This document shows, one piece after another, positions 1-64,000 of a stretch of DNA of 64,000 nt. Location of the stretch: positions 1-64,000 of the forward strand of contig JABWCP010000001.1 in assembly GCA_013360215.1 (NCBI GenBank), read 5' to 3'. The position numbers and the translations under genes were made by a program. The stretch comes from a bacterium. Its GTDB lineage: Bacteria; CLD3; SB21. Below the pieces are notes generated by a model. It had not been told where the DNA came from and made no database searches. It saw only the letters and a list, made by a program, of their open reading frames with translations. Each line of letters starts with the position of its first letter. The first letter of the stretch is position 1.

Positions 1-445
1 CGGCGGGCGACGGCTCAGGTACCGGCTCATCTTGATAGGCTACGCGCTCTACCGGGCGAATGATTTTTTCCGGCTCGAGAACCAAACGAACACGTTTTGT
101 CGTGAATTGAGCGATCACACCGGCTACAAATTCACGTTCTTTTTGTACCATTTCGACCTGAAACGGTGTCACACCGCTCGTGGTAAAGCCCAATTTGAGT
201 AAATCGCTTTGCAATTCGTAAGGCCAGGCCAACTCCAATACGGACCCGACACGACGCTTCTCGCGGTTGACTTCGACGACAATTTTTGACCAAGATTTAC
301 GAATTTCGCTCAATCCTCGTTCACCGTTTACCGGTGATTCTTTGGGCGGTTCCGTGACGACTACCGGCGTTGGTATTTCGGAATGTTTGACGGCTGGCGG
401 TTTAAGAGGCGTTACAGGATTTACAGGAGCCGTTACGGCACTACT
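1..445 (-). CDS. dnaX: DnaX tau-specific C-terminal part, -1 frame, runs off window
   Basis: Reading on from the A10 run in the -1 frame gives about 148 codons without a stop to the window edge. The start of this stretch is Pro/Thr/Val-rich, as in a flexible linker. It then reads LSEIRKSWSKIVVEV, followed by a charged segment, WPYEL and VQKEREFVAGVIAQF. That pattern (a Trp-containing helix, then a hydrophobic strand, then a helix near a predicted basic patch) resembles the domain that follows domain III in bacterial DnaX tau. The frame has no start codon of its own, so it can be expressed only by frameshifting or RNA-polymerase slippage in dnaX. The true C-terminus lies outside the window. 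Seen: the open frame. Inferred: that it makes tau. Confidence 0.8.
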
Positions 446-454
446 TTTTTTTTT
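429..454 (-). promoter_or_regulatory. dnaX slippage site: A10 run with short downstream hairpin
   Basis: On the coding strand the sequence is GT followed by ten A, then GTAG. Positions 445-454 are all T on the plus strand. The zero-frame stop TAA (433-435) lies 9 bases after the run. A small hairpin (GCCG/CGGC, plus-strand 429-432 with 436-439, 3-base loop) starts 5 bases after the run and overlaps the stop. A-tract slippage in dnaX is established in Thermus (transcriptional) and E. coli (ribosomal -1). Here the run is long enough for polymerase slippage. I infer that both gamma and tau are made. Confidence 0.75.
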
Positions 455-1599
455 ACGGTCTCCGTATCGGGGTTCTCCAGTTTTCGGATGATCTCCGAAA
501 GTTGAACGGAATCTTCCATACGAATAAGCTTCATCAGCATCAATTCGAATACAAAGCGTTGTTTGAGGCTCCATTTGACGCGTTGAATGGTCTCCGATAC
601 CAAATTCATCATGCGAATAAGGTCGGTTTCAGAAAATTGCTGCGATACGTCTGTAAATTTTTCGTGATAACTCTCATACACCGTCGTCAATGCCGATGCG
701 CCGCAGGCTTTGGCCAGCAATACATTGCGTATATGCGCCATCAATCCGTGCAGAAACTCCGTCACATCAAGGCCTGCATCCAGTACGCGCGAGGCAAATT
801 TGAATCCTTCGGAAACACTTTTATTGCGTATGATCGCCATCAGTTCAAAATATAACCCTGTTTCGATCAGCCCAAGCGCCTCACGCACGCGTTGGATACG
901 CACCTGATTACCGCAAAAGGAAATCACCTGATCCAGCAAGGTCAGCGCGTCACGCATACCGCCGTCCGCCATTTGGGCGATTTCAAACAGTGATTCTTCG
1001 TCCATATCAATTTGTTCGATACGGCAGATATGTTTGAGTCGTCCGATGATTTTCTCGATAGCGACGCGTTTAAAATCGAAGCGCTGGCAACGTGATAAGA
1101 TCGTCGGCAGGATTTTGTGGGGTTCGGTCGTCGCAAAAATAAATACGACCTGTGGTGGCGGTTCTTCGAGTGTTTTCAGGAGCGCATTAAACGCATCCTT
1201 GGTGATCATGTGAAATTCGTCAATGATATAAATCTTGTATCCGCCGCGTACCGGCAAATACCGTACATTGTCACGAATACTGCGAATCTCATCAATACCG
1301 CGATTCGATGCACCGTCAATTTCCAACACATCCAAACTGCGTCCGCCGGTAATTTCGAGGCAGGACTGGCATTGATTGCACGGCGTGATCGTCGGGCCGC
1401 CGTTTTCACAGTTGATGGCTTTAGCAAAAATACGCGCCGACGTTGTTTTGCCGACACCGCGCGGACCGGAAAAGATATATGCATGCGCGATGCGCTTGGA
1501 TTCAATCGCATTTTTCAGCGTCGTGGTGATATGTTCCTGACCGATCACATCATCAAAAACCATCGGCCGATATTTTCGCGCAATTACAAGATAGGACAT
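433..1599 (-). CDS. dnaX: DNA polymerase III subunit gamma (short dnaX product)
   Basis: This is the zero-frame product of dnaX, 388 residues. It is the ATPase core of the clamp loader that opens the sliding clamp and loads it on primed DNA. Visible motifs are Walker A GPRGVGKTTSARIF (about residues 45-58), a zinc-binding Cys cluster (CENGG...CNQCQSC, about 64-80), Walker B with IIDEFHM, and the sensor region FATTEPHKILPTILSRCQRF. AAA+ domains I-III are complete by about residue 370. The frame closes with TAA immediately after a run of ten A (445-454 on the plus strand), which matches a gamma-type truncated product. The tau frame continues beyond it (see next entries). The start ATG at 1599 follows an A/T-rich leader with no clear Shine-Dalgarno. 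Confidence 0.95.
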   Translation of the reverse strand: MSYLVIARKYRPMVFDDVIGQEHITTTLKNAIESKRIAHAYIFSGPRGVGKTTSARIFAKAINCENGGPTITPCNQCQSCLEITGGRSLDVLEIDGASNRGIDEIRSIRDNVRYLPVRGGYKIYIIDEFHMITKDAFNALLKTLEEPPPQVVFIFATTEPHKILPTILSRCQRFDFKRVAIEKIIGRLKHICRIEQIDMDEESLFEIAQMADGGMRDALTLLDQVISFCGNQVRIQRVREALGLIETGLYFELMAIIRNKSVSEGFKFASRVLDAGLDVTEFLHGLMAHIRNVLLAKACGASALTTVYESYHEKFTDVSQQFSETDLIRMMNLVSETIQRVKWSLKQRFVFELMLMKLIRMEDSVQLSEIIRKLENPDTETVKKKVVP

Positions 1600-1707
1600 A
1601 GATATTTGGTTAAAATTTAATGCCGGCCAAGATAAAAGATTTTGGGGATAAAAAAAATGGAATTTTATACGTAAGAAGTTCTTTATAAAGCTGTTCGAAA
1701 GAACACG

Positions 1708-1722
1708 AATTAGTGACTAATT
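1708..1722. promoter_or_regulatory. 15-base perfect palindrome between SRP RNA gene and dnaX
   Basis: AATTAGT-G-ACTAATT lies about 110 bases upstream of the dnaX start and 46 bases beyond the 3' end of the SRP RNA. It has the form of a dimeric repressor site, but no partner is visible in the window. It could also be chance in an A/T-rich stretch. Confidence 0.3.
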
Positions 1723-1767
1723 ATCATCTTCTATCTAGATATTCAGCGTCAAAAAAATTAAAAAAAA

Positions 1768-1863
1768 GCCCAAGCTGTTACGGCACATCCAAGGGTGAGC
1801 TTACCGTTGCTTCCTTCCGGACCTGGCGGGGTTCAGCCTCCTCAAATTGCGTAAGGCTCGGGC
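1768..1863 (-). ncRNA. ffs: Signal recognition particle RNA, small bacterial type (4.5S)
   Basis: The minus strand carries the diagnostic apical motif CAGGTCCGGAAGGAAGCA within GAACCCCGCCAGG...GGTAAGC, which binds Ffh. The ends GCCCGAGCC...and ...AGCTTGGGC pair to close a long hairpin of about 96 nt, the usual size for the small type lacking the Alu domain. The 3' end is followed by a T-rich tail (plus-strand A7 blocks at 1751-1767) that can act as terminator. It lies downstream of tRNA-Tyr on the same strand, behind a separate terminator. Confidence 0.93.
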
Positions 1864-1925
1864 GTTAATAAAACTTATTTCAAAACAACATGCGTTCAAC
1901 GTCGAGATAACATAAGGTCGTAAAC

Positions 1926-1956
1926 AATAAAACCCCGCCTAGGTAGCGAGGTTTTT
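1926..1956 (-). terminator. Intrinsic terminator after tRNA-Tyr
   Basis: On the minus strand AACCTCGC (1953-1946) pairs with GCGGGGTT (1938-1931) across a 7-base loop, with one G-U pair, followed by TTTTATT. It ends the tRNA-Thr/tRNA-Tyr transcript, so the SRP RNA gene probably depends on read-through or its own weak promoter. Confidence 0.75.
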
Positions 1957-1958
1957 CG

Positions 1959-2042
1959 TGGGCAGTGAAGGATTTGAACCTCCGTAGAGCATAGCTCGAC
2001 AGATTTACAGTCTGTTGCGATTGACCACTCCGCCAACTGCCC
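1959..2042 (-). tRNA. tRNA-Tyr (GUA)
   Basis: The 84-nt sequence starts GGGCAGTTGG on the minus strand and ends ACTGCCC plus discriminator A. The anticodon loop is CAGACT-GTA-AATCTG. A long variable arm (class II), typical of bacterial tRNA-Tyr, follows the anticodon stem, and the T loop reads GGTTCAAATCC. No CCA is encoded. Confidence 0.96.
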
Positions 2043-2066
2043 AATGAACTTTTACTGCATAAGTAG

Positions 2067-2139
<73 letters not shown>

Positions 2140-2181
2140 AATATCTCTAATGTCTAAGAACAGTCTCAAAATTCGGGCGAA

Positions 2182-2210
2182 AATATAGATGATGCCGCAC
2201 ACTTTGTCAA
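2182..2210 (-). promoter_or_regulatory. Strong sigma70-like promoter for tRNA-Thr/tRNA-Tyr
   Basis: On the minus strand TTGACA (2210-2205), a 17-base spacer and TATATT (2187-2182). Transcription would start near 2175, about 36 bases before tRNA-Thr. The full-consensus -35 fits a stable-RNA promoter. Confidence 0.8.
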
Positions 2211-2260
2211 TGAATATTTTATGTATTTCATGAATTCTTCGCCATATCTAACCCTGATGC

Positions 2261-2289
2261 TTGACATTCAACCCTGTTTTGTTTACCAT
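2261..2289 (+). promoter_or_regulatory. Probable promoter of the CNNM/CBS transporter gene
   Basis: TTGACA (2261-2266), a 17-base spacer and TACCAT (2284-2289). It faces away from the tRNA promoter. If real, the TTG at 2261 is the -35 element and not a start codon. Confidence 0.45.
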
Positions 2290-2341
2290 GACGCCACACT
2301 ATGAAACCGTATTTGTTCTATCCCGCTCCCTTCTTCCTGAT

Positions 2342-3619
2342 ATGAGTGAAATATCACGCATCGAAATTTTACTCTTTTTTCTGCTTATTTTTATCGGCGG
2401 ATTCTTCAGTAGTTTTGAAACGGCCATTTTATCCTTAGATAAGCTGTCATTCAAAAAAATTTTGAAACGCGGCGGCACGCGCTCCAAACTACTTGAGCTC
2501 TGGACATCCAATCAAAATGATTTTTTAACGGGTATCTACGTAGGTAATAACGCATTTAATGTCGGCGCCGCCGTATTGGCCGCCAGTGTCAGTGTGGATA
2601 TTGCGCGGCTGTACGGCTACCGCGAAGCTTACGCTTTAGCCGTGGCCACCTTTTTGATTACGCTTTTTCTCCTGCTATTCAGCGAAGTATTGCCCAAATC
2701 CATCGCGCGCCATAATCCGGAAAAAACGGTTATGCTGTTGGCGACGCCGCTGCATATTGCGTTACTGATCCTCAAACCCTTCAGCGGTTTTTTTTCATGG
2801 GTTTCTCGTGTCGTCGTCACCGCAACGGGCGGCGAAACGCATCGCCGCAGCCTCAATGTAACCGAAGATGAAATTCGTGAAATCATCAATGCCGGCGAAG
2901 TGGCGGGTGCGATCGAACACAACGAACGTGAAATGATTCACAGCATTATTGAGTTCGGTGATACGCTGGTCAAAGAAGTCATGGTGCCTCGCGTGGATAT
3001 GGTATGTGTGGAAGTCCAGACACCGATGGAAGAAATACTCCAAATCATGGCGGATGAAAAACTGTCCCGCATCCCTGTCTATGAAGAAAATATGGATACC
3101 GTCATCGGTGTGCTGCATATCAAAAACGTGATGAATTTTTGGCGTAAAAACATTCAAGATATGACGGCTATTGAATTTATCACCATGCCGTATTTTGTAC
3201 CGGAAACCAAAAAAATTTCCGAATTATTGCGCGAATTTCAATCGCAACGTATTCAGATGGCGATCGTCGTGGATGAATACGGCGGAACGGCCGGTTTGGT
3301 GACGATCGAAGATTTGATCGAAGAAATCGTCGGAGAAATCAAAGATGAATACGATGATAACATTTCACTGATAAAAAAACAGGAAGACGGTTCTTATCTC
3401 GCGGATGCGAAAATTGAAATTTATCTCATTAATGAACAATTGCATTTGCATCTGCCCTCAGAAGAATACAGCACCCTCAGCGGGTTGATCCTTTGGCTTT
3501 TCAAACGTATGCCCAAAAAAGGTGATACCATCACCTACGAAGATGTTCGATTTACAATCATCGAATCGGACCGAAAGCGCATCCACAAGGTACTGATACA
3601 GCTCCTGCCTTCATCCTAG
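2342..3619 (+). CDS. CNNM/CorC-HlyC family transporter with CBS pair
   Basis: An inner-membrane protein of the CorC/CNNM family, linked to Mg2+ or Co2+ homeostasis. Order: a DUF21/CNNM membrane domain (IGGFFSSFETAILSLDK near the N-terminus, then three more hydrophobic segments), two CBS domains (VKEVMVPRVDMVCVE; later VVDEYGGTAGLVTIEDLIEE, the family hallmark) and a C-terminal CorC_HlyC domain (SEEYSTLSGLILWLF). The frame is open back to a TTG at 2261, but that triplet is part of a good -35 box. ATG 2342 puts the first hydrophobic helix directly at the N-terminus, so it is preferred (425 residues); ATG 2288 is possible. No Shine-Dalgarno is evident. The neighbouring corA suggests divalent metal transport as the local theme. 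Confidence 0.9.
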   Translation: MSEISRIEILLFFLLIFIGGFFSSFETAILSLDKLSFKKILKRGGTRSKLLELWTSNQNDFLTGIYVGNNAFNVGAAVLAASVSVDIARLYGYREAYALAVATFLITLFLLLFSEVLPKSIARHNPEKTVMLLATPLHIALLILKPFSGFFSWVSRVVVTATGGETHRRSLNVTEDEIREIINAGEVAGAIEHNEREMIHSIIEFGDTLVKEVMVPRVDMVCVEVQTPMEEILQIMADEKLSRIPVYEENMDTVIGVLHIKNVMNFWRKNIQDMTAIEFITMPYFVPETKKISELLREFQSQRIQMAIVVDEYGGTAGLVTIEDLIEEIVGEIKDEYDDNISLIKKQEDGSYLADAKIEIYLINEQLHLHLPSEEYSTLSGLILWLFKRMPKKGDTITYEDVRFTIIESDRKRIHKVLIQLLPSS

Positions 3620-3651
3620 TTAAACCGATATGCATACATGGGATAATTCAT

Positions 3652-3680
3652 TTGAATAATCAATCCCGCTGTATTACATT
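3652..3680 (+). promoter_or_regulatory. Promoter for corA-purL
   Basis: TTGAAT (3652-3657), a 17-base spacer and TACATT (3675-3680), 30 bases before the corA ATG. It fits the local sigma70-like pattern. Confidence 0.6.
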
Positions 3681-3710
3681 GCGTCGCTTTTTTTAAACGA
3701 TTTTTATGAT

Positions 3711-4763
3711 ATGATCACCATTTACGCGCAATTATTCGGTAAAGAATTTGTCAATACGCTTACGTTTGACGAATTGGTGATTTATCTCAAAGACCCGCAG
3801 TGTATTTTCTGGATAGATCTCGATTCCCCCACGTTAGATGAAATTCACCAAATTCAGGATGCTTTCAATTTTCATCCGCTATGCATCGAGGATGTGATGA
3901 GTTATTCCAATTCGCCTAAATTGGACGAATTTGACGAATACATTTTCCTCGTAACGCACGAACCCCGAATGCATCCGGAAACCAACGAAATCGAACGTCC
4001 GGAAATTGATTTTTTCCTGGGTAAAAACTATCTCGTTTCCGTTCATCACGAACCAAGTCCTGCTATCGCCAAATCCATACACCGATGTGAAACGCAACTG
4101 TTGTATCATCAGGCTGCGCTATACGAAAAAGGTTCACGCGGTCGAACGGCGATTAAAGATAACTTTATGTTTAAAAATTCAGATTTTATTTTACATACGA
4201 TCTTAGATCACATCGTGGATGATTATTTTCCTCTGGTTGAAAAATGGGAGGACGATATTGATCATCTTGAGGAACATGTATTGTCCGTTCGCGCCGAACG
4301 TTCGGTGCTCAACGAAATTCTAAAACTCAAGCGACAGTTGGCCGGCTTTCGCCGCACCGTATCCCCTCAGCGGGACGTACTGTCACGCCTTATTCACCTC
4401 CAGCATCCGGCGATGTCCAAGGCCTCGGTAGTCTACTTCCGCGATATTTTTGATCACCTTATTCGTGTCAACGAACTGATTGATACCTACCGTGATACGA
4501 TGAGCAACGTTCTTGATGCCTACTATTCCGTACTCTCGCATCAAATCAATGAAAATTCGCATATCGTCAATATCATCATGAAGCGGCTTACGATCATCAC
4601 AACCATTTTTATGCCGCTGACTTTTATTGCCGGTATTTATGGCATGAATTTTCACAATATGCCTGAAATACGGTGGGAATACGGTTATTATTATGCACTC
4701 GGCCTGATGGGCGCACTGGCGCTTTCCATGTTTTATTTTTTCAGAAAAAAATTCTGGTTCTAA
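3711..4763 (+). CDS. corA: CorA family magnesium/cobalt channel
   Basis: A 350-residue protein forming the pentameric Mg2+ channel of the inner membrane. The N-terminal two thirds is the cytoplasmic alpha/beta funnel ([32 protein letters not shown]). A long helix follows ([15 protein letters not shown]...[19 protein letters not shown]). The C-terminus has two membrane helices separated by the YGMN signature (GMN at 311-313) and ends in a basic tail (FRKKFWF). Length and order are normal. The stop is 16 bases before purL, so the two are probably cotranscribed, possibly only by proximity, though PurL is Mg-ATP dependent. Confidence 0.95.
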
Positions 4764-4779
4764 CATATACAGGAATACC

Positions 4780-7038
4780 ATGCACACGACTAAAGCCATC
4801 GAACTTCATGAAATTCGCGAGCCCGAAGTAACACACAAACTCGCCAAAGATCACGGCCTCACAGACGAAGAATATGAGCGCATCCAACAAATTTTAGGTC
4901 GAAAACCTACGTTTACCGAACTTGGTATTTTTAGTGTAATGTGGAGTGAACACTGCAGCTATAAGAATTCCATTCTGATTCTTAAAACACTGCCCAAACA
5001 AGGCCAATTTGTACTCAAAGGCGCGGGCGAAGAAAATGCCGGGCTTATAGATATCGGTGACGGTTTAGCCGTGGCTTTCAAAATCGAAAGCCATAATCAC
5101 CCGTCGGCTATCGAACCTTTTCAAGGTGCGGCGACCGGTGTTGGCGGGATTCTTCGCGATATTTTCACGATGGGTGCACGTCCCATCGCCGCTCTCAATT
5201 CTCTGCGCTTCGGACATTTGGATGATGAGCGCGTGCGCTATCTTTTTGCCAATGTTGTCAAAGGTATCGGCCATTACGGTAATTGTTTCGGCGTTCCTAC
5301 CGTCGGAGGCGAAGTATATTTTGAAGAATGCTATACCGATAATCCGCTGGTCAATGCGATGGCCGTTGGCATAGTGCGTCACGATCAGACCGCCAGCGCC
5401 ATAGCCAAAGGCGAAGGCAACCCCGTCATGATCGTAGGCTCTGCAACAGGACGCGACGGTATTCATGGCGCGACCTTCGCGTCAGAAGAAATATCCGAAG
5501 CGTCCGAAGCCAAACGCCCCAACGTACAAATCGGCGATCCGTTTACGGAAAAACTATTGCTTGAAGCAACTCTGGAGGCCATTCAGTCCGGTCATCTTGT
5601 GGGTATTCAGGACATGGGCGCCGCCGGTTTGACATGTTCCAGTTCCGAAACCAGCGCTAAAGGCGAATCCGGCATTGAAATCAATCTCGAACTGGTGCCG
5701 ACACGCGAAGATAAAATGACGCCGTATGAGATTATGTTATCCGAAAGCCAGGAACGCATGCTGCTGATCGTCAAAAAAGGGTATGAAAAAGAAATTCAGA
5801 ATATTTTCGAAAAATGGGACTTGCACGCGGTCACGATCGGTCATGTGACCAACGACAAACTGATGCGCGTAAAATACAAAGGCCGGGTATTTGCCGAAAT
5901 TCCGGCGGATACGCTCGTTCTCGGCGGCGGCGCGCCGGTGTACAAACGCGAAACCGCGGAACCGGCTTATCTTAAAGAAACGCGCGCGTTGGATATCGCA
6001 TCACTACCCCAACCTTCCGATCTTACATCGGTTCTTACACGGCTGCTGAGCACGCCCAATATTGCAAGCAAAGAATGGATATATGAACAGTATGACTCGA
6101 TGGTACGCACCAATACGGTAACATTACCCGGCAGTGATTCGGCCGTGGTACGCATCAAAGGCACCAACAAAGCACTCGCGATGAATGTTGATTGTAATGG
6201 AAGGTATGTTTACCTCAATCCGCGTCGCGGCGGCCATATCGCTGTGGCCGAATCGGCACGTAACGTAGTTTGCTCCGGTGGACGACCCGCCGCTATTACC
6301 AATTGCCTCAACTTTGGTAATCCATACAAACCTGAAAATTACTGGCAATTCAAAGAAGCCGTCGAAGGCATGGGCGAAGCTTGCCGCATTTTTGATACGC
6401 CCGTTACTGGTGGGAACGTGAGCTTTTACAACGAAAGCCGTAACAATGCCGTATTCCCTACGCCGACTATCGGGATGATCGGAATTATCGAAGACCTCAA
6501 ACATGCCACGACATCATGGTTCAAATCCGAAGGCGACAAGATATTCCTTATCGGAAAAAACGGAACGGATATCGGCGGTAGCGAATACCTGAAAACGATT
6601 CACGGTAAAATCAGCGGCGATGCACCATCGCTCGATATGACGTACGAAAAGAAAGTTCAGGATTTTGTATTGAATACGATCATCAAAGGCTGGGTTCGTT
6701 CGGCACACGATGTATCCGATGGCGGACTTGCCGTAGCTTTAGCCGAATCTTGTTATCAAGGTAAACCCGGCCACACTATCGGTGCTACAATTCGTCTTAA
6801 CGATGCATTACGTCCTGATTTCCTGCTGTTTAGCGAAACGCAATCGCGCATCATACTAACAACCGATACGGAAAATGCAGAACGATTGAAACAATGGGCA
6901 CAAACTCAGCATGTGGATTGTGTGGAGATCGGAGTCGTCGGCGGTAAAACTTTACGGATCAATGACTGGATCGTCATGCAAGCATCGGATATCGAACGCC
7001 TGCATCGTGGGGCGATACGTACCATCATGACCAAATAA
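4780..7038 (+). CDS. purL: Phosphoribosylformylglycinamidine synthase subunit PurL
   Basis: Converts FGAR, ATP and ammonia to FGAM in purine synthesis. At 752 residues it is the small-type synthetase subunit, which works with separate PurS and PurQ (neither is in the window). Motifs: [20 protein letters not shown] near the N-terminus, the [21 protein letters not shown] loop, [16 protein letters not shown] in the middle, [11 protein letters not shown] and [17 protein letters not shown] in the second half. These are the duplicated AIRS-like ATP-binding domains. Small-type PurL differs from the about 1,200-1,300-residue enzyme common in gammaproteobacteria and Bacteroidota, a mild taxonomic clue. 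It ends 80 bases from the convergent porX stop. Confidence 0.97.
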
Positions 7039-7049
7039 CTATTTCGCAC

Positions 7050-7094
7050 AAAAAAGAGGAATAGGTTTAATTATTTGCATTAAACCTATTCCTC
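7050..7094 (-). terminator. 16-bp perfect hairpin terminator between purL and porX
   Basis: GAGGAATAGGTTTAAT (7056-7071) pairs perfectly with 7079-7094 around a 7-base loop. On the minus strand it is followed by six T, so it is a standard intrinsic terminator for porX. For purL on the plus strand the stem is present but the T-run is missing. Confidence 0.8.
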
Positions 7095-7118
7095 AAATAA
7101 TAAAATACAGGTTACTGT

Positions 7119-8684
7119 TTAACGCTTTCCTTCCATCTCGATCACCGGCATAATCACCTCTTCGACCGAAATCCCGCCGTGTTGGAATGTATCATTGTAG
7201 TGATTCAGAAAATGGTGGTAATTCGTCGGATACAAAAAGTAATAATCTTCTTTGGCGATGATATAGTGTGTGTTGACCCCGCGTTTGGGCAGTTTATACT
7301 CCAGCGGATTTTTGATGAACATCGAATGTTTGGGATTGGACTTGATGTTCTTTCCGTATTTATAGCGCAAACTTGTTGATGTCTCTTTATCGCCGATAAC
7401 TTCAGTACCATGCAAACTGCGAATACTGCCGTGATCGGATGTGATGACGATCTGACAGTCCAGTCTGGAAAGTGTTTTTAATATTTCTAAAAACGAAGAA
7501 TGTGTAAACCATGAATTGCTCAGCGAGCGGTACGCCGGTTCGTGTGGAGCGATCTCTTTGATCACATGCGAATCGCTGCGCGTATGTGCGAGGATATCCA
7601 GAAAATTGAGAACGATCGCCGTCAGTTGTGAACTATTAACAAAACTGGTAATATTGGTCTCCAATTGCCGTGAATGTTCGGCGTTAAGTATTTTGACATA
7701 CTTAGCCTCTGTTTCCATCGGTACACGATTGGATTTCAATTGGTATTCCAAAAGTTCTTTTTCAAACCGATTGCGACTGGAGTCATCTTCTTCACCTTTA
7801 CTCCATATATCAGGAAATTTTTGCTCAATCTCGCTGGGCCACATTCCGCTAAAAATCGCATTACGCGAATACGGTGTTGATGTCGGGAGAATGCTATAAT
7901 AGAACTTCTTATTGATATTAAAATACTCCTGCAACACCGATTCAAATCCTAGCCATTGATCAATGCGCAGACAGTCTATCACAATAAATACGACTTTACG
8001 ACGTGCCGCGATTTTCGGAAATACGTAGTTACGAACAATATCAACTGAAAATTCCGGTCGTTGAGGCAATCCTGAGTTCACCCACCCGTGATAGTTTTTT
8101 TCGACAAACTTACCAAATTCGACATTACAAGCTTTGCGCTGATCCTCAAGCATCTGACGAAGCCCGGTATCCGTCAGTGCATCCAGCTCGACCTCCCACT
8201 CGGCCATGGATTGAGCGATATCATACCAATCCTTAAATTCTAGCCGATCCATCAATTTCTGTGAAATGCGATTAAACTCCTGTACATAATCACGCGAAAT
8301 TTTTTGTTCCGTCAATTTGCGCGATTCGAAAATCTGTTTACACGCCATCAGGATCTGGCTGGGGTTGACCGGTTTGGTAAGATAAAAATCGATCTTCCGC
8401 CCGATGGCATCTTCCATCAGACGTTCTTCTTCACTTTTGGTGATCATCACGACGGGAATAGTGGGGCTGTTTTCTTTTATCTCTTCGAGCGTTGTCAGAC
8501 CATCTTTGCCGTCCATCATCTCATCCAGCAATACAAGGTCATACTTCCGAGTGCGAACCTGACTGATCGCATCTTCACCGTTAGTGACGGGCGTTACTTC
8601 GTAACCGCGTTGTTCGAGAAATAAAATGTGGGGCTTGAGTAATTCGATTTCGTCATCCGCCCAGATGATGCGTTTTTTTTGCAT
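7119..8684 (-). CDS. porX: PorX-type response regulator with PglZ domain
   Basis: 521 residues, the same plan as PorX, the regulator of type IX secretion and gliding in Bacteroidota. Residues 1-120 form a CheY-like receiver: acidic pocket D10/D11, phospho-acceptor D54 in LVLLDEMM, K104 in LTKPVN. A helical linker follows, then a PglZ/alkaline-phosphatase-superfamily domain from about residue 225. Its metal and nucleophile motifs are visible: VIDCLRIDQW, PTSTPYSRNAIFSG, ITSDHGSI and QHGGISVEEVIMPV. PorX proteins are known to bind Zn and hydrolyse phospho-oligonucleotides. The order and length argue against a BREX PglZ. Its partner kinase PorY is not in the window. The neighbour upstream on the same strand is an SNF2 ATPase, 71 bases away. 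Confidence 0.9.
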   Translation of the reverse strand: MQKKRIIWADDEIELLKPHILFLEQRGYEVTPVTNGEDAISQVRTRKYDLVLLDEMMDGKDGLTTLEEIKENSPTIPVVMITKSEEERLMEDAIGRKIDFYLTKPVNPSQILMACKQIFESRKLTEQKISRDYVQEFNRISQKLMDRLEFKDWYDIAQSMAEWEVELDALTDTGLRQMLEDQRKACNVEFGKFVEKNYHGWVNSGLPQRPEFSVDIVRNYVFPKIAARRKVVFIVIDCLRIDQWLGFESVLQEYFNINKKFYYSILPTSTPYSRNAIFSGMWPSEIEQKFPDIWSKGEEDDSSRNRFEKELLEYQLKSNRVPMETEAKYVKILNAEHSRQLETNITSFVNSSQLTAIVLNFLDILAHTRSDSHVIKEIAPHEPAYRSLSNSWFTHSSFLEILKTLSRLDCQIVITSDHGSIRSLHGTEVIGDKETSTSLRYKYGKNIKSNPKHSMFIKNPLEYKLPKRGVNTHYIIAKEDYYFLYPTNYHHFLNHYNDTFQHGGISVEEVIMPVIEMEGKR

Positions 8685-8755
8685 ATTGACCTCGGTGTTT
8701 GTTAAAAAAACAAGAGCGGTAACAATGACGAATCGGATTTACTCCTTTTGATGGG

Positions 8756-10762
8756 TTAAACGTCTACAATATCGGATAAGATTTCTGAATTTTCACGTAC
8801 TTTATCATACTGACGGCGAACGTGCGTGAGTTGATTACCGAAACGTTCTAACTGTTGATTCATTTCTTTTTCATCCGTGCTACGCATAAAAATTTCCATC
8901 AACTGCTGTTCAAAATTCTTTTCGGTTTCGATATCGCCGAGTATGATATCCAGCTCGCCGATTACGAGTTCAAACATACGAATTTTATTAGCCAAAAGTT
9001 CCAATATACGCGATTCGATCGTATCGGTAACGGAAAGGTTAAAAACAAAAACGTCGCGTTCCTGACCCAGACGATGAACGCGCCCAATGCGCTGCTCGAC
9101 ACGCATCGGATTCCATGGCAAGTCATAGTTGATGATCTGACTGCAAAACTGAAGATTGAGCCCTTCCCCGCCGGCTTGCGTACTGATGAGCACTTGTTTG
9201 GATTTGCGAAACCTATCAATCGCCTCCTTACGCGCATGCGTCCCCGACAGTCCTCCGTGAAACAGCTCAACAGAAATACCTTCCTGCTCCAGCTCCATTT
9301 GCAGATGTTTCATCGTCTCAATGAATTCCACAAAAATTATAGTTTTGGAGGGAAACTTTTTTAGCAATTCGATGGTGGCCGCGCTTTTGCGGCTGATTTT
9401 GACGGCATCACAAAGCTCTACGAAATACGCCAGGCGTTCACGGGTTTTCGCCGGGTAATTACGATTCATAAAATTAATCAATGTATGCCGCGTAGCTTGC
9501 GGGCTACTGCAGACCTCGCGCTGCAGCGTGATCAGCGAAAGGATATGAACGTCAAAATTCGCTTCGCGGCGAAATTCCTCGCGCACATAATTCGTCACTT
9601 CACGGTAGAGTTCACTTTCGATCGGTGTGAGATCCAGATGATAAATCGCGGCTTTACGAGGCGGCAGATTGATGCCGACTTTATCGCGGCGATTGCGAAT
9701 CATCACGTCCTGAAGAATGTGTTTAAGTTGATCCTCGTTATTGGGCAGGCGCGGATCATCCTTCAACATAAATTTTCGTTTGAAAGAGCGAATGGTCCCA
9801 AATAAGCCCGGTTTGAGTATGGTTACAAGGCTGTATAATTCGGTTAGATCGTTGTGAACGGGTGTTGCCGTCAACAAAAGCACATATTTTTTACGGATTT
9901 TGTTCACAAATTTGAAACCGATCGTCGAACGATGTTTGAGACGATGCGCTTCATCTACGATCAATAAATCAAAATCTCTCGACAGCAAAATATTGGCCGC
10001 TTCGTTACGTTTGGCCATATCAATCGAAGCAATGACTTTTGGCGCACGCCAATCGCTCTCCTGCTGCGGTACGACAAAATTCTCACCAAACTTCATAAGT
10101 AATTCATCTTGCCATTGTCCAACCAATGATGCCGGTGTTAAGATCAAAATATTTTTGGCTAAATTACGCTCAATCAGTTCTTTGGTGATGATTCCGGCTT
10201 CGATGGTTTTACCAAGCCCCACTTCGTCGGCTAAAAGAACTTGCCCGCGCATGCGTCGCAAAGCTTCAAGAGCAGTATTGATCTGGTAATCGTAGTGTGT
10301 GATATTCAGATCGTTTACAGCGATAAGACGGTCAAATCCTGAAATCAGGTTAAGGCGCTCGGCTTCGAGTCTTAATTGATAAGCATCGAGCGTATCGTAT
10401 TGCTTTTTCGACAGAACATCCTGAAAACCCATATCCACTTTGATTTCTACCGGAGGCAGGTCAATCTTTTCCTGCTTAAAAAAATCAAGATGCATGTCGT
10501 TGGTTTGGAAATCATAACCGCAGCGAAAACACTCGGTCACGGCCGATTGATCCAGCCATCCACAGCGAGGGCAGCGTTTGGATGTGATGCTACGGGCTTT
10601 AGTATTAAAGCGTTTGGTAAAAGTTTTTTGTTGAGGAACTTCGATCCACTCGAAACGTTCATTTTTAGAGGAACCCGGAGTGGTGTGTGCTACGGTTTCC
10701 GAATGCGACCGAGGCTGGATTTCCAGATTATCAAACCGATTGGTATTTTTCTTTTCTGCCAC
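8756..10762 (-). CDS. SNF2/RapA-like helicase-family ATPase with N-terminal zinc ribbon
   Basis: A 668-residue superfamily 2 translocase. Visible: an N-terminal zinc ribbon CPRCGWLDQSAVTECFRCGY (about 62-81), Q-motif region, Walker A LLADEVGLGKTIEAG, Walker B LIVDEAHRLKHRS, motif III LLLTATPVHNDL, and in lobe 2 VLISTQAGGEGLNLQ and RIGRVHRLGQ. The HRLGQ ending is typical of the RapA/HepA branch, which recycles RNA polymerase, but the protein is shorter than RapA (about 970) and lacks its N-terminal Tudor-like region. It could act on DNA-bound or RNA-polymerase complexes; the substrate is not shown by the sequence. It lies directly upstream of porX on the same strand and may be cotranscribed with it. 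Confidence 0.88.
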   Translation of the reverse strand: MAEKKNTNRFDNLEIQPRSHSETVAHTTPGSSKNERFEWIEVPQQKTFTKRFNTKARSITSKRCPRCGWLDQSAVTECFRCGYDFQTNDMHLDFFKQEKIDLPPVEIKVDMGFQDVLSKKQYDTLDAYQLRLEAERLNLISGFDRLIAVNDLNITHYDYQINTALEALRRMRGQVLLADEVGLGKTIEAGIITKELIERNLAKNILILTPASLVGQWQDELLMKFGENFVVPQQESDWRAPKVIASIDMAKRNEAANILLSRDFDLLIVDEAHRLKHRSTIGFKFVNKIRKKYVLLLTATPVHNDLTELYSLVTILKPGLFGTIRSFKRKFMLKDDPRLPNNEDQLKHILQDVMIRNRRDKVGINLPPRKAAIYHLDLTPIESELYREVTNYVREEFRREANFDVHILSLITLQREVCSSPQATRHTLINFMNRNYPAKTRERLAYFVELCDAVKISRKSAATIELLKKFPSKTIIFVEFIETMKHLQMELEQEGISVELFHGGLSGTHARKEAIDRFRKSKQVLISTQAGGEGLNLQFCSQIINYDLPWNPMRVEQRIGRVHRLGQERDVFVFNLSVTDTIESRILELLANKIRMFELVIGELDIILGDIETEKNFEQQLMEIFMRSTDEKEMNQQLERFGNQLTHVRRQYDKVRENSEILSDIVDV

Positions 10763-10775
10763 GCTGTACCGATAA

Positions 10776-10808
10776 TAAAAAACCAGCCTTTCGTTTAGGG
10801 CTGGCTAA
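10776..10808 (-). terminator. Intrinsic terminator upstream of the SNF2 gene
   Basis: On the minus strand CCAGCC (10804-10799) pairs with GGCTGG (10788-10783) around a 10-base loop, followed by six T and TATTATC. It ends the transcript of the small secreted-protein gene at 10886-11275. Confidence 0.75.
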
Positions 10809-10885
10809 AATGCATTACTTTATTGCTAAATCATGGCGCAAGTTACATCAAAAGCCGAGTAAAATCAAGACTTGGTTAGGCGCAT

Positions 10886-11275
10886 CTAGTGAAGACGCAC
10901 ATAACGGTGCGTCCATCCGTCGTATTTATTTTCGCGTAAAATCAGCGAATCTTTTCCTTGCATCGTTATCCATTGATCTTTGGAAATACCTTGTATGCGT
11001 AGTAGTGGCGTGTCTTGGCCGGTAAACTCTGAGCGGCGCATTTCAGTAACATAGCGGCTTTTGTAGCTTACAGAATCCCCAACCATATAAAAAATGGCAT
11101 GATCTTTTGTAAAGAGCAGCGATTTGTTTTGTTGAGTTTGTTCGACCGTAATGCGCTGTTCCATCAACCCTCCCTCACTCGCGTACCACTTCCAGCGCCC
11201 ATACATGAGCGATGGATCAAATCCAGGTTGATCCTGAAGTACAAAAAAACACACGGCAAGCAATAACGTCTTCAC
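10886..11275 (-). CDS. Small secreted protein, lipocalin-like (hypothetical)
   Basis: A 129-residue protein with a short hydrophobic N-terminus (MKTLLLAVCFFVLQ) that looks like a signal peptide. The body is rich in alternating strands: LMYGRWKWYASEGG, IFYMVGDSVSYKSRYVTEM, DQWITMQGKDSLIL and HRYVRLH. A small beta-barrel beginning with a G-x-W motif is the hallmark of lipocalin-like domains, so that fold is suggested but not proved. It is bounded by a good terminator and diverges from the membrane protein at 11364. No function can be assigned. Confidence 0.65.
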   Translation of the reverse strand: MKTLLLAVCFFVLQDQPGFDPSLMYGRWKWYASEGGLMEQRITVEQTQQNKSLLFTKDHAIFYMVGDSVSYKSRYVTEMRRSEFTGQDTPLLRIQGISKDQWITMQGKDSLILRENKYDGWTHRYVRLH

Positions 11276-11363
11276 AAGCTCCTCGTTTTCTGTTGGACAT
11301 CAAACTAAATTGTCGTAATATTTCAATAAATTCAAGCGCCAATCTTGATACGGTTCATATTCA

Positions 11364-11942
11364 TTGACTGATATTACGATATATACTTTTTTTCCGCTGA
11401 TTTTTACGACGATTTTTTGGCACGAAGCCGGTGTTATTTTGTGGTTTCGCGCTTTAGAATCCGACTTCGGGCACTGGACAAACGCAGCGGCTGTCACACT
11501 GGTGATCGTCTCCGTGATTGATTTTTTTTGGCTCAAAATCATGTTCTTTTTATTTCATACATCATTTCAGCGTATCGGACAAACAGCCTGGTCACACCGC
11601 ATAATCGCCCGATTGGAAGAAACTAAATGGTTTCCCCGATTTCGCGGTTTTTTTGTGAAAAAAGAAATAGACCATCAAACCGCTGAAATACCTGATGAAA
11701 CATCAGGCTTCAAACGGTTTATTAAAAAGACCGGTTATTGGGGTATTTTATTTTGCGGTTCATTACCCGGGCCCGGTGTGAAAGAAATAGGAATTATCAT
11801 GGCGCTGACGCCTAAATACCGCGACCGGGGATTTATGCTGATGTATATCGGCGGTGTGATCAAAACGATAATGACTATGCTTGTGTACGGCGGGCTTTAT
11901 AATCTGATCGAACATTATTTGCGAAACCAAATCGCTTTTTAA
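11364..11942 (+). CDS. Integral membrane protein, small multidrug export-like
   Basis: 192 residues with about four hydrophobic segments: TFFPLIFTTIFWHEAGVIL; AAVTLVIVSVIDFFWLKIMFF; the TGYWGILFCGSLPGPGVKEIGIIMAL region; and FMLMYIGGVIKTIMTMLVYGG. The GSLPGPGVKE stretch resembles the putative small multidrug export (COG2426-like) family. The only long frame start is TTG at 11364; the next ATG (11541) would remove the first two helices, so TTG is kept. No Shine-Dalgarno is evident. The next gene follows after 15 bases and may be cotranscribed. An overlapping minus-strand reading frame at 11300-11542 was judged a shadow. Confidence 0.75.
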   Translation: MTDITIYTFFPLIFTTIFWHEAGVILWFRALESDFGHWTNAAAVTLVIVSVIDFFWLKIMFFLFHTSFQRIGQTAWSHRIIARLEETKWFPRFRGFFVKKEIDHQTAEIPDETSGFKRFIKKTGYWGILFCGSLPGPGVKEIGIIMALTPKYRDRGFMLMYIGGVIKTIMTMLVYGGLYNLIEHYLRNQIAF

Positions 11943-11957
11943 CTCCGGAGGCGTTTT

Positions 11958-12755
11958 ATGGAAGGCATTATCATCGGGCTGGTTTGTTTCGGCATTGCCG
12001 CTCTCCTGCTCTATTTCAGAAAAAAAAATCAGGATAAATTATTAGAAATCAAGTTTGTCAAAACTTCCACCGCTCAGGAACTCAAGGAAATTTGCAAACA
12101 AGTCAACGATGAACTATCCACGACGGGCGCATTTCGGCAACAAACGGAAGTCAAGGGTGTGATCAAATGTGCTCATCCGATCACATCCGAATTGGCCAAG
12201 CAGCCCTGCGTGTGGTACGAAATGAGCGTGGATGAACGATATGAAGAAACTTATACGGAACGCGATCAAAACGGCCGCGAAGTGCGTCGCACACGAACCG
12301 GCACTGAAAATGTGGCCTCCAATAGCCAACGTGTGCATTTTGAAGTGGAAGACGCGACCGGTCGCATCACGATCAATCCCAACGACGCCGACATCGAAGG
12401 AACGCAGGTTCTCAACCGCTATGAACAGAATTTTTCCGGAGGGCGCATCCAACTCGGCGCGTTTTCGATGAATATCAATATGGGTCGAAGCGGACGACGT
12501 ATTTTAGGTTATGAATTTACCGAATCATTGATACCACTGGATCGCCGCGTGTATGTCCTCGGTGAGGCTTCCGATGCCTCGGGCGAACTCATGGTTCAAA
12601 AACCGGAAGACAAAGAAAAACCCTTTATTATCACCCTCAAATCCGAAGAAGAGCTGACGCGCGGTACCGAGTCAACTATTCGCAATCTGATGATCGGCAG
12701 TATCGTCCTCGTCGTCATCGGGCTAGTTGCCATAACATACGGCATCATGAAATAA
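11958..12755 (+). CDS. GIDE-domain membrane protein
   Basis: 265 residues with a membrane helix at each end (IIIGLVCFGIAALLLYF; MIGSIVLVVIGLVAITYG). Between them is a domain like GIDE, found in the mitochondrial ligase MUL1 and in bacterial membrane proteins: ELKEICKQVNDEL, GVIKCAHPITSELAKQPCVWYEM, a basic stretch with TERDQNGREVRRTRTGTENV, FEVEDATGRITINPNDADIEG and DRRVYVLGEASD. No RING finger is present, as usual in bacteria. A good Shine-Dalgarno (CCGGAGG) precedes the ATG. A membrane-stress or quality-control role is only a guess. The ferritin gene follows after 19 bases. Confidence 0.8.
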   Translation: MEGIIIGLVCFGIAALLLYFRKKNQDKLLEIKFVKTSTAQELKEICKQVNDELSTTGAFRQQTEVKGVIKCAHPITSELAKQPCVWYEMSVDERYEETYTERDQNGREVRRTRTGTENVASNSQRVHFEVEDATGRITINPNDADIEGTQVLNRYEQNFSGGRIQLGAFSMNINMGRSGRRILGYEFTESLIPLDRRVYVLGEASDASGELMVQKPEDKEKPFIITLKSEEELTRGTESTIRNLMIGSIVLVVIGLVAITYGIMK

Positions 12756-12774
12756 ATATAGAAAGGTCTTACTT

Positions 12775-13290
12775 ATGCTAAGTAAAAAATTGCAAGAAGC
12801 ATTCAACGAACAGATCAATCGCGAATTTTTTTCAGAATATCTCTATCTCTCCATGTCGGCCTGGTGCAAATCGGGAAATATGGATGGTATCGGAAATTAT
12901 TTTCATGTGCAGGCACAAGAAGAGCACCAGCACGCTATGAAATTTTTTAATTTTATTCATGATCGTGGCGGCACCGTAACCCTAAAGGCACTGGACGCGC
13001 CCCAATCAAAATTCAAATCCCTTATCGAAATTTTTGAACAGACACTGGAGCATGAACAATTTATCACCAAAAGCATCAATACGCTCATGAGTACGGCTCT
13101 TAAAGAAGACGATCATGCGGCGGTAAGCTTTTTAAAGTGGTTTATTGACGAGCAAGTCGAAGAGGAAGCTTCGGTATCTAAAATCCTGCACAAAATCAAG
13201 TTGATCAAAGGCGAAGGTCACGGATTATTGATGATTGATGCAGAGCTTGGCCAACGGAAGTTTACACCGGATACAGGCAACGGCGAATAA
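12775..13290 (+). CDS. ftnA: Bacterial non-heme ferritin
   Basis: A 171-residue four-helix ferritin that stores iron as a 24-mer mineral cage. The ferroxidase ligands of the family are visible: E in NREFFSEYLYLSMSAW, E and H in QAQEEHQHAMKFF, later TLEHEQFITKSIN and EQVEEEASVSKIL. The RxG loop (HDRGGTVTL) between helices A and B/C is present. Length is normal. It is probably cotranscribed with the upstream GIDE-domain gene and ends before a strong terminator. No Fur-like box was recognised. Confidence 0.95.
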   Translation: MLSKKLQEAFNEQINREFFSEYLYLSMSAWCKSGNMDGIGNYFHVQAQEEHQHAMKFFNFIHDRGGTVTLKALDAPQSKFKSLIEIFEQTLEHEQFITKSINTLMSTALKEDDHAAVSFLKWFIDEQVEEEASVSKILHKIKLIKGEGHGLLMIDAELGQRKFTPDTGNGE

Positions 13291-13316
13291 GCTTCACATA
13301 ACTGGGATTTATCTAA

Positions 13317-13354
13317 AAACAAAAGCCTCCGTATGTTGACGGAGGCTTTTTTTA
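13317..13354. terminator. Bidirectional intrinsic terminator
   Basis: AAAAGCCTCCGT pairs with ACGGAGGCTTTT across the loop ATGTTG, with seven T on the plus side and an A-run on the other. It serves the ferritin gene and the convergent lipoprotein gene. Confidence 0.9.
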
Positions 13355-13399
13355 TGCTAACAAATCATATTAATTGATCAATTAAATAAGAAATATTGA

Positions 13400-14101
13400 T
13401 CACTTTTTAGGCAGCGAAGAAATCATTATGGCATTGAGAATTAATTTTTTCATGTTAGGCTCCGCGAACGGATTATAGCCTTCATAATTACCGGCACAAG
13501 CCATTTGGATTACTTCACCTTGTCCCCACGTATGGGTAACAAGCGCATCTCCAGAACTGCTTCCTTTAATATGCACAGTTCCAAAACGTGCTGTCCCAAT
13601 ATTGGATCCGCTACTAACCGTAAACGTAGTATCCAAACCCTCTGTTAATTCGTTAAACAATTGCACGGTATATGTTTCTGTACCTTCACGACCACTTGAT
13701 CTTAAAACAGGAACAATGGTATCAAGCACCGTATACCGATCTTCGCTGATCTCATAAGCAACCCATTCCATAAAGATCAAACGGCCTCCGTTGGCAACAA
13801 AATCAAGCAGAGCCTGTTGCCCTTGTTCAGGCATACCAAACTCGTAACCTTCACCGTCACACAGAATAACTGTTGAAATATTTCCTGCATTTAATTCATC
13901 ACCATAAAATCCGGAATCCATCTGTACGGTAGAAAAAGTCAATGAATTAGCTGATAAAATCGTATCTAGTGATAATTCCGTAGCCCCATCACCGATGATC
14001 AGTATATCTCCGTCGCGTGTGATACTTGTTTCGCTATCTCCGCCGCAGGAAATAATTGATAATGCGAAAACAAGCCCAACCCAATAATGGCTTTTTTTCA
14101 T
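13400..14101 (-). CDS. Lipoprotein with ThuA/amidotransferase-like fold (hypothetical)
   Basis: The frame opens at 14176, but the real start is ATG 14101: it has a Shine-Dalgarno (GAGGAGAAG) and gives a lipoprotein signal ending in the lipobox SIISC. The 233-residue product then shows ILIIGDGATELSLDTIL, TVILCDGEGYEFG, LLDFVANGGRLIFMEWVAYEIS, and late VIQMACAGNYEGYNPF. The order strand-D-G-helix-G-G-R-L-strand resembles the class I amidotransferase-like (ThuA-like) fold. No catalytic Cys is seen. It follows the deoxyhypusine-synthase-like gene on the same strand. Function unknown. Confidence 0.7.
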   Translation of the reverse strand: MKKSHYWVGLVFALSIISCGGDSETSITRDGDILIIGDGATELSLDTILSANSLTFSTVQMDSGFYGDELNAGNISTVILCDGEGYEFGMPEQGQQALLDFVANGGRLIFMEWVAYEISEDRYTVLDTIVPVLRSSGREGTETYTVQLFNELTEGLDTTFTVSSGSNIGTARFGTVHIKGSSSGDALVTHTWGQGEVIQMACAGNYEGYNPFAEPNMKKLILNAIMISSLPKK

Positions 14102-14177
14102 ACTCTTCTCCTCTTTATAAATAAATGAGAACCGAACCTTCATCAAAATTTTTCGCAGGAAGCAACTTCGCTGCAAA

Positions 14178-15158
14178 TCACCATCCTAAAATATACGCAA
14201 ACATCAGCGGCGCCACAATCGTCGCATCGGATTCGACGATAAATTTAGGTGTGTCTATACCAAGTTTGCCCCATGTGATTTTTTCGTTGGGCACAGCGCC
14301 GGAGTATGAACCGTAACTCGTCGTCGAATCGCTGATCTGACAGAAATATCCCCACAGGGGCACATTAGTACGTTGCAGGTCCTGATGCAGCATGGGAACA
14401 ACGCAGATCGGAAAATCGCCGGCAATGCCGCCGCCGATTTGAAAGAAACCGACAGAATGTTCTTTGGAACGTTCGGTGTACCAATCAGCCAGTCGCATCA
14501 TATATTCGATCCCCGTGCGGACGGTATGAACATTTTTTACGTCGCCGCTGATGACGTGTCCCGCATACATATTACCCAATGTAGCATCTTCCCAACCGGG
14601 AACGAACATCGGCAGATTTTTCTTAGCCGCGGCCATCATCCAGCTATCTTTGGGATCAATCTGATAATATTTTTCTAATTTTCCACTGAGGAGAATTTTA
14701 TACATAAATTCGTGAGGGAAAAAACGTTCACCGGCTTTATCGGCTTTCACCCATTCTTCCAATACAGCCGACTCGATCCGCCGCATGGCTTCACCTTCAG
14801 GAATGCAGGTGTCCGTGACGCGATTCAAATGACGATCAAGTAATTTTTGTTCGTCTTGCGGTGTCAAATCACGATAGTGCGGCACACGAACATAGTGATC
14901 ATGGGCAACAAGATTAAAAACATCTTCTTCCAAATTGGCACCCGTGCATGTGATCGCATGGACTTTGTCCTGCCTGATCATCTCCGCCAAGGATAGTCCG
15001 AGTTCTGCCGTACTCATGGCCCCAGCTAACGTAACAAACATATGTCCGCCGTTTTCGAGATGTTTGATATACGCTTTGGAAGCATCCATCATAGACGCCG
15101 AATTAAAATGGCGGTAATGATGATCCATAAATTGACTAATCGAGCTGTGTGGTTTCAT
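14178..15158 (-). CDS. Deoxyhypusine synthase family protein
   Basis: 326 residues from ATG 15158 (the longer frame to 15215 adds a poorly conserved lead). The family transfers an aminobutyl group from spermidine using NAD. Visible: GGHMFVTLAGAMSTAELGLS (NAD site), ITCTGANLEEDVFNL, GVGFFQIGGGIAGDFP-like GFFQIGGGIAGDFPICVVP, SGAVPNEKITWGKL and VESDATIVAPLMFAY. The WGK lysine, which forms the enzyme-imine intermediate in the eukaryotic enzyme, is conserved. Bacteria lack eIF5A; many bacterial members are thought to make homospermidine or act on polyamines, so the substrate is open. Placed upstream of the lipoprotein gene. Confidence 0.9.
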   Translation of the reverse strand: MKPHSSISQFMDHHYRHFNSASMMDASKAYIKHLENGGHMFVTLAGAMSTAELGLSLAEMIRQDKVHAITCTGANLEEDVFNLVAHDHYVRVPHYRDLTPQDEQKLLDRHLNRVTDTCIPEGEAMRRIESAVLEEWVKADKAGERFFPHEFMYKILLSGKLEKYYQIDPKDSWMMAAAKKNLPMFVPGWEDATLGNMYAGHVISGDVKNVHTVRTGIEYMMRLADWYTERSKEHSVGFFQIGGGIAGDFPICVVPMLHQDLQRTNVPLWGYFCQISDSTTSYGSYSGAVPNEKITWGKLGIDTPKFIVESDATIVAPLMFAYILGW

Positions 15159-15250
15159 GTTTTTATCCTGTATGTGAATGTTTATCAATGATTTCCGTGC
15201 GCTTAAGATAACCATTTATGAAAAAAATGAAAGTTTTTTTTAAATCCTGC

Positions 15251-15295
15251 TTGACAAACGAAACATTTTGAATTATTATATCGTATATTTACGAT
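15251..15295 (+). promoter_or_regulatory. arsR promoter and overlapping operator
   Basis: TTGACA (15251-15256), a 17-base spacer and TATTAT (15274-15279). An inverted repeat ATCGTA (15280-15285) / TACGAT (15290-15295) covers the predicted start site, and a further ACGATA half-copy follows at 15297-15302. This is the expected layout for autorepression by an ArsR dimer released by arsenite. Confidence 0.75.
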
Positions 15296-15314
15296 AAACG
15301 ATAAAGAAAAACTT

Positions 15315-15635
15315 ATGGCACAAAGCAAAGCCCTCGAATTTAAACAAGAAGAAATCTTATTGGCTGAATTTGCCAAAGCACTCGCTCATCCGGCACGGAT
15401 TGCAATTCTCAAAGAACTGGCCCGGCGCAGCGAATGTATATGCGGAGATCTCGTTGAGGTGTTACCGCTCGCACAATCCACTGTTTCACAGCATTTAAAG
15501 GAATTACAAAAAATCGGCTTAATTCAAGGTGAAATTGACGGCCCGAAATCCTGTTACTGTATCAATAAGAAGAATATGGACAAGTATTTAAGCATTCTTA
15601 ACAAATTTTTTAATCACATCGAATCGTGTTGTTAA
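15315..15635 (+). CDS. arsR: ArsR family metalloregulator
   Basis: A 106-residue winged-helix repressor. The metal motif ECICGDL carries the CxC pair on the recognition-side helix, and the DNA-reading helix is [17 protein letters not shown]. Extra cysteines occur in SCYC (about 78-81) and at the C-terminal ESCC, which may help bind arsenite or antimonite. It sits behind a strong promoter with an inverted repeat and is followed by arsM, so it most likely represses the arsR-arsM operon until trivalent arsenic binds. Confidence 0.92.
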
Positions 15636-15655
15636 CAAAAACCAAAGGAGTAACT

Positions 15656-16534
15656 ATGGTAAATGATGAAAAACTAAAAGAAGTCGTTCGTGAAAAATAC
15701 GGTCAGATTGCGCTGACCACATTGAACGACAATGCCGGTTCATGCTGCGGCGTCGGTGGCTGTGGCACTATCGATTACAATATCATGAATGAAGATTATT
15801 CACAGCTTGATGGTTACAATCCCGATGCCGATCTCGGTTTGGGGTGCGGTATCCCGACAGAATTTGCACAAATCCGTGCGGGCCAGACCGTCGTGGATCT
15901 GGGCTCCGGTGCAGGTAACGATGCTTTTGTTGCCCGTAAATTGGTTGGACCGTCCGGCTTTGTTATCGGCGTGGATATGACGCCTGCTATGATTGATCGT
16001 GCGCGTCAGAATAATGAAAAACTGGGTTATAAGAATGTCGAATTTCGCCTGGGTGAAATAGAAAATATGCCTGTGGCTTCAAACAGCGTGGATGTCGTCG
16101 TGAGTAACTGTGTACTCAATCTTGTACCGAATAAACTCAATGCCTTTGCGGAAGTACATCGTATTATGAAACCCGGCGCACGTTTCTCTATTTCGGATAT
16201 CGTATTGGACGGCAAACTTCCGGCCAATATCGCTAAAGCGGCCGAAATGTATGCCGGTTGCGTTTCCGGTGCGATTCAGAAACACGAATATATTGATATC
16301 GTCCGTAAACTCGGTTTCACGGATATTCAGTTAGTCAAGGATCGAGAAATAAACTTGCCGGATGATATTTTGGCTCCGTATCTGAATAAAGAAGAAATTG
16401 CTGAATTTCGTAAATCCGGTGCGCGCGTCGTAAGCATCACGGTAGTAGCACAAAAAAGTACTCAAGTGCAAACCGGTTGTTGCTCGGATGGCAATGTAGC
16501 CAAATCCAAAGCCGGCGGTTGCGGCTGTAATTAG
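15656..16534 (+). CDS. arsM: Arsenite methyltransferase ArsM
   Basis: A SAM-dependent enzyme that methylates As(III) to volatile or less reactive species. Start ATG 15656 follows AAAGGAGTAACT; the frame also opens at 15626 inside arsR without a ribosome site. The 292-residue product has an N-terminal Cys group (SCCGVGGCG), the SAM-binding motif VVDLGSGAGNDAF, VVVSNCVLNLV, and the family MYAGCVSGAIQ with its As-binding Cys. The C-terminus carries a second Cys group (GCCSDG and GGCGCN). Four or more conserved Cys sites agree with ArsM. It is the second gene of the ars operon; no arsenite pump or reductase is next to it. Confidence 0.95.
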   Translation: MVNDEKLKEVVREKYGQIALTTLNDNAGSCCGVGGCGTIDYNIMNEDYSQLDGYNPDADLGLGCGIPTEFAQIRAGQTVVDLGSGAGNDAFVARKLVGPSGFVIGVDMTPAMIDRARQNNEKLGYKNVEFRLGEIENMPVASNSVDVVVSNCVLNLVPNKLNAFAEVHRIMKPGARFSISDIVLDGKLPANIAKAAEMYAGCVSGAIQKHEYIDIVRKLGFTDIQLVKDREINLPDDILAPYLNKEEIAEFRKSGARVVSITVVAQKSTQVQTGCCSDGNVAKSKAGGCGCN

Positions 16535-16539
16535 AAAAA

Positions 16540-16668
16540 AGAAAAAGGCTGTTTGGCATGCGCTCTCATATTCAATAATGAGAGGCTTGTATTCACAAAA
16601 ATTTTGCAATTTGATATTAAAAATAATCTATGCAAAGCTTCGATGTGAACTGTCAAACAGCCTTTTCT
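16540..16668. other. Structured intergenic element with 13-bp closing inverted repeat
   Basis: AAAAGGCTGTTTG (16543-16555) pairs perfectly with 16654-16666, about 98 bases apart, and the similarity extends to AGAAAA on both ends. Inside are a 7-bp hairpin (CTCTCAT 16563-16569 with ATGAGAG 16578-16584) and nested pairs TTCACA/TGTGAA and TTTGCA/TGCAAA. The result is a branched fold of about 125 nt. It lies between the convergent arsM and membrane-protein genes. It could be a small mobile repeat with terminal inverted repeats, a non-coding RNA, or an elaborate terminator. A plus-strand reading frame through it is not coding. Confidence 0.55.
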
Positions 16669-16682
16669 ATTTCTACAATCTA

Positions 16683-17051
16683 CTACTTACCTGTACGTGC
16701 TTTGATAAAAGAATGTACACACAAGGCTACAAATACAATACAAAGCATGGCCATAACAGCTTGAAATGTCACGGCTATAGGCCTTTCAACTTCCGTACCG
16801 CCTAACATTGCAATAAATCTAAGCATGCCTTTGAATGTGCCGATGATGCCCAATAATCCCAGTATTGCGGCGGCGTGCATAAGATGTTTACGCATGGATT
16901 CTTTTTGCATAGCTATCCAGCCTAAGAGCACAAACGCAATTCCGAAAATAGACGGAATAAGCGCTGTAGTGCTGGACATACCGCTTGCAACATACCCTGC
17001 TATACCGATTGCAAAAAGCAACCAACCAAAATTGAAAGTGATACGAGGCAT
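16683..17051 (-). CDS. Small four-helix membrane protein (hypothetical)
   Basis: 122 residues with four hydrophobic segments: FGWLLFAIGIAGYVASGM, ALIPSIFGIAFVLLGWIA, HAAAILGLLGIIGTFKGML and AVTFQAVMAMLCIVFVALCV, followed by a basic tail. A good Shine-Dalgarno (AAGGAGATTT) precedes the ATG, and it starts 8 bases after the fumC stop, so it is translated from the fumC transcript. No catalytic residues are evident and I do not recognise a named function. Confidence 0.75.
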   Translation of the reverse strand: MPRITFNFGWLLFAIGIAGYVASGMSSTTALIPSIFGIAFVLLGWIAMQKESMRKHLMHAAAILGLLGIIGTFKGMLRFIAMLGGTEVERPIAVTFQAVMAMLCIVFVALCVHSFIKARTGK

Positions 17052-17059
17052 AAATCTCC

Positions 17060-18448
17060 TTAGGATGGGTTAATCATTTTTTCGGGACGAACAACTTCAT
17101 CAAATTTTTCAGACGTTAACAAACCCAATTGAATTGCCGCTTCTTTGAGGGTGATATTATCATGAAACGCCTTCTTAGCGACTTTGGCCGCATTATCATA
17201 ACCGATATGCGGATTTAAAGCGGTAACTAACATGAGGGAGTTATCCAGATGTTTTTTGATCACATTGGTGTTGGGTTCAATACCGACTGCACAATGTTCA
17301 TTAAACGAATCGCAGGCGTCACCAAGTAAACGAATTGAATTCAGAAGATTAAAAATCAGTACCGGTTTATATACGTTTAGTTCAAAATTACCTGAAGCGC
17401 CGGCAACATTGATCGCGGCATCATTACCCATCACTTGTGCACACACCATGGTCATAGCTTCGCACTGCGTGGGATTGACTTTACCGGGCATGATGGAACT
17501 TCCTGGTTCATTATCCGGTATAGATATTTCACCGATCCCACAGCGCGGGCCGGAAGCCAGCCACCGTACGTCATTGGCTATTTTCATCAGCGATGCCGCC
17601 AATGTTTTAGTTGCGCCGCTCGCAAACACGATCGCATCATGCGCCGCTAATGCTTCAAACTTATTCGGCGCACTGCGAAACGGCAGGCCCGTAATTTGTG
17701 CGATATGTTTTGCACCGGTTTCGGCAAACTTAGGATGCGTATTAAGCCCTGTTCCGACCGCCGTACCACCCAAAGCCAGTTCGTATAATCCGTCGAGTAC
17801 ATGCTCAAGTCGTTTGACATTGTTATCCAGTTGTTGGACATAACCGGAAAACTCCTGCCCCAGGGTCAACGGAACAGCATCCATGAGGTGGGTGCGTCCG
17901 ATTTTGATCACATCTTTAAACGCATCCGACTTTTGTTGGAGTGTCGTGCGAAGCAATTTTACTTTGGGAATCAAGTGATGCACGATGCGTTCTGCGGAGG
18001 CGATATGCATGGCCGTCGGAAATGTATCATTGGACGACTGGGCTTTATTTACATCATCATTAGGATGAATGGGTTTTTTACTGCCCATCGTGCCGCCGGA
18101 AATTTCAATAGCGCGATTGGAAATCACCTCATTTGCATTCATATTGGTTTGTGTGCCGCTTCCCGTCTGCCATACAACCAAAGGAAAATGATCATCCAAC
18201 TTTCCGGCAATCACTTCTTCACAGGCTTTGATAATCAATTCGGCTTTATCTTTGGTCAACGCCCCCAATTCCTGATTGGCCATCGCGGCAGATTTTTTCA
18301 AAATGCCGAGTGCACGTATCATTTCACGCGGAAAGCGATCGCCGCCTATTTTAAAATTGGAAAGTGAGCGCGCCGTTTGAGCGCCATAATAACGATCCGA
18401 CGGGACTTGTACTTCACCCATGCTGTCGGTTTCAATTCGAAAACTCAT
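17060..18448 (-). CDS. fumC: Class II fumarate hydratase
   Basis: 462 residues; interconverts fumarate and malate in the TCA cycle, a homotetramer without an iron-sulfur cluster. Visible: [19 protein letters not shown] at the N-terminus, [52 protein letters not shown], and the superfamily signature [17 protein letters not shown] that carries the active-site Ser loop. Length is normal. Shine-Dalgarno AGGAGAAAT precedes the ATG. The neighbouring small membrane protein follows immediately, and a coiled-coil lipoprotein lies upstream. Confidence 0.97.
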
Positions 18449-18466
18449 GTCGTATTTCTCCTGAAT

Positions 18467-19009
18467 TTAATCGCAGTTATTTTCGGTTTCATACCATGTG
18501 CGTTTGCACGCACCGGCATCATCTTTGGTAAAATATAAAACAATAATTTTCCCGTTAAGGCATGTCTCAAATCCACCTATGCATGTGGTTAACGCATGAT
18601 GATCTTTATCGTTTTTGACTGCTTGCACATCAAGCATAGCATTGAGCTGGGTCAATACTTCCGTATCCGTTATTTCTTTACGAATAGTGCGCGTAACCCC
18701 GCCCGGCAGTAAAAGAGTATTATTTTCTTTATTGAACGGCAAATAATCGGCCCATTGACCCATCTTTTTCAGATTAGCACGCACTTTGCGCAGCTCATCT
18801 TTAGATTTTTCATTTTCGTCTTTCTTCTTGGCCAGTTCATCGGCGGCCATCTGGGGGGCATTTTGAGTATTAGCCAAATTTTCTTTTGCTTTTTCCGTTT
18901 TAGCACGCGCTTCATCCAGTTTGCTCATATCTGATTGAGTTGCTTTTTTGGGGCCACACGAAGATACGATCACAGCGATAACCGTCAATAATACTATGAA
19001 TGATTTCAT
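18467..19009 (-). CDS. Coiled-coil lipoprotein (hypothetical)
   Basis: 180 residues with a lipoprotein signal (LLTVIAVIVSSC) after a good ribosome site (GGAGAAATAAAT). Residues about 25-75 are a charged Ala/Lys/Glu coiled coil (KLDEARAKTEKAKENL...ELRKVRANLKKMGQW). The C-terminal part has YLPFNKENNTLLLPGGV and four Cys (CIGGFETC; CKRTW...NNC), which could form disulfides in the periplasm. It lies 18 bases upstream of fumC. No family recognised. Confidence 0.65.
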   Translation of the reverse strand: MKSFIVLLTVIAVIVSSCGPKKATQSDMSKLDEARAKTEKAKENLANTQNAPQMAADELAKKKDENEKSKDELRKVRANLKKMGQWADYLPFNKENNTLLLPGGVTRTIRKEITDTEVLTQLNAMLDVQAVKNDKDHHALTTCIGGFETCLNGKIIVLYFTKDDAGACKRTWYETENNCD

Positions 19010-19048
19010 ATTTATTTCTCCATAAAATAATGTATAAACATACTGGTT

Positions 19049-19426
19049 CTAGGACTCTATTTCTAATACTATTTTTAACCTACGAAGCAAATCCGACACC
19101 TCTTCTTCGCGAATATAACGGAAATCAAGATGAAATGAATTTTGTGAAATATATCCCATAATGGACGGTTGGCCTGAAGCGAGGCGATCATAGATTTCCG
19201 CAGGCGATATCCGCGAAGATTGTATTTTGATGGCAACACTGTCATGAAGCCCGTCTAAAGAATGAATCTCCTCAAGGGTACAAGACATATTGATTTTATT
19301 ACGAAAAGCTACGTACACCTGAATCGCTCCATCACGGCAGGCCTCTGATGAAGACCCATCGCCGATGATCCCCGATTGTTCGATACCGTGTAGTGATGCC
19401 CCCGTTCCATTGATTATTTGATTCAT
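19049..19426 (-). CDS. SelA-like mini-protein lacking the PLP-binding core
   Basis: 125 residues. The N-terminus (IINGTGASLHGIEQSGI) resembles the opening motif of SelA-family proteins (INATGVVLHTNLGRA), and the C-terminal half (EIYDRLASGQPSIMGYI...FHLDFRYIREEEVSDLL) resembles the SelA C-terminal small domain (GDPPVIGRI...LLLDLRTVLPEEE). The roughly 270 residues between, which hold the PLP lysine in fold-type I enzymes, are missing. It could be an internally deleted remnant, or a free small domain, since N- and C-terminal segments pack together in that fold. The gene is 21 bases downstream of the AsmA-GT51 gene. The resemblance is by eye. Confidence 0.5.
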   Translation of the reverse strand: MNQIINGTGASLHGIEQSGIIGDGSSSEACRDGAIQVYVAFRNKINMSCTLEEIHSLDGLHDSVAIKIQSSRISPAEIYDRLASGQPSIMGYISQNSFHLDFRYIREEEVSDLLRRLKIVLEIES

Positions 19427-19447
19427 TCGTATTGTCCGATAAAATTT

Positions 19448-21523
19448 TTATTCTCTGATCGTTGGCAATGAAAATTCCACATCGCTGTCCGTCGAATCAT
19501 GCAGGGCATAGTCTTTAATCCATCGTTGTGCCGAACCGCGCACCGTAAATGTAACCGGAATGGCCGCCTGCATAGCCACTGAATCTATTACTTTTTTATC
19601 TTCCAGCATACGCACGATCAGGTTCATAAAATCCTGGTGCTTCTTTTTGGATTTGCCGGATTCGAAATAGCGTTCATACTTTTTGGGATTAGGCAATATC
19701 GTAGCCAAAAACGCGGCCTCTGGTACCGTCAATTCTTTCGGCTTTTTCTTAAAATAAAATTCCGCCGCGTGCGCGATGCCGTGCACATCGGGCCCCCACT
19801 CTACGATATTGAGGTATATCTCCATCAATCGTTTTTTATGTTTTTCTTTGTTTTTTTTCAGCGAATCCAGCGCCAGGTCGTGATTCATCAGCCAGGTTAT
19901 CATCATTTCTTGGAATTTGCGGCTAATCGTTTTTTCACGGCTCAGAAAAATATTCTTAACCAGTTGCATCGAAATCGTACTGGCACCGCGTGCGAATTTT
20001 TTTTCACGGATATTATCCCGCATAGAACGTTCGATCTGAAGCACATTGAATCCGTCATTTTTGAAAAAGGAATTATCTTCACACGCAATGACAGCCTGCA
20101 TAACCAACGGCGGTATGCTGTCGTACGGCATGTAGTATGCATTTAGCGGACCAACCCATATCATGCTGTCCTTTTCCATCTCGGTTTTAAAATGGTACAA
20201 AAACGTGTCGCGCAATGCGTAAACATGAATGGAATCGCCGTACGTTTCCACTTTAAAATCGCTGCTGATATGCAATGCGGGATCAAACCGGATGCTGTCA
20301 ATCTGCGCCAAATCAAGTCGAAACCGTGTTTGGTAGTCAAATTGACCTTTTACACGCATTCCGTCTAAGCGACGTATTATCGGCTTAGGTATCGAACTTA
20401 AAAAATCATCCATTGTTGTGGGCGGCATTCTCATCGTGACGTCCCACACGGGAAATTTTCTAAATGGTTTGGCTACACCGGAGAAAAAGGCATGAATCGT
20501 ATTGAGGTAAACCCGTGTTTCGGGGTGAATAATGATACTGTCCGGGTCCGCTGTAATATGAAGATCAAAACCGACGTTAATATCTTTTAGTTTTTCATCT
20601 GAAAGCGATTCCGATACAATATCGAGGTTTTGAATATCCAGTTTGGCTTTGAGCGTATTCTGATTACCGTATCCTTCGATGCTGTGTATTTTAAATTCAA
20701 CGCCCTTGAGCGCAATCACGGCATCGGTCCAATTTTCCAAAAAAGGAATTCGGAAATCGGAATCAAAAAAACTTTTGACATAAAGCGCATGATCTTGGTG
20801 ATCCATGGTGCCGGATATCGTAACACCATTTTTTTGTTTTCCGCGATATACCGTACCGGTCAGATCAAATTCAGCATCCCGAAACAGGCTTTCTTTAAGG
20901 CTGATGTGCATCTCATCCAGCCGCAGGCTTTCACCCCATTCGGATACCGGTTTACGTTTCTTCCACACCGTTCGTTCTTCGAGATGAATCCATGATGCGT
21001 GGCGGATTTCTATTGACGGTAATTTCTTGTCCAGATACGCCGTCACCCAGCGTTCGATCAGATTCACTTGCGGCTTGGCATTGGTGTCGACCGGAATGTT
21101 TTGACCTCGCCACGATTGCCAAAATTGCAGCCAATTATTCTGACCGTCCAAACTGCGTGTAGAAACAATATGAACCGAGTCCATCTGCAACGCGCGGATA
21201 TAATTACCGGTGAGAAATCCCCAAAGATAAAAATCCAATGTCACTCGCTCTAATCGCAGCAATTCTTTATAACCGGAAGCATGCGATGAATCACCGATCA
21301 GTACAAGCGACTGCACGGTTAATCGAGAGGCGGCCGGAAAATCAAGGCTGTCGATCATTACACGGTAACCCGTGCGTGCAGCAAGGCGATCCGCCGTTTC
21401 GGATATTTTAGTTCGGATCATATAATGCGCAAGTTGGGGCGCTCCGAACACGGCGGTGAGAATAAATACTAAAAGAAACGCCGTTACATGTATTTTATAA
21501 CGGCGCCATTTTTCCAAATTCAT
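19448..21523 (-). CDS. AsmA-like / GT51 peptidoglycan glycosyltransferase fusion
   Basis: About 691 residues from ATG 21523 (the frame opens at a GTG two codons earlier). An N-terminal membrane helix (VTAFLLVFILTAVFGAPQLA) is followed by some 430 residues resembling AsmA-type repeats (YRVMIDSLDFPAASRLTVQS; LLRLERVTLDFYLWGFLTGN; LDGQNNWLQFW). From about residue 460 comes a glycosyltransferase 51 domain that polymerises lipid II: VIACEDNSFFKNDGFN (catalytic Glu; the usual His of the motif is Asn), ARGASTISMQLVKNIFLS, EIYLNIVEWG and AAEFYFKKKPKELTVPEAAFLATILPNP. There is no transpeptidase domain. The order suggests a glycosyltransferase held on an envelope-spanning module. Confidence 0.88.
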   Translation of the reverse strand: MNLEKWRRYKIHVTAFLLVFILTAVFGAPQLAHYMIRTKISETADRLAARTGYRVMIDSLDFPAASRLTVQSLVLIGDSSHASGYKELLRLERVTLDFYLWGFLTGNYIRALQMDSVHIVSTRSLDGQNNWLQFWQSWRGQNIPVDTNAKPQVNLIERWVTAYLDKKLPSIEIRHASWIHLEERTVWKKRKPVSEWGESLRLDEMHISLKESLFRDAEFDLTGTVYRGKQKNGVTISGTMDHQDHALYVKSFFDSDFRIPFLENWTDAVIALKGVEFKIHSIEGYGNQNTLKAKLDIQNLDIVSESLSDEKLKDINVGFDLHITADPDSIIIHPETRVYLNTIHAFFSGVAKPFRKFPVWDVTMRMPPTTMDDFLSSIPKPIIRRLDGMRVKGQFDYQTRFRLDLAQIDSIRFDPALHISSDFKVETYGDSIHVYALRDTFLYHFKTEMEKDSMIWVGPLNAYYMPYDSIPPLVMQAVIACEDNSFFKNDGFNVLQIERSMRDNIREKKFARGASTISMQLVKNIFLSREKTISRKFQEMMITWLMNHDLALDSLKKNKEKHKKRLMEIYLNIVEWGPDVHGIAHAAEFYFKKKPKELTVPEAAFLATILPNPKKYERYFESGKSKKKHQDFMNLIVRMLEDKKVIDSVAMQAAIPVTFTVRGSAQRWIKDYALHDSTDSDVEFSLPTIRE

Positions 21524-21536
21524 GAACACACTTTCT

Positions 21537-22844
21537 TCAGAGCAAAATTCCGCCGATCGTTCCGGTTAATAATGTCGCTAATGCACCGCCGAGCACAGCC
21601 CGCAATCCAAGGGCCGCAATATCTTTTCGACGCTCCGGCGCCAATGGTGATATACCGCCGATCTGAATAGCTATCGAAGAAAAATTGGCAAAGCCGCATA
21701 ACGCAAACGTAGCAATCATGATGGATTTATCCGAAGTAAGCAGCCCGCTTTTGATCATGCCGGCCATATCGGAGTACGCGACAAATTCGTTTAATGCGAT
21801 TTTCGTTCCAAGTAAACTGCCGACCTGCATGGCTTCACTCCACGGCACACCGGAAATAAACGCGATCGGCGCAAGAACATAACCAAAAATCATTTGTAGG
21901 GATAGATCCGGAACCGCAATAAGCCCGCCGATCCATCCGGCTAAACCATTAATCAAAGCGATCAACGCGATAAAAGCTAAAAGCATGCCGGCGACATTGA
22001 GCGCCAGTTGCAAGCCATCGGCCGCTCCGCCGGCCGCAGCTTCGATCACATTGGATGCATTTTTTTCAACATCCATTTTGACGGAACCTTTCGTCACAGG
22101 TTCCTCCACTTCCGGAAAAATAATTTTAGAAATCAATAACCCGGCCGGGGCTGCCATAATACTTGCGCCGAGGAGCTGTGTCGCAAATAATATCTGACCT
22201 TGTTCGACACCTACGCCATGCACTTCGGCATACGATTTACCCAGCATCTGGATATAGGCGGCCATCACACCACCGGCAATCGTTGCCATACCCCCGACCA
22301 TGATGGTGTACAGTTCTGAATTGGTCATGGTCTTGATAAATGGTCGAATCATAAGCGGCGCTTCGGTTTGACCGACAAAAATATTCGCTGTATTGGAAAG
22401 CGATTCCGCTCCGCTCGTGCCCATCAGTTTGGCCATTACCCAAGCCATACCTTGCACTACTTTTTGCATGATACCGAGATAATAAAGAACCGACATTAGC
22501 GAAGAAAAGAAAATGATCGTAGGTAAAACTTGAAACACAAAAAAGAAACCCATGCTGCCTTCCGTTCCCGGGCTCAATGCGAGATTTCCAAAAACAAATT
22601 GTGCACCTTTAGTCGTATAACCTAAGATCGCAACAATGCCGGCGCCTATTTTTTCAAATCCTACGGCTACGAGATTAAATGGAAATCCTAAAGCATGGCC
22701 TTTGATCACAAGTATGCCAAAGACGATCTGGATTAAAAAACCCATGCCAACCAATCGCCAGTTTACCCGCTTTTTGTTATTACTGACCAAAAAAGCAATA
22801 CCGATGATCGCTGCTACACCGAGAAGTCCCGTAAATCGCTCCAT
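21537..22844 (-). CDS. nupC: Concentrative nucleoside transporter (CNT/NupC family)
   Basis: About 435 residues with ten or so hydrophobic helices; imports nucleosides with a cation gradient. Family motifs: the N-terminal GIAFLVSNNKKRVNWR, the QVLPTIIFFSSLMSVLYYLG gate, TSGAESLSNTANIFVGQTEAPL (nucleoside-binding), AAYIQML, and NEFVAYSDM with CGFANFSSIAIQIGGISPLAPERR at the C-terminus. A GTG at 22850 opens the frame, but ATG 22844 has GGAG at proper spacing. It is adjacent to the GT51 fusion (13 bases) and follows an HPt gene. Nucleoside uptake fits the nearby deoC only loosely, as they are on other strands. Confidence 0.93.
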   Translation of the reverse strand: MERFTGLLGVAAIIGIAFLVSNNKKRVNWRLVGMGFLIQIVFGILVIKGHALGFPFNLVAVGFEKIGAGIVAILGYTTKGAQFVFGNLALSPGTEGSMGFFFVFQVLPTIIFFSSLMSVLYYLGIMQKVVQGMAWVMAKLMGTSGAESLSNTANIFVGQTEAPLMIRPFIKTMTNSELYTIMVGGMATIAGGVMAAYIQMLGKSYAEVHGVGVEQGQILFATQLLGASIMAAPAGLLISKIIFPEVEEPVTKGSVKMDVEKNASNVIEAAAGGAADGLQLALNVAGMLLAFIALIALINGLAGWIGGLIAVPDLSLQMIFGYVLAPIAFISGVPWSEAMQVGSLLGTKIALNEFVAYSDMAGMIKSGLLTSDKSIMIATFALCGFANFSSIAIQIGGISPLAPERRKDIAALGLRAVLGGALATLLTGTIGGILL

Positions 22845-22903
22845 GTGCACTCCCGAAGTTATTTATTATTAAAACACATCACTGTAATTCTAATTTCGCC
22901 GAC

Positions 22904-23275
22904 CTAAACCGGAATTAATTTTTTCAACTCTTCCAACGATTCAAGATAAACCCTGTCTAATTCTGAAATTTTTTCAGAGGCTTCTTGCAAACGATTCTCT
23001 TTACCTAAAACTTCTATGGTTTGACAAATTTCTGCAAGATGTTTTGCGCCTAAATTAGCGCTGGAACCTTTGAGGCTGTGTGCTTCATGACTTAAACTCA
23101 ATCCGTCATGCTGTTCCAGAAATAATTTAATTTTAGCAATACTGGGCGGCGCATTTTTTTGAAACAAATTTAATAATTCTTTGAAAAGCGCACCCTTCCC
23201 GCGTTTGCCGACATTCAGCAATTGTTCGATCATTGCGTATTCGATGAGATCTGTGCGATGATGTGGAACTGCCAT
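22904..23275 (-). CDS. Stand-alone HPt phosphotransfer protein
   Basis: 123 residues forming one histidine phosphotransfer four-helix bundle: LFKELLNLFQKNAPPSIAKI, then SHEAHSLKGSSANLGAKHLAEIC with phospho-acceptor His about position 66, and a closing helix LDRVYLESLEELKKLI. It would shuttle phosphate between hybrid kinases and receivers. No kinase is adjacent. It shares the window with a much larger HPt protein at 35.7 kb but is not near it. It starts 27 bases after coaE on the same strand and could be cotranscribed. Confidence 0.88.
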   Translation of the reverse strand: MAVPHHRTDLIEYAMIEQLLNVGKRGKGALFKELLNLFQKNAPPSIAKIKLFLEQHDGLSLSHEAHSLKGSSANLGAKHLAEICQTIEVLGKENRLQEASEKISELDRVYLESLEELKKLIPV

Positions 23276-23302
23276 GCGCTAAGGTACGTTTTAAATATAA
23301 AT

Positions 23303-23914
23303 TTACCGCTTGTTATTATTCACCAACGTATCGAATAATGCTTCTACTTTTCGATTAAGATCAACCAAAGATGTATTGTTGGTCAACACATAATCGGCGC
23401 GACGTTCTTTTTCTTCGATCGGCATTTGTGCACGTATGCGCAACATCGCGTCTTCCGATTGAATCTGATCCCGTGCCATTATCCGTGTCATGCGTATTTT
23501 TTCATCCGCCGTCACGACGATCACCTTGTCAAAGGTATCGGCTATCTCGGCTTCATAAATCAATGCGGCATCTACCAATATCATCGGCGGATTATTTTTT
23601 TGCGTCTCATCAATCCGAGCACGCATGGCTTGCAGTAAATGCGGATGCACGATGGCGTTGAGTTGTTTGACACGTTCGGGATTTGAAAAAACAAACGTCC
23701 CCAACAGTTGTCGTTGCAAGCGGCCCTGAAAATCAAAAAAAGCTTCACCAAACGCGCGTCGTATTTCCGATCGAACCGCCGCATCCGACTCCACGACATG
23801 ACGGCCAAGCCGATCGGCATCAATCACTATCGCACCGAGCCGTTCAAAAATACGCGCTACTTCCGTTTTGCCGCATCCGATACCTCCGGTGAGACCGATC
23901 AAGGGTGAACTCAT
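23303..23914 (-). CDS. coaE: Dephospho-CoA kinase
   Basis: Phosphorylates the ribose 3'-OH of dephospho-CoA in the last CoA step. The frame opens at 23980, but the family N-terminus MSSPLIGLTGGIGCGKTEVA begins at 23914 (203 residues, normal). P-loop GGIGCGKT, VIDADRLGRHVVE (substrate Asp) and a lid with RMTRIMARDQIQSEDAMLRI are visible; the C-terminal ERRADYVLTNN is characteristic. Confidence 0.95.
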   Translation of the reverse strand: MSSPLIGLTGGIGCGKTEVARIFERLGAIVIDADRLGRHVVESDAAVRSEIRRAFGEAFFDFQGRLQRQLLGTFVFSNPERVKQLNAIVHPHLLQAMRARIDETQKNNPPMILVDAALIYEAEIADTFDKVIVVTADEKIRMTRIMARDQIQSEDAMLRIRAQMPIEEKERRADYVLTNNTSLVDLNRKVEALFDTLVNNNKR

Positions 23915-24063
23915 TGCATTCCTGATTTGATGACATCCAGACGTGCGGTTAAAACTACCAAAACACAGGATGACTATCAATAGCCGTGATATGAAAAAAT
24001 CTTTTGTTTAAATTTTTTTAAAATCGTATTCTCTATAAAAATTTAACCAATTCTTATTTATCC

Positions 24064-25089
24064 GTGATTGATTTACGCAGCGATACGGTAACCCAGCCTT
24101 CACCGGCTATGCGGGATGCGATGGCCTCTGCCAAGGTTGGCGACGACGTCTTCGGAGAAGATCCGACAGTTAATGCCTTACAGGAAGCTGTGGCGCACAT
24201 GTTGGGCCATGAAGCGGGTTTATTCGTCCCCAGCGGTACGATGGGCAACCAATTGGCAATTAAAACACACACACGCCCTGCTAACGAAATCATCATTGAG
24301 GCCGATGCGCATATTTTTAAATACGAATGCGGTGCCTCATCCATGATTTCCGGCGTCATGACCAAAACCCTGCACGGACAACGCGGTATTCTTACCGCTT
24401 CGCAGATCGCGGTAGCCATCAATGGCCCGGATATCCACAACGCGCCCACCGGCATGATCGCTTTGGAAAATACGCACAATCGCGCGGGCGGTACGATCTA
24501 TCCGATTGAAACTGTAAAGCAGATTTCCGATCTGGCACGTCAACGCCATATCCCTTTGCATCTAGACGGCGCTCGTCTAATGAATGCGTGTGTAGCAAGC
24601 CATATCAAACCGCAAACCTACGGTGTTTTATTCGACTCCGTGTCTCTTTGTCTGTCTAAAGGCTTAGGTGCGCCCGTAGGCTCTGTGCTGGTTGGCAATA
24701 AATCTTTTATCGCACAAGCGCGCTATTACCGCAAGGCATTGGGCGGCGGTATGCGCCAGGCCGGTATTCTCGCCGCGGCCGGCTTATATGCATTACAACA
24801 TCATGTCAATGATCTCGCAGACGATCACCGTAAGGCCCAAATTTTAGCTGAAACATTATCCGCGTTGCCGCCTTTTGAAATAGACGTCACGACGGTGCAA
24901 ACCAATATCGTTATTTTTGATGTTGTGAATCCGGCTTTAGATGCGCAACGTGTAGTAGATCATCTCGGTTCGCAAGGTATTTTGGCGATTCCATTCGGGG
25001 AACGCAAAGTACGTTTTGTCACCCATCGCGATCTTACGTTTGAACAAATAGATGAAGCTGTTTCCATACTTCGTAAACAATACCAATAA
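24064..25089 (+). CDS. ltaE: Low-specificity L-threonine aldolase
   Basis: A 341-residue PLP enzyme of the beta-eliminating lyase group: L-threonine (or allo-threonine) to glycine and acetaldehyde. Starts with GTG at 24064. Visible: [32 protein letters not shown] (family opening), [28 protein letters not shown], the PLP lysine in [18 protein letters not shown], and [20 protein letters not shown]. Length and order are normal. deoC starts 4 bases after the stop and fbp follows, so the three form an operon. Both ltaE and deoC handle acetaldehyde. Confidence 0.95.
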
Positions 25090-25093
25090 ACTC

Positions 25094-25987
25094 ATGAGCA
25101 CAGAAAAAATCATCGCTGACCAAATTGATCGCATTCTTGCGGATATCAAAGGAGTTGCCGCCGTATCCGAACCTGCATGCGATTGCCGCATCAATAAGCC
25201 CGCGACCCCAAGCGAAGCCTGCGCATGCAATACAGCAACGGAAGCCGAGATCTATAACAATTTCGTCGAATGCGGTGCGTGCCGCATTTCCGCTGCGCTC
25301 GGCATCGATGCCGAAAAAGAACGTGTCGGGCGAATGATTGATCATACGTTGCTCAAGCCCGAAGCCACGGCGAAAGAAATCGACCAACTCTGTGAAGAAG
25401 CGGCCAAATACTGTTTTGCATCCGTATGCATCAATCCAAGCTGGGTCAAACGCGCTGCACAAAAACTGGCGCGCAGCGGCGTCAAAGTGTGCACCGTCGT
25501 AGGTTTCCCCTTAGGCGCTACGAGCACACAAGCCAAAGCTTTAGAAACTGAAATCGCCGTATCGCACGGTGCTCAAGAAGTGGATATGGTGATCAATGTC
25601 GGTTGGCTCAAATCCGGTGAATACGAATTGGTCAAAAAAGATATCACCGCTGTGGTGCGTCATGCCGGTCGCCAAGTGCCCGTCAAAGTGATTTTAGAAA
25701 CATGCCTTCTTACCAATGAAGAAAAAATAAAAGCCTGCGTACTTTCCAAAGAAGCCGGCGCCGCTTACGTTAAAACTTCGACCGGTTTCAACAAAGGAGG
25801 CGCTACCGCGGCCGACATTGCACTGATGCGGCATGTCGTCGGACAAGACATGGGCGTCAAAGCCTCCGGCGGCGTTCGTACGTATGAAGATGCACTGCAA
25901 ATGGTTCAATCGGGCGCATCGCGTATCGGCGCAAGCGCCAGCGTAAAAATCGTTACCGGCAAATCCGGCGAAGCGGCCGGTTATTGA
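25094..25987 (+). CDS. deoC: Deoxyribose-phosphate aldolase with Cys-rich N-terminal extension
   Basis: Cleaves deoxyribose-5-phosphate to acetaldehyde and glyceraldehyde-3-phosphate. Start ATG 25094, 4 bases after ltaE; 297 residues. The class I aldolase core starts near [15 protein letters not shown], with [42 protein letters not shown], the Schiff-base Lys in [10 protein letters not shown] and [16 protein letters not shown]. About 75 extra residues precede it, with six Cys in CDC, CAC and CGAC groups, an arrangement that could bind metal or form disulfides. Some bacterial DeoC have N-terminal extensions; the meaning of this one is not known to me. Confidence 0.93.
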
Positions 25988-26033
25988 TTGATACGACGAT
26001 TTAAAAAACATCTTAATTCATCAGGATTGCAAC

Positions 26034-27035
26034 ATGCCTAACCGTTTTAAAACCATTGAGCGACATATCATTGACATGGAACGCCTGCACCCCGAGGCAT
26101 CGGGTGAATTGACGGGTCTGCTTTCCGACATTGCGCTCGCGGGTAAAATCATTTCATCGGAAGTCAATCGTGCCGGATTAGTCAACCTGCTCGGACTGGC
26201 TGGCGGCGAAAATGTTCACGGCGAAGCGGTAAAAAAGTTAGATATGTTTTCCCACGACATGCTGGTCAAAATTATTTCCGGCGGACGGGGCGAAATTTTT
26301 ATGCTGGGTTCCGAAGAGATGGAACATCCTCTTTCGCTTGATGATAATTACCCCGACGGCAAGTATATCGTCAATTTTGATCCGCTTGACGGTTCATCCA
26401 ATATTGATGCCAATGTCAGCGTGGGCACGATTTTTTCTATCCTAAAAAAAGACTCCTCTTCCAACCCTAAAGAAGCCTGCCGCCAGAGCGGTGTCCAGCA
26501 AGTCGCCGCGGGTTATATTATTTACGGTTCCAGTACGATGTTTGTTTACACGGCCGGTCACGGTGTCCACGGTTTCACGCTGGATCCGGGGCTCGGCGAA
26601 TTTATACTCTCGCATGAAAACATAAAAACACCCGAACGCGGAAAAATATACAGTATCAATGAAGGCAATTCGAACAAGTGGCACGACGGTGTTCGGAATT
26701 ACATCGCATATCTTAAAGAAGAAAATAAATCCGATAAACGCCCCTATTCCTCGCGTTATATCGGATCTTTGGTTGCCGATTTTCATCGCAATTTACTCTA
26801 TGGCGGTATTTTCCTTTATCCGGCAGATCGTTCCAATCCTGAAGGGAAATTGCGTTTATTATACGAAGCCAATCCTTTAGCCATGATCGTTGAAGCAGCC
26901 GGAGGAGCCGCTTCCGACGGACATCGGCGCATCATGGAAATCGAACCCACGGCTTTACATCAACGAGTTCCTCTTATCATCGGAAGTAAAGCGGACGTAG
27001 AAACAGCTTGTGCTTTTATTCAGGGCCAGCGTTAA
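26034..27035 (+). CDS. fbp: Class 1 fructose-1,6-bisphosphatase
   Basis: Hydrolyses fructose-1,6-bisphosphate for gluconeogenesis. 333 residues, with the metal-binding motif VNFDPLDGSSNIDANVSVGTIFSI, GSEEMEHPLSLDDNYPDGKY, YIGSLVADFHRNLLYGGIFLYP (substrate loop) and LYEANPLAMIVEAAGG at the C-terminus. It follows deoC by 46 bases, so pentose/acetaldehyde breakdown to triose phosphate and the return to hexose may be expressed together. It converges tightly (3 bases between stops) with modC. Confidence 0.96.
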   Translation: MPNRFKTIERHIIDMERLHPEASGELTGLLSDIALAGKIISSEVNRAGLVNLLGLAGGENVHGEAVKKLDMFSHDMLVKIISGGRGEIFMLGSEEMEHPLSLDDNYPDGKYIVNFDPLDGSSNIDANVSVGTIFSILKKDSSSNPKEACRQSGVQQVAAGYIIYGSSTMFVYTAGHGVHGFTLDPGLGEFILSHENIKTPERGKIYSINEGNSNKWHDGVRNYIAYLKEENKSDKRPYSSRYIGSLVADFHRNLLYGGIFLYPADRSNPEGKLRLLYEANPLAMIVEAAGGAASDGHRRIMEIEPTALHQRVPLIIGSKADVETACAFIQGQR

Positions 27036-27038
27036 TCG

Positions 27039-27911
27039 TCAATTCTGTTTTATAATGATTGGATTAAAGGCTTTGGAAACCACGGTAACGCGATCACCGA
27101 TTTGAAGTGATGCGACGTCCGAGGCCGTTGCTACAACGCGAATCAATTGCTCCCCTGATGCGATCGTGAGAATAAATATCGTATCGTTGGGTTCCATGCC
27201 CACAACTTCACCATCCATTCTAAACTTTCCGCTTAAATGTTTATCATGATAAACATCCATCGGATTACCCAGCTTAGCCATTCGCCCATTATCCAAAACG
27301 CAAACCCGATTTGATAAGCGGCAAATTTCCGCCATGTCATGGCTTACCCAAACCATCATCGATGGCGCTTCATTCCACAGGGTCAATATCTCTTGCTGCA
27401 TTTTTTTTCGCAACGCCGTATCCATTGCGGCTAGCGGTTCGTCCATTAGGAGAAGTACCGGCTTACGAATCAATGCTCGCGCCAAAGCAACACGTTGCTT
27501 TTGACCGCCCGACAACGTATCAGGTCTTCGCGAAGCAAGACCCTCCAGTTCGGTGAGTTGCAACATTCGCCGGACCGCTTCATCATCGGGTTCACTCAAC
27601 GCAAATGCGAGATTTTCATATATCGTCATATTGGGAAACAATGCATAATCCTGGAATACAAATCCTACAGCACGTCGTTCGGGAGGATGATTGATTTTTT
27701 TTTCGGAATCAAACCACGGTTGATCCTGCCAATAAATGCGACCGCTATCCGGTTCAGTGAGTCCGGCCAGCATACGAAGAAGGGTTGTTTTTCCGGAACC
27801 GGACACGCCGGTTAATGCTAAACGTTCATGCGCAGGAATCTCCATACGTATTTCCATAACGACATGCCCGGAGGAGGTTTCAATCGTTTTTTTAATATCA
27901 ATGGACAGCAT
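27039..27911 (-). CDS. modC: Molybdate ABC transporter ATPase ModC
   Basis: 290 residues. Walker A GVSGSGKTTLLRML, signature LSGGQKQRVALARAL, Walker B LLLMDEPLAA and the H-loop VWVSHDMAEIC. The C-terminal about 70 residues form a TOBE/Mop domain (FILTIASGEQLIRVVATASDVASLQIGDRVTV), as in ModC. Its ATG overlaps the modB stop by one base (TAATG), so translation is coupled. Confidence 0.92.
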   Translation of the reverse strand: MLSIDIKKTIETSSGHVVMEIRMEIPAHERLALTGVSGSGKTTLLRMLAGLTEPDSGRIYWQDQPWFDSEKKINHPPERRAVGFVFQDYALFPNMTIYENLAFALSEPDDEAVRRMLQLTELEGLASRRPDTLSGGQKQRVALARALIRKPVLLLMDEPLAAMDTALRKKMQQEILTLWNEAPSMMVWVSHDMAEICRLSNRVCVLDNGRMAKLGNPMDVYHDKHLSGKFRMDGEVVGMEPNDTIFILTIASGEQLIRVVATASDVASLQIGDRVTVVSKAFNPIIIKQN

Positions 27912-28582
27912 TATCGGCCTCCGGCATTATTTTTGGACTCGATAACATGAATACCGAATAACACACACCATGAAAAAATTACTAACACAAGAGCATAGGT
28001 GTGGGCCATCGAATAATTCATTTGTTCAACGGCTTCGAATAGCGCGATAGAGGCCACTTTTGTTTTTTCAGGAATACTTCCGCCAATCATTAGTACAACG
28101 CCAAATTCGCCTACCGTATGCGCAAACGTCATGATAGACGCCGAAACGACAGCCGGACGCATATTGGGTAATAGAACATGATATAGGATCTCCCCTCTTG
28201 ATTTCCCCAATGTTTGTGCCGCTTCGATCAACGATCGGTGCACTGAACCAAAACCCGTACGCAACGGATTAACCATAAACGGCAAACTGAAAATAAACGA
28301 ACCGATAAGAAGTCCCGTAAATGAAAAGGCAAGGCGCACATCAAACCATGATTCGATCGCAGCGCCAAACCAAAATTTTGGTGAAAACGCGATCAGCAAA
28401 TAAAATCCCAATACCGATGGAGGCAATACCAGAGGCATGCTTACCAACGTTTGCAACGGTATGCGCCATTTGCTTTTAGTAAATGCGAGATAGTAAGCCA
28501 ACGGAATACCGGCTATCAGCAATAATACCGTCGTACAACTTGCCAATTTGAACGTCAGCCAGAAAGGCGCCCAATCCATCAT
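27911..28582 (-). CDS. modB: Molybdate ABC transporter permease ModB
   Basis: A 223-residue inner-membrane permease of the ModB/CysT type with about five helices: FKLASCTTVLLLIAGIPLAYYL, SMPLVLPPSVLGFYLLI, SFTGLLIGSFIFSLPFMVNPL, and the cytoplasmic EAA-type loop SLIEAAQTLGKSRGEILYHVL. It lies in the order modA-mop-modB-modC and touches modC by one base. Confidence 0.93.
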   Translation of the reverse strand: MMDWAPFWLTFKLASCTTVLLLIAGIPLAYYLAFTKSKWRIPLQTLVSMPLVLPPSVLGFYLLIAFSPKFWFGAAIESWFDVRLAFSFTGLLIGSFIFSLPFMVNPLRTGFGSVHRSLIEAAQTLGKSRGEILYHVLLPNMRPAVVSASIMTFAHTVGEFGVVLMIGGSIPEKTKVASIALFEAVEQMNYSMAHTYALVLVIFSWCVLFGIHVIESKNNAGGR

Positions 28583-28583
28583 G

Positions 28584-28988
28584 CTACGCGTCCTCCCAAA
28601 CAGCTACCGCTTGCGCATTCACGTATACTTCAAGATTATGATTTTCCTCCAACGACATACGCTTGGCATTTTCTGTAGTGATAACCGATCGGATAGTACC
28701 TATCGCAGTTTGTACTTCTACTTCTGTCAAAAGTTTACCCCATCGAATATGAACAATTGTTCCTGCCCATTGATTGGACATACTACCGTGCCGGCATTCT
28801 TGCGGTAATAAGTTCACTTCGGTTTCTTTAAACACAGCGTACACTTGTATATCCGGTTTTAGATACGATGCCGTTTCAGGTGTTTCGATAATAACGGCTG
28901 TTAACTGAGCGTTCGCGCTTTGCATCGTCACCAAAGACAATGATGCTTCGGTTTCAATAGCAACGATATGACATTTAATTTTATTCAT
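28584..28988 (-). CDS. Di-Mop/TOBE molybdate-binding protein within the mod operon
   Basis: 134 residues from ATG 28988, overlapping the modA stop by 8 bases. Two similar Mop-type beta domains are stacked: KCHIVAIETEASLSLVTM and, after a linker, AGTIVHIRWGKLLTEVEVQTA with RSVITTENAKRMSLEEN-type ending. Mop proteins bind molybdate or tungstate in the cytoplasm and can buffer or sense it. The family resemblance is good by fold pattern; the exact ligand is not shown. It replaces the usual modE-like place in the cluster. Confidence 0.78.
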   Translation of the reverse strand: MNKIKCHIVAIETEASLSLVTMQSANAQLTAVIIETPETASYLKPDIQVYAVFKETEVNLLPQECRHGSMSNQWAGTIVHIRWGKLLTEVEVQTAIGTIRSVITTENAKRMSLEENHNLEVYVNAQAVAVWEDA

Positions 28989-29754
28989 GAATTCTTGTAT
29001 AACCAAATTTCACAAAAACTTCTTTGGCTGTATCCGAATAAATAAATTCAAAGCATTGCCGGGCCTCCGACTTATCACTTAATAAAGCAGCACTTTGTAT
29101 GATCGGATTATACAGTGTCGAATCAACGATACGATAGTATCCTTTCAAACCCGTCGGTGCACTCAATACTGATGACAACGCTGTCAACCCTATATCCGCC
29201 GTTCCGGTTGTAATGTACTGATTCACCTGGGATATATTTTCACCGAAAATCAGTTTATCCTTCACGCGTTCGTACTTTCCGGATTTTTTCATCGCGTCCA
29301 TGGCGGCCTTACCGTATGGTGCCAATGCAGGGTCAGCGATAGCAATGTGACGAATTTCGGCTTGGTCAACAGAACCCATTGCATCGTCGGAGTAAAGCGT
29401 CCTAACAGACCAAGCGACCAATTGACCTTGGGCATATGAACGCGGGCGCATACGCGTCAATTTCTTTTCATATAAAATATTTGGAAATACCGTATCGGCG
29501 GATAAAAAAATATCATAGGGTGCGCCGTGTTCGATCTGAGTCGCAAGTTTACCCGATGCGCCGGAAATGATCTCTACGCGAATTCCGGTTTGTTGCGTGA
29601 ATATCGCCATCAAAGCCTTAGTTGCGGGACTTACATTGCTAGCGACGGCAATACGTACCGACGACTGCGAATGTAATTCGAAGAAGCTCAATACCATCAC
29701 CATACACAAATTGACAAAGAGATTTTTGATCAAATGCTGTAACGAAGCGGGCAT
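28981..29754 (-). CDS. modA: Molybdate-binding periplasmic protein ModA
   Basis: A 257-residue solute-binding protein with a signal peptide (hydrophobic LFVNLCMVMVLSFF followed by HSQSS). Visible: VRIAVASNVSPATKALM (oxyanion-binding start), ASGKLATQIEHGAPYDIFLSAD, IRHIAIADPALAPYGKAAM, GENISQVNQYITTGTADIGLTALS and SEARQCFEFIYSDTAKEVF. The order is that of ModA/WtpA-type proteins; tungstate could be an alternative ligand. First gene of the mod operon. Confidence 0.94.
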   Translation of the reverse strand: MPASLQHLIKNLFVNLCMVMVLSFFELHSQSSVRIAVASNVSPATKALMAIFTQQTGIRVEIISGASGKLATQIEHGAPYDIFLSADTVFPNILYEKKLTRMRPRSYAQGQLVAWSVRTLYSDDAMGSVDQAEIRHIAIADPALAPYGKAAMDAMKKSGKYERVKDKLIFGENISQVNQYITTGTADIGLTALSSVLSAPTGLKGYYRIVDSTLYNPIIQSAALLSDKSEARQCFEFIYSDTAKEVFVKFGYTRIHE

Positions 29755-29839
29755 TCGTTAATTACTTTTTTAAAATCATTGATGATGACAACGCTCATTA
29801 AGGCCGATCTGAAATTACAAATTTAAGAGATTAATCACA

Positions 29840-29868
29840 ACCATAGCTTATTTCGCCTCGCAGCTCAA
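29840..29868 (-). promoter_or_regulatory. Probable promoter of the modA operon
   Basis: On the minus strand TTGAGC (29868-29863), a 17-base spacer and TATGGT (29845-29840), 86 bases before the modA ATG. No ModE-type palindrome or Moco riboswitch was recognised between it and modA. Confidence 0.5.
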
Positions 29869-29925
29869 GTTATTGAAATTTTAACGCTTATGATGTTACC
29901 TCGAAAATGAAATTGTAAAAATTTA

Positions 29926-29934
29926 TGCTATAAT
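29926..29934 (+). promoter_or_regulatory. Extended -10 promoter for the radical SAM gene
   Basis: TGC-TATAAT (29926-29934), a consensus -10 with the TG extension and no good -35. It lies 76 bases before the ATG at 30011. Confidence 0.5.
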
Positions 29935-30010
29935 ACCCGTGAACGGTCGGTTTCCCTTGCGAACGCTAAAAGTGCGTCGTATATTTAGATGAAGACATTA
30001 CTTCACACGC

Positions 30011-31018
30011 ATGACCACTTCGCCTACTTTAATACAAAAACGCTTTCAATTTCCTCCGGGTCAAAATCCCTTCATAACCGAAGAACAACGTTTTTTTTCA
30101 TATAATCATTACATTCGTTCGCGTTTTGGTCAAAGGATTCATCGTGTTACGGTGGATGCCGGATTTACATGCCCCAACCGCGACGGAACGGTGGCTTCCG
30201 GCGGATGTACATATTGTAACAACGACGGTTTCAGCCCGGCTTCGCAGATTTATCGTGTAAAAAAATACCTTAAGCCTTCAACGCCGGTGCACGATCAGAT
30301 AGCCAACCATATTGATGCAATGAAAAAGCGTTTTAAAACGGATAAGTTTTTCGCGTATTTTCAGGCCTATAGCAATACGTATGCGCCGGTGGACGAACTC
30401 GAAACGCTCTACCGAGAAGCCCTCCGTCATCCGGATATTATCGGTCTTGTCGTTGGGACACGTCCCGATTGTGTGGACGAAGAAAAGCTCCAGCTTTTAC
30501 AGTCCATAGCCGAAACTCATTACGTCAGTATCGAATACGGTTGTGAATCCATATACGATAAAACATTACAATGGGTAAATCGCGGACATGACTTTGCCTG
30601 CTTTATAGACGCGGTCGAAATGAGTGCGGGACGTAATTTGGATGTGGCCGCACATATTATTCTCGGTTTTCCGACCGAAACACGGGACGAGATGCTTGCG
30701 ATGGCTGATGCAATAAATCGCTTACCGGTAGATTTTATAAAGATTCACAACCTCCACATTGTTGCCCAAACGCCACTCGCCTTTCAATACAAAAAGTCAC
30801 CTTTCCCTGTGTTTGAGCAACACGAATATGGCATGTTAGTATGTGATTTTCTTGAAAAATTGTCTCCTAACATTTGCATTCAAAGATTATATGGCGATGC
30901 CCCGCGCGATATGCAAATCGCTCCCCGGTGGTCCACAACCGGCCAGGATATGAATCTTTGGGTTCAGGCCGAGTTGACACGTCGTCAGTCGTTTCAGGGT
31001 ATTCGTACAACTGAATGA
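30011..31018 (+). CDS. Radical SAM protein, YhcC/TIGR01212 type
   Basis: 335 residues. The SAM [4Fe-4S] motif occurs in VDAGFTCPNRDGTVASGGCTYCNNDGF, with the spacing typical of the YhcC-like family. Other family features: KFFAYFQAYSNTYAPVDEL, GLVVGTRPDCVDEEKL, VSIEYGCESIYDKTL, HIILGFPTETRDEML and KIHNLHIVAQTPL. It resembles oxygen-independent coproporphyrinogen oxidase-like folds in the core. The substrate of YhcC is not settled; archaeal/eukaryal relatives modify tRNA. The baeRF gene follows after 84 bases, giving a possible link to translation. Confidence 0.9.
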   Translation: MTTSPTLIQKRFQFPPGQNPFITEEQRFFSYNHYIRSRFGQRIHRVTVDAGFTCPNRDGTVASGGCTYCNNDGFSPASQIYRVKKYLKPSTPVHDQIANHIDAMKKRFKTDKFFAYFQAYSNTYAPVDELETLYREALRHPDIIGLVVGTRPDCVDEEKLQLLQSIAETHYVSIEYGCESIYDKTLQWVNRGHDFACFIDAVEMSAGRNLDVAAHIILGFPTETRDEMLAMADAINRLPVDFIKIHNLHIVAQTPLAFQYKKSPFPVFEQHEYGMLVCDFLEKLSPNICIQRLYGDAPRDMQIAPRWSTTGQDMNLWVQAELTRRQSFQGIRTTE

Positions 31019-31102
31019 TCATCTGAATTATTTGTTCTTTGCTTTGCTACTTACCACTGCGTTACGGTTTACTCTGTAACGCCAAAACCGTAGGAGGTCT
31101 CC

Positions 31103-32263
31103 ATGATAAGCCAAAAAACGATCGAACGGTTATCTAAAATCGGCAGCAGAGATTTTTTTATCACCAGTTTATATCTCAATTTGGATCATACACAGAAACA
31201 CGGTCAATACAAAATCGCTCTGAAAGATCTGCTGAAAGACCGTCGCCATCGTCTGGATGAATTTCGTAAGAATAAAAAAATATCCAAGGAACAGATCAAA
31301 TCGCTCGAAGATGATTTTGTTCGAATTGAAAATTATATCCAGCACGAATTTGTCAGCAAAGATTCCGGAAAAGGATTGGCCATTTTCAGCTGCAGCGCTA
31401 CGCATTTCTGGGAAATTCTCGAATTGCCTCAACCGGTTCCCAATCATCTCAATGCCGATTTTGATCCCAATATCCGCATTCTAAGCGAATTATTATGCGA
31501 TTACCGTCACTATGCCATCGCTCTCGTTGATAGCAGCAAAGCTAAAATCGTTGATGTCAATCTGGGTTTCGTTCGTGAAGTGTGGTCTGTCGAACATGCG
31601 ATAACCGGCAAAACCAAATTTGGCGGCGTGGATGGCACCCAAGAGCGTAATGCCGAGCGAGCGCACGATGAATCTGTTCATAAACACTTTAAGGTTGTGG
31701 CGACCGAGGTTGAAAAAGTCTTCGATCACAGCGACCATATGTGGCTTATCCTCGGCGGACGGCAAAATTTCCTACCACAGTTCGAGTCTCTTCTCTCCGC
31801 CCCGGTTCGTAAAAAAATTGTCGGCCACATCGTGATTGATCCGGAGGCATCGCTCAACGAAGTTTTGGGCAAAGCGTACACGATCGCCGAAGAAGCCGAA
31901 GCCGCCCATGAAAAAGAAATTATCGAACAATTACGCGGCGAAGCCAGTAACGGCGGTAAAGGAATTTTTGGTCTACAACCTACTCTGCAAAGCCTCCGCA
32001 AAGGCGGCGTAAGCACGCTTGTAGTGACGAAAGGATATCAGGCGCCGGGATTTGTTTGTCATAAATGTTTTTTCATAGGTACTCCTGAGGAAAAAGGCAA
32101 ACACGATACTTGCCCGATCTGTTCCGGACCAGCACACAACGTCGAAGATGTCGTCGAAGAGGCTATTACTTTTGCTTATATGCAAGGATGTAAAGTAGAA
32201 ACCACCAATGAAAATTCGCGCATGCGTATCATGGGTGATTTTGGAGCGCTACTTAGGTATTGA
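31103..32263 (+). CDS. eRF1-like release-factor-family protein (baeRF) with zinc ribbon
   Basis: 386 residues. The middle domain (YAIALVDSSKAKIVDVNLG) and the following loop FGGVDGTQERNAERAHDE, with paired Gly and Gln, resemble the catalytic loop of the bacterial/archaeal eRF1 families (VLRF1/Vms1-like), proposed peptidyl-tRNA cleavers that rescue stalled ribosomes. A C-terminal eL30-like part and a zinc ribbon (CHKC...CPIC, about residues 317-337) follow. A good Shine-Dalgarno (GTAGGAGG) precedes the ATG. The family assignment is by pattern; activity is inferred. Confidence 0.82.
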   Translation: MISQKTIERLSKIGSRDFFITSLYLNLDHTQKHGQYKIALKDLLKDRRHRLDEFRKNKKISKEQIKSLEDDFVRIENYIQHEFVSKDSGKGLAIFSCSATHFWEILELPQPVPNHLNADFDPNIRILSELLCDYRHYAIALVDSSKAKIVDVNLGFVREVWSVEHAITGKTKFGGVDGTQERNAERAHDESVHKHFKVVATEVEKVFDHSDHMWLILGGRQNFLPQFESLLSAPVRKKIVGHIVIDPEASLNEVLGKAYTIAEEAEAAHEKEIIEQLRGEASNGGKGIFGLQPTLQSLRKGGVSTLVVTKGYQAPGFVCHKCFFIGTPEEKGKHDTCPICSGPAHNVEDVVEEAITFAYMQGCKVETTNENSRMRIMGDFGALLRY

Positions 32264-32290
32264 CCTCATGATGAGTTTATTATATGTTTT

Positions 32291-32322
32291 AAAGGTAAGT
32301 TAAACGGCTTACCTTTTTTTTT
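32291..32322 (+). terminator. Intrinsic terminator after the baeRF gene
   Basis: AAAGGTAAG (32291-32299) pairs with CTTACCTTT (32308-32316) across an 8-base loop; the T-run is nine long (32314-32322). Confidence 0.9.
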
Positions 32323-32340
32323 AAACAAACACGATTAGCT

Positions 32341-33621
32341 ATGACCAACACACGCTCTGTATTTCTTACGATCTTTGTTCTATGTATCACACAAGCCCAA
32401 AGTACCAACGGCCAAGATTTAGATCACATCGAAAAATTCAACAGCGTAAAATCCTTATTTACTTCGCGTTGCATTTCTTGCCACGGTGGTGATGAACCGG
32501 TGGCCGGTCTACGGCTTGATCGCAATCTCTATGCACAGATCGTCAATGTTCCCAGTAACGGCAATCCCGGCTTACATCTCATTCAACCCAACTCTCCGGA
32601 ATCCAGTTACCTTTATCGAAAAGTAGCAATGCAACCGAACGAATTACCCTTTGCGGATGATCCCATGCCGCTGGACGATGTTCCGTTAAGTTCTTCTGAA
32701 CTGCAAATCATACGAGAATGGATCGTCTCATTTGATCCGGCCTTATGGCCTGCGGAAAATCAAAATAGCTCGATTGTTCAAAATCCTGCTTCAGAGATCA
32801 TACCAAAGTTTTTGGCTACACAATTGATCAATATGCCCACGACACAAACATTGGGTAACCGTAGTGCGGAATTTCGCATCATGCACCGTTTTGGCTTGAT
32901 CAACGGCGGTCCCGACGGAGGAAATACGTATGGAGGTTTTTTTGGCATGGATGCAGGTGCTATAACAAGTATCAACCTTTCCATAGCTGTCACGAATAAT
33001 GCGGATATTCTGCTTCGGCGTACTGGAACCAATAAAGATTTTGAATTGGGCGTCAAATACGTGCCGTTTCATTTCAACGAACGTTTTCCGACGGATATCG
33101 GTTTTTTTGGAAGCGTAGACTGGATTAGCCGGGATGACGTGCCCGCGCGTCATAAATTCTCACCTAATCTCCAAATGATGATCGGTAGCCGCCCATTTGA
33201 CAACCTGAGCATACTCGTAGTGCCCGGAATCGCCTTTAAAAGCAATCACAATGCTACGATCACCAAAACGATCAATGATACTACAACCCAAGCCTATCGC
33301 GATACGCGGGCTACTACGGCTATAGGACTGGGGGCGGAATATCTGATAGGCCGAGGCTATGCGATTTCAGGTGAATACATTCCCCGTCTCGGAGGTTATA
33401 AAGGAAATTCGTTTTCAAACGATCGCAGGTTTGATAATTGGAGCCTTGCTTTTTCATACAAAGTTCGCCTCCACGTATTTCAGCTTTTAGTTTCCAATAC
33501 CCAAACGATGCATACCACTCAATATTTGCCCGGAAGTTCAACTATTACCAAGAATGCATTATACAATAAGGGCTGGAATTTTCACTTCGGATTTAACATA
33601 TACAGGCAATTCAAATGGTAA
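32341..33621 (+). CDS. Monoheme c-type domain fused to a DUF5777-like outer-membrane barrel
   Basis: 426 residues. After a signal peptide (FLTIFVLCITQAQS), residues about 35-140 form a small heme c domain: SLFTSRCISCHGGDEPVAGL (CxxCH), SPESSYLYRKVA, PMPLDDVPLSSSELQIIREWI, as in planctomycete-type cytochrome domains. From about residue 160 a beta-rich region begins FRIMHRFGLINGGPDGG... with GMDAGAITSINLSIAVTNNAD, and ends in alternating strands finishing NIYRQFKW. This is the DUF5777-like barrel pattern. Such a fusion could place heme at an outer-membrane pore. The start of the next gene overlaps the stop by 7 bases. Confidence 0.78.
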   Translation: MTNTRSVFLTIFVLCITQAQSTNGQDLDHIEKFNSVKSLFTSRCISCHGGDEPVAGLRLDRNLYAQIVNVPSNGNPGLHLIQPNSPESSYLYRKVAMQPNELPFADDPMPLDDVPLSSSELQIIREWIVSFDPALWPAENQNSSIVQNPASEIIPKFLATQLINMPTTQTLGNRSAEFRIMHRFGLINGGPDGGNTYGGFFGMDAGAITSINLSIAVTNNADILLRRTGTNKDFELGVKYVPFHFNERFPTDIGFFGSVDWISRDDVPARHKFSPNLQMMIGSRPFDNLSILVVPGIAFKSNHNATITKTINDTTTQAYRDTRATTAIGLGAEYLIGRGYAISGEYIPRLGGYKGNSFSNDRRFDNWSLAFSYKVRLHVFQLLVSNTQTMHTTQYLPGSSTITKNALYNKGWNFHFGFNIYRQFKW

Positions 33622-34022
33622 AAGAAATCAAATTATTTTCGTTACTCGTTTTTGTAATGATTTTGTTATCGGCATGCGGCGAATTGAAAGAGGAATCTCA
33701 GCCGACGTTATTAGTACCGACAGATGTGCAGTCTATATTTAATGATCAATGCGTCGGTTGCCACTCCGGCTCTTCCCCTGCGGGATCGCTTAACTTGTCC
33801 GTGGGTAATGCATATACCCAATTGATCAATGTCACAAGTACTATCGAACCGACATTAAAGCGCGTCGTACCGTCGGATACTGCAAATAGCTATCTTGTGG
33901 ATAAAATTATGGGTACACAAACAGTTGGAGAACGTATGCCGGATGGTGGGCCTTATTTGTCGGCAGCTCAAATGAACATTATCAAATTGTGGATTCAAAC
34001 CGGTGCGGAGGCCAGACCTTAA
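33615..34022 (+). CDS. Heme c lipoprotein
   Basis: 135 residues with a lipoprotein signal (LLVFVMILLSAC), then a heme domain like that of the preceding gene: QSIFNDQCVGCHSGSSPAGSLNL (CxxCH), LKRVVPSDTANSYLVDKIMG, ERMPDGGPYLSAAQMNIIKLWIQTGA. The Met in ERMPDGG is a candidate distal ligand. It starts 7 bases inside the barrel-fusion gene, so the pair is translationally coupled and probably works together, perhaps as electron carriers at the outer membrane. Confidence 0.85.
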   Translation: MVKEIKLFSLLVFVMILLSACGELKEESQPTLLVPTDVQSIFNDQCVGCHSGSSPAGSLNLSVGNAYTQLINVTSTIEPTLKRVVPSDTANSYLVDKIMGTQTVGERMPDGGPYLSAAQMNIIKLWIQTGAEARP

Positions 34023-34067
34023 AATGCTTCCGTCGGCTGTAAGCGAAAAATAAAAAAATAATTCTGC

Positions 34068-35732
34068 TTATTTCATTAGAACTGTTACCACAGTCCAATA
34101 TTTGACCGGCACACCACCGGACAAACCCTGTTCGAATAGCCATTGCTTCACAGCGGCGATCGCGGCGTCATTGATCATCTGATCCCAGTCTTTGTTACCA
34201 ATGCGTTTGGAAACGTAAATTTCTTCAGGCTTTCCATCTGTTCCAACAAGTACACGCATCGAAACAGTGCCATTCAGCTTAGCCTTTTTAGCAAGATCAG
34301 GCATGACGGGGCTGACTTTTTGAAGAGCTTTAGGATTATTATCTAACTCATTGGCCATCTTTGTGGGCACAAAGACCGGTGCCGCAGGCTTAGATTCTAC
34401 TGGCTTAGGCGCAGTTCCTGCGGAAGCGGCATTAGTCGTGGACGCATCCGGAGTAGTGGTCGTTATGGTTGCAGCGGCTTCTTTGTTTACGGTCACGACA
34501 GGCTGTTTTACGGTAGCCGCTGCCGCCGTTTTCTTTTGATCTTCTTCTTGTTGCTTTTGCAATGCAAGACGGCGTTCTTGCTCAATACGAATTTGCTCCT
34601 GCTGTTTGAGCTGTTCTTCAAGTAAAGCTAAACGCTCTTTTTCCTTACGTGCATCTTCGGCTCGTTTTTGCCGCTCCGATTCGGTTAACCCTGCCCCGCC
34701 GGCTTTATCTGTAGGTTTTGCCTGAGCCAATTGTCTTTTTAAATCTTCGATTTCTTTGCGACGTTTTTCTTGCTCTGCTTTAGTATCCGTCGGTGCATCG
34801 GCCGCGATATTTTTAAACTCCAGATAAGATATGTTACCCGTGCTGTACACCGGCGTAAATACGACGAGACCGAATTTGTTATTCTCATCATCATCATGGA
34901 TAAAGCGATCGGCGTTAAAATTATCACCCCAGTCGTTACGTTGTGCGTAAACGACATTTTTGGTATGATTGTATAGATTAAACTCCAGATTATTATAAAT
35001 AGCATTTTTCCCGCTATTTTCGCCGAGCCGTGTATCGCCGATCAGCGGTTTAGAGACGTCCTGCACTAAAACACCATAACGATTGCCCGTGATTTCATTG
35101 GCATTGATACTTGGCGATGAATTTATTTTGGCGTTAATACCGGCGTAACCGTTATTCTGTATCTGATTGTTGTTAATTTTAGGTGTGGACATAATATCGC
35201 AAAGGATACCATTCCAATAATTTCCTTCGATACGATTACGAAATATACGCGGCGCGGAGTTGATACAGGTGATACCGTCGTAGGCAAACTCTATCACACA
35301 GTTCGATAAAATACTGCGGTCTTCACCCCGACGAAATATCAAACCGTACCAGTCGCCCGCCTGAGGTTGAAGTGTGCTTCCCTTCTCACCCGGATCGGTG
35401 AAATTACTGGAGGTAAACCGTATTTGAAATTTTTCCTGACCTTCGGCGCGTAAAATGCCTTCCACAATCAGTTCAGACTTTGCAACGTCAATTCCTCCGG
35501 CTTCATCATCCTGGTTCGCCATAAATCGGATCAAGGTATTGGGGCGTATGCGCACAGTAATACCCTCCGGTATCGTGACGTCTCCGGTAACGGTAATCAC
35601 GCCTTCCCATGTTTCGTCTTTTCGAATGACGCCGGATTTGTCCGCAGCCCACACTGAAAAACTGTTCACCAGTACAATCGTGAGCAGTATCCGCAGCCTG
35701 CACCTATGGAATTTAAAGAAATTATACGCCAT
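34068..35732 (-). CDS. Periplasmic beta-helix protein with TonB C-terminal domain
   Basis: 554 residues from ATG 35732, which overlaps the end of the HPt gene by 11 bases (the frame opens at 35774). A signal peptide ends ...NSFSVWAADKSG. Then a right-handed beta-helix region with NosD-like repeats (ILSNCVIEFAYDGITCINSAPRIF; GNYWNGILCDIMSTPKI; NGYAGINAKINSSPSI), a charged coiled coil with Gln/Lys/Arg runs, and a TonB_C-like domain at the end (LNGTVSMRVLVGTDGKPEEIYV; AAIAAVKQWLFEQGLSGGVPVKYWTVVTV). Unlike TonB it seems to lack an N-terminal membrane anchor, as the signal looks cleavable. Confidence 0.78.
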   Translation of the reverse strand: MAYNFFKFHRCRLRILLTIVLVNSFSVWAADKSGVIRKDETWEGVITVTGDVTIPEGITVRIRPNTLIRFMANQDDEAGGIDVAKSELIVEGILRAEGQEKFQIRFTSSNFTDPGEKGSTLQPQAGDWYGLIFRRGEDRSILSNCVIEFAYDGITCINSAPRIFRNRIEGNYWNGILCDIMSTPKINNNQIQNNGYAGINAKINSSPSINANEITGNRYGVLVQDVSKPLIGDTRLGENSGKNAIYNNLEFNLYNHTKNVVYAQRNDWGDNFNADRFIHDDDENNKFGLVVFTPVYSTGNISYLEFKNIAADAPTDTKAEQEKRRKEIEDLKRQLAQAKPTDKAGGAGLTESERQKRAEDARKEKERLALLEEQLKQQEQIRIEQERRLALQKQQEEDQKKTAAAATVKQPVVTVNKEAAATITTTTPDASTTNAASAGTAPKPVESKPAAPVFVPTKMANELDNNPKALQKVSPVMPDLAKKAKLNGTVSMRVLVGTDGKPEEIYVSKRIGNKDWDQMINDAAIAAVKQWLFEQGLSGGVPVKYWTVVTVLMK

Positions 35733-38700
35733 GCTGGGTTGCCTCAAACATTTCATCCAATAATTGGGGTCCACTCTTGAGCAAATTTTTCAAAATCGCA
35801 TCTTTTTCGATCGGTACATCATCAAAAGCTTTTACCGGTTTTTTGACCGTTTTTACCTTGGTTTCCGTTTTCTTTTCTGAAATTACTTTTTCATTCGGAG
35901 TCACCGCTTTTTCCGGTACTTTATCTAACTTAATCTCTTGGGTAAGCTCAGCTTTGATACGCGCACGGACGTCCTCGTCATTGACGGGTTTGATATCGGT
36001 GGCTTCAGGTGCTTTTTGTTCATAACTCTGAAGTTTTCCCACGACATCGTCCACATCAACATCCGTACCGGCCGTAAGCTGTTTTAGGCGTTCAATACTC
36101 GTCTCGTAAAGGTCAATCAGTTCCGATGTGACGCGTAATTCGCCCTCATTCATTTTTTCGGCGACCGTTTCCATCGGTTTGACAAGGTTACTTATCTTTT
36201 GGAAGCCCAGCATTTTCGCCGAACTGCGAAGGCTATGCGCCGCTTTTTCGATGTCGCGCATGGATTGCCGATGCGTCATATTATTTCGCAGCGTACTTAG
36301 CGCGGCCCCGATAAGCTTGAAATAGGTGGATACTTCCTCTTTAAAAATATCGACGATCTCTTCATCAATTCCGAGTTTCGAAAAATAATTTTCTTTGGGA
36401 GCAGGTTGAGAAACCTCGGCCGGTTTTACGGGTTCGATAACGGGTTCGGGTTTCTTCTCCGGCACTTTAGTTTCAATGCCTTTATGTTTGGCTAATGATG
36501 CGCTGCCGGGAATGGCGCCTGTAAAAGTACCTGAGGCATTAAGCGAATTTTCCAGTTCAAACAACTGCTGCACCACCTGCGTTACATCCGCCGCTTTTCG
36601 GGCCGCAATCGAACGCAGAGCTGTAGTAATGGACTCCAGTAACGTGACTATCGTCGCATCAACTGATATTTCTTTTTCAACGCACCGTTCCGTGATGAGT
36701 TCTACGGCCGCCGACAAACCGCTGATACGTTCAAATCCAAGCATACGCGCCGAGCTCTTGAGACTATGGCTGGTGCGCTCCAGATCGCGAATAGCCACGT
36801 CGTCAACTAAAGATTGCTTCAGGCGGGCGAACGCCGTATCAAATTTTTTGAAATATTCGGCGGCCTCTTGATTAAAAATATCCAAAATTTCAGGATCCAC
36901 CGTATCAAAAGCTGATTCTTCCAACATCAGTTTTCCTTCGACAACCGATGATTCGACTTTTTCAGTTTTCAGCGGCGGTACTACCGTCATTGTCTTGAGC
37001 GCTTCCTTGACCGATGTCTTTTCGGGAACGGGCTTTACCTGCTCTTTGGGAAGTTCGCTTCTTTTTTTCTTGACCGTACGGCGACCGCCCGTGATGATAT
37101 CTTTGGGTTCCGTATTAAGGCGTTCGGCAAAAGAAGGGATACGTAACCCATTCAATTCATCATCGGCATCACCGGCTGCCATCATAGCTAATAAGGCTTT
37201 GGGAACTTCGATTTCTATCGTTTTAGTGTCATCCGTGACCGGCGAAGCGAGTATGGACTGACGATCATCTGCTTTTTTATCAGAGGCTGCTTTTTTTATC
37301 TCTTCCGCCGGTTTTACATCGATCTTGTTTTGTACAACGGTTTCAGCGACAAATTTAGGTTTATCTTCAACAGCCGGCAAAATAGTCTTCGTAGGTATTA
37401 CACTTTGTGTACGCGTTTCTTCTTCGATTTGTAAAGTCGAATCCTTGGTATCTTTTTCAATGGGTTCAACTTTTTCCGCTTTGATATGTTGCGCAATCGG
37501 AGAATCGTTAAATTTTGCAACGACCGACTGAAATCCCTCAAGCCAGTCCGTGTTTTGTGCTACTACGGACTTCGGATCGGATATCGGTTTTGAAGACTCT
37601 TTGGGAGTTTTTATTTCCGTTTTTATAACTTCTGGCGCAACTACTTTTGTATGCTCAGATGGTGCGGCGCTTATCTCAGTCGGTTTAGCGGGTGTTACAA
37701 ATGCCGTGGCTTGTTTATAATCCGAAAAACGAACCGATTGATCACTGAGCCATCGCCATTCATCGGACTGAATCGTTTGCCCGTTGACTAAAATTTCGAT
37801 ACTGCGCGTCGATCGCGTCACAAGGGTGATCAATTCCGCAACGACAGGGCTTTGCGAGTAAACTACTTGTTTGAAAATCTGGAAGACCGCGTCACAATGG
37901 CCGTGCAGTAAATTGATTTTTAATAACCGCGTATTGGTCGACAGGGCACGATATACCTGCAAAAGATCTTTGATTGCTTCGGTGTCATGCGTAGCTTTTT
38001 TAAGACGGGCTAACGCCGACTGCGCCAATTCTAAATTAAACCGCACATCTTCGGCAAATACATTCCAGTCATCGTCTTGTATCGCAACACGATCAATAGC
38101 GATTTCATTTTCAGAAACAGACTGTGCACTTGAACTTGACACCTGAACCGGCAATTCTGCAGGTTTTTCCAAATTAAATGAACCGGTAAACCGTTGCTGT
38201 AGCCGCAAAATTTCTGCAGGTGCTAGCGATTTTAAATCTGATTTATTGTTTTCGACCTGTTGAATTAAATCGTGCAACACGGCTAAGGCCTCTGGGTTCA
38301 GAGGTTTGTGATTATTATCCGCAATCGCATTCAGCGTTTCTTCGATCCGCTGGGTCGCCTCGGACAATGGCATTGCATTTTGTGTGGCGGCCTCCGCTCT
38401 GAGTTGCGACAAACCATCAGCCATGCTTATCAGAAATCGAGGCCGTGTCAGATTATCCCGCAACGTCTCCCATGCACTATTCAATCGGTCCGTAGAAAAA
38501 ACCGACCGGACAGCATTTATGTTTCCTTTCGGCTCATTTTTTTCGGTTGATTGAACAGTTTGTGCAACCGATTTTTCAGGTTGTTTTTTTGTACGCCGTG
38601 ACAGGAATCCGATCATATCACCCACATGATCAAACGCTTCGGATTGCGTTATAGGCGCAACTTCCAGTAGCGAAGATTGCGGTGATGCGGACGTCACCGA

Positions 38701-39267
38701 TGTTTTTTCATGGGTAGGCTCTACACGGGAGGTATCGCGAGAAAAAGAGGGATCGTTTTTAACCACAGGTGAAGCAGTGGGTTCTGCTTTTACGTCAGCG
38801 GAGATCGGTTTTACCTCATCCTTGGGCGTCCCTTCCGTTGGAGACGGCGTATCTTCTTGCTTGATATACGTTTTTCGTAAGGCCGGCAAATCGAGCGAAA
38901 AACCGATGGTTTGTAAATCGCTATTGAGTTGATCTTGTGAACCGGGTGTTTCTAAAATCTTTTGAAACATCTGAATGATCCGCTCGGAATCATTTTCGAG
39001 CGTCGTGATCATCTGGCTCATCTTGTAGCCGGACTTTTCTAATTTCTCCAGGTTACTACGCAAAAACGTGGCAACCGGATGGAGCGATGCCACGTTGAGA
39101 AAAGATTCAACCTGGCGAACCGGCTCTTGCGCTTGTCCGATGGATACGATTATTTTTTTGGTAATACTGAATTCAAGTGGTGCAAAACGATGTTCGGAAA
39201 CACTTTTGACATGATTCAGTAATTCCGAAAGATAAAATTCTACGATTTTTCGCGATTTATTGTCCAA
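35722..39267 (-). CDS. Giant multi-HPt signalling protein
   Basis: 1,181 residues. It holds two intact HPt domains, with phospho-acceptor His 834 (ERTSHSLKSSARMLG) and His 1011 (KAAHSLRSSAKMLG), and an earlier degenerate one near residue 440, where Arg (VYRALSTNTRLL) replaces His. Long Pro/Lys/Glu/Thr-rich disordered linkers separate them. The N-terminal 130 residues are helical. No kinase, CheW or ATPase domain is present, so it must be phosphorylated by another protein, like a ChpA/FrzE arm without its CheA core. A receiver-domain gene lies immediately upstream and the beta-helix/TonB gene overlaps its end. Confidence 0.85.
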   Translation of the reverse strand: MDNKSRKIVEFYLSELLNHVKSVSEHRFAPLEFSITKKIIVSIGQAQEPVRQVESFLNVASLHPVATFLRSNLEKLEKSGYKMSQMITTLENDSERIIQMFQKILETPGSQDQLNSDLQTIGFSLDLPALRKTYIKQEDTPSPTEGTPKDEVKPISADVKAEPTASPVVKNDPSFSRDTSRVEPTHEKTSVTSASPQSSLLEVAPITQSEAFDHVGDMIGFLSRRTKKQPEKSVAQTVQSTEKNEPKGNINAVRSVFSTDRLNSAWETLRDNLTRPRFLISMADGLSQLRAEAATQNAMPLSEATQRIEETLNAIADNNHKPLNPEALAVLHDLIQQVENNKSDLKSLAPAEILRLQQRFTGSFNLEKPAELPVQVSSSSAQSVSENEIAIDRVAIQDDDWNVFAEDVRFNLELAQSALARLKKATHDTEAIKDLLQVYRALSTNTRLLKINLLHGHCDAVFQIFKQVVYSQSPVVAELITLVTRSTRSIEILVNGQTIQSDEWRWLSDQSVRFSDYKQATAFVTPAKPTEISAAPSEHTKVVAPEVIKTEIKTPKESSKPISDPKSVVAQNTDWLEGFQSVVAKFNDSPIAQHIKAEKVEPIEKDTKDSTLQIEEETRTQSVIPTKTILPAVEDKPKFVAETVVQNKIDVKPAEEIKKAASDKKADDRQSILASPVTDDTKTIEIEVPKALLAMMAAGDADDELNGLRIPSFAERLNTEPKDIITGGRRTVKKKRSELPKEQVKPVPEKTSVKEALKTMTVVPPLKTEKVESSVVEGKLMLEESAFDTVDPEILDIFNQEAAEYFKKFDTAFARLKQSLVDDVAIRDLERTSHSLKSSARMLGFERISGLSAAVELITERCVEKEISVDATIVTLLESITTALRSIAARKAADVTQVVQQLFELENSLNASGTFTGAIPGSASLAKHKGIETKVPEKKPEPVIEPVKPAEVSQPAPKENYFSKLGIDEEIVDIFKEEVSTYFKLIGAALSTLRNNMTHRQSMRDIEKAAHSLRSSAKMLGFQKISNLVKPMETVAEKMNEGELRVTSELIDLYETSIERLKQLTAGTDVDVDDVVGKLQSYEQKAPEATDIKPVNDEDVRARIKAELTQEIKLDKVPEKAVTPNEKVISEKKTETKVKTVKKPVKAFDDVPIEKDAILKNLLKSGPQLLDEMFEATQHGV

Positions 39268-39283
39268 TGTGTATCATCCATAC

Positions 39284-39314
39284 AAAAAAACCCTAAAACA
39301 CGTTTAGGGTTTTT
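39284..39314 (-). terminator. Intrinsic terminator between receiver and HPt genes
   Basis: AAAACCCTAAA pairs with TTTAGGGTTTT around a 5-base loop, with T-runs on both sides. It sits between the receiver gene stop (39339) and HPt start (39267), so it should reduce cotranscription. Confidence 0.75.
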
Positions 39315-39338
39315 ACGATTTACGCGATGCTATGGCGT

Positions 39339-40193
39339 TTATTTACCGAGATATTCGTGTACTTTGGCAAGCAAGTCTTCATCATGGAACGGCTTATTGA
39401 GGAAATCCGTCGCGCCGTTGCTGATCGCAGCGTCTTTGTCTTGTGGACTGTCTTTACCGCTCAACACGACGATCGGCACCGTGGCAAAATATCCGCCTGA
39501 TTCACGCAACGCTTTCATCACTTCAACACCGGTCATATCAGGCAACATCATATCCAGAAGAATCAGACTGGGCTGCATCTCTTTAGCTTTGTTGATCGCA
39601 TCTTCGCCTTTCATGGCCGACGTCAGATTGTAATTATCATTCTCCAACGCGATCTCAACCATTTTTTGAATCACGATACTGTCATCCACGACAAGTATCT
39701 TTCGACCGCCGGCCGACGCAGAAGCGGCCGGAGCTACCGGTTTGGGCGCCGCTTTTTCTACTTTGGGTTCCGGTTTGGGTTCGACCTTAGGCGAATCCAT
39801 TGAACCCAAAATGTCGGTTTCTTCTTTTTTAGGCACAGGCTTGGGTTCCGGTGCTTTTTCAATTTTCGGCTCCGGTTTCGGTTCTGCTTTAGGTTCCGGC
39901 TTCGGTTCCGCTTTCGCTTTAGGCACTTCTTCTTTGACGGCTTTCTTCGACGGCGCTTTCTCTTTCGCCGGTTTAGCCGCCGGAGCAGGAGCACCGCCGG
40001 ATATCAATTTTTCAGCAGATAGTTTTTGTAAAATTTCTTCGACCAACGTTGCATCGCGATCCAGTTTTTCTGCGATATCGGCCACATTGCGTTTACCGTC
40101 AACAGAAAACAAAACACGCCATTCAATTTTTTTCAACAGAATGGTTTCAACTTTTTCTCGTAAGTCTTTTACTCTGGAGTAAACTGCGTCCAC
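39339..40193 (-). CDS. Response-regulator receiver protein with N-terminal helical domain
   Basis: 284 residues, GTG start at 40193. Residues 1-65 form a small winged-helix-like domain (RVLFSVDGKRNVADIAEKL; LVEEILQKLSAEKLI), of the type often placed before receivers in FCB proteins. A low-complexity Lys/Pro/Glu linker (about 70-150) follows, then a CheY-like receiver (KILVVDDSIVIQKMVEIAL; phospho-acceptor Asp in SLILLDMMLPDMTGVEVM; Lys in FLNKPFHDEDL). It has no DNA-binding output domain after the receiver, so it probably acts by protein contact. It is the likely partner of the HPt protein downstream. Confidence 0.88.
   Translation of the reverse strand: MDAVYSRVKDLREKVETILLKKIEWRVLFSVDGKRNVADIAEKLDRDATLVEEILQKLSAEKLISGGAPAPAAKPAKEKAPSKKAVKEEVPKAKAEPKPEPKAEPKPEPKIEKAPEPKPVPKKEETDILGSMDSPKVEPKPEPKVEKAAPKPVAPAASASAGGRKILVVDDSIVIQKMVEIALENDNYNLTSAMKGEDAINKAKEMQPSLILLDMMLPDMTGVEVMKALRESGGYFATVPIVVLSGKDSPQDKDAAISNGATDFLNKPFHDEDLLAKVHEYLGK
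39757..39945 (-). repeat. Low-complexity Lys-Pro-Glu coding repeat
   Basis: Imperfect tandem copies of a six-base unit encode K-P-E-P-K-type repeats between the two domains of the receiver protein. Expected to be a flexible linker; length may vary between strains. Confidence 0.6.
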
Positions 40194-40257
40194 AATATAC
40201 CTCGCCGCTTTATGATGATGAACCTGTGAGTATTCAAATCGTGTTAATAACTTTGTA

Positions 40258-40286
40258 AATCTAATAAAGATAAATCATTATGTCAA
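40258..40286 (-). promoter_or_regulatory. Promoter of the receiver gene
   Basis: On the minus strand TTGACA (40286-40281), a 17-base spacer and TAGATT (40263-40258), in the intergenic region 65 bases before the GTG start. Confidence 0.65.
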
Positions 40287-40292
40287 TAAGTT

Positions 40293-41168
40293 TCAATGCC
40301 TTTTCTCTCGTTTTCTGAAAAAAGAAATCAGCGCTTCGGCATAATCACTACCCGTAAAAATATTGATCAGATCAACGCGACTGCGTTTGAAAATTTCCTT
40401 CAATCTGTTTTCTTCGGCATCAACGCGCTGACGTAATATCGCATGGAACTGTTGATCCGCTGTGTCGATATCAATCAACGCTCCGGTCTCTTCGTCTTCC
40501 AGTGTCACCAGGCCGACCTGAGGCCAATTGTGCTCGCGCTGATCGGCGACCCGAAGACCGATCACGTCGTGCTTTTTAGCTAAGGTACGCAAGGAGGTAT
40601 CAAAGCCCTGATCGAGAAAATCGCTGATTACAAAAACGATACTGCGGCGTTTGAGAATGTGCGATGTCAACTCCAGCGGAGCCGCAATGCGTGTACCGCG
40701 TGCTTTAGGCGCAAACGCGATCAGCTCGCGGATCAGACGCAACACATGAGAACGGCCTTTTTTCGGCGGAATAAATTTTTCAACTTCTTCCGTATAAATC
40801 ATTAAGCCAACTTTATCATTATTTTTGATCGCGCTAAATGCCACTACCGCCGCCATTTCGATCATCAGTTCCCTTTTGGTCTGCTTATTCGTACCAAAAT
40901 CCCCTGATGCGCTGGCGTCAAAAATGATCATTAGCGTCTGCTCACGCTCTTCTTCAAATATTTTGAGGTAAGGTTTATCCAACCGCGCCGAGACATTCCA
41001 ATCGATAAAACGGATTTCATCGCCGAACTGATATTCGCGCACTTCTGAAAAAGACATTCCGCGCCCTTTGAAAACCGAATGGTATTCACCACTAAAAACA
41101 TTATTGACCAATCCGCGTGTTTTAATTTCGATACGCCGCACATTGCGGAGTAATTCTTTAGTTTCCAT
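40293..41168 (-). CDS. DUF58 domain protein
   Basis: 291 residues of the DUF58 family, which has a von Willebrand A-like core: RRIEIKTRGLVNNVFSGEYHSVFKGRG, FSEVREYQFGDEIRFIDWNVSARLD (the hallmark), LMIIFDASASGDFG and FVISDFLDQGFDTSLRTLAKK. DUF58 proteins usually sit next to a MoxR ATPase in a chaperone-like system for periplasmic or membrane complexes. No MoxR gene is visible here; upstream are gph, a LysE-type exporter gene and ribD on the same strand. Confidence 0.88.
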   Translation of the reverse strand: METKELLRNVRRIEIKTRGLVNNVFSGEYHSVFKGRGMSFSEVREYQFGDEIRFIDWNVSARLDKPYLKIFEEEREQTLMIIFDASASGDFGTNKQTKRELMIEMAAVVAFSAIKNNDKVGLMIYTEEVEKFIPPKKGRSHVLRLIRELIAFAPKARGTRIAAPLELTSHILKRRSIVFVISDFLDQGFDTSLRTLAKKHDVIGLRVADQREHNWPQVGLVTLEDEETGALIDIDTADQQFHAILRQRVDAEENRLKEIFKRSRVDLINIFTGSDYAEALISFFRKREKRH

Positions 41169-41209
41169 AAAATCCGCTTAGCTATGATTAAATGCGTAAT
41201 ACGTTTGTA

Positions 41210-41863
41210 TCATACTACAAGCTCTTTGATCTGAATTATCTGATCAATATAAAAATCCGCACCTTCCGGTGCAACGGTATGAAATCCATAACGAACGGCG
41301 CATGTATAAATCCTTGCGCGACGCCCCGCTTCGATATCTTGCGGACCATCGCCGATGATCATTGCCCGATCGGGATGTACGCCGGTTTTTTCTAAGATGG
41401 CTTGAATAGCCTGCGGATGCGGTTTCTTATTTGCAAACGAATCCCCGCCATATACCTCTTCAAAATACCGGGACAATCCAAGGCCATGAATAATTTTCCG
41501 AGTAAACACTTCCGCTTTATTACTAATCACAAACTTACGACAGTGATTAAAATGAGTCAATACATCAAGGACTCCGTCGTACGTGCGAACAAAATCAAGA
41601 CAATGCTCGTCGTGGTGCGCCCGATAAATGGATACGGCCGTCATCAACCGATCGTTATCCGGTTTCTCAAATTCAGATAAGGCACGCACAAGTAAGGTTT
41701 GCATGCCGTCACCGACAAAGCGACGCAGTTTTTCTTTAGGTAATGCGCTATATCCCAACGTTGTTAATGTATGATTGACAGACGCGCCGATATCATCGAG
41801 TGAATCCACTAACGTCCCATCCAAATCAAAAAACATCACTTCGATTTTTATCACGCGATCCAT
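41210..41863 (-). CDS. gph: HAD-family phosphatase, phosphoglycolate phosphatase-like
   Basis: 217 residues. HAD motif I is VMFFDLDGTLVDSLDDI (nucleophile and acid Asp), motif II is FVISNKAEVF and motif III/IV is PDRAMIIGDGPQDIEAGRRA. The cap sits after motif I, as in Gph/PGP. The usual role would be removal of phosphoglycolate from DNA repair or oxygenation, though substrate assignment in this family is uncertain. Its ATG lies within the last codons of the LysE-type gene (13-base overlap). Confidence 0.8.
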   Translation of the reverse strand: MDRVIKIEVMFFDLDGTLVDSLDDIGASVNHTLTTLGYSALPKEKLRRFVGDGMQTLLVRALSEFEKPDNDRLMTAVSIYRAHHDEHCLDFVRTYDGVLDVLTHFNHCRKFVISNKAEVFTRKIIHGLGLSRYFEEVYGGDSFANKKPHPQAIQAILEKTGVHPDRAMIIGDGPQDIEAGRRARIYTCAVRYGFHTVAPEGADFYIDQIIQIKELVV

Positions 41864-42507
41864 CCTTTATACGACACGTACCGCCAACCCAATATAAAAC
41901 CAGACACGATCAATACCCAACCGGTGATTACGGCTATACGTCGGATCGTCGTTTCCTTCATCGTCTGACGGCGTACGGCAACCCACTCGGCAAGAAGAAA
42001 AAACCACGCAGTCGTGCCGATGGCCATACCGGCAACAAATGCCATTTGAGACTGAAAGGACGTGTGTAAAAATTGATAGGCGTACATAAAACCCGCAGCC
42101 GCAATCCAAAAGCCGATAGCCAGCGGATTGCATAAATACATTATGCATCCATTAATAAAATTTTTCATCAATAGTCCGGCTGAAAACTCGGTACGTTCGT
42201 GATATGCGATGCCGTTATGACGTGTGATGATCAGACGATATCCCAAAAAAACGAGCACCGGCATGCCGGCCGGCTGTAACACATCGGCCAATGATTGTTG
42301 TAAAGCAGACATACCGAAAACACCAATGACGCAATAACCGATATCCACAACCAGTGCGCCCAAGCCGATCATCATGGCCGGCTGAAAGCCGCGGCGAAAA
42401 CTTTGATCTACGATAGTCATATTGATCGGACCGAATGGAATGGAATTGATAAAACCAATACCTAAGCCCCACAAACTCGCCGTGATTATATTTTCCATCG
42501 TCATCAT
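41851..42507 (-). CDS. LysE-family amino acid or metabolite exporter
   Basis: 218 residues from ATG 42507, which shares ATGA with the ribD stop (4-base overlap; the frame itself opens at 42531). Six hydrophobic segments start with ASLWGLGIGFINSIPFGPINM (the LysE N-terminal motif) and continue AMMIGLGALVVDIGYCVIGV, VLVFLGYRLIITRH, ILLMKNFINGCIMYLCNPL-like NGCIMYLCNPLAIGFWIAA and TTAWFFLLAEWVAV. Exports amino acids or similar molecules; the substrate is not deducible. Confidence 0.85.
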   Translation of the reverse strand: MMTMENIITASLWGLGIGFINSIPFGPINMTIVDQSFRRGFQPAMMIGLGALVVDIGYCVIGVFGMSALQQSLADVLQPAGMPVLVFLGYRLIITRHNGIAYHERTEFSAGLLMKNFINGCIMYLCNPLAIGFWIAAAGFMYAYQFLHTSFQSQMAFVAGMAIGTTAWFFLLAEWVAVRRQTMKETTIRRIAVITGWVLIVSGFILGWRYVSYKGWIA

Positions 42508-43628
42508 CGCTGCCACCGTGCACTGATCCAAATATCCGAGTCCAATATCCTAACCCGGGGCTCGGTTAAAACAACAGCATTATTAATACGTTTGACGGGT
42601 AGGCCTTCAAAAGATGATTTCCCATGTCCCAAAATTTTAGCGGCCGTAAAAATATGTATTTCATCGCACAATCCCGCATCTAAAATCTGTCCATGGATAT
42701 CCGCTCCGCCTTCGACGAATACCGACGCGATTTGAAATTTCCGCAGAAGCGTTCTAAATACAGGACGCATGGTTATCCGACTTCGCACGGAAGACATTTC
42801 AACGACCGTTACGCCCAAAGATGCCAACTGCTTTTTTTTGCGTTTGTTCGCTCCAAAAGCCGTAATGACAATGGTTTCCGAAGCGCCGGCATCAGTGAAC
42901 ACCCGCGCTGTCAACGGTGAGCGCAGCCGGCCATCCACGATGACGCGACGCGGCGAAGACCCGCGAACGCCGCGTACCGTGAGTTGCGGATCGTCCGTCA
43001 TCACGGTCTGTGCACCGACCAAAATCGCATCGTGCCCTGCACGTAAGCGGTGCACTTCGCGTCGGGATTTTTCATTGGTTATCCACTTGGAAGCACCGAA
43101 ACCATCGGCCGTTTTTCCGTCCAAAGTCTGTGCCGTTTTTATAGTGATCCACGGCAAACCTGTTTCCACGTGCTTCAAAAAAAACCGATTTTCAATACGG
43201 CATTCACTCTCGGCTATGCCCCACTCCACGCGAACTCCGTTTTTCTTTAAAAGCGCGGCACCTTTCCCTGCCACAGCCGGAAACGGATCTTTGATACCAA
43301 ATACGACATGTGGAATTTTTTCTTGTAAGATCAAAGACGTGCACGGCGGTGTTTTTCCCGTATGACAGCAGGGTTCCAGGTTAACATATAATGTAGCATT
43401 TTTAAAATCGGTCACCCCGCGACGCCGCGCATCACGTACGGCTTCAACTTCGGCGTGCGGCTTCCCGTACCCCGTATGATAACCTCGTCCGATAATTTCA
43501 TCGCCGTCCGGGTTATGGCGCACCAAAATGGCGCCAACGAGCGGGTTTGTTTTGGTTTTACCTACGCCTTTACGCGCCAGTTTCAGCGTCTGCCGGATAT
43601 AATATTCGTGTGTCTTTGGAGATGGCAT
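42504..43628 (-). CDS. ribD: Riboflavin biosynthesis deaminase/reductase RibD
   Basis: 374 residues, bifunctional. N-terminal zinc deaminase: GKPHAEVEAVRDA and LEPCCHTGKTPPCTSLI. C-terminal reductase: TIKTAQTLDGKTADGFGASKWITNEKSR, HRLRAGHDAILVGAQTVMTDDPQLTVR, VFVEGGADIHGQIL. It catalyses two early steps from GTP-derived pyrimidine to the riboflavin precursor. No FMN riboswitch was recognised upstream. It heads the run ribD-lysE-gph-DUF58. Confidence 0.96.
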   Translation of the reverse strand: MPSPKTHEYYIRQTLKLARKGVGKTKTNPLVGAILVRHNPDGDEIIGRGYHTGYGKPHAEVEAVRDARRRGVTDFKNATLYVNLEPCCHTGKTPPCTSLILQEKIPHVVFGIKDPFPAVAGKGAALLKKNGVRVEWGIAESECRIENRFFLKHVETGLPWITIKTAQTLDGKTADGFGASKWITNEKSRREVHRLRAGHDAILVGAQTVMTDDPQLTVRGVRGSSPRRVIVDGRLRSPLTARVFTDAGASETIVITAFGANKRKKKQLASLGVTVVEMSSVRSRITMRPVFRTLLRKFQIASVFVEGGADIHGQILDAGLCDEIHIFTAAKILGHGKSSFEGLPVKRINNAVVLTEPRVRILDSDIWISARWQR

Positions 43629-43658
43629 AACATGCTTTTCATATAAAATCGTGTTTTA

Positions 43659-43687
43659 ATATTACTCAATCGCCCTACTCTGTTCAA
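43659..43687 (-). promoter_or_regulatory. Promoter of the ribD operon
   Basis: On the minus strand TTGAAC (43687-43682), a 17-base spacer and TAATAT (43664-43659), 31 bases before the ribD ATG. Confidence 0.65.
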
Positions 43688-43724
43688 GGGTATAAAAATT
43701 CAATCCCTGCGATTACCATTGCGC

Positions 43725-43753
43725 TTGACAATGGGCTTTCGGAAGTGTACTTT
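43725..43753 (+). promoter_or_regulatory. Possible promoter of the GbsR-like regulator gene
   Basis: TTGACA (43725-43730), a 17-base spacer and a weak TACTTT (43748-43753), 44 bases before ATG 43797. Divergent from the ribD promoter. Confidence 0.4.
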
Positions 43754-43796
43754 GGCGAAGTTTCAATTATTTTTGAAAGTTTAAAACTAACAAAAC

Positions 43797-44345
43797 ATGC
43801 ATAAAGCGCTGCACAAATCGCAAGAACTGTTTACGGCAACGTGGGGTGAGATCAGCACCTTTTGGGGCATCAATAAAGTAATGGGGCAACTGTATGCATT
43901 ACTTTTTGCCAGCGATAAACCGCTCACGTTGGACGATATGTGCGAACGCCTACAAATCAGCCGCGGTAATGCCAGTATGAATATACGCGCGCTTAAAACG
44001 TGGGGCGTTATCCGCAAGGTAAGGGTTCAAGGCGACCGTAAAGATTATTACGAATTGGATGAAGATACGGGTAAAATCATGACCCGGTTTGTGCGCGAGC
44101 GAAAACGACGCGAACTCGAACCGGCGTTGGAAACGATGCGTCGCAGCGCCGTATTGCTTCGCACGGCCATTCCCGCTATGAAAAACGGAGAACGCAAACA
44201 GGCGCAGATTTTTCTCAAGCGTATCGAAAATATGCTTATGGTCTCCGAAAGCATCAATACCCTGCTGGAACGTTTTATTCATGGCGAGTCCATCAGCATC
44301 AACCAATTAAAAACCATACCCATAGCGTGGAAAAAAGGCGCATAA
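43797..44345 (+). CDS. GbsR/MarR-family transcriptional regulator
   Basis: 182 residues with a winged-helix DNA-binding domain: GINKVMGQLYALLFASDKPLTLDDMCERL, recognition helix SRGNASMNIRALKTWGVIRKV, wing QGDRKDYYELDEDTG. This opening (VMGQLYALLF...SRGN.SMN.R.L..WG) is the GbsR pattern, whose known member senses choline in Bacillus. The C-terminal part is helical. The polyprenyl synthase gene follows by 16 bases, so it may regulate isoprenoid or envelope genes; that is inferred from position only. Confidence 0.85.
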   Translation: MHKALHKSQELFTATWGEISTFWGINKVMGQLYALLFASDKPLTLDDMCERLQISRGNASMNIRALKTWGVIRKVRVQGDRKDYYELDEDTGKIMTRFVRERKRRELEPALETMRRSAVLLRTAIPAMKNGERKQAQIFLKRIENMLMVSESINTLLERFIHGESISINQLKTIPIAWKKGA

Positions 44346-44361
44346 CACATAAAGGTATCGT

Positions 44362-45414
44362 ATGAATATCATCGAACGTGAACCGTGGATACAAAGCTTT
44401 TTACAAGAAACCGACGCGGTCATCCACGAAGTTTTTGAAAATACGGGTAGCGCTGAATTTAAGGATATCCTCAAAACCCATCATCAGGGCGGCAAACGCC
44501 TTCGGCCGATGGTCATTGCGGCTTCCGCACAACTCGGTGACCGCCCCGCGCTACATCTCGCTTACGGCGCGGCCGCTCTCGAATTGCTCCACTTAGCATC
44601 ATTATTTCACGACGACGTGCTTGACGATACCACCATGCGTCGCGATAAACTGACCGCACGCAAACATATCGGAAATCTCAATTCGATCTTAACCGGCGAT
44701 TACCTGCTGGCCGAAGTTTTGCATACGATCGTCGAAAAATTACCCACGCCCCTTGTCAGCGCTTTTCTTGATACGATCAAACGTATGACACGAAGTGAAA
44801 TTTTATCCAAAAAACTTCTGAACAATTTGCAGATCAGTACGTCTGAGTACGTTCAGATTATTGAGAACAAAACCGCAACGGTTTTTGCTTTGGCCACTTC
44901 TCTCGGTATTCGCCTGAGCACCGATGATCCGGTGCGCATTCGTCAGCTCAGTATTTACGGGATGAACCTCGGTATGGCCTATCAGATCATTGACGACATG
45001 GAAGATATGACCGGCGCTTCGGAATTAACCGATGATGATCTTTCTCACGGTTATATCGGCATGCCGGTGATCGAGTTACTGCGTGCGGTGCCCCTCAATC
45101 AAAAACAAGAAGTGTTGCAAATGGTACGCGCCACACAGCCCGAGCAACGTGCTGCGTTGATTCGTATGATGAAAAGTTTTTCCATTTTCAAAGTCGTGCA
45201 TGCCCGCGTACAACATTACCTCAATATTTCGGCCAATGCGCTTTTGGATATTAAAGCCAACACGCCGGAGCAACGGATTTCTTTGGAATTTCTGAAAGGT
45301 TTGTGCGGATACTTGGCTGATAAATCACTAAAGGCTGTGGATACGTACGAGTCAGCGGATCACATCGGCACACAAATAGTTTCGGCCTCGACAACCGTAG
45401 CCGCTACGGCTTAG
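44362..45414 (+). CDS. Trans-polyprenyl diphosphate synthase
   Basis: 350 residues. Motifs of the isoprenyl synthase family: GGKRLRPMVIAASAQ; first Asp-rich motif in LASLFHDDVLDDTTMRR (DDxxD); a second in YQIIDDMEDMTGA; and LTGDYLLAEVL. It condenses isopentenyl units to a long chain for quinones or lipids; chain length cannot be read here. It follows the GbsR-like gene with an AAAGG ribosome site, and its last 11 bases overlap the convergent cutA end. Confidence 0.9.
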   Translation: MNIIEREPWIQSFLQETDAVIHEVFENTGSAEFKDILKTHHQGGKRLRPMVIAASAQLGDRPALHLAYGAAALELLHLASLFHDDVLDDTTMRRDKLTARKHIGNLNSILTGDYLLAEVLHTIVEKLPTPLVSAFLDTIKRMTRSEILSKKLLNNLQISTSEYVQIIENKTATVFALATSLGIRLSTDDPVRIRQLSIYGMNLGMAYQIIDDMEDMTGASELTDDDLSHGYIGMPVIELLRAVPLNQKQEVLQMVRATQPEQRAALIRMMKSFSIFKVVHARVQHYLNISANALLDIKANTPEQRISLEFLKGLCGYLADKSLKAVDTYESADHIGTQIVSASTTVAATA

Positions 45415-45745
45415 AAGGAACAACTTCCTCCATCCATCGCAGATAGGCTTCATCGCCTTTCGTCAGAGGAACGGCTATAATCTCAGGAACCTTGTAGCTG
45501 TGCAGTGATTTTATTTTTTTGGCTAACGCGTCGAAACAATCTTCAAACGATTTAATTAAAAGCAAAACTTCCTTTTCGTCGCAAAGTTTCCCTTCCCACA
45601 TATATATCGATCGAATCCCGGGACAAATATTACAACACGCCGCCAACTGCTCTGTGATAAGCGCATCGGCTATATGCTTTGCCTCTGCGTCCGACGATGC
45701 CGTCATATATACGATGATCGCCGTACGCGCCGTTACATTACTCAT
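45404..45745 (-). CDS. cutA: Divalent cation tolerance protein CutA
   Basis: 113 residues, a small trimeric ferredoxin-like protein. IIVYMTASSDAEAKHIADALI, LAACCNICPGIRSIYMWEGKLCDEKEVLLLIKS and SYKVPEIIAVPLTKGDEAYLRWM are family features. Its real function is unclear in most bacteria despite the copper-tolerance name. Confidence 0.95.
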   Translation of the reverse strand: MSNVTARTAIIVYMTASSDAEAKHIADALITEQLAACCNICPGIRSIYMWEGKLCDEKEVLLLIKSFEDCFDALAKKIKSLHSYKVPEIIAVPLTKGDEAYLRWMEEVVPSKP

Positions 45746-45781
45746 AGTATGAACGCGTTGTATGATCGAATAAATTGCGGA

Positions 45782-47584
45782 TTATTCATCACCGATTTTT
45801 AGAACGGCAAGAAACGCTTCTTGAGGAATTTCCACTTTCCCGACTTGTTTCATACGTTTTTTACCTTCTTTCTGACGCTCGAGCAGTTTGCGTTTACGGG
45901 AAATATCACCGCCGTAACACTTGGCGGTCACATCTTTACGCATTGCGCGTATCTGGTCGCGTGCAATGATTTTACTGCCGATCGCCGCCTGAATCACCAC
46001 TTCAAACATTTGGCGTGGGATCAACTCCTTGAGTTTTTCGCACATTTTGCGTCCAAACTCGTAAGCTTTATCACGGTGAATGATACCGGAAAATGCATCC
46101 ACCGGATCGCTGTTGATCAGAATATCTAATTTAACCAACTCGCCTTCTTTATATCCTATGTATTCGTAATCAAACGAGGCATATCCTTTGGTACAGGATT
46201 TTAGTTTATCATAAAAATCGAATACGATTTCGGCCAAAGGAAACTCAAACGTAAGATCCACGCGGGTCGGAGAAATATAATTGGTATTACGGTACACACC
46301 CCGGCGTTCCATCGCGACACTCATGATATTCCCGATATATTCCGTCGGTGTGATGATTTGTGCTTTGATATACGGCTCTTCGATGTGATCAATAATTCCT
46401 GGTGACGGCATCATCGAAGGATTGGACACTTCGATCACTTCCCCGTTCGTTTTATACACTTGATAACGCACGCTGGGTACCGTCGTGATCATGCTGATGT
46501 TAAATTCGCGCTGCAGGCGTTCTTGCACAATCTCCATATGCAAAAGACCCAAGAAACCGCAACGGAAACCAAAACCCAAAGCCGTGGACGACTCCGGCTC
46601 GTAGATCAGCGACGAATCATTGAGTTTGAGTTTTTCCAAAGAAGTCCGCAGTTCTTCAAAATCTTCGCTTACGGTAGGATAAATACCGCTAAACACCATA
46701 GGCTTGATATCTTTGTATCCCTCTAGAGCCGCCGGCGCGGGATTTCCGGCATCGGTGACCGTATCGCCCACGCGGATGTGCGTGATCTCACGCACGTTGC
46801 CGACGACATATCCTACTTCACCGACAGAAATTTTATCCGCTTTGATTTTGTCCATCCGGAGGTAACCGATTTCATCGGCATCATACCGGCAGTCGTTGCT
46901 GAAAAACTTCATATGAGTACCGGTGACCAGTTCGCCTTGAAACACACGTACATAGGCGATGGCTCCGCGAAAAGGATCGAACACCGAATCGAAAATCAAC
47001 GCTTGCAATGGTTTGGTCGGATCGCCTACCGGGGCGGGAATACTCTCTACGACTTTTTCAAGAATATCTTCGATACCGATACCCGCTTTGGCGCTGGCTA
47101 AAACAATATCTTCACGTTTGCAACCGATCAGATCAATAATCTCTTTGCATGTTTCTTCCGGTTGTGCGCTCGGCAAATCAATTTTATTTACGACAGGAAC
47201 GATTTGCAATCCGGCATCAATGGCAAGATACAGATTACTGATCGTCTGCGCTTCGATACCCTGGGAAGCATCCACCACAAGTATGGCCCCTTCGCATGCG
47301 GCCAAGCTGCGGGACACTTCATAAGTAAAGTCCACATGCCCCGGGGTGTCAATCAGATTGAGTACATACGTTTGCCCGTTGCGTGCTTTGTACTCCATAC
47401 GTATGGCGTGCGCTTTGATCGTAATGCCGCGTTCTTTTTCCAGATCCATGTTATCCAGGACCTGCGCTTCCATATCGCGTTTGGATATGGTTTTAGTATA
47501 CTCCAAAAGGCGATCGGCCAAAGTTGACTTACCGTGGTCAATGTGTGCCACAATGCAAAAATTTCTGATTTTCTCTGTACTCAT
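45782..47584 (-). CDS. lepA: Elongation factor 4 (LepA)
   Basis: 600 residues, a ribosome-binding GTPase affecting translocation and 30S assembly. G1 [19 protein letters not shown]2 [14 protein letters not shown]3 [17 protein letters not shown]4 [10 protein letters not shown]. The LepA-specific C-terminus [24 protein letters not shown] is intact. Length is normal. Confidence 0.98.
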
Positions 47585-47616
47585 ATTTCCTTTTAAGTAT
47601 TTCTTAAAACGCGCGC

Positions 47617-47645
47617 AATATAGAGATTCACATATGTAAAATCAA
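47617..47645 (-). promoter_or_regulatory. Promoter of lepA
   Basis: On the minus strand TTGATT (47645-47640), a 17-base spacer and TATATT (47622-47617), about 33 bases before the lepA ATG. Confidence 0.65.
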
Positions 47646-47668
47646 TTTCTTTCGAATGTATTATTGGA

Positions 47669-47697
47669 TTGAACGCACACGGTAATTATTCTATATT
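47669..47697 (+). promoter_or_regulatory. Promoter of the TPR/periplasmic-binding and lamin-tail genes
   Basis: TTGAAC (47669-47674), a 17-base spacer and TATATT (47692-47697), 40 bases before ATG 47737. Back-to-back with the lepA promoter. Confidence 0.7.
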
Positions 47698-47736
47698 AAG
47701 CCCGATCATACCAATCACGTTGCACACAATTTGACC

Positions 47737-49608
47737 ATGACTGTACTTCTTATTTTAAGGTATTACGCCCGAAAATCCTCTCTATGTCTGAGCTTATCCC
47801 TAGGCCTGGCATACGGCTCGATTGCGGGGTACGCGCAAGAACCGTCCGAAATTGCGTTTACTCTTGCAATGCAAAGCTACCAAAATAAGAACTGGGCGGA
47901 AAGCCGCGATAAACTTTCGTCGTATCTTGCACAATATCCCGACAAACCTGCCACACCGGCCGCACAAATTTTATTAACACGCACCTATCTCCGTTTGGAT
48001 AACCCGCGTAAAGCGCTTCAACTTATAAATCAATACAGTGCCGGTTTTTCCTCTCAATCACCTTATGCGACGGAGTTTGTATTTACCAAAGCGGAAGCTT
48101 TGGACGCTATGCATCGCTCACTCGAAGCGATACAGACGCTATTGCCTTTGGCATCCGGTAAAACTGACGCAGGATTGCGCGCCGATTCGTTGATCGCACG
48201 TTTAGCCGAAGTGCGCCTGAGTACTGCCCAACTCAAAGAATTAACCCGATCGGTTCCTTCCTCGCCCATCAAAGAAAAATTGCAAATTCTGTACGCGACC
48301 AAGTTAGCCGCCCAACAGCGCTACACCCGCGCATCGCGCGCAATGGATGTGTTTTTGAGAGAAAATCCGCGCAGCATTTATTATAAAAATGCGCAACAAG
48401 TGCTTCGCCGCAATCAAAACAAAGAAGACGGCCCCGTTCGGATCGGGCTCATCACTTCGCTCAGCGGTACCAATGCCGAAGCCGGCCTTGCGCTTAAATC
48501 GGGTATCGAACTGGCCGTGCGCGAATACAATACGACACACAGTACACCATTGGAAATCGTCACCTATGATGATCGCTCGGATGTGTTACAAAGTGTGTTA
48601 GCGGCGCAAGCCTTATGCCGCGAAGGAAGCATCAGCGTGATCATAGGCCCTTTGGAAAGCGACGCCATGAGCGCGGCTTCCGTCGTCTGCGAGAACGCAC
48701 AAATACCGATCATTTCACCAACTGCTTCGCAAACGGGCATTACCGGCATCGGTCGCTTTGTCTATCAGGCCAATATTGATATCGAATCCAGGGCCGCCGC
48801 TTTAGCCGAATACGCGATAAAAAAAGCAGGCCACCGGACGTTTGCCATTCTCTCTCCCAATGACGTGTACGGTGCCACATCCACGAAAGCGTTTGCGGAT
48901 CGCATCACACAATTGGGCGGCCGCATTATTGCATCGGAATCGTATTTTGATAATACGCAGGATTTTAAATCGCAACTCCTGCGTCTTCGCAAACTCGGAC
49001 AGATTGAGGAAGCACGCCCCGGGCTGGACTACCGCATAACGGCTAACCTGAATTTTCGTCAGATTGATTCTCTTTACAAAATGATATTCCCCGAGGACAC
49101 CACGACTACCGAATCCTCCAGCGATTATAATATGCCTTCGCGCGGAATTGATGCGCTATTCATGCCGATTTATGACGACGAAATAAAATATATAGCCCCG
49201 CAAATCGCGTATTATAATATCCAAACAAAATGGCTCGGCGGTGATCACTGGAATGCTCTTGATGAACTGCGTCGGCAAAATAAATACGTCAACGGATGTA
49301 TTTTCGTCGGAGAGTTTTACTCCAACCCTGATGCCGGACCGACCAAACAGTTTATCAAAAACTACACCGCGGTGACAAAAAAACGTCCTACACCGGAAGC
49401 ATTCTACGGATATGATATCGTCGGCGTTTTAGGGATGATTATCGAAAGAGGCGCTCAACTGCCCGATGAAGTACAAAACGAGCTGCAAAACGGTATCACG
49501 TACGAAGGCGTTCATAACCAAATACGTTTTGACAAAGGTCGTCGCGTCAATACATCCGTCCATCTTTTGCAGTTCAAAGATAACGCCATTCATAAAATCG
49601 AACCGTAA
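47737..49608 (+). CDS. TPR plus type 1 periplasmic-binding-fold protein
   Basis: 623 residues from ATG 47737 (the frame opens at TTG 47731). A signal peptide (LSLSLGLAYGSIAGYAQE) is followed by TPR-like helical repeats (FTLAMQSYQNKNWAESRDKLSSYL; AAQILLTRTYLRLDNPRKAL; to about residue 215). From about 230 a Leu/Ile/Val-binding-type domain follows: IGLITSLSGTNAEAGLALKSGIELAV, VIIGPLESDAMSAASVVCE, TFAILSPNDVYGAT, FKSQLLRLRKLGQ, PEAFYGYDIVGVLGMII. The TPR-PBP order recalls LpoA, the activator of penicillin-binding proteins, but there is no lipobox. It precedes the giant secreted protein by 20 bases. Confidence 0.82.
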   Translation: MTVLLILRYYARKSSLCLSLSLGLAYGSIAGYAQEPSEIAFTLAMQSYQNKNWAESRDKLSSYLAQYPDKPATPAAQILLTRTYLRLDNPRKALQLINQYSAGFSSQSPYATEFVFTKAEALDAMHRSLEAIQTLLPLASGKTDAGLRADSLIARLAEVRLSTAQLKELTRSVPSSPIKEKLQILYATKLAAQQRYTRASRAMDVFLRENPRSIYYKNAQQVLRRNQNKEDGPVRIGLITSLSGTNAEAGLALKSGIELAVREYNTTHSTPLEIVTYDDRSDVLQSVLAAQALCREGSISVIIGPLESDAMSAASVVCENAQIPIISPTASQTGITGIGRFVYQANIDIESRAAALAEYAIKKAGHRTFAILSPNDVYGATSTKAFADRITQLGGRIIASESYFDNTQDFKSQLLRLRKLGQIEEARPGLDYRITANLNFRQIDSLYKMIFPEDTTTTESSSDYNMPSRGIDALFMPIYDDEIKYIAPQIAYYNIQTKWLGGDHWNALDELRRQNKYVNGCIFVGEFYSNPDAGPTKQFIKNYTAVTKKRPTPEAFYGYDIVGVLGMIIERGAQLPDEVQNELQNGITYEGVHNQIRFDKGRRVNTSVHLLQFKDNAIHKIEP

Positions 49609-49628
49609 CCCGCCGCCGGAAACCACGT

Positions 49629-52600
49629 ATGCGACAATTACGTTTTTTTATTCTGCTGATATTTACCGCCATACCGCTTGCCTTCGCTCAGAGTGACAGC
49701 ATCACAATATCCGAAGTGATGTTTAGTACAAGTAATACATTGGACTTCATTGAACTTTATAACTACAGTAAGACACAAACTATTGATCTCGCTAAATACA
49801 TAATTACGGATGGTGCGGGCAATAATGACTCCGATCGGATCAGTAGTGCCGGTGAGGGCTTACTTTTATATCCGGGCCAATTTGCCATTCTCCTTGACCC
49901 CGATTACTTTTTACCGCCCAACGCTTCCGGACGTGTTTACGATATTTCCATTCCGGATACTGCACGCATCGTCACAATTGATACTAACCAAACCGGCGGT
50001 TTTGTTCTCGGAAACGGATCGTTAAGTAATACAACCGCAGAAACAATTCACTTAATCAAGGTACAATCCGGAATTCCGCGTGACACAATAAGTCGTTATA
50101 CCTATTCATTAGGTAACAACACCTCATATAGCGATGAAAAAATCACCTTAAACAATGATAACAATTCATCCAATTGGACGAATTCGATTTACCTGAACGG
50201 TACACCGGGTGCGCCGCCGGAGACGAATCTTTCGATCAACGATCATCGCATGATCTTCACACCACCTGATCCGCTCACCGGAGCAAGCGTGACCATCGGT
50301 GCTATCGTAACCAACAAAGCGATTACTACGAGCGATTCATTTCGTGTGCTCTTTTATCTGGACGCCGATAAAAATGGAACAGCGGATGTTTCCGAACTTC
50401 TGGATTCGGTTTCCTATAACGGGTCACTACCCCGCAATACGTCCGACACGATTTTTTTTACAACATCTTCGATAGCCTCCGGTATCAATTATTATATAGC
50501 CCGTATCGGTTCGATTTATCCTTATGCCGATACTGTTTTATCCGATCAATCGCTACGCGATTCCGTACAAACGACTCCGGCCTATAACGTATCATGGTCT
50601 GCTTCTTCTGTTTTTTCACCGAGTTCACCGACCACCGGTGATACCGTTACCTATGCGCGTGCGATGTACAATACAGGTATCGCCGACATCACTCACTTTG
50701 CCGCTTATTTGTACATAGATCAAAACCATAACGGGATGGTCGAAACCGGTGAAAAGGTCGATTCGTCAAATTATAACGATATCCTGCCAAGCGGTGATTC
50801 GGTGGTCATTTATTTTACGATCCCGGACGTCCAACGCGGAAAGCTGAATCTATTATTAGACTTGCCGGCCGATTCTTTAGGTCCTGTGCCGGACGAACAA
50901 CCGGCCGATAATCGGACATCCGATTCTGCCAATATCCGTGCGGCCATGAGCTTAACCCTCACATCGGCCAGTGCGCTTAAGCCGTCGTATAATTACATCG
51001 CCGATACCATGGCGATAAAGGCTGTCGTACACAATAACGGAAGCACAACCGCGAGCGGTTTTTCTGTGATGTTGTATCACGATGCAAACACCGACGGATT
51101 GCCCGACACGAACGAACGCGTGGATTCTGTGCGCTATACATCGTCATTGGATGCAACGGTAAGTGATTCCATCACTTTGTATTGGCTACCGACGTCTGAA
51201 GGTAACGTCTCGCTCATCGTCAAACTCGACTCGTCCACAGTCCAACCCCTGACGGATGAAGATGGATCCGATAATACACATACGCTGAATGCACTCATCT
51301 ACCCTCGCCCGGATTCGATCACTTTTTCAGAAATCATGTTTGATCCGCTGGGCTCCGAAGATTCTAATGAATTTGTTGAATTGTACAATTTTGGCTCACA
51401 CGCTGTTGATCTGCTCAATTGGCAGATCGCAGACAGCCTTGGACATGATGCGATACAAGATGCCGGAAATGGGACGGTCTTACAAGCGGGACAATATGCC
51501 ATCGTATTCGAAAATGAATACGCACTGAATACAGGTCGTTATACATCGCGTATCCCATCGTCGGCATTAGTCTTAACGATCAACGGCTCCACCTTTGGCA
51601 GCAGTTCAAGCGGATTGGTGGGAACCTATCCGAAACAATTATTTCTGGTACGCAGTTTAGGTGATACGATCTCAACGTACCGCTATTCCCTCGACAATAC
51701 CGAAGGACATTCCGATACAAAAATCAATCCCTCGGAAATCAACACGCCCGCGAATTGGGCGAACAGTCTCATCACCGATGGCACACCGGGCGCTCATGCG
51801 GAAGTCAACTTGTCACTCCTCGGTCAGCGTTTGCGATTTGCGCCTTCTGAAATTCCATCCGGTACTCAAACTGTGATATCCGTGACTGTTAAAGATTCCG
51901 GCATCGCACCGGTGAATATTTTCAAAATCGCTATGTATCATGATACTAACCGAAACGCCATTCCTGAACCGGAAGAAATCATTGATTCCCTGGTATTTTC
52001 AGGGCAATTGTATTTCGGTGACAGCGTGATATTTACGGCAAATACACCGGCGCTCTCCTATGGCGTACATTATTTTATTGCACGTATATCGCAAGGCGAG
52101 GTCTCGCCGTACGGTGATACGCTCTACTATAACGATATGCTCGCCGACAGTATAAAGACAAAACCATCCGGCGACATCGCACTGAATCGAGGACGCCTGA
52201 TATTGGGCGAAATTGCAACGCGAGGTAATTCCTTTTCGATCGGTGCGTACGCGTACAATATGGGCACGCAACCCGTTCAATCGTTTACCGTTCGATGGTA
52301 TGAAGATCGCGACGGAAATTATACTACCGCACCGGAGGAACGAATAGACTCCAACACATATACCGGAAATCTTTTGCCCGGAGATTCAACCTTTTTACAG
52401 ATCAACTACCCCAATGCGACCTACGGTAAACATCGAATTATGGCTGAAGCTATATCATCCTCCGTACAGCCTATTGCCGATGAAGAGCCGTCAAACAATC
52501 TACTTGTGGATTCGATTGAAGCCGGAGCACGCCCACGCGATATTCTAATCAGCGAATTTATGTATCTTGCCGTAACGGATAGTATCCCCGAGTGGATCGA

Positions 52601-55600
52601 AATCTACAATTCTTCTGCGCTCTCCATATCACTGATGAATTGGCAGCTGTACGACAAAACATCCGATGTCGTATTGACGGATCGAAGCGACACTTTGCAC
52701 GCCGGCCAATTTGGAATCATCGTCAAAGATTCTGTCGTGTTTCACAAAAAATACGGTAACAAGTTATCAGACGTTCTATATATCTATCCGCCCTCCATGC
52801 CGAGTCTTAATAATACCGGCGGCGATATTATCAAACTGAGCACACCCGCGGGACTTACCGTGGACAGTCTTAACTATCTGACATCATGGGGCGATGATGA
52901 GGGTATCAGTCTAGAGCGCAAACTAAATGATAGTGCATCGTTCAGTATGAATAACTGGACGCTTAGCAGCGACCCTTCCGGCGGTACCCCGGGTACAAAG
53001 AACACAGCTACACCACAGCTTCGCGATCTGTCCATCACTTCGCACGACATTCTCTGGACACCCGCTTATCCGACGCTAGGAGAAATTTTTCAAGTCAAAG
53101 CTACTGTACGAAATCTAGGCATTACCTCGAGCGGGGCATCCACTATTTTACTCTATGCCTACAGCGGTCATGATTCCACATTATTACAGACAACGAATTC
53201 GCCCGCCATATTACCCGGTGATTCTTTGGTGATCGTCTCATCCCCGATCACCAACGAACCTCAAACCTATGTCGGCATTCAAATTGATTACGCGGAAGAT
53301 GAACGCTTATCCAATAACTTTGCTAAACGCTTCGTACCTGCTGCCACACCAAGGCAAACGGTGGTCATCAATGAAATCATGTACAAACCCGGAACCGGAC
53401 ATACGGAATGGATCGAACTTTACAACCGCTCCCAAAACGCTGTGGATCTGCGTTCATGGCGTATATCCGACGGCAATGCCGACCTAACCGCACCGGCTAC
53501 TGCTAAAACTATAACCACTCAAAGTGTCATACTTCAACCGGATAGTTTTATCATCATCGCCAAAGATTCCGCTCAATTTTCATCGCAGTATGGAACACCT
53601 TTGCACGCCGTTTATCTGAGCAGTATGCCTGCACTCAATGATCCGGGTGATATGATCACAATACAAGACAGCTTAGGCGGCATTGTGGATAGTCTTGTGT
53701 ATCTATCCGGTTGGGGCGGCAGTTCGGATCGTACATTGGAACGACGTTTCTATGATTCCGTTTCGTATTTAACTTCCAACTGGCTTAGCTGTGAAATCCC
53801 TATCGGCGCAACTCCGGGCCACCCCAACAGTGTCAAGCCATTGCATCATGACTTATCTGTAAAGGCATCTCCCTTGCGCGTAACGCCTTCGTATCCACGT
53901 ATCGGCGAAGCATTTACAATAACTGCACCGATATACAATCAGGGTTTAGAACCCGTGAATGATGCCTCACTGCGATGGTTGCGTATTCGCGCACAACATG
54001 ATACAGTGATTCTCTCAGACGAGATCATCGGTACGTTGAATGCCGGCGATTCATTAAAAATTTCTTATTCGGACACGGCACGCCAAATCGGTGATTCCAT
54101 CGTAGCGCTTATCCTAAGTGGATCGGACGAACGTACACTCAACAATAAATCCGCAGTTCCTCTGATAACCTCCACTCGTCGTAATGCACTGGTGATCAAT
54201 GAAATCATGTACGATCCCGGTTCGAACAGACCCGAATGGATCGAACTGTATAACCCGGGTGCGGATACTATTGATCTTAAAAACTGGCGCATGGCGGATG
54301 AATCCACCATCGCAAATCCTAAAACTTTTGCTGGTACTTCCTTACGTATTCCGTCACAACATTACGTCATCATTACCAAAGATGCATCCGCATTAGCCCT
54401 TACTTATCCGTTACTATCATCGCCCGTCGTGACCATGTCCTCGTTTCCCACGCTCAATCAAACCGGTGATTTGATTCTACTGACGGATAGTCTGAGTGTA
54501 ACAGTTGACAGTGTGTTTTACGAAAACACGTGGGGCGGTGCGAACGGTTTTTCGATCGAGCGTATCAGCGCAACCGATAACGCCAATTCACCGAATAACT
54601 GGAAAACCTCTGAAGCCAATGCCGGCGCCACACCGGGGGTAATGAATAGCACAACACCGGTGGCTCTGGACCTCAGCATTCGAACGAATGATGTATGGTT
54701 TGATCCGCCGTTTCCTTCACCGGGCCAACCCGTACAGATCCATATACGCATTCGCAATAAAGGCCTTCAAAACATCACAAACGCAGCGGTAGTGCGTGTC
54801 TATAACGATATCAATAATGATAGTATTCCTCAGATAACGGAGATCATTGATTCTACGATCGTACCGGCTTTATTATCCGGCGATTCGCTGTTTGTAACCA
54901 TTCAATGGACAATCCCCGTTTCGGCATCTCGTCGTTTATCCAAAGCACTATCTATGGGATCCCGTAAAATCATTATCCAGCTTGATTTTGCAGGCGATGA
55001 ACGCACTGAAAATAACCTCCTATTTACTGCGTTGCCGTTGGGTACGCCGTTTCAGTCTGTCGTGATCAATGAATTTATGTATGAGACGGATACTTCACGC
55101 ACAGAATTTATCGAACTGTATAATCCCGGTACTACCTCATGGGACTTGAAAGATTGGAAAATCGCCGATGGTAGCAGCGTCGTATCTATCACCGACGTTT
55201 CGGTTTCATTTTTATCAGGCACCTATAAAGTGCTGGCGCCGGACAGTTCATTCTTCCGCAAATTCTCTACGACCCCGGCCTCGTCCGTAATCATCGTGCC
55301 GGGTTTACCAAGCCTCAATAATACGGGTGACGCCATCCGTTTAGCCGATGATCTCGGTGCAACGGTGGATAGCCTGACGTATAGTAACACATGGGGCGGC
55401 GCTAAAAATATCAGCGTCGAGCGTATCGATGCCGACGTATCATCGGATGAACCAAACAATTGGACAACGTCCTTAACGACGCAAGGACACTCAGCCGGCC
55501 TTGTCAATAGCATTGTATCGGCTGAGCCCTTTGTCAAACAATCGCTCATCATCAATGAAATCATGTTTAGCCCTATGAGCGGCGAACCGGAGTATATCGA

Positions 55601-56333
55601 ACTATACAACCGCAGCGAAGCAGCCATTTCCCTGCTCAATTGGGCCATCACGGTTGGCGACGATAAAACACTTCTCGCGCAAACCGATATATCCGTTCCT
55701 CCGCATGCATACGTCGTGATCGCCGGGACCAAAACATTTCCGGATCGTTACGATTTGGATAAGACGCAGATTATCGTTCCGGTAACCAACCTTGCCGCGT
55801 TACCGGCTAATGGTACGGCGCTGGTGTTGCAGGATTGGGTTGGCACTACGATTGACAGCTTAGCTTATACGGAACTTTGGGGTGGCGGAGACGGTTACGC
55901 TTTGGAACGAATCCAACCGGACGCCGCATCCGATCTGATGACCTCATGGCGAACATGTGTATTCGTCGAAGGCGGCACGCCGGGAAAAATCAACTCGGTG
56001 TACAATGGCGATAAGCCTAAAAAAATTCGCATTACCGCCGATCCGAATCCTTTTTTGACAGATGTCGCGGAGAATACCACAATCACCCTCGAAATGCCGG
56101 TAACTTATGCGCGGGTTACGATGAAAATATATGACAACCAGGGTCGTCTTATGATTACCCTGCTCAACAATCAACCGACCGGTGCGCACCGCGAAGTGAT
56201 GTGGGATGGACGGGACAAAAACGGCCAACGCGTTCGTATGGGAATATATATTATTTTTATCGAGGCTATCGAAGAGTCCGGCGGATTTAATAAAACGGCT
56301 AAACAAACGATCGTTGTCGGAAAAAGATTATAA
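49629..56333 (+). CDS. Giant secreted protein: seven lamin-tail domains, CARDB-like domains, FlgD-like C-terminus
   Basis: 2,234 residues with a signal peptide (FFILLIFTAIPLAFAQ). Seven lamin-tail domains are recognised by openings of the type (V/I)INE(I/F)M(Y/F)...EWIELYN: near residues 23, 561, 970, 1245, 1520, 1811 and 1973. Between them lie CARDB-like beta domains with paired motifs such as FRVLFYLDADKNGTADVSELLDS and, in other copies, YEDRDGNYTTAPEE. The last about 100 residues are FlgD-like (ITADPNPF; VTMKIYDNQGRLMITLLNN; WDGRDKNGQRVRMGIYIIFI), a frequent terminal domain of exported FCB proteins. Likely cell-surface or released; function unknown. No obvious repeat-loss break. Confidence 0.88.
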   Translation: MRQLRFFILLIFTAIPLAFAQSDSITISEVMFSTSNTLDFIELYNYSKTQTIDLAKYIITDGAGNNDSDRISSAGEGLLLYPGQFAILLDPDYFLPPNASGRVYDISIPDTARIVTIDTNQTGGFVLGNGSLSNTTAETIHLIKVQSGIPRDTISRYTYSLGNNTSYSDEKITLNNDNNSSNWTNSIYLNGTPGAPPETNLSINDHRMIFTPPDPLTGASVTIGAIVTNKAITTSDSFRVLFYLDADKNGTADVSELLDSVSYNGSLPRNTSDTIFFTTSSIASGINYYIARIGSIYPYADTVLSDQSLRDSVQTTPAYNVSWSASSVFSPSSPTTGDTVTYARAMYNTGIADITHFAAYLYIDQNHNGMVETGEKVDSSNYNDILPSGDSVVIYFTIPDVQRGKLNLLLDLPADSLGPVPDEQPADNRTSDSANIRAAMSLTLTSASALKPSYNYIADTMAIKAVVHNNGSTTASGFSVMLYHDANTDGLPDTNERVDSVRYTSSLDATVSDSITLYWLPTSEGNVSLIVKLDSSTVQPLTDEDGSDNTHTLNALIYPRPDSITFSEIMFDPLGSEDSNEFVELYNFGSHAVDLLNWQIADSLGHDAIQDAGNGTVLQAGQYAIVFENEYALNTGRYTSRIPSSALVLTINGSTFGSSSSGLVGTYPKQLFLVRSLGDTISTYRYSLDNTEGHSDTKINPSEINTPANWANSLITDGTPGAHAEVNLSLLGQRLRFAPSEIPSGTQTVISVTVKDSGIAPVNIFKIAMYHDTNRNAIPEPEEIIDSLVFSGQLYFGDSVIFTANTPALSYGVHYFIARISQGEVSPYGDTLYYNDMLADSIKTKPSGDIALNRGRLILGEIATRGNSFSIGAYAYNMGTQPVQSFTVRWYEDRDGNYTTAPEERIDSNTYTGNLLPGDSTFLQINYPNATYGKHRIMAEAISSSVQPIADEEPSNNLLVDSIEAGARPRDILISEFMYLAVTDSIPEWIEIYNSSALSISLMNWQLYDKTSDVVLTDRSDTLHAGQFGIIVKDSVVFHKKYGNKLSDVLYIYPPSMPSLNNTGGDIIKLSTPAGLTVDSLNYLTSWGDDEGISLERKLNDSASFSMNNWTLSSDPSGGTPGTKNTATPQLRDLSITSHDILWTPAYPTLGEIFQVKATVRNLGITSSGASTILLYAYSGHDSTLLQTTNSPAILPGDSLVIVSSPITNEPQTYVGIQIDYAEDERLSNNFAKRFVPAATPRQTVVINEIMYKPGTGHTEWIELYNRSQNAVDLRSWRISDGNADLTAPATAKTITTQSVILQPDSFIIIAKDSAQFSSQYGTPLHAVYLSSMPALNDPGDMITIQDSLGGIVDSLVYLSGWGGSSDRTLERRFYDSVSYLTSNWLSCEIPIGATPGHPNSVKPLHHDLSVKASPLRVTPSYPRIGEAFTITAPIYNQGLEPVNDASLRWLRIRAQHDTVILSDEIIGTLNAGDSLKISYSDTARQIGDSIVALILSGSDERTLNNKSAVPLITSTRRNALVINEIMYDPGSNRPEWIELYNPGADTIDLKNWRMADESTIANPKTFAGTSLRIPSQHYVIITKDASALALTYPLLSSPVVTMSSFPTLNQTGDLILLTDSLSVTVDSVFYENTWGGANGFSIERISATDNANSPNNWKTSEANAGATPGVMNSTTPVALDLSIRTNDVWFDPPFPSPGQPVQIHIRIRNKGLQNITNAAVVRVYNDINNDSIPQITEIIDSTIVPALLSGDSLFVTIQWTIPVSASRRLSKALSMGSRKIIIQLDFAGDERTENNLLFTALPLGTPFQSVVINEFMYETDTSRTEFIELYNPGTTSWDLKDWKIADGSSVVSITDVSVSFLSGTYKVLAPDSSFFRKFSTTPASSVIIVPGLPSLNNTGDAIRLADDLGATVDSLTYSNTWGGAKNISVERIDADVSSDEPNNWTTSLTTQGHSAGLVNSIVSAEPFVKQSLIINEIMFSPMSGEPEYIELYNRSEAAISLLNWAITVGDDKTLLAQTDISVPPHAYVVIAGTKTFPDRYDLDKTQIIVPVTNLAALPANGTALVLQDWVGTTIDSLAYTELWGGGDGYALERIQPDAASDLMTSWRTCVFVEGGTPGKINSVYNGDKPKKIRITADPNPFLTDVAENTTITLEMPVTYARVTMKIYDNQGRLMITLLNNQPTGAHREVMWDGRDKNGQRVRMGIYIIFIEAIEESGGFNKTAKQTIVVGKRL

Positions 56334-56335
56334 AA

Positions 56336-56400
56336 AAAACCGCTGCCTCAGAAATAAATTTATTGGGATAAATTTTTTTTTCTTCTGGGACAGCGGTTCA
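56336..56400 (-). terminator. Terminator between the giant protein gene and the outer-membrane protein gene
   Basis: AACCGCTG (56338-56345) pairs with CAGCGGTT (56391-56398), and the stem continues inward with imperfect pairs CTCAGAA/TTCTGGG. On the minus strand it is followed by eight T, so it terminates the 56414-57208 gene; the plus-side has no T-run. Confidence 0.75.
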
Positions 56401-56413
56401 AATAAATTTCACA

Positions 56414-57208
56414 TCAGAACGGATGTTCCATAGATAAATAAACAAAGATCTGTTTGGTTTTAGAGGAACCGTTGAGTTGCAGCGGTACCGATAATCCGGG
56501 CACCACCTGCATCGAACCGATTTCTTTGGCAAAGCAGAAACCGGGGTTGATGATATGTGTTCCTTTATTCTTCAGCGACGTCCCGTCAACTTCATCTTCA
56601 AATACGCCCACATATTCTATGAAAACATTCAGATTGGATTTTACCAACCATATCGCGCTGGCGCCGATATTATATGCTTTTTGAATTTTCTTTTTGCTGC
56701 CTACATCCACACCGGGAACCATCGTCATACCCACATTCACATGCGCTGCCCATTGGGCGGAGAAACGTTTACTGACAGGTAGACCGATCTGATAGCCTAT
56801 TTTGCCGGAGCCTAAACCTTTATTATCGTTACCGGTCGGCAGCAGAACCGTAAAACGCGGTGACACATTGTATCCCGCAGGATCGGCCATCCACTGATAT
56901 CGGTAGTTAACAGCCACATCGCCAAAACCGCTCGGACCGTTATGAAGCCACTGATAAGGCAATGTATAACTCAACTGATGTTTTTCCTGATGCGGTAAAA
57001 AAAACATCGGCCACTCCTGCGTCAAACCGTATTCCCAATCTTTCGACGGTCTTGTATAGATAAGACCCGAAATGTGCTGCACGACCCGCGCTTCCTGATT
57101 GTAAGCTTCCTCCAGCATAAACGAATTGTCACTGATTGCTTCGGGATATTCGGTTTGCGCCCAAAGGCTTTGAACACCGACCAAAATGAAGAGTAACCGC
57201 TTAATCAT
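56414..57208 (-). CDS. Outer-membrane beta-barrel protein (hypothetical)
   Basis: 264 residues from ATG 57208, with Shine-Dalgarno AAGGAG. A signal peptide (LLFILVGVQSLWAQ) is followed by alternating strands: WEYGLTQEWPMFFLP, HQLSYTLPYQWLHNGPSGFGDVAVNYRYQ, PRFTVLLPTGNDNKGLGSGKIGYQIGLP, NIGASAIWLVKSNLNVFIEY and MQVVPGLSVPLQLNGSS. The PTGN...GxGxG...Q pattern resembles the family annotated as phenol-degradation-pathway outer-membrane proteins. Last gene of the ggt-folD-... run. Ligand unknown. Confidence 0.75.
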   Translation of the reverse strand: MIKRLLFILVGVQSLWAQTEYPEAISDNSFMLEEAYNQEARVVQHISGLIYTRPSKDWEYGLTQEWPMFFLPHQEKHQLSYTLPYQWLHNGPSGFGDVAVNYRYQWMADPAGYNVSPRFTVLLPTGNDNKGLGSGKIGYQIGLPVSKRFSAQWAAHVNVGMTMVPGVDVGSKKKIQKAYNIGASAIWLVKSNLNVFIEYVGVFEDEVDGTSLKNKGTHIINPGFCFAKEIGSMQVVPGLSVPLQLNGSSKTKQIFVYLSMEHPF

Positions 57209-57221
57209 GATGATCTCCTTG

Positions 57222-57926
57222 TTAATGATGATGTTTACGTTTGATGACATGAAGTCTTTGCGGGCGAATCGTAATTTCGGAAATCACTGTCCCGTCACGC
57301 TGCGTAAGTACGTACCCAACGGTATCTGCTACCTCCTGAGGTTCAATATACGTATCGGTTTCGTCAGACGGTGAAAAATTCAGATTATCGTAAAATGCAG
57401 TACGCGTAATATCCGGATTGATATTCACGACTTTTACGCCTTGTTTGCGGCATTCATCAAATAAAGAAGCCGAAAAATGCCGTAAACCCGCTTTGGTGGC
57501 GGCATAAGCGGCGCCCATACGGCTGGGTTCCAAGGCCGTTACGGAAGCAATATGAATGATAAACCCGCGTTGTTCGCGAATACGGCGTAAAAAAAGATGC
57601 GTAAGAATAAGCGGCGCCGTCAGATTGGTCGTTACCATATCCTGTAGCGTGCGCAAAGGAATTTCCTCATGCGGCGCAAAATATCCGAATCCGGCGCTGT
57701 GTATTAACACATCCAGCGATTCTTTCGTCGGCCATTTTTTTTCAACTTCTTCGAGCGCATTTATATCCCGAACGTCACACACTATCGGTACGAAGTTCGC
57801 ATGACGCCAGGTTGTTTTATCAAAATTACGTGCAAGTCCATAAACCCGGTACCCCATTTCAGTAAGCTTCTGCGCCGTGGCCAATCCTATCCCGGATGAA
57901 GCGCCGGTTATCAATGCCGTTTTCAT
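57222..57926 (-). CDS. Short-chain dehydrogenase/reductase
   Basis: 234 residues. NAD(P)-binding TGASSGIGLATAQKL, catalytic Ser region IIHIASVTALEPSRMGA and YxxxK as YAATKAGLRHF. Its ATG shares four bases with the stop of the spore-photoproduct-lyase-like gene (ATGA), so translation is coupled. Substrate unknown; the C-terminus ends in His/Lys-rich residues (KRKHHH). Confidence 0.92.
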   Translation of the reverse strand: MKTALITGASSGIGLATAQKLTEMGYRVYGLARNFDKTTWRHANFVPIVCDVRDINALEEVEKKWPTKESLDVLIHSAGFGYFAPHEEIPLRTLQDMVTTNLTAPLILTHLFLRRIREQRGFIIHIASVTALEPSRMGAAYAATKAGLRHFSASLFDECRKQGVKVVNINPDITRTAFYDNLNFSPSDETDTYIEPQEVADTVGYVLTQRDGTVISEITIRPQRLHVIKRKHHH

Positions 57927-58942
57927 AGGATTATCCTCTCCTCTTGGACATAAGGACTCATTGTTTTACGAATGAAATCCAGCATACTTTCCCGATCGAG
58001 GTCAGTATAACTCATAGTTTGATCTTTTTCGTCGTACGGATAAAACAAAATATCGGAATCAACACGCATAGCACGAATATTATTAAGATAATTTTTATTC
58101 ATACGAAAAACACCCAGACTTACATCATGCAGCGCTGCGCCCGGAATACGTTCGAATATGTATTCAATACAACGGCTATATACGGCTTGCCAATCCTTGA
58201 TTTTCAAAATCGGATCGATACACAAACGCACTTTCCGTCCGTCTTTTACAGCTTGTGCCATCGCCGAAAGTCTTGTATCTAATGGCGGCGTGCCGGATTC
58301 ATATACTTTTATAATCTCATCCGGTGAGCATGTCCATGCCAAAATCACGTTATCTGAAACCGGCGTATCGCGTATGGCATCATAAGCGCCGGATTTGGTG
58401 CGAATTTCAACCACCAGATCCCGTCGTTGTGCGGCGAAATGAATCCAGCGATGACACTGCGGGAGAAATGACTCCATCGCCAGCAAATCGGTATCGTACG
58501 ATACACACAAATACAGGGGACCCTTGGCCAACTCAGCAACGACGCTATCAAAAAAAGCATCCGGATTGACAAAGAACAAAAGATGCGCTGACGGGAACAT
58601 ACCCTGCAAATAACAATAATCACAATTGTAAACACAGTTGAGCGCCATCGCATTGTAAAAAAAACGATCATGCCCGAAACTCGGCGTCTGCGGTGAACCG
58701 GCGTATAAATAACCTTCGCGTTTGACAGCAAGAATGATATCCATCGCCCGTTTTTGAAGCTGAAAGTCTTGATGCTTGCGGTTAAAAACATCTTTATAAT
58801 GCCGTATCGGAATGCGTCGGGCTGTCGGAAACCGCGCAAGAATAGTTTGCGCGTCCGGATAAGCTTCTGCGCCGTCCTCGATATAAATACGGCTAAAATG
58901 TTTACTGAATGAGCTTTTGTCGAAGCCGCTCCACGCGTGCAT
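57923..58942 (-). CDS. Spore photoproduct lyase-like radical SAM protein
   Basis: 339 residues. The radical SAM motif is CVYNCDYCYLQG (Cys 103, 107, 110), followed by VELAKGP-type VVAELAKGPLYLCVSYDTDLLAME and IRTKSGAYDAI. This matches the SplB/SPL family, which repairs UV-made thymine dimers in spores. The hydrogen-donor Cys of B. subtilis SPL (141) aligns by eye with Tyr 149; Cys 146 is close by. So it may use another donor or do a different reaction. The ATG lies 41 bases inside the end of the nucleosidase gene. Confidence 0.85.
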   Translation of the reverse strand: MHAWSGFDKSSFSKHFSRIYIEDGAEAYPDAQTILARFPTARRIPIRHYKDVFNRKHQDFQLQKRAMDIILAVKREGYLYAGSPQTPSFGHDRFFYNAMALNCVYNCDYCYLQGMFPSAHLLFFVNPDAFFDSVVAELAKGPLYLCVSYDTDLLAMESFLPQCHRWIHFAAQRRDLVVEIRTKSGAYDAIRDTPVSDNVILAWTCSPDEIIKVYESGTPPLDTRLSAMAQAVKDGRKVRLCIDPILKIKDWQAVYSRCIEYIFERIPGAALHDVSLGVFRMNKNYLNNIRAMRVDSDILFYPYDEKDQTMSYTDLDRESMLDFIRKTMSPYVQEERIIL

Positions 58943-59735
58943 TGCGCTCCTGTTTATTTTCTCCGGCCCATTGTGTCATATCCATGAGATCACCGGGTAA
59001 GTAACCATTACGAATTTTATAACTGCGTGCCGCATCAAAAAGCGCTATACGCTGGGCATGACTGGGTTTGATCATTTCAAAAATGTGCTGCATGGTTTCC
59101 TGTTCATTCACACCCAACACTTCTTTATCAATATACATCGCCGACAGAACATCCAGACACGAGGAAAACTTCGGCAAACATTGCATAGTAAGATTTTCGA
59201 TAAAATCCGAAGTTATACCCTTGATTTGTAAATGATCGGACACGATTTTCAGAACATGAATACGTTCTAACGGCAAAAAACGCGTTGATGCAACAAAAAA
59301 ACCGCTCGCCTCCATATCATAGAGCGCATGGTCAACGGAACTTACAGACTGGTTTTCTTGCGGCCGATCTACGGTTCGCAAAACACTCTCCCCCATCGTC
59401 AAACGGATACTCCCGTCGGGATAATAATCTCTGCCGGAAACTACGTCCGTGATCTTGTGAATGCGCCAAAGCGAGCCGATATCGAGTGATGTATCCGATG
59501 CGCCGCAGATTCCGAAATTCCACAACGTATGAAGATGGCCTGTCGTGTAGAGGTACGTAGCAGCCGTTGCTGATTTGATTTTTCCGATCCCGCTGACGAT
59601 CAGGCTTATGGTTTCGTTTTCGAACACTTCAAACGCCGTATGCGCGATGTTTTTTTTCAATCGCCATGCGCGTATCAGCGGCGCGGCTTCCGGGCGTAAT
59701 GCGACGACGATACCGTGCTTAGTGCTTTTTTTCAC
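58902..59735 (-). CDS. Nucleoside phosphorylase/MTA-SAH nucleosidase-like protein
   Basis: 277 residues from GTG 59735, which has GGAG five bases before it (the frame opens further up at 59777). PNP/UDP-phosphorylase fold: IVVALRPEAAPLIRAW, LIVSGIGKIKSATAATYL, LWNFGICGASDTSLDIGSLW, VDHALYDMEASGFF (substrate Glu) and HVLKIVSDHLQIKG (catalytic Asp). A C-terminal helical extension of about 80 residues (MQHIFEMIKPSHAQRIALF...) is unusual. Overlaps mce by 17 bases and the lyase-like gene by 41. Confidence 0.8.
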   Translation of the reverse strand: MKKSTKHGIVVALRPEAAPLIRAWRLKKNIAHTAFEVFENETISLIVSGIGKIKSATAATYLYTTGHLHTLWNFGICGASDTSLDIGSLWRIHKITDVVSGRDYYPDGSIRLTMGESVLRTVDRPQENQSVSSVDHALYDMEASGFFVASTRFLPLERIHVLKIVSDHLQIKGITSDFIENLTMQCLPKFSSCLDVLSAMYIDKEVLGVNEQETMQHIFEMIKPSHAQRIALFDAARSYKIRNGYLPGDLMDMTQWAGENKQERNARVERLRQKLIQ

Positions 59736-60129
59736 AAAGCTCCAGTAATACGCCGCCTGTGGACTTAGGATGCACAAATGCTATTTTGGCGCCGTGCGCA
59801 CCTGTTTTCGGTACTTCATCAATAAGCTGAAATCCTTTAGCTTTGAGATCGGCGAGTTTTTCTTCGATTCCCGTCACACCGATCGCGACATGCGCAATAC
59901 CGCCTTTACCATTATTTTTTTCAATGAATTTGGTAATCGGGCTTTCGGGATCAGTACCCGCAAGTAATTCGATCGAAGATTCGCCGACTTTAAAAAAAGC
60001 CGTCTCGACTTTTTGATCCGCCACGATTTCGCGACCATGGTATTCAAATCCCATAGCCTTATATAATTCGATGAATTTTTCAAGATCGGGTACTGCAATT
60101 CCGAGATGATCGATTTTTTCGAGTTTCAT
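59719..60129 (-). CDS. mce: Methylmalonyl-CoA epimerase
   Basis: 136 residues, a vicinal-oxygen-chelate enzyme interconverting (R)- and (S)-methylmalonyl-CoA. KIDHLGIAVPDLEKFIELY, AFFKVGESSIELLAGTDPESPI, GKGGIAHVAIGVTGIEEKLADL and AKIAFVHPKSTGGVLLELCEKK are visible; His and Glu ligands of the metal are intact. It starts 5 bases after folD. A mutase is not in the window. Confidence 0.93.
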   Translation of the reverse strand: MKLEKIDHLGIAVPDLEKFIELYKAMGFEYHGREIVADQKVETAFFKVGESSIELLAGTDPESPITKFIEKNNGKGGIAHVAIGVTGIEEKLADLKAKGFQLIDEVPKTGAHGAKIAFVHPKSTGGVLLELCEKKH

Positions 60130-60134
60130 CTGCG

Positions 60135-61010
60135 TTATCCTTGTTTTGCCGCTTTAAGTGTATTTTTGAGTAGCATAACGATCGTCATCGGACCCACACC
60201 GCCGGGAACGGGTGTGATGGCTGACGCCACTTCTTTGGCCGAATCAAAGTGAACATCCCCTACCAAACGTGATCCCGATTTGGTGGACGGATCGGATATG
60301 CGATTGATTCCCACGTCAATCACCACCGCGCCCGGCTTGAGCATTTCGCCGCGTATCATTTCCGCACGCCCCACCGCCGCAACGACGATATCGGCTTGCT
60401 TGATAAAATATGTCATGTCCGGTGTTCCCGTATGGCATACCGTCACGGTAGAATTAGCGCCTTTGGCTTTTTGCACCAGCATATTGGCCAAAGGTTTTCC
60501 CACGATATTGCTACGTCCTACGATCACGGTATGTTTTCCTGATGGGTCGGCGTCCGAACGCATGAGTAATTCCTGCACCCCGGCCGGTGTACATGGCAAA
60601 AAAATCGCATCCCCTATCGCCAAACGGCCGACGTTAAAAGGATGAAAACAATCTACGTCCTTGGCCGGATTGATGGCATTGATGATAAGCGATTCATTGA
60701 TGTGTTTTGGCAAAGGCAATTGCACTAAAATACCGGTGACCGAAGGATCCTTGTTAAGCCGATCAATCAGAGCCAGCAGATCTTTTTCAGGCATCGTTGT
60801 GGGTTGTTTGATCGTTTCATGTGCCATGCCGACTTGTTCACAGGCCAACCCTTTGTTGCGAACATAAACTTGTGAGGCCGGATCTTCGCCGACTAAGACA
60901 ACGACCAATTTGGGCTGCACATTTTTTATTTTAAGCGCTTCGACTTCTTGCGCAATTTCACGTTTGATGGATTCGGCGATTTGTTTACCATCGATTATTT
61001 TTGCATTCAC
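60135..61010 (-). CDS. folD: Bifunctional methylene-THF dehydrogenase/cyclohydrolase
   Basis: 291 residues. Supplies formyl-THF and NADPH in one-carbon metabolism. Motifs: VQPKLVVVLVGEDPASQVYVRNK (catalytic Lys region), GILVQLPLPKHI, PCTPAGVQELL, GRSNIVGKPLANMLVQK and GGVGPMTIVMLLKNT. Length is normal. First of the folD-mce-nucleosidase-lyase-SDR-barrel run after ggt. Confidence 0.97.
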   Translation of the reverse strand: MNAKIIDGKQIAESIKREIAQEVEALKIKNVQPKLVVVLVGEDPASQVYVRNKGLACEQVGMAHETIKQPTTMPEKDLLALIDRLNKDPSVTGILVQLPLPKHINESLIINAINPAKDVDCFHPFNVGRLAIGDAIFLPCTPAGVQELLMRSDADPSGKHTVIVGRSNIVGKPLANMLVQKAKGANSTVTVCHTGTPDMTYFIKQADIVVAAVGRAEMIRGEMLKPGAVVIDVGINRISDPSTKSGSRLVGDVHFDSAKEVASAITPVPGGVGPMTIVMLLKNTLKAAKQG

Positions 61011-61067
61011 GGATGTATCCTCGTATATAGATTCGATAATGAAGTTATTTTTACAAACCGATTGTTT

Positions 61068-62747
61068 CTAATATCCAGCCGCATATCCCATAATTCGTTG
61101 ATCCGCTTCCCCGTGATAATATCCAGTCCGAGGATCAATCCAGATGGAATGGGCGTCACCGATAAATGGCCGTTCTGATAATATATATCCGTTTCGTAAT
61201 AAAAAAGCACGTCGCGTTTCGTCTAGTTTATCTTTTTCGTAGGATAACACATTCGGTGACCACGTATGACTCAAGCGTGGACGATCCACCGCCTTCCGCA
61301 AGGAATCCCCATAATCTATCATACCGATGATGATTTGCAGTACGGTATTGATGATTGTTTTACCGCCGGGCGAACCCGTGATCAAAAACGGTTTGTCATC
61401 TTTGAGAATGATCACCGGTGTCATCGAACTCAACATGCGCTTATGCGGTTCGATACGATTGGGTTTTTGCCCATGAACGGGAAAACGATTACTATCCGGA
61501 AAAATATCAAAATCATGCATTTCATTATTGAGCAAAAATCCTAAACCGGTCACCACAGCTTTGGAACCAAAATTATCTTCGAGAGTATAGGTATTGGAAA
61601 CGCAATTACCGTCTTTATCAATGACCGAAAAATGTGTAGTCTCGTTCGGCTCCTGCTTCATGGCTAAGGCCGGTATTTTAGCATTGATACGCGCCGAATC
61701 AATCCATGAAGCCAACTTGCGAGCCAGTACTTTATCCGTCAGAGCGGAAACCGGAATATCTGAAAAATCAGGATCACCGAGATAAACTAACCTGTCTAAA
61801 AAGGAACGGCGCATCGTTTCGATCACGCGGCGCGTTGATATCGAATCGTCATGCAGTGTAAAATTTTCGAGTATATTCAACATCTCGATCAATGTCACTC
61901 CACCCGAAGACGGCGGCGGCATGCTGTATATGGTATAACCGCGATAATTCCCTCGTATGGGTTCCCGCACCACCGCTTCGTAGGCCGCAAGATCCGCCTG
62001 CGTGATCAGACCGCCATGCGCTTTCATATCATCGGCTATTTGTGTGGCGATTTTACCCCGGTAAAAAACATCCGCACCTTCATCGGCTATAGCACGCAAA
62101 GTCGCTGCTAGTTCTTTTTGAATCCACCGTTCGCCCTCGGCATAAGGTGATCCGTCGGCTTTAAAAAACATGCGCGCCGTTTCATCAAACCGTTTGAGTG
62201 CCGGCGCAAATTCACTTAGTCGCCGTGCTTCTGCCGCCTCGAGAATAAACCCTTCTTCCGCGAGACGTATCGCGGGGTTTATCAGTTCCGACCAGGGCAG
62301 CTTACCGTACAATTTCCATGCTTTTTCAAGCCCGCGAACTGTTCCCGGCACACCGGCAACTTTGTATCCATAATTACTGGCGATCGTATCCTCGCTGCCA
62401 TCCGCATTCAAAAACATGCGTGCATGCGCTTGATGCGGCGCTTTTTCACGATAGTCTATGGCTTTCACATTTCCGTCGGATGTTCGCACCATCATAAATC
62501 CGCCACCGCCGATATTGCCGGCTTGCGGATACGTCACGGCCAAAGCAAAAGCCGTAGCAATAGCCGCGTCCACGGCATGGCCGCCTTTTTGTAAAATTTC
62601 CAACCCGACACGCGCCGCATTCTGATCAACACAGACCACGACACCGTTTTGTGCGGTTACGGAAGATGATATACGCGATGTTTGGTGCGAATTCTGACAG
62701 GAGGGAAAAATTATCAGTGCGGTAAGAAAAAAAATCCGAAGAAGCAT
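61068..62747 (-). CDS. ggt: Gamma-glutamyltranspeptidase, lipoprotein
   Basis: 559 residues with a lipoprotein signal (FFLTALIIFPSC). Large subunit: GVVVCVDQNAARVGLEIL, GNIGGGGFMMVRTSDGN, IDYREKAPHQAHARMF. Autocatalytic cleavage and nucleophile Thr: NETTHFSVIDKDGNCVSNTY. Small subunit: LLNNEMHDFDI, MLSSMTPVIILKD and GSPGGKTIINTVLQIIIGM. It hydrolyses or transfers gamma-glutamyl groups, for example of glutathione, in the periplasm or at the surface. Confidence 0.96.
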   Translation of the reverse strand: MLLRIFFLTALIIFPSCQNSHQTSRISSSVTAQNGVVVCVDQNAARVGLEILQKGGHAVDAAIATAFALAVTYPQAGNIGGGGFMMVRTSDGNVKAIDYREKAPHQAHARMFLNADGSEDTIASNYGYKVAGVPGTVRGLEKAWKLYGKLPWSELINPAIRLAEEGFILEAAEARRLSEFAPALKRFDETARMFFKADGSPYAEGERWIQKELAATLRAIADEGADVFYRGKIATQIADDMKAHGGLITQADLAAYEAVVREPIRGNYRGYTIYSMPPPSSGGVTLIEMLNILENFTLHDDSISTRRVIETMRRSFLDRLVYLGDPDFSDIPVSALTDKVLARKLASWIDSARINAKIPALAMKQEPNETTHFSVIDKDGNCVSNTYTLEDNFGSKAVVTGLGFLLNNEMHDFDIFPDSNRFPVHGQKPNRIEPHKRMLSSMTPVIILKDDKPFLITGSPGGKTIINTVLQIIIGMIDYGDSLRKAVDRPRLSHTWSPNVLSYEKDKLDETRRAFLLRNGYILSERPFIGDAHSIWIDPRTGYYHGEADQRIMGYAAGY

Positions 62748-62762
62748 AATCCCAATCTCAAA

Positions 62763-62806
62763 CTAAATTGCTGAAGCAATTTAGCGAATATGATAAAAAA
62801 CCACAA
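62763..62806 (-). promoter_or_regulatory. Possible ggt promoter with palindrome over the -10
   Basis: On the minus strand TTGTGG (62806-62801), a 17-base spacer and TAAATT (62783-62778). A 10-bp perfect palindrome (CTAAATTGCT 62763-62772 / AGCAATTTAG 62775-62784) includes the -10, so it may be an operator. Confidence 0.4.
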
Positions 62807-62824
62807 GCAACGATTGTATAACGT

Positions 62825-62867
62825 GTAAGCTTCGTTTCGCGATTTTTATAGTTAAAACGAAGCTTAC
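62825..62867. repeat. 13-bp perfect inverted repeat between tlpA and ggt
   Basis: GTAAGCTTCGTTT (62825-62837) pairs with AAACGAAGCTTAC (62855-62867) around a 17-base loop, 16 bases after the tlpA stop. It would form a 3' hairpin on the tlpA transcript, but no T-run follows, so it is not a standard terminator. Confidence 0.55.
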
Positions 62868-62883
62868 GCAAGGTTCAAAAAAA

Positions 62884-63360
62884 TCACATCAAGGCTTCAC
62901 GCACCGCGGCTTCAAATTTGGCCTTGGATTGCAAACCGATCATGGTTTTTACGGATTTACCGTTTTTATCAATGATCACCGTCGTGGGAAATGCCTGCAC
63001 TTGAAACTGTTGGGCGAACGCATCGTCACCATACCATACCGGATAATTGATATTAAATTCTTTCACCGTCGGCTTCGAAGCTTCGGCGGATTCGGACTCG
63101 AGAAGAACACCGAGCACAACTACATCTTTGTCCTTCATTTCGTTATGCAAAGCGATGAGATCCGGAATTTCTTTTTTACATGGTCCGCACCACGTCGCCC
63201 AAATATTTAATAAAACCGTTTTGCCGCGGTATTGTGAAAGCGAAACGGTATTCCCGTCGAGATCTTTGATCGTAAAATCCACAGCGCCACCCGATCCGGG
63301 TTTATTGCAACCCGATAACATGAGTCCTGACAAAACAAATATCGCGAGAGACCAACGCAT
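62884..63360 (-). CDS. tlpA: TlpA-type thioredoxin lipoprotein
   Basis: 158 residues with lipoprotein signal (VLSGLMLSGC). Thioredoxin-like redoxin: FTIKDLDGNTVSLSQYRGKTVLLNIWATWCGPCKKEIPDLIA (CxxC active site WCGPC), VLGVLLESESAEA, VQAFPTTVIIDKNGK. It would reduce or deliver thiols in the periplasm, perhaps for cytochrome c maturation, which fits the heme proteins in this window. It starts 17 bases after the DsbD-like gene. Confidence 0.92.
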   Translation of the reverse strand: MRWSLAIFVLSGLMLSGCNKPGSGGAVDFTIKDLDGNTVSLSQYRGKTVLLNIWATWCGPCKKEIPDLIALHNEMKDKDVVVLGVLLESESAEASKPTVKEFNINYPVWYGDDAFAQQFQVQAFPTTVIIDKNGKSVKTMIGLQSKAKFEAAVREALM

Positions 63361-63377
63361 AAAAACTCCTTATGAAG

Positions 63378-64000
63378 TTATTTTTGACTTTTTTGTAATC
63401 CGTCAGCTAAAAATGATTTAAAAATTTCGGGGTCGCGTTCAAGCCCGCCGAAACGAGCCAATACTTTTTCATCGGGCGTGATGATAACGTAAAACGGCAA
63501 AGCTACACTGCCGACCAAACGCTGCTGCAATTCCTGATAACGTTCCATGTCTTCTCCAAAATCAGTCCACAGCCGCGTCAACACCATACGATCAAAGTAG
63601 GATTGAACGTCAGCGCGCGTAAACATGGTTTTTTCCATGAGGCGACAATTGGTGCAGGTTTTGCCGGTAAAATCAATAAACAACGGTTTGCCGGAAGTAC
63701 GGGCTTCACGAAGCGCGGCCTCGTAATTTTCGATCCATGTGCCGTGTGACTCTGTACTCTTGGCATTTCCGGCCGTACGCACTACGCCATAATCCGACGG
63801 TGGCAAATACGCATCCATATCAGCTTGTAACGGATTTCCGAAAAGCCCGCTGAGCAAATAGACCGTAAACGAAATAAATAAAAGTCCGGTCATCGTACGG
63901 CCAAAACCTATTTCTTCGACTTCATCTTCGACAGACCAGCGAATTTTCCCCAACAGATAAATACCGCTGACGCCAAACAATGTGATCCATATCGAAAGCA
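63378..64000 (-). CDS. dsbD: DsbD-like thiol:disulfide interchange protein, C-terminal part
   Basis: Truncated by the window edge on its 5' side; the frame is open through 64000 (the TTG at 63980 is not the true start). The visible part has a last membrane helix (MTGLLFISFTVYLLSGLFG) and a C-terminal thioredoxin-like domain with CxxC: LFIDFTGKTCTNCRLMEKTMF, VLTRLWTDFGEDMERYQEL and FYVIITPDEKVLARFGG. DsbD carries electrons across the inner membrane to periplasmic thioredoxins such as TlpA downstream. Confidence 0.9.
   Translation of the reverse strand, partial: LSIWITLFGVSGIYLLGKIRWSVEDEVEEIGFGRTMTGLLFISFTVYLLSGLFGNPLQADMDAYLPPSDYGVVRTAGNAKSTESHGTWIENYEAALREARTSGKPLFIDFTGKTCTNCRLMEKTMFTRADVQSYFDRMVLTRLWTDFGEDMERYQELQQRLVGSVALPFYVIITPDEKVLARFGGLERDPEIFKSFLADGLQKSQK

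Follow-up and report, generated by a model that had tools for sequence, protein, structure and literature searches.

A 64,000-nucleotide stretch of bacterial DNA, hereafter the window, begins inside a dnaX gene on the minus strand, at a contig edge (the first base of the window is also the first of contig C1 in the source genome), and the reading frame of this gene closes just past ten consecutive A's. The question raised by the locus is whether dnaX has been broken here, by mutation or by a miscounted base, or whether the run lets one gene give both gamma and tau. A sequence-only reading of the window had favoured functional slippage yielding the two proteins, a proposal to which the run and the off-frame stops kept by close relatives lend good support. 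With a probability of about 0.8, comparison of dnaX sequences indicates that the A10 run is a programmed slippage site, at which RNA polymerase would slip so that gamma and tau come from one gene.

Anatomy of the dnaX locus

The zero frame (433..1599, minus strand, start codon at 1599) encodes the 388-residue gamma, composed of an N-terminal AAA+ ATPase domain, lid and domain III and ending KKKVVP-stop. It matches the Pfam families DNA_pol3_delta2 (3.4e-47) and DNA_pol3_gamma3 (1.8e-18), and the NCBIfam models PRK05563 and dnaX_nterm, above cut-off. The slippage run itself (445..454, minus strand; T10 on the plus strand) occupies codons 382-385 of 608 and exceeds every other run of A or T in the 64 kb. 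It is directly followed by GTAGTGCCGTAA, i.e. GTA GTG CCG TAA. The zero-frame stop TAA (433..435, minus strand) thus lies three codons past the run, as the sequence-only reading had described, and a +1-frame stop TAG (441..443, minus strand) comes right after the run, where it would end a gamma-sized product from mRNAs with nine or twelve A's. In the -1 frame, by contrast with these two, the tau-specific C-terminal region (1..445, minus strand) stays open for about 148 codons up to the window edge. Its claimed likeness to tau was borne out by comparison with the tau tails of six members of the same family (30-34% identity over 164-224 residues, E 7e-37 to 6e-28). In a Pfam scan of the window part of the tail no family matched, and the whole tail alone gave weak matches to the NCBIfam gamma/tau models (PRK14965, E 2.5e-6); the tail is therefore identified by its homology to relatives.

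The open -1 frame is completed on contig C2, whose end overlaps the start of C1 exactly over 99 bp (window 1-99), the contig break falling inside dnaX. The joined C2+C1 reading supplies the last part of tau, which ends TLTTS-stop just before a YbaB-family gene at the end of C2, and brings full tau to 608 residues. A YbaB-family gene is a usual neighbour of dnaX. The overlap is also the pattern left by de Bruijn assembly with k=99. On the other side, directly upstream of dnaX and on the same strand, lie a small SRP RNA gene (1765-1863) and two tRNA genes (1959-2042 and 2067-2139).

An early stop in the zero frame is what a real frameshift mutation would leave behind, the gene then being a decaying or gamma-only dnaX from which no tau is made. 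This is highly improbable, given that the 223 residues of the tau tail in the -1 frame are stop-free and keep the invariant residues of the family, and that the source genome scores 100% complete without another dnaX; its other strong clamp-loader match, on contig C5, we infer to be probably delta-prime.

The run and its frames in close relatives

Six genomes of the same family, in a comparison where the window's own genus is represented by one genome, each hold a dnaX of 70-77% identity in one intact frame of 596-606 residues. At the matching site five carry A10 and one (L118) carries A11; in these genes tau is read in the zero frame, and the remaining two frames close 0-3 codons after the run. 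All seven members of the family thus have the run and stops in the two non-tau frames, while the letters that follow it differ between genera (GTTAATTCCGTAG, TGATAAACTGA and GTTGATACTGTAG against GTAGTGCCGTAA in the window). Two genomes from another family of the class have A9 and A10 in a similar layout, one of them with its +1 stop 19 codons off. What is conserved is the run and not the direct product, which is tau in the same-family relatives and gamma in the window. The sequence-only reading had named relatives with a single intact frame and a lost A-run as evidence against slippage. The intact frame was found in six, but the run was retained in them, so that the default product is reversed and slippage is not refuted.

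The same comparison bears on the alternative raised in that reading, a sequencing or assembly error. If the true run were 11 (or 8) A's, the window dnaX would be one intact tau frame, as in six of six relatives, one of which does have A11; errors are common in homopolymers, and a contig end is about 445 bp away from the run. A one-A error is possible, yet quite unlikely. None of some 15 further A or T stretches of 8-9 bases in window ORFs breaks a frame, the exact 99-bp overlap of the contigs is suggestive of short reads assembled by k-mers, and the gamma-first layout recurs in four other lineages sampled here and in 17 published genes (PMC3711429). Such an error is also unlikely to explain the site as such, since all six relatives carry A10 or A11; with A11 it would still be a slippage site, tau-first like that of L118, and the claim of function would survive.

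Candidate stimulators of frameshifting

The A10 could alternatively be a -1 ribosomal frameshift site (A_AAA_AAA, similar to that of E. coli) on which ribosomes shift back one base to make tau. In E. coli, as proposed for the window, a single dnaX yields two DnaX proteins through a change of frame after domain III; its signals are A_AAA_AAG, a Shine-Dalgarno-like sequence upstream and an 11-bp hairpin, of which none is conserved in the window's group, and its zero-frame product is tau, whereas that of the window is gamma (PMC5009743). The window has GGAG close upstream of the run and, as the sequence-only reading had noticed, a small hairpin five bases downstream (GCCG-UAA-CGGC, 429..439, minus strand). 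The hairpin is present, but its candidacy as a frameshift stimulator was rejected: the window site is no more strongly folded than its shuffles, z being +0.56 over 101 nt and +0.58 over the 50 downstream nt, nothing consistent was found at the hairpin position in the relatives, and downstream folding in these is unremarkable (z between -1.8 and +1.3). The mini-hairpin is probably not functional. An upstream Shine-Dalgarno-like stimulator was likewise set aside, as none is conserved across the window and the relatives compared. Moreover, the run is followed by GTA, and in E. coli A_AAA_AAA is reported to shift far less readily than A_AAA_AAG (PMC5009743). We regard ribosomal frameshifting as the main cause of tau production as unlikely.

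Run length and frame closure across diverse dnaX genes

A set of 108 dnaX genes from many phyla was compared with 200 synonymous shuffles within genes, which keep the protein and the codon use. A run of A10 or longer at codons 350-425 was present in 32 of the 108, where the shuffles averaged 9.4 and never exceeded 15; the genes are related, and the counts hence not independent. Elsewhere in the genes A-runs were near or below expectation, except in a late stretch at codons 475-530. This stretch holds the run of a second class of dnaX genes, which lack the mid-gene run (L026, L030, L046, L047, L051, L068 and L085) and carry A9-A12 at codons ~490-523, about 29-44 codons short of the tau C-terminus (seven seen, 3.2 expected, at most six in 200 shuffles). 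Both other frames are closed within seven codons in 5/7 of them, and their late run may be a site where slippage shortens the end of tau.

Closure of the frames was assessed in 41 dnaX genes of diverse origin that carry A9 or longer in the mid-gene region, and expectations were taken from positions elsewhere in these genes. Both non-tau frames were closed within seven codons in 38 of 41, against about 8.5 expected, and in 24 of 27 (5.8 expected) when roughly one gene per lineage was kept. Taken singly, the -1 frame was closed within that distance in all 41 genes (19.0 expected) and the +1 frame in 38 (18.6 expected). A pure -1 ribosomal site would select for a -1 stop only, and two-frame closure argues for slippage in two directions, as in transcription. 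Of the two mechanisms, -1 ribosomal frameshifting and transcriptional slippage, closure of both frames thus favours the latter.

Repeated change of the direct product

On a tree built from the N-terminal 368 residues of DnaX in the 108 genes (a quick tree, many of whose branches are weakly supported), almost every member sampled from the window's phylum, from Ignavibacteria and from Bacteroidota has a run-bearing gene, and outside these groups such genes are scattered. Five genes are gamma-first: that of the window, L126 (G015), L054, L086 (Myxococcales) and L112 (Bacteroidetes 47-18). Each stands alone among tau-first or run-less neighbours, and the five, which lie far apart, correspond to at least five changes between the gamma-first and tau-first forms. 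On balance, though with some reserve, we favour the view that the dnaX A-run is a lasting element in which changes by one A are tolerated, its direct product having switched between tau and gamma repeatedly without loss, inside groups that retain the run; such switches may cost nothing because slippage would always yield both proteins. The short zero frames in G033, G038 and G042 lie at contig ends and are uninformative. A separate case is L129 (G036, ~1276-1335), where the dnaX of a GC-rich 9-Mb genome is gamma-first with 399 residues, lacks an A-run altogether and is overlapped in +1 by a frame with a tau-like end; either an error or another form of recoding may account for this arrangement.

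Proposed mechanism and known systems

In the mechanism that we propose, RNA polymerase would slip on A10 and produce mRNAs with varying numbers of A's. Unslipped mRNAs with ten A's would give the 388-residue gamma; those with one A more (11) or two fewer (8) would bring the tau frame into register, with predicted products of 608 and 607 residues; and those with nine or twelve would stop at once, giving gamma-sized proteins of 385 and 386 residues, respectively. The occurrence of slippage, the level at which it takes place (transcription or translation) and the ratio of products are what we infer, and the gene anatomy, the conserved run and the two-frame closure are what the sequences display. 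A -1 ribosomal slip on the same A10 would also yield tau and may contribute. Against transcriptional slippage stands the direction of the shift: tau lies exactly in the -1 frame in 5/5 gamma-first genes here, as in the 17 genes of PMC3711429, and a single direction leans towards ribosomal frameshifting by the rule of that paper.

Two kinds of poly-A dnaX have been described. Antonov et al. 2013 (PMC3711429) reported that tau depends on recoding in 17 dnaX genes from 12 genera, nine of these genes having ten A's, and transcriptional realignment was proposed for such gamma-first genes. The window gene, in a different lineage, has the same two-ORF organisation, with a zero-frame gamma stop right after the run and tau reached via -1 at the poly-A (PMC3711429; PMC5009743; Atkins et al. 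2016). In Thermus thermophilus, transcription slips on an A9 run, both non-zero frames carry stops, and the outcome is gamma and tau (PMC1088944, PMC5009743). Window and Thermus share an A-run of nine or more, nearby stops in both non-tau frames and, as proposed for the window, the production of gamma and tau from one gene. They differ in that Thermus DNA encodes tau directly, the form found in the six same-family relatives, with the run about seven-eighths along the gene, whereas the window gene encodes gamma directly and has its run much earlier. The sequence-only reading was right that ten A's exceed the Thermus A9; the length is not unusual, however, in view of the nine ten-A genes of PMC3711429. 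As gamma-first poly-A genes are known from that study and tau-first ones from Thermus, the window gene belongs to an already known kind. What is new here is the flip of the default product within one family while the run is kept, together with the two-frame closure test: the site was traced through tau-first close relatives and off-frame stops were tested statistically, which sets this analysis apart from PMC3711429.

Gene callers and quality filters would call the window dnaX truncated or frameshifted, while the comparison with relatives points to a maintained two-product gene. The closure statistic provides a sequence-only test of transcriptional slippage versus -1 ribosomal frameshifting, and it is suggestive of selection for gamma production in groups whose proteins may never have been studied.
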